DNA from: Deltaproteobacteria bacterium
GTDB lineage: Bacteria > Desulfobacterota > Desulfarculia > Adiutricales > JAGVGV01
NCBI GenBank assembly: GCA_015233515.1
Contig: JADFXS010000228.1
Coordinates: forward strand, 1 to 5,166
Reading direction: 5' to 3'
DNA: 5,166 nucleotides
The position numbers and the translations under genes were made by a program. Positions 1 to 5,166 of the stretch are shown piece after piece; the first letter of the stretch is position 1, and each line of letters starts with the position of its first letter. Under the pieces are notes generated by a model, which was not told the origin of the DNA, made no database searches, and worked only from the letters and a program-made list of their open reading frames with translations.

Positions 1-46
1 TCCGCATCACTCTTAACGTAAATAGTATGGTCTTTCACCTAGTGCA

Positions 47-1069
47 TCATAGCCCGACGGCGTCTTGCTCGTAAAGGGCCAGGTGTTTTTTAAGCATCTC
101 CGGGATTGGCAGATTATATGGGCAACGCTGCAGACATTCCCCGCACTCGGTGCAATTTCTGATCGATATCATTGCCTTGGGCATGAACCCCGCCGCGATT
201 GGGCCGGACATCCGGCGAGCGATTACGGGATAGCCCATCGCCGCGGTGATCATAACTCCCTGTTCACAGGGTTGGCAGTATTCACATCGGCGGCAAAACT
301 TCTGCCCCAATTCGGCCCGGTACTTTTCCATGGCTGCGAGATCCTCAGGCCGGACCTCATTTTCGGTATCATAAATGGCGACAATCTGATCAACCTGCTC
401 AACGGCGTCAAAACCCGGCAACGGAATGACGTCCGGAAACCGGCGAAGGAACTTGAAGCACAATTGGGCGTCATCCAGCACCCCTCCGGCAAAAGGCTTC
501 ATGGCGAGAATGCCCATTCCTTCTTGCCGGGCGCTCGGGTGGAGCTCTTCGACGGGTTTGAATTCTATGAAGTTGAAGGGAAATTGAACGGTACTGAAGA
601 GCCCGGTTTTAATCAGCTTGACCGCCATCTCAATACTGTGGGAGGTCACGCCGATGTGCCTGATCTTGCCGACTTGTCTGGCCTGGTGGATCGCCTCCAG
701 TATCCCGTCCGGCCCGATGGCCGCCTGGTAGTCTTCCTCCAGGGACAGTTGATGTATTTGAAAAAGATCGATGTAGTCGGTCCGCAAGCGTTTCAGGCTC
801 AGATTGATGTCCGCCTCTACGCCGGCGAAGTCGCGCTTCAATGATTTCGTGGCCAGAACCAGCTTGTTCCGGATGCCGTCAAAAGCCAACCCCATCTTCT
901 CTTCACTGTCGAGGTACATATGGGCGGAATCAAACAGGGTTATACCTTGGTCAACCGCTCTTTTAAGAACTTTCACCGCCTCCGTGGTGGATAAACGGAT
1001 GATCGGAATACACCCGAAACCTACTTCCGAAACTTCTAGGCCTGTGTTTCCAAGTTTTAGGTATCGCAT
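47..1069 (-). CDS. Aldo/keto reductase with C-terminal 4Fe-4S ferredoxin-like domain
   Basis: Complete 340-residue protein. Residues 1 to about 250 form an aldo/keto reductase barrel: the N-terminus MRYLKLGNTGLEVSEVGFG is typical, and the catalytic tetrad is visible as Asp47 and Tyr52 (FDSAHMY), Lys75 (LATK) and His106 (FQIHQ). The C-terminal part has four cysteines spaced CxxCxxCxxC (259, 262, 265, 268) and then CxxCxxCxxxCP (306, 309, 312, 316); the second motif is a classical 4Fe-4S ligand set. Proteins of this build are known as cytoplasmic ferredoxin-type aldo/keto reductases, common in anaerobes, mostly of unknown substrate. NAD(P)H-dependent carbonyl reduction linked to an iron-sulfur cluster is inferred. 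The ATG start is supported by GGAGG at 1076-1080, six bases upstream. There is no signal peptide or membrane segment. A separate promoter lies upstream, so it is probably transcribed alone. Family assignment is secure; the reaction is not. Confidence 0.95.
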   Translation of the reverse strand: MRYLKLGNTGLEVSEVGFGCIPIIRLSTTEAVKVLKRAVDQGITLFDSAHMYLDSEEKMGLAFDGIRNKLVLATKSLKRDFAGVEADINLSLKRLRTDYIDLFQIHQLSLEEDYQAAIGPDGILEAIHQARQVGKIRHIGVTSHSIEMAVKLIKTGLFSTVQFPFNFIEFKPVEELHPSARQEGMGILAMKPFAGGVLDDAQLCFKFLRRFPDVIPLPGFDAVEQVDQIVAIYDTENEVRPEDLAAMEKYRAELGQKFCRRCEYCQPCEQGVMITAAMGYPVIARRMSGPIAAGFMPKAMISIRNCTECGECLQRCPYNLPIPEMLKKHLALYEQDAVGL

Positions 1070-1096
1070 GACTTTCCTCCTTACATTCAGCCCGGA

Positions 1097-1115
1097 ACGA
1101 CCTTGAGTAGGTCGT
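1097..1115 (-). repeat. Hairpin in the 5' leader of the aldo/keto reductase gene
   Basis: A perfect 7-bp inverted repeat, ACGACCT and AGGTCGT, is separated by five bases (TGAGT). It lies 27 bases upstream of the reductase start codon and inside the predicted transcript leader of about 120 nt. It is not followed by a T-run in the direction of transcription, so it does not look like a terminator. It could be an operator or an mRNA-stabilising stem. The repeat is seen directly; its role is a guess. Confidence 0.5.
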
Positions 1116-1196
1116 CGAAATAAACTGAAATCCTTTTCGGCATTTTAGCCCGGCTTGTTTATTCACATCTGATAAGTCGTATATTCTTGAGGTGAT

Positions 1197-1225
1197 ATCA
1201 TAATAAAATCAACCTATAATGTCGA
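1197..1225 (-). promoter_or_regulatory. Sigma-70-type promoter for the aldo/keto reductase gene
   Basis: On the minus strand, TCGACA (1220-1225) and TATGAT (1197-1202) are separated by exactly 17 bases. Each hexamer matches the TTGACA/TATAAT consensus at five of six positions. Transcription would begin near 1190, leaving an untranslated leader of about 120 nt before the ATG at 1069. The surrounding stretch is AT-rich compared with the coding regions. This is a consensus match only. Confidence 0.55.
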
Positions 1226-1261
1226 GAAGAAAGTTGCGGCGCCCTACCGGTTGACGGTTGC

Positions 1262-1293
1262 GGAAATGACTTTAAATCAATGGAGTCATGTCC
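1262..1293. repeat. Imperfect palindrome downstream of the amidohydrolase gene
   Basis: GGAAATGACT (1262-1271) and AGTCATGTCC (1284-1293) can form a 10-bp stem with one internal mismatch and a 12-base loop. It lies 45 bases beyond the amidohydrolase stop codon, where a transcript end would be expected, but no T-run follows on either strand, so it is not a typical intrinsic terminator. The right arm GGAGTCATGT recurs at 3063-3072 in another hairpin on the other side of the same gene, which suggests a small dispersed repeat. Confidence 0.45.
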
Positions 1294-1337
1294 CTGGTTC
1301 TTGAAGGCGGCGAATTACTGGTGGTCCGGTTCGGCCA

Positions 1338-2993
1338 TCATCGGCGTCTCAATACTTGCCCCGCTCTAACGTCCGGCGTCGCCCGGCCATGGGTCACCAC
1401 TTCATGACCGTTAATGAAAACATATTCAATACCGGACGGCCGGACGCGAGTGTTGGAAACCGAAGTATTATCCTTTATGGAATTCATATCAAAAATGGTC
1501 AAATCCGCCCAATAACCTTCCCGGATCAAACCGCGGTCGGTCAAACCCAGCCGCGCCGCCGACCGGCCGGTCATCTTGGCAACGGCCTCTTCCAGGCTGA
1601 ACAGATGCAACTCCCGACAATAGCGTTGTAAAAGGCGGGGAAAGGTTCCATACGCCCCGGGATTAACCGCGCCATGAGGATTGACATGGGCATCGGTTTC
1701 GAATGTATTCAACGGATGAGCCAGGACCCGGCGCAGAGCGTCTTCATTTTCCCGGTCGCCGCTATACTTATGAAACAGGCAATTGGCTTGCCCCTTGGTC
1801 ATCCGGCCGAGCCGGATATAAGCTTCCGGAACCGAACAGCCCAGGTCTCGGGCAATCTCCGGGAAGAACCAGCCGTTGTATTTATCTAGCTCCGGTCGGC
1901 TCCCCCACAGGAGTTGGGCGTCTTCCAAACCAAAGCCTAAAAGTTTGGATCCCAAACGCCATTCCATCGCCAGCCGCAAACGAGCCAGGGCCCGGTTGAA
2001 ATTAGCCTCGACATCCTTGAGGAACCAGTCCGGAAATAAAACATAAATCGTAGTATTACCGGCGGTATAGGGAAAGCTGTCGAAAGCCGCATCCACTCCG
2101 CGTTCATGAGCCTGTTCGATTATTTGCAAGGCTTGATCGCAGGTCGGCCAGGTTCGGCGTCCCACGAAAATCAAGTGGGAAATCTGCAGCCGGACGCCGG
2201 TTTTTTCAGCCAGGCCGATCATTTCTTTCAGCGCCCTCAGGTTATGCGGTTCGCCGAACAAGCTTAAGCCATAGGCCGGGGATATCCTGGAAAAAGCCTT
2301 GAGGTGCACGGCCAAGATCGCGTTTCGGGCCTTGATCTTGACCGCCAGCCGTTCCAGTTCTTCCATTTGAACAAACAAACCCGGTTCATAACCCAGACCG
2401 AAAGACAGCCCGTACGCGCCGGCGTCCAGGGCTTCATCCAATAAGCTTTCCAGCGGTTTAAGACCGCGAGGGCCCGGATATTTATTATCCCGGCCCCAGA
2501 GCGAAATACGCATGGAACCATGCCCGGCCAATTGTACCAGGTTGACGGCTACGCCCTCTTGTTCCAAATAACGGAAAAAGTCATCCATGGATGTCCATTC
2601 CGGATCAAGGGTGCGGCCCGCGGATAGAAACTTGATGGTTTCAAATACCATTGGCGAATACCTTGACGCCGGCGCGAACGGCGCCGGGGAAAAGCCGCAG
2701 TTGCCGCCGACAATAGTGGTCACGCCCTGCTCCAGGGTGCAGGACATCAATTCCGGATGGTCGGCCAAAGGCAGGATGAAGTCATGGTGGGAGTGAATAT
2801 CGATAAACCCCGGAGCGACCGTCAGGCCGGCGGCGTCTAATATCCGGCCGGCGGTGAGGCTGCCCGCGTCCGATGCCCCGTCAGGCCGGATAGCGACTAT
2901 CCGACCTTGATTTACAGCCAAATGGCCTTTGAAAGCCGGTTGGCCTTGTCCATCGACAATAGTTCCATTCCTTATCAACAATTCGTATTCCAT
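1338..2993 (-). CDS. N-acyl-D-amino-acid deacylase (D-aminoacylase) family amidohydrolase
   Basis: Complete 551-residue protein of the amidohydrolase superfamily, D-aminoacylase branch, whose characterised members hydrolyse N-acyl-D-amino acids to D-amino acid and carboxylate. The N-terminal beta segment (MEYELLIRNGTIVDG) and the C-terminal one (from about residue 480, RLGLTDRGLIREGYWADL) frame a metal-dependent barrel. Visible metal-site residues are His67 and His69 (GFIDIHSHHD), Cys99 (GGNCGFS), His230 (AVHLKA), His273 (QISHL) and the catalytic Asp434 (FETDAHV). The segment GAYGTFPRLLQRY (446-458) is typical of the family. The metal-ligand His segments read HLKAF and SHLIF where many relatives have HMR-E and SHHK, so the substrate may differ. 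Length is normal and there is no signal peptide. The start codon has only a weak site, GGGG at 3005-3008, 11 bases away. It is not clearly in an operon with the reductase, which has its own promoter 268 bases downstream. Family is secure; exact substrate is open. Confidence 0.93.
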   Translation of the reverse strand: MEYELLIRNGTIVDGQGQPAFKGHLAVNQGRIVAIRPDGASDAGSLTAGRILDAAGLTVAPGFIDIHSHHDFILPLADHPELMSCTLEQGVTTIVGGNCGFSPAPFAPASRYSPMVFETIKFLSAGRTLDPEWTSMDDFFRYLEQEGVAVNLVQLAGHGSMRISLWGRDNKYPGPRGLKPLESLLDEALDAGAYGLSFGLGYEPGLFVQMEELERLAVKIKARNAILAVHLKAFSRISPAYGLSLFGEPHNLRALKEMIGLAEKTGVRLQISHLIFVGRRTWPTCDQALQIIEQAHERGVDAAFDSFPYTAGNTTIYVLFPDWFLKDVEANFNRALARLRLAMEWRLGSKLLGFGLEDAQLLWGSRPELDKYNGWFFPEIARDLGCSVPEAYIRLGRMTKGQANCLFHKYSGDRENEDALRRVLAHPLNTFETDAHVNPHGAVNPGAYGTFPRLLQRYCRELHLFSLEEAVAKMTGRSAARLGLTDRGLIREGYWADLTIFDMNSIKDNTSVSNTRVRPSGIEYVFINGHEVVTHGRATPDVRAGQVLRRR

Positions 2994-3046
2994 TGATCAC
3001 TTTTCCCCGGTCGCCGGCGGTCGTTGCCGCGCCGCTTTTTCTAATT

Positions 3047-3072
3047 ATGGACTCTATCACAAGGAGTCATGT
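3047..3072. repeat. Hairpin sharing an arm with the element at 1262-1293
   Basis: GACTC (3050-3054) and GAGTC (3064-3068) form a stem around a nine-base loop, and the arm continues as GGAGTCATGT (3063-3072), identical to 1282-1291. TTCTTG follows at once here, and after seven extra bases in the other copy. The two elements sit on either side of the amidohydrolase gene in the same orientation. This is a possible dispersed palindromic repeat; two copies are too few to define a family. Confidence 0.35.
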
Positions 3073-3091
3073 TCTTGCACCTGCCGCAGGT

Positions 3092-3367
3092 CCTAAATCC
3101 ACCATCAAATCGCGGATAGGGCGCGTAAATCCTCGGCGAAACGCGAAGTTGGACCGATTTTGGCCCGCAGGCGTATTCATCATACGTCGAGGAGCCACCG
3201 GGCGGTGCCCGGAGCCATCAGCGAGTGAACATTGGCACTGGACTGAACAGTTACCATAATTCGGGCGGGCTTTTGGGTGCGGGACCTTCCCGCCGGGAAA
3301 CGAGCGTTGCAGCCAGGAGTTACGTGCCTCGATACCCGAAAATGCTTAATTAGGAGGTGGATTTAGG
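3092..3367. repeat. 276-bp segment bounded by a 12-bp perfect inverted repeat
   Basis: CCTAAATCCACC (3092-3103) and its exact reverse complement GGTGGATTTAGG (3356-3367) bound a segment filled with smaller hairpins. The pair could be the closing helix of a structured RNA, or the terminal inverted repeats of a small non-autonomous mobile element. No flanking target-site duplication is visible. The right arm overlaps the AGGAGGT ribosome-binding-like site at 3352-3358. No transposase is present. The repeat is certain as sequence; its meaning is not. Confidence 0.45.
3232..3260 (+). promoter_or_regulatory. Sigma-70-type promoter for the cysteine synthase/CysRS-like fusion gene
   Basis: TTGGCA (3232-3237) and CATAAT (3255-3260) are separated by exactly 17 bases, each one base from consensus. 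Transcription would start near 3267, giving an unusually long leader of about 170 nt before the GTG start codon at 3437. A perfect palindrome CGTAT-N5-ATACG lies 45 bases upstream of the -35 hexamer and could be an activator or repressor site. Confidence 0.5.
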
Positions 3368-3427
3368 TTGAGGCCACTCTTGTTTTCCGGTAAAAGGCTC
3401 TTAGCGACTCTAAGTTTTTCGAGGTAA
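3368..3427 (+). CDS. Possible 19-codon leader peptide upstream of the fusion gene
   Basis: A TTG at 3368 follows a strong AGGAGGT (3352-3358) with a nine-base gap and opens a frame of 19 codons, MRPLLFSGKRLLATLSFSR, ending at TAA 3425-3427. The stop overlaps the ribosome-binding site of the fusion gene and lies nine bases before its GTG, in the same frame. It lacks cysteine codons but has five leucines and three serines. The good Shine-Dalgarno with nothing else to serve is the main support. The TTG start and the tiny size keep confidence low. It could be a leader peptide coupled to downstream translation, or chance. Confidence 0.25.
   Translation: MRPLLFSGKRLLATLSFSR
3400..3419 (+). terminator. 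Weak terminator-like stem with T-run in the fusion gene leader
   Basis: CTTAG (3400-3404) and CTAAG (3410-3414) form a 5-bp stem with loop CGACT, directly followed by TTTTT (3415-3419). The order matches an intrinsic terminator or attenuator, but the stem is short and only partly GC. It lies inside the possible leader ORF and 18 bases before the fusion start codon, a position suited to attenuation. Function is inferred and uncertain. Confidence 0.25.
3421..3425 (+). promoter_or_regulatory. Ribosome-binding site of the fusion gene
   Basis: GAGGT lies 11 bases before the GTG at 3437. An in-frame TAA at 3425-3427 rules out any longer N-terminus, and the next in-frame ATG (codon 33) would delete the conserved N-terminal segment LLDLIGGTPLV of the cysteine-synthase fold. 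The GTG is therefore the best start. Confidence 0.6.
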
Positions 3428-3436
3428 AATCCTACT

Positions 3437-5166
3437 GTGACTATCCGCACCGGAAACAATCTCCTGGACTTGATCGGCGGCACTCCCTTAGTGGAAGTCA
3501 AACGCCTGGCCCCTCACTCCAAAGTCAAGATCATGGCCAAGCTGGAATATTTCAATCCGGGCGGCTCGATCAAGGATAGAGTGGCCCAAGCCATGATTGA
3601 AGACGGGGAACGAACCGGCGATCTGACCCCGGGCAAGATCATCATTGAAGCGACCAGCGGCAATACCGGGATCGGTTTGGCTCTGGTCGCCGCGGTCAAG
3701 GGTTACCGACTTCTTTTGACCATGTCCGAATCGGCCAGTATGGAACGCCGACAGATACTGACCGCCTTGGGCGCCGATATCCTTCTGACTTCCGGCCGCC
3801 TCGGCACGGATGGCGCCATCGAGGAAGCCTATCGCCTGGCCCGGGAAAACCCCGATCTCTATTTTCTGCCCGATCAATTCAACAACCCGGCCAACGTGGA
3901 AGCCCATTACCAGGGCACCGGGCTGGAAATATGGGAACAGACCGGAGGCCGGATCGACGTTCTGGTCTCGGCCATGGGCACCACCGGAACCGTCATGGGC
4001 TGTTCCCGTCGACTCAAGGAATTCAACCCGGCCGTTAAAGTCATCGGGGTGGAACCGTATCTGGGTCACAAAATCCAAGGCCTCAAAAACCTCAAGGAAG
4101 CTTATGTTCCCGGGATATTCGAACGCCGGCGGATCGATGAAATCGTCAACATCGATGACGAAGACGCCTATGAAATGGCCCGCCGCCTGGCCCGGGAAGA
4201 AGGTCTCTTCGTGGGCATGAGTTCCGGGGCCGCCATGCATATGGCGGTCGAACAGGCGAAAAAGCTCAAGGAAGGCACGGTGGTGGCCATCCTGCCGGAC
4301 GGCGGCGAGCGCTACCTATCCACCACTCTGTTCGTTCCCAGGGAAAAGACTTCGGTCAAAATTTATAATGTTCTTCCCAAAGCCAAGGAAGAATTCCTGT
4401 CCATCCGTCCCGGTCAGGTCAATATGTATTCCTGCGGACCGGCTCTATATTCCACCAAACAGGTCGCCACCTATCGTCACCTGGTGATGGCGGACCTCCT
4501 GAAGCGTTATTTGCGCCATCGGGGATTCAAGGTTCGACAGATACTCAACCTGGTGGACCTGGACGACCGGACCATAAAAGCTTCCCAGGAAGCCCATCAG
4601 GATATCAAGGCCCTGACCGAGAAATACTTCCAGGAATTTCTGGCGGATTGCGCGGCGTTAAACATCAACCGGGCCGATGAATACCCCCGCGCCAGCGAGC
4701 ATATCCCGGAGATGATCTCTCTGGCCCAAAAACTGGTGGAAAAAGGCGCGGCTTACGAAAAACTCCGTTCACTGTATTTCGATATTTCCCGCTTCAAGGA
4801 ATACGGACGTTTGTCCGGCGTGGATTTGTCCAAGATCCGGGTCGGCAAGACCGTGGACCTGGATGTATATGAAAAAGAAAATCCCAGGGATTTCACCTTG
4901 TTTAAACGATCCACCCTGGCCGAGCTAAAACGGGGTTTGTATTTCAACACCGAATGGGGGGCGGTCCGACCCGGCTGGCACATCCAGTGCGCCGCCCTGG
5001 CCACCAAGTATCTAGGCCAACAATTCGATATCCATACCGGCGGCCGGGATTTGCACTTCCCTCATTTTGAAAACGTTCAAGCCATAGGTCAGGCCGCCCA
5101 TGGCCGCTCCATGGCCAGGTACTGGGTCCACAGCGAACTGGTCTTGGTGGACGGCCAAAAGATGTC
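3437..5166 (+). CDS. Fused cysteine synthase (PLP) and cysteinyl-tRNA-synthetase-like protein, 3' end beyond window
   Basis: Starts at GTG 3437 and stays open for 576 codons to the window edge. Residues 1 to about 302 are an O-acetylserine sulfhydrylase-type PLP enzyme, whose family makes cysteine from O-acetylserine and sulfide. Visible are the PLP lysine Lys46 (NPGGSIKDR), the substrate loop TSGNTG (73-78), the phosphate-binding GTTGT (181-185), SSGAA (262-266) and ERYLSTTLF (291-299). From about residue 306 (SVKIYNVLPKAKEEF) a cysteinyl-tRNA-synthetase-like class I domain follows with almost no linker: Cys333 (MYSCGP), Trp514 and Cys518 (PGWHIQC), His533 and His543 (DIHTGG, FPHFEN), and the final QKMS leading into KMSKS. 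By gapless alignment to E. coli CysRS numbering the HIGH motif is QVAT (342-345), Thr31 is Ala336 and zinc ligand Glu238 is Val547. Arg347 just after the HIGH position is kept. Classical aminoacylation is therefore doubtful; the PLP half looks intact. Anticodon-binding and C-terminal parts are not in the window. The protein is probably cytoplasmic. Confidence 0.93.
   Translation, partial: MTIRTGNNLLDLIGGTPLVEVKRLAPHSKVKIMAKLEYFNPGGSIKDRVAQAMIEDGERTGDLTPGKIIIEATSGNTGIGLALVAAVKGYRLLLTMSESASMERRQILTALGADILLTSGRLGTDGAIEEAYRLARENPDLYFLPDQFNNPANVEAHYQGTGLEIWEQTGGRIDVLVSAMGTTGTVMGCSRRLKEFNPAVKVIGVEPYLGHKIQGLKNLKEAYVPGIFERRRIDEIVNIDDEDAYEMARRLAREEGLFVGMSSGAAMHMAVEQAKKLKEGTVVAILPDGGERYLSTTLFVPREKTSVKIYNVLPKAKEEFLSIRPGQVNMYSCGPALYSTKQVATYRHLVMADLLKRYLRHRGFKVRQILNLVDLDDRTIKASQEAHQDIKALTEKYFQEFLADCAALNINRADEYPRASEHIPEMISLAQKLVEKGAAYEKLRSLYFDISRFKEYGRLSGVDLSKIRVGKTVDLDVYEKENPRDFTLFKRSTLAELKRGLYFNTEWGAVRPGWHIQCAALATKYLGQQFDIHTGGRDLHFPHFENVQAIGQAAHGRSMARYWVHSELVLVDGQKM

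Follow-up and report, generated by a model that had tools for sequence, protein, structure and literature searches.

Towards the 3' end of the window, by which we mean the whole stretch of 5,166 nucleotides analysed here from a Deltaproteobacteria bacterium (contig JADFXS010000228.1), lies a gene that joins a PLP-dependent cysteine synthase to a domain resembling cysteinyl-tRNA synthetase (CysRS). From the GTG at 3437 to the window end it forms a single open frame with zero stops, and its features are collected in Table 1. The PALP part reaches 377 bits against the TIGR01136 cysKM model (cut-off 344), while Pfam tRNA-synt_1e is matched at residues 322-576 of the open reading frame (E 5.5e-75). 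The junction between the two parts comprises a few residues only, because the CysRS homology begins at residue 306-308.

This is the architecture that the first-pass annotation had proposed. The fusion is borne out by both Pfam domains in one frame and by full-length homologues, and the motifs it quoted, as well as the junction of few residues, were found again. Its description of the second part as a CysRS-type domain stands for the motifs but not for their intactness, as the HIGH equivalent reads QVAT and the zinc set is CCHV, with Val as the fourth ligand. A missed stop or a sequencing error at the junction, which it had named as a possible source of an apparent fusion, is ruled out by complete homologues that span both parts, and the fusion stands. 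Among the matches listed, the best is a protein of 779 aa with 81% identity over 99% of the open reading frame; all 120 listed contain both Pfam domains, and 116/120 measure 751-823 aa. The best 80 loci of a contig scan derive from many different assemblies.

Table 1. The fusion gene and its features, numbered from the first nucleotide of the window.
Feature	Position	Strand	Basis or remark
Candidate ribosome-binding site GAGGT, 5' of the GTG start	3421..3425	+	sequence reading
Fusion gene	3437..5166	+	5' 576 codons + 2 bases; 3' end beyond the window
PALP (cysteine synthase) domain, residues 11-288	3467..4300	+	Pfam E 4e-76
PLP-binding Lys46	3572..3574	+	present in 150/150 fusions; role by homology
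TSGNTG, residues 73-78	3653..3670	+	S-G-N-T-G in 150/150; residue 73 T in 129, S in 21
GLKN, residues 215-218	4079..4090	+	K217 and N218 in 150/150
SSGAA, residues 262-266	4220..4234	+	fusion alignment
Junction/linker, residues ~300-306	4334..4354	+	domain bounds; low pLDDT at 303-313 in the P0002 model
CysRS-like domain, residue 306 onward, incomplete	4352..5166	+	Pfam, domain bounds, homology
MYSCGP, first zinc-ligand Cys (E. coli C28)	4424..4441	+	alignment
HIGH equivalent QVAT, residues 342-345, degenerate ATP motif	4460..4471	+	alignment
PGWHIQC, second zinc-ligand Cys (E. coli C209) and Trp205 equivalent	4970..4990	+	alignment
FPHFENV, H234 ligand retained, Glu238 replaced by Val	5057..5077	+	alignment
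Beginning of the KMSKS loop, VDGQKMS	5147..5166	+	window stops inside the motif

Distribution and common descent of the fusion

A contig scan with one genome per species gave at least 595 pattern matches, at least 585 of them coding for a protein related to the query. The best 80 were retained, and their titles name nearly all of them as Desulfobacterota, Thermodesulfobacteriota or deltaproteobacteria, the remainder including 'Proteobacteria'. Among these 80 loci, L053 and L054 come from the cultured Thermodesulfatator autotrophicus and Desulfobulbus rhabdoformis. For a genome-wide view we used 148 genomes of one Desulfobacterota-type phylum (that of G001), requested at 95% completeness, in which the counts of extra copies per genome are lower bounds, at most 10 or 7 candidates being scored in each. 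A profile built from 38 fusions matched across both parts in 65/148 genomes at 874-1312 bits, including one gene whose frame is broken close to its end (G024), and a fragment at a contig end makes G066 the 66th fusion genome. The fusion is frequent in sulfate reducers, where sulfide abounds and where the control of cysteine may differ from that in E. coli.

The alignment holds 153 fusions, or 150 once identical rows are removed. Eight of the 120 listed protein matches were added to it, two loci were omitted as repeats of loci already present (L094, L095), and L164, with its frame broken close to the end, was aligned unaltered in its first part only. Seven of the 150 rows stop short of the anticodon domain, so that residues of that domain are counted on 143 rows. 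The canonical comparison consists of E. coli CysRS and 31 separate CysRS from fusion genomes, after removal of a different paralogue (L090, L091) from 33 rows.

Trees were built from 73 representatives longer than 700 aa and below 72% identity, with the window included though shorter. In the tree of the CysRS half, which includes 16 of the 31 separate CysRS, the fusions fall on one side of a single branch (SH-aLRT 99; 73/95 rows), and they do so again in the tree of the synthase half, in which 37 of the 73 representatives are combined with stand-alone synthases (SH-aLRT 92; 37/63 rows). The CysRS-domain tree has a length of 45 changes per site, and one member, L165, is extremely diverged, with an end branch of 2.68 in the tree with separate CysRS. 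None of the 24 stand-alone synthases sampled from the phylum nests within the fusion clade, and loss of the CysRS half is therefore not seen in this sample. The fusion is real, widespread in its phylum, and forms one clade.

Charging motifs and tRNA-Cys readers in the CysRS half

Among the HIGH positions, H37 is retained in 62, G39 in 76 and H40 in 31 of the 150 fusions, whereas all three are present in 31/31 separate CysRS. The pattern HxG occurs in 57/150 fusions, HxG[HN] in 5/150 and KMS[KR]S in 20/150; HxG and KMS[KR]S are found together in 15/150, and those members might still activate cysteine. Eight near relatives of the window carry KMSRS (5), KMSRR (2) or KMSRT (1) in the KMSKS loop. 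The zinc ligands are better preserved one by one (C28 122/150, C209 130/150, H234 148/149, E238 96/149) than as a complete CCHE set (84/150), and W205 is kept in 145/150. Besides K269, 11 residues shared by all 32 CysRS have given way to others in 98% or more of the fusions, namely F47, I74, R77, E111, R168, W184, P192, G201, G225, Q241 and Y320. In the 73-representative tree of the PALP domain, the minimum numbers of changes are 13 for H37, 16 for G39, 9 for E238 and 5 each for C28 and C209.

The anticodon domain presents a different picture. In E. coli CysRS, Arg427, Asp436 and Trp432 contact G34 of tRNA-Cys and Arg423 does so via water, as stated in the accessible part of PMC12684709 (citing Hauenstein 2004). 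R423, D436, R439 and D451 are found in 143/143 fusion rows covering the region, position 427 is Arg in 137/143 and Lys in 6/143, and position 432 is aromatic in 143/143. The readers show 0 changes on the PALP-domain tree and R427 shows 1; they are retained in 23/23 representatives that have neither HxG, nor KMS[KR]S, nor an intact CCHE set. The window itself ends before the anticodon domain, and its relatives P0002-P0004 (78-81% identical) have the readers.

Measured against 98 canonical-invariant positions, whose mean retention in the fusions is 0.64, the retention of R423, R427 and D436 together is 0.99 (random triples as high, P 0.02), that of the KMSKS positions is 0.36 (as low, P 0.05), that of HIGH is 0.38 (P 0.14) and that of the zinc positions is 0.81 (as low, P 0.79). 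The contrast between readers and motifs is clear, though moderate when each position is judged singly, and its weight comes from the persistence of the readers through repeated losses of the chemistry. As a counterpoint, invariant residues of the anticodon domain might be structural.

Purifying selection acts across the whole protein, as judged from close pairs (25-31 per region) with region dN taken over whole-gene dS. Over 31 pairs, the synthase (PALP) has a median dN/dS of 0.076 and the catalytic part of CysRS one of 0.089. The median is lower in the HIGH region (0.053) and higher in the KMSKS loop (0.119), the C-terminal part (0.186) and the anticodon domain (0.26). Since all parts are under purifying selection, the CysRS half cannot be regarded as junk. 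Taken as a whole, the anticodon domain evolves fastest, which we count partly against the interpretation as a tRNA-binding control domain. Pfam CysS_C, the anticodon domain, is found in P0002, and superposing the P0002 model on tRNA-bound CysRS (1u0b) aligns 445 residues at 3.0 A.

A second CysRS-type gene is present in 66/66 fusion genomes of the 148-genome set, in 61 of them at 513 bits or more (mostly 513-605 bits), and is weaker or partial in G137, G094, G117, G046 and G066. The separate canonical cysS about which the first-pass annotation had asked is thus matched throughout this main set, which consists of other genomes of the phylum. An earlier sample of 15 genomes gave a strong separate CysRS in 13/15; in the other two (G002 and G006, MAGs of unchecked completeness) no CysRS besides the fusion was found. 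A role as sole housekeeping CysRS is ruled out for the main set, while G002 and G006 show the fusion alone. The annotation had also raised the case of a common, already characterised housekeeping CysRS: common the fusion is (66/148), but it stands beside a separate CysRS, and searches of the open-access literature aimed at the fusion gave no account of it.

Family scores give a less discriminating answer. TIGR00435, the cysteine--tRNA ligase model (cut-off 340 bits), is passed by 51/65 fusions, with values such as 362.7 for P0002, 454.8 for L097, 409.3 for L034 and 244.2 for L075; the score is insensitive to motif state and would, taken alone, label most fusions CysRS. By the test of the HIGH motif most members are not functional CysRS, though many pass the family score. 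The source names of the listed relatives are mostly cysteinyl-tRNA synthetase or cysteine--tRNA ligase (cysteine synthase in three), and as statements of function the two tRNA-charging names are probably wrong for most members.

The synthase half and its genomic setting

By its motifs, the fused N-terminal half belongs to the cysteine synthases, with the PLP lysine (K46) and S-G-N-T-G invariant in the 150 fusions. Two of the separate synthases of fusion genomes, L209 and L210, adjoin the outgroup E. coli CysK in the tree, away from the fused domain. Whether fusion genomes also hold a separate cysK, which the first-pass annotation had put as a question, has a divided answer: one or more further TIGR01136 matches occur in 32/66 fusion genomes, and in 34/66 the fusion is the sole match at E<=1e-50 (fusion-only genomes).

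The distribution of serine acetyltransferase (CysE) follows this division. At 140 bits or more, CysE is found in 0/34 fusion-only genomes, in 29/32 genomes with the fusion and another cysKM, and in 70/82 non-fusion genomes, being absent at this line from 12/82 of the latter too; at E<=1e-20 the counts are 1/34, 29/32 and 72/82. The 140-bit line was chosen after inspecting the matches, weaker ones occurring in G053, G134 and G074, and Fisher tests on this distribution are not independent evidence, the genomes being related. The weak match in G053, a fusion-only genome, reaches 116 bits. The three genomes with the fusion and another cysKM but without CysE have an extra match that is below the cut-off (G110), broken (G112) or at a contig end (G154), and in several genomes (G137, G042, G092, G025) the extra cysteine synthase adjoins cysE. 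The fusion also fills a gap, in that 34/148 genomes have the fusion as their sole cysteine-synthase-family match and no CysE at 140 bits.

Other routes to cysteine were considered for the fusion-only genomes. The tRNA-dependent route through SepRS is ruled out, with SepRS in 0/34 of them at E<=1e-10, and a hidden OAH/OAS sulfhydrylase was rejected as a general explanation, being present in only 4/34 and over the cut-off in 2. These two genomes, G053 and G024, are also the only ones without SerA, which is found in 32/34, and may therefore differ from the other fusion-only genomes. Because the fusion-only genomes are without CysE while 32/34 have SerA, we infer that the fused synthase works without CysE and that O-phosphoserine, rather than O-acetylserine, is its most likely substrate. 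In the alignment, K217 falls opposite the first Arg of the E. coli CysM Arg-Arg pair, and in the accessible part of PMC5120207 a Lys replaces, in Thermococcus CysK, the phosphoserine residue Arg297 of the A. pernix enzyme. The comparison with the A. pernix and Thermococcus proteins is by published description. Four stand-alone relatives, three of them from genomes with CysE, have the Lys217 equivalent too, and K217 alone is for this reason not decisive for the substrate.

Gene neighbourhoods give little further indication. Ten representative neighbour proteins of the 30 commonest clusters, judged from their translations, resemble thymidylate kinase, SurE, an HD-domain protein, a DUF721-like protein, glutamine synthetase and others, which vary by lineage; no cysteine operon context and no serine acetyltransferase beside the fusion was recognised among them. 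At 21 loci, ARAGORN placed no tRNA-Cys gene beside the fusion, but it did place a tRNA-Arg directly downstream at 4 loci and, at 1, a tRNA-Pro farther away. Rfam gave no known riboswitch for the window and 6 loci, two tRNAs being the sole matches.

Candidate roles for the fused CysRS-like domain

The reading that we prefer, and to which we give an even chance of being right, is that the protein combines a PLP cysteine synthase with a former CysRS which in most members looks unable to charge tRNA and has been kept as a tRNA-Cys-binding control domain. The CysRS-like domain would bind tRNA-Cys through the anticodon. When cysteine is scarce, uncharged tRNA-Cys would rise and occupy this domain, with the acceptor end entering the old catalytic pocket, itself still under selection, and the state of the bound tRNA-Cys might be relayed to the attached synthase and alter its activity, by analogy with GCN2. 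Activation by uncharged and inhibition by charged tRNA-Cys would both be compatible with the sequence, and in members that retain the zinc site, cysteine bound there could be a second signal. The charging signatures are lost while another CysRS is present (66/66; earlier 13/15), as expected of an aaRS-like regulator. Among the options listed by the first-pass annotation, a tRNA/ATP-sensing cysteine synthase fits best; its tRNA half agrees with the kept readers, and its ATP half does not agree with the lost motifs. If true, cysteine demand would be read at the tRNA and synthesis adjusted within one protein, without transcription. To our knowledge, no other amino-acid biosynthetic enzyme has been shown to be gated by its own cognate tRNA.

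A regulator of another kind would sense free cysteine in the old zinc and amino-acid pocket and feed back on the synthase without tRNA. Although somewhat unlikely in our view, it has a precedent in HisZ (accessible part of PMC9437257), and W205 (145/150), H234 (148/149) and the full zinc set of 84/150 fusions would suit it; yet zinc ligands have been lost repeatedly (at least 5 changes each for C28 and C209, and 9 for E238, a position taken by Val in the window), whereas the G34 readers stay. We consider it less probable that the protein is bifunctional, its CysRS part charging tRNA-Cys with cysteine channelled from the adjoining synthase. Such an enzyme would account for the retained fold and anticodon readers, the 51/65 members over the TIGR00435 cut-off, the purifying selection on the catalytic part, the 15/150 members with HxG and KMS[KR]S and the apparent want of a separate CysRS in G002 and G006 of the earlier sample. 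It is difficult to reconcile with the disappearance of HIGH and KMSKS from most members (HIGH also from the window clade), with the other CysRS in 66/66 main-set genomes, and with the state of K269 and of the 11 canonical-invariant positions, the latter differing in 98% or more of the fusions. Equally improbable is a tRNA-binding domain that serves location or acts on Cys-tRNA (tethering, or trapping of mischarged tRNA) and leaves the synthase unaffected; it would give an identical retention pattern, but by itself leaves the lasting fusion unexplained, with 0 of the 24 sampled stand-alone synthases nesting in the clade.

The remaining explanations appear weaker still. In a tRNA-dependent synthesis of cysteine, which we regard as quite unlikely, the CysRS-like half would grip the anticodon of tRNA-Cys and the PLP half would sulfhydrylate a derivative of serine that the tRNA carries or that is passed on together with it; this variant would amount to a SepRS-independent route to Cys-tRNA, or to a synthase active only with tRNA-Cys bound. 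That the CysRS half is a functionless passenger in decay would agree with the loss of motifs and with the extreme divergence of L165, but a dN/dS of ~0.09 in the catalytic part, the invariant readers and the fact that reversion to a stand-alone synthase is unseen in the tree sample make it very improbable. Least likely of all is a domain that, like MshC, adenylates cysteine and ligates it to a small molecule, giving an unknown thiol. The ATP motifs have decayed, scores against TIGR03447 are 179 (P0002), 211 (L097) and 198 (L034) bits against a cut-off of 485.1, with no listed match for L075, the MshC match stops before the anticodon domain, where the readers persist, and no biosynthetic operon was recognised among the ten neighbour proteins. 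Channelling and an MshC-like adenylating ligase, both offered by the first-pass annotation, would need a HIGH/KMSKS chemistry that is absent in most members, yet 51/65 pass the CysRS cut-off.

Control of cysteine synthesis by tRNA-Cys, if it occurs, would have partial parallels in known systems. GCN2 is likewise an effector enzyme fused to an aaRS-derived domain, and is activated by uncharged tRNA on its HisRS-related domain (PMC4335047, accessible part); retained tRNA binding is the feature proposed for the fusion. It differs in being a eukaryotic protein kinase, acting on eIF2-alpha, whose trigger is starvation for any amino acid (PMC4335047, accessible part), whereas the fusion places a bacterial CysRS-like domain, with specific anticodon readers retained, on the biosynthetic enzyme of the same amino acid. 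HisZ shares with the fusion the character of an adenylation-free aaRS paralogue associated with the pathway that makes its cognate amino acid, but it is described in the accessible part of PMC9437257 as a separate regulatory subunit of HisG that mediates inhibition by histidine; in the fusion the link is covalent, and the tRNA-reading residues are the retained part.

Canonical CysRS (CysS; 1u0b, 8qhp) has the same fold, the G34 readers and the order catalytic, DALR and anticodon-binding, and differs from the fusion, in which HIGH and KMSKS are mostly degenerate, a synthase is attached and a separate CysRS accompanies it in 66/66 genomes. Compared with synthases of the CysM type (E. coli CysM 2bhs; O-phosphoserine-dependent 3dki), the fusion has an extra C-terminal domain of 460 residues. 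MshC and the CysRS* of Desulfobacterales resemble it as CysRS paralogues beyond ordinary cysteine charging, although MshC performs an ATP-dependent ligation and CysRS* charges SelC*, and neither is described as synthase-fused in the accessible part of PMC9437257; PMC2922099, in its accessible part, treats an MtRS paralogue and MshC, not a CysK-CysRS fusion. CysRS* is moreover without an anticodon domain (PMC9437257, accessible part), whereas this domain is present in the fusion P0002.

Serine acetyltransferase and related genes across the phylum

Across the 148 genomes of the set, serine acetyltransferase (CysE) co-occurs with stand-alone cysteine synthases and not with the fusion of cysteine synthase and CysRS-like domain. 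CysE scored at 140 bits or more is also absent from 12 of the 82 non-fusion genomes, so other members of the phylum may likewise make cysteine without CysE. Among the 34 genomes in which the fusion is the only cysteine-synthase-family match, just two, G053 and G024, lack SerA, and the same pair are the only ones with an OAH/OAS sulfhydrylase over the cut-off.

Diverged and truncated CysRS-like proteins

One fusion, L165 (genome G046), is extremely diverged: its CysRS part scores 141 bits, its zinc site reads IIHL, and both HIGH and KMSKS are absent, although the anticodon-reading residues (R, F, D, D) are nonetheless retained. A third CysRS-like protein is encoded at L090 (G011) and L091 (G014), where the CysRS family match ends at model position 405–409 of 466, so that the anticodon domain is absent; motifs of the HIGN/HVGN type and KMSKS are present, and the zinc ligands are altered. 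These two are probably CysRS*, the SelC*-charging paralogue known from Desulfobacterales (PMC9437257).

In the CysRS-type proteins L105 (G059), L106 (G030) and L108 (G094), the NITDV motif is followed by an insert and the KMSKS-type loop reads KMAKS. The three form a branch of their own in the tree, adjoining the stand-alone CysRS; in G094, L108 is the sole separate CysRS found.

Surroundings of the fusion gene

By appearance, the amidohydrolase in the table resembles a D-aminoacylase-type enzyme.

Features accompanying the fusion gene in the window
Feature	Position	Strand	Pfam
Aldo/keto reductase with C-terminal 4Fe-4S domain	47–1069	−	
Amidohydrolase	1338–2993	−	Amidohydro_3

At four other loci (L034, L036, L037 and L054), a tRNA-Arg (TCT) gene lies approximately 40–110 bases downstream of the fusion gene.
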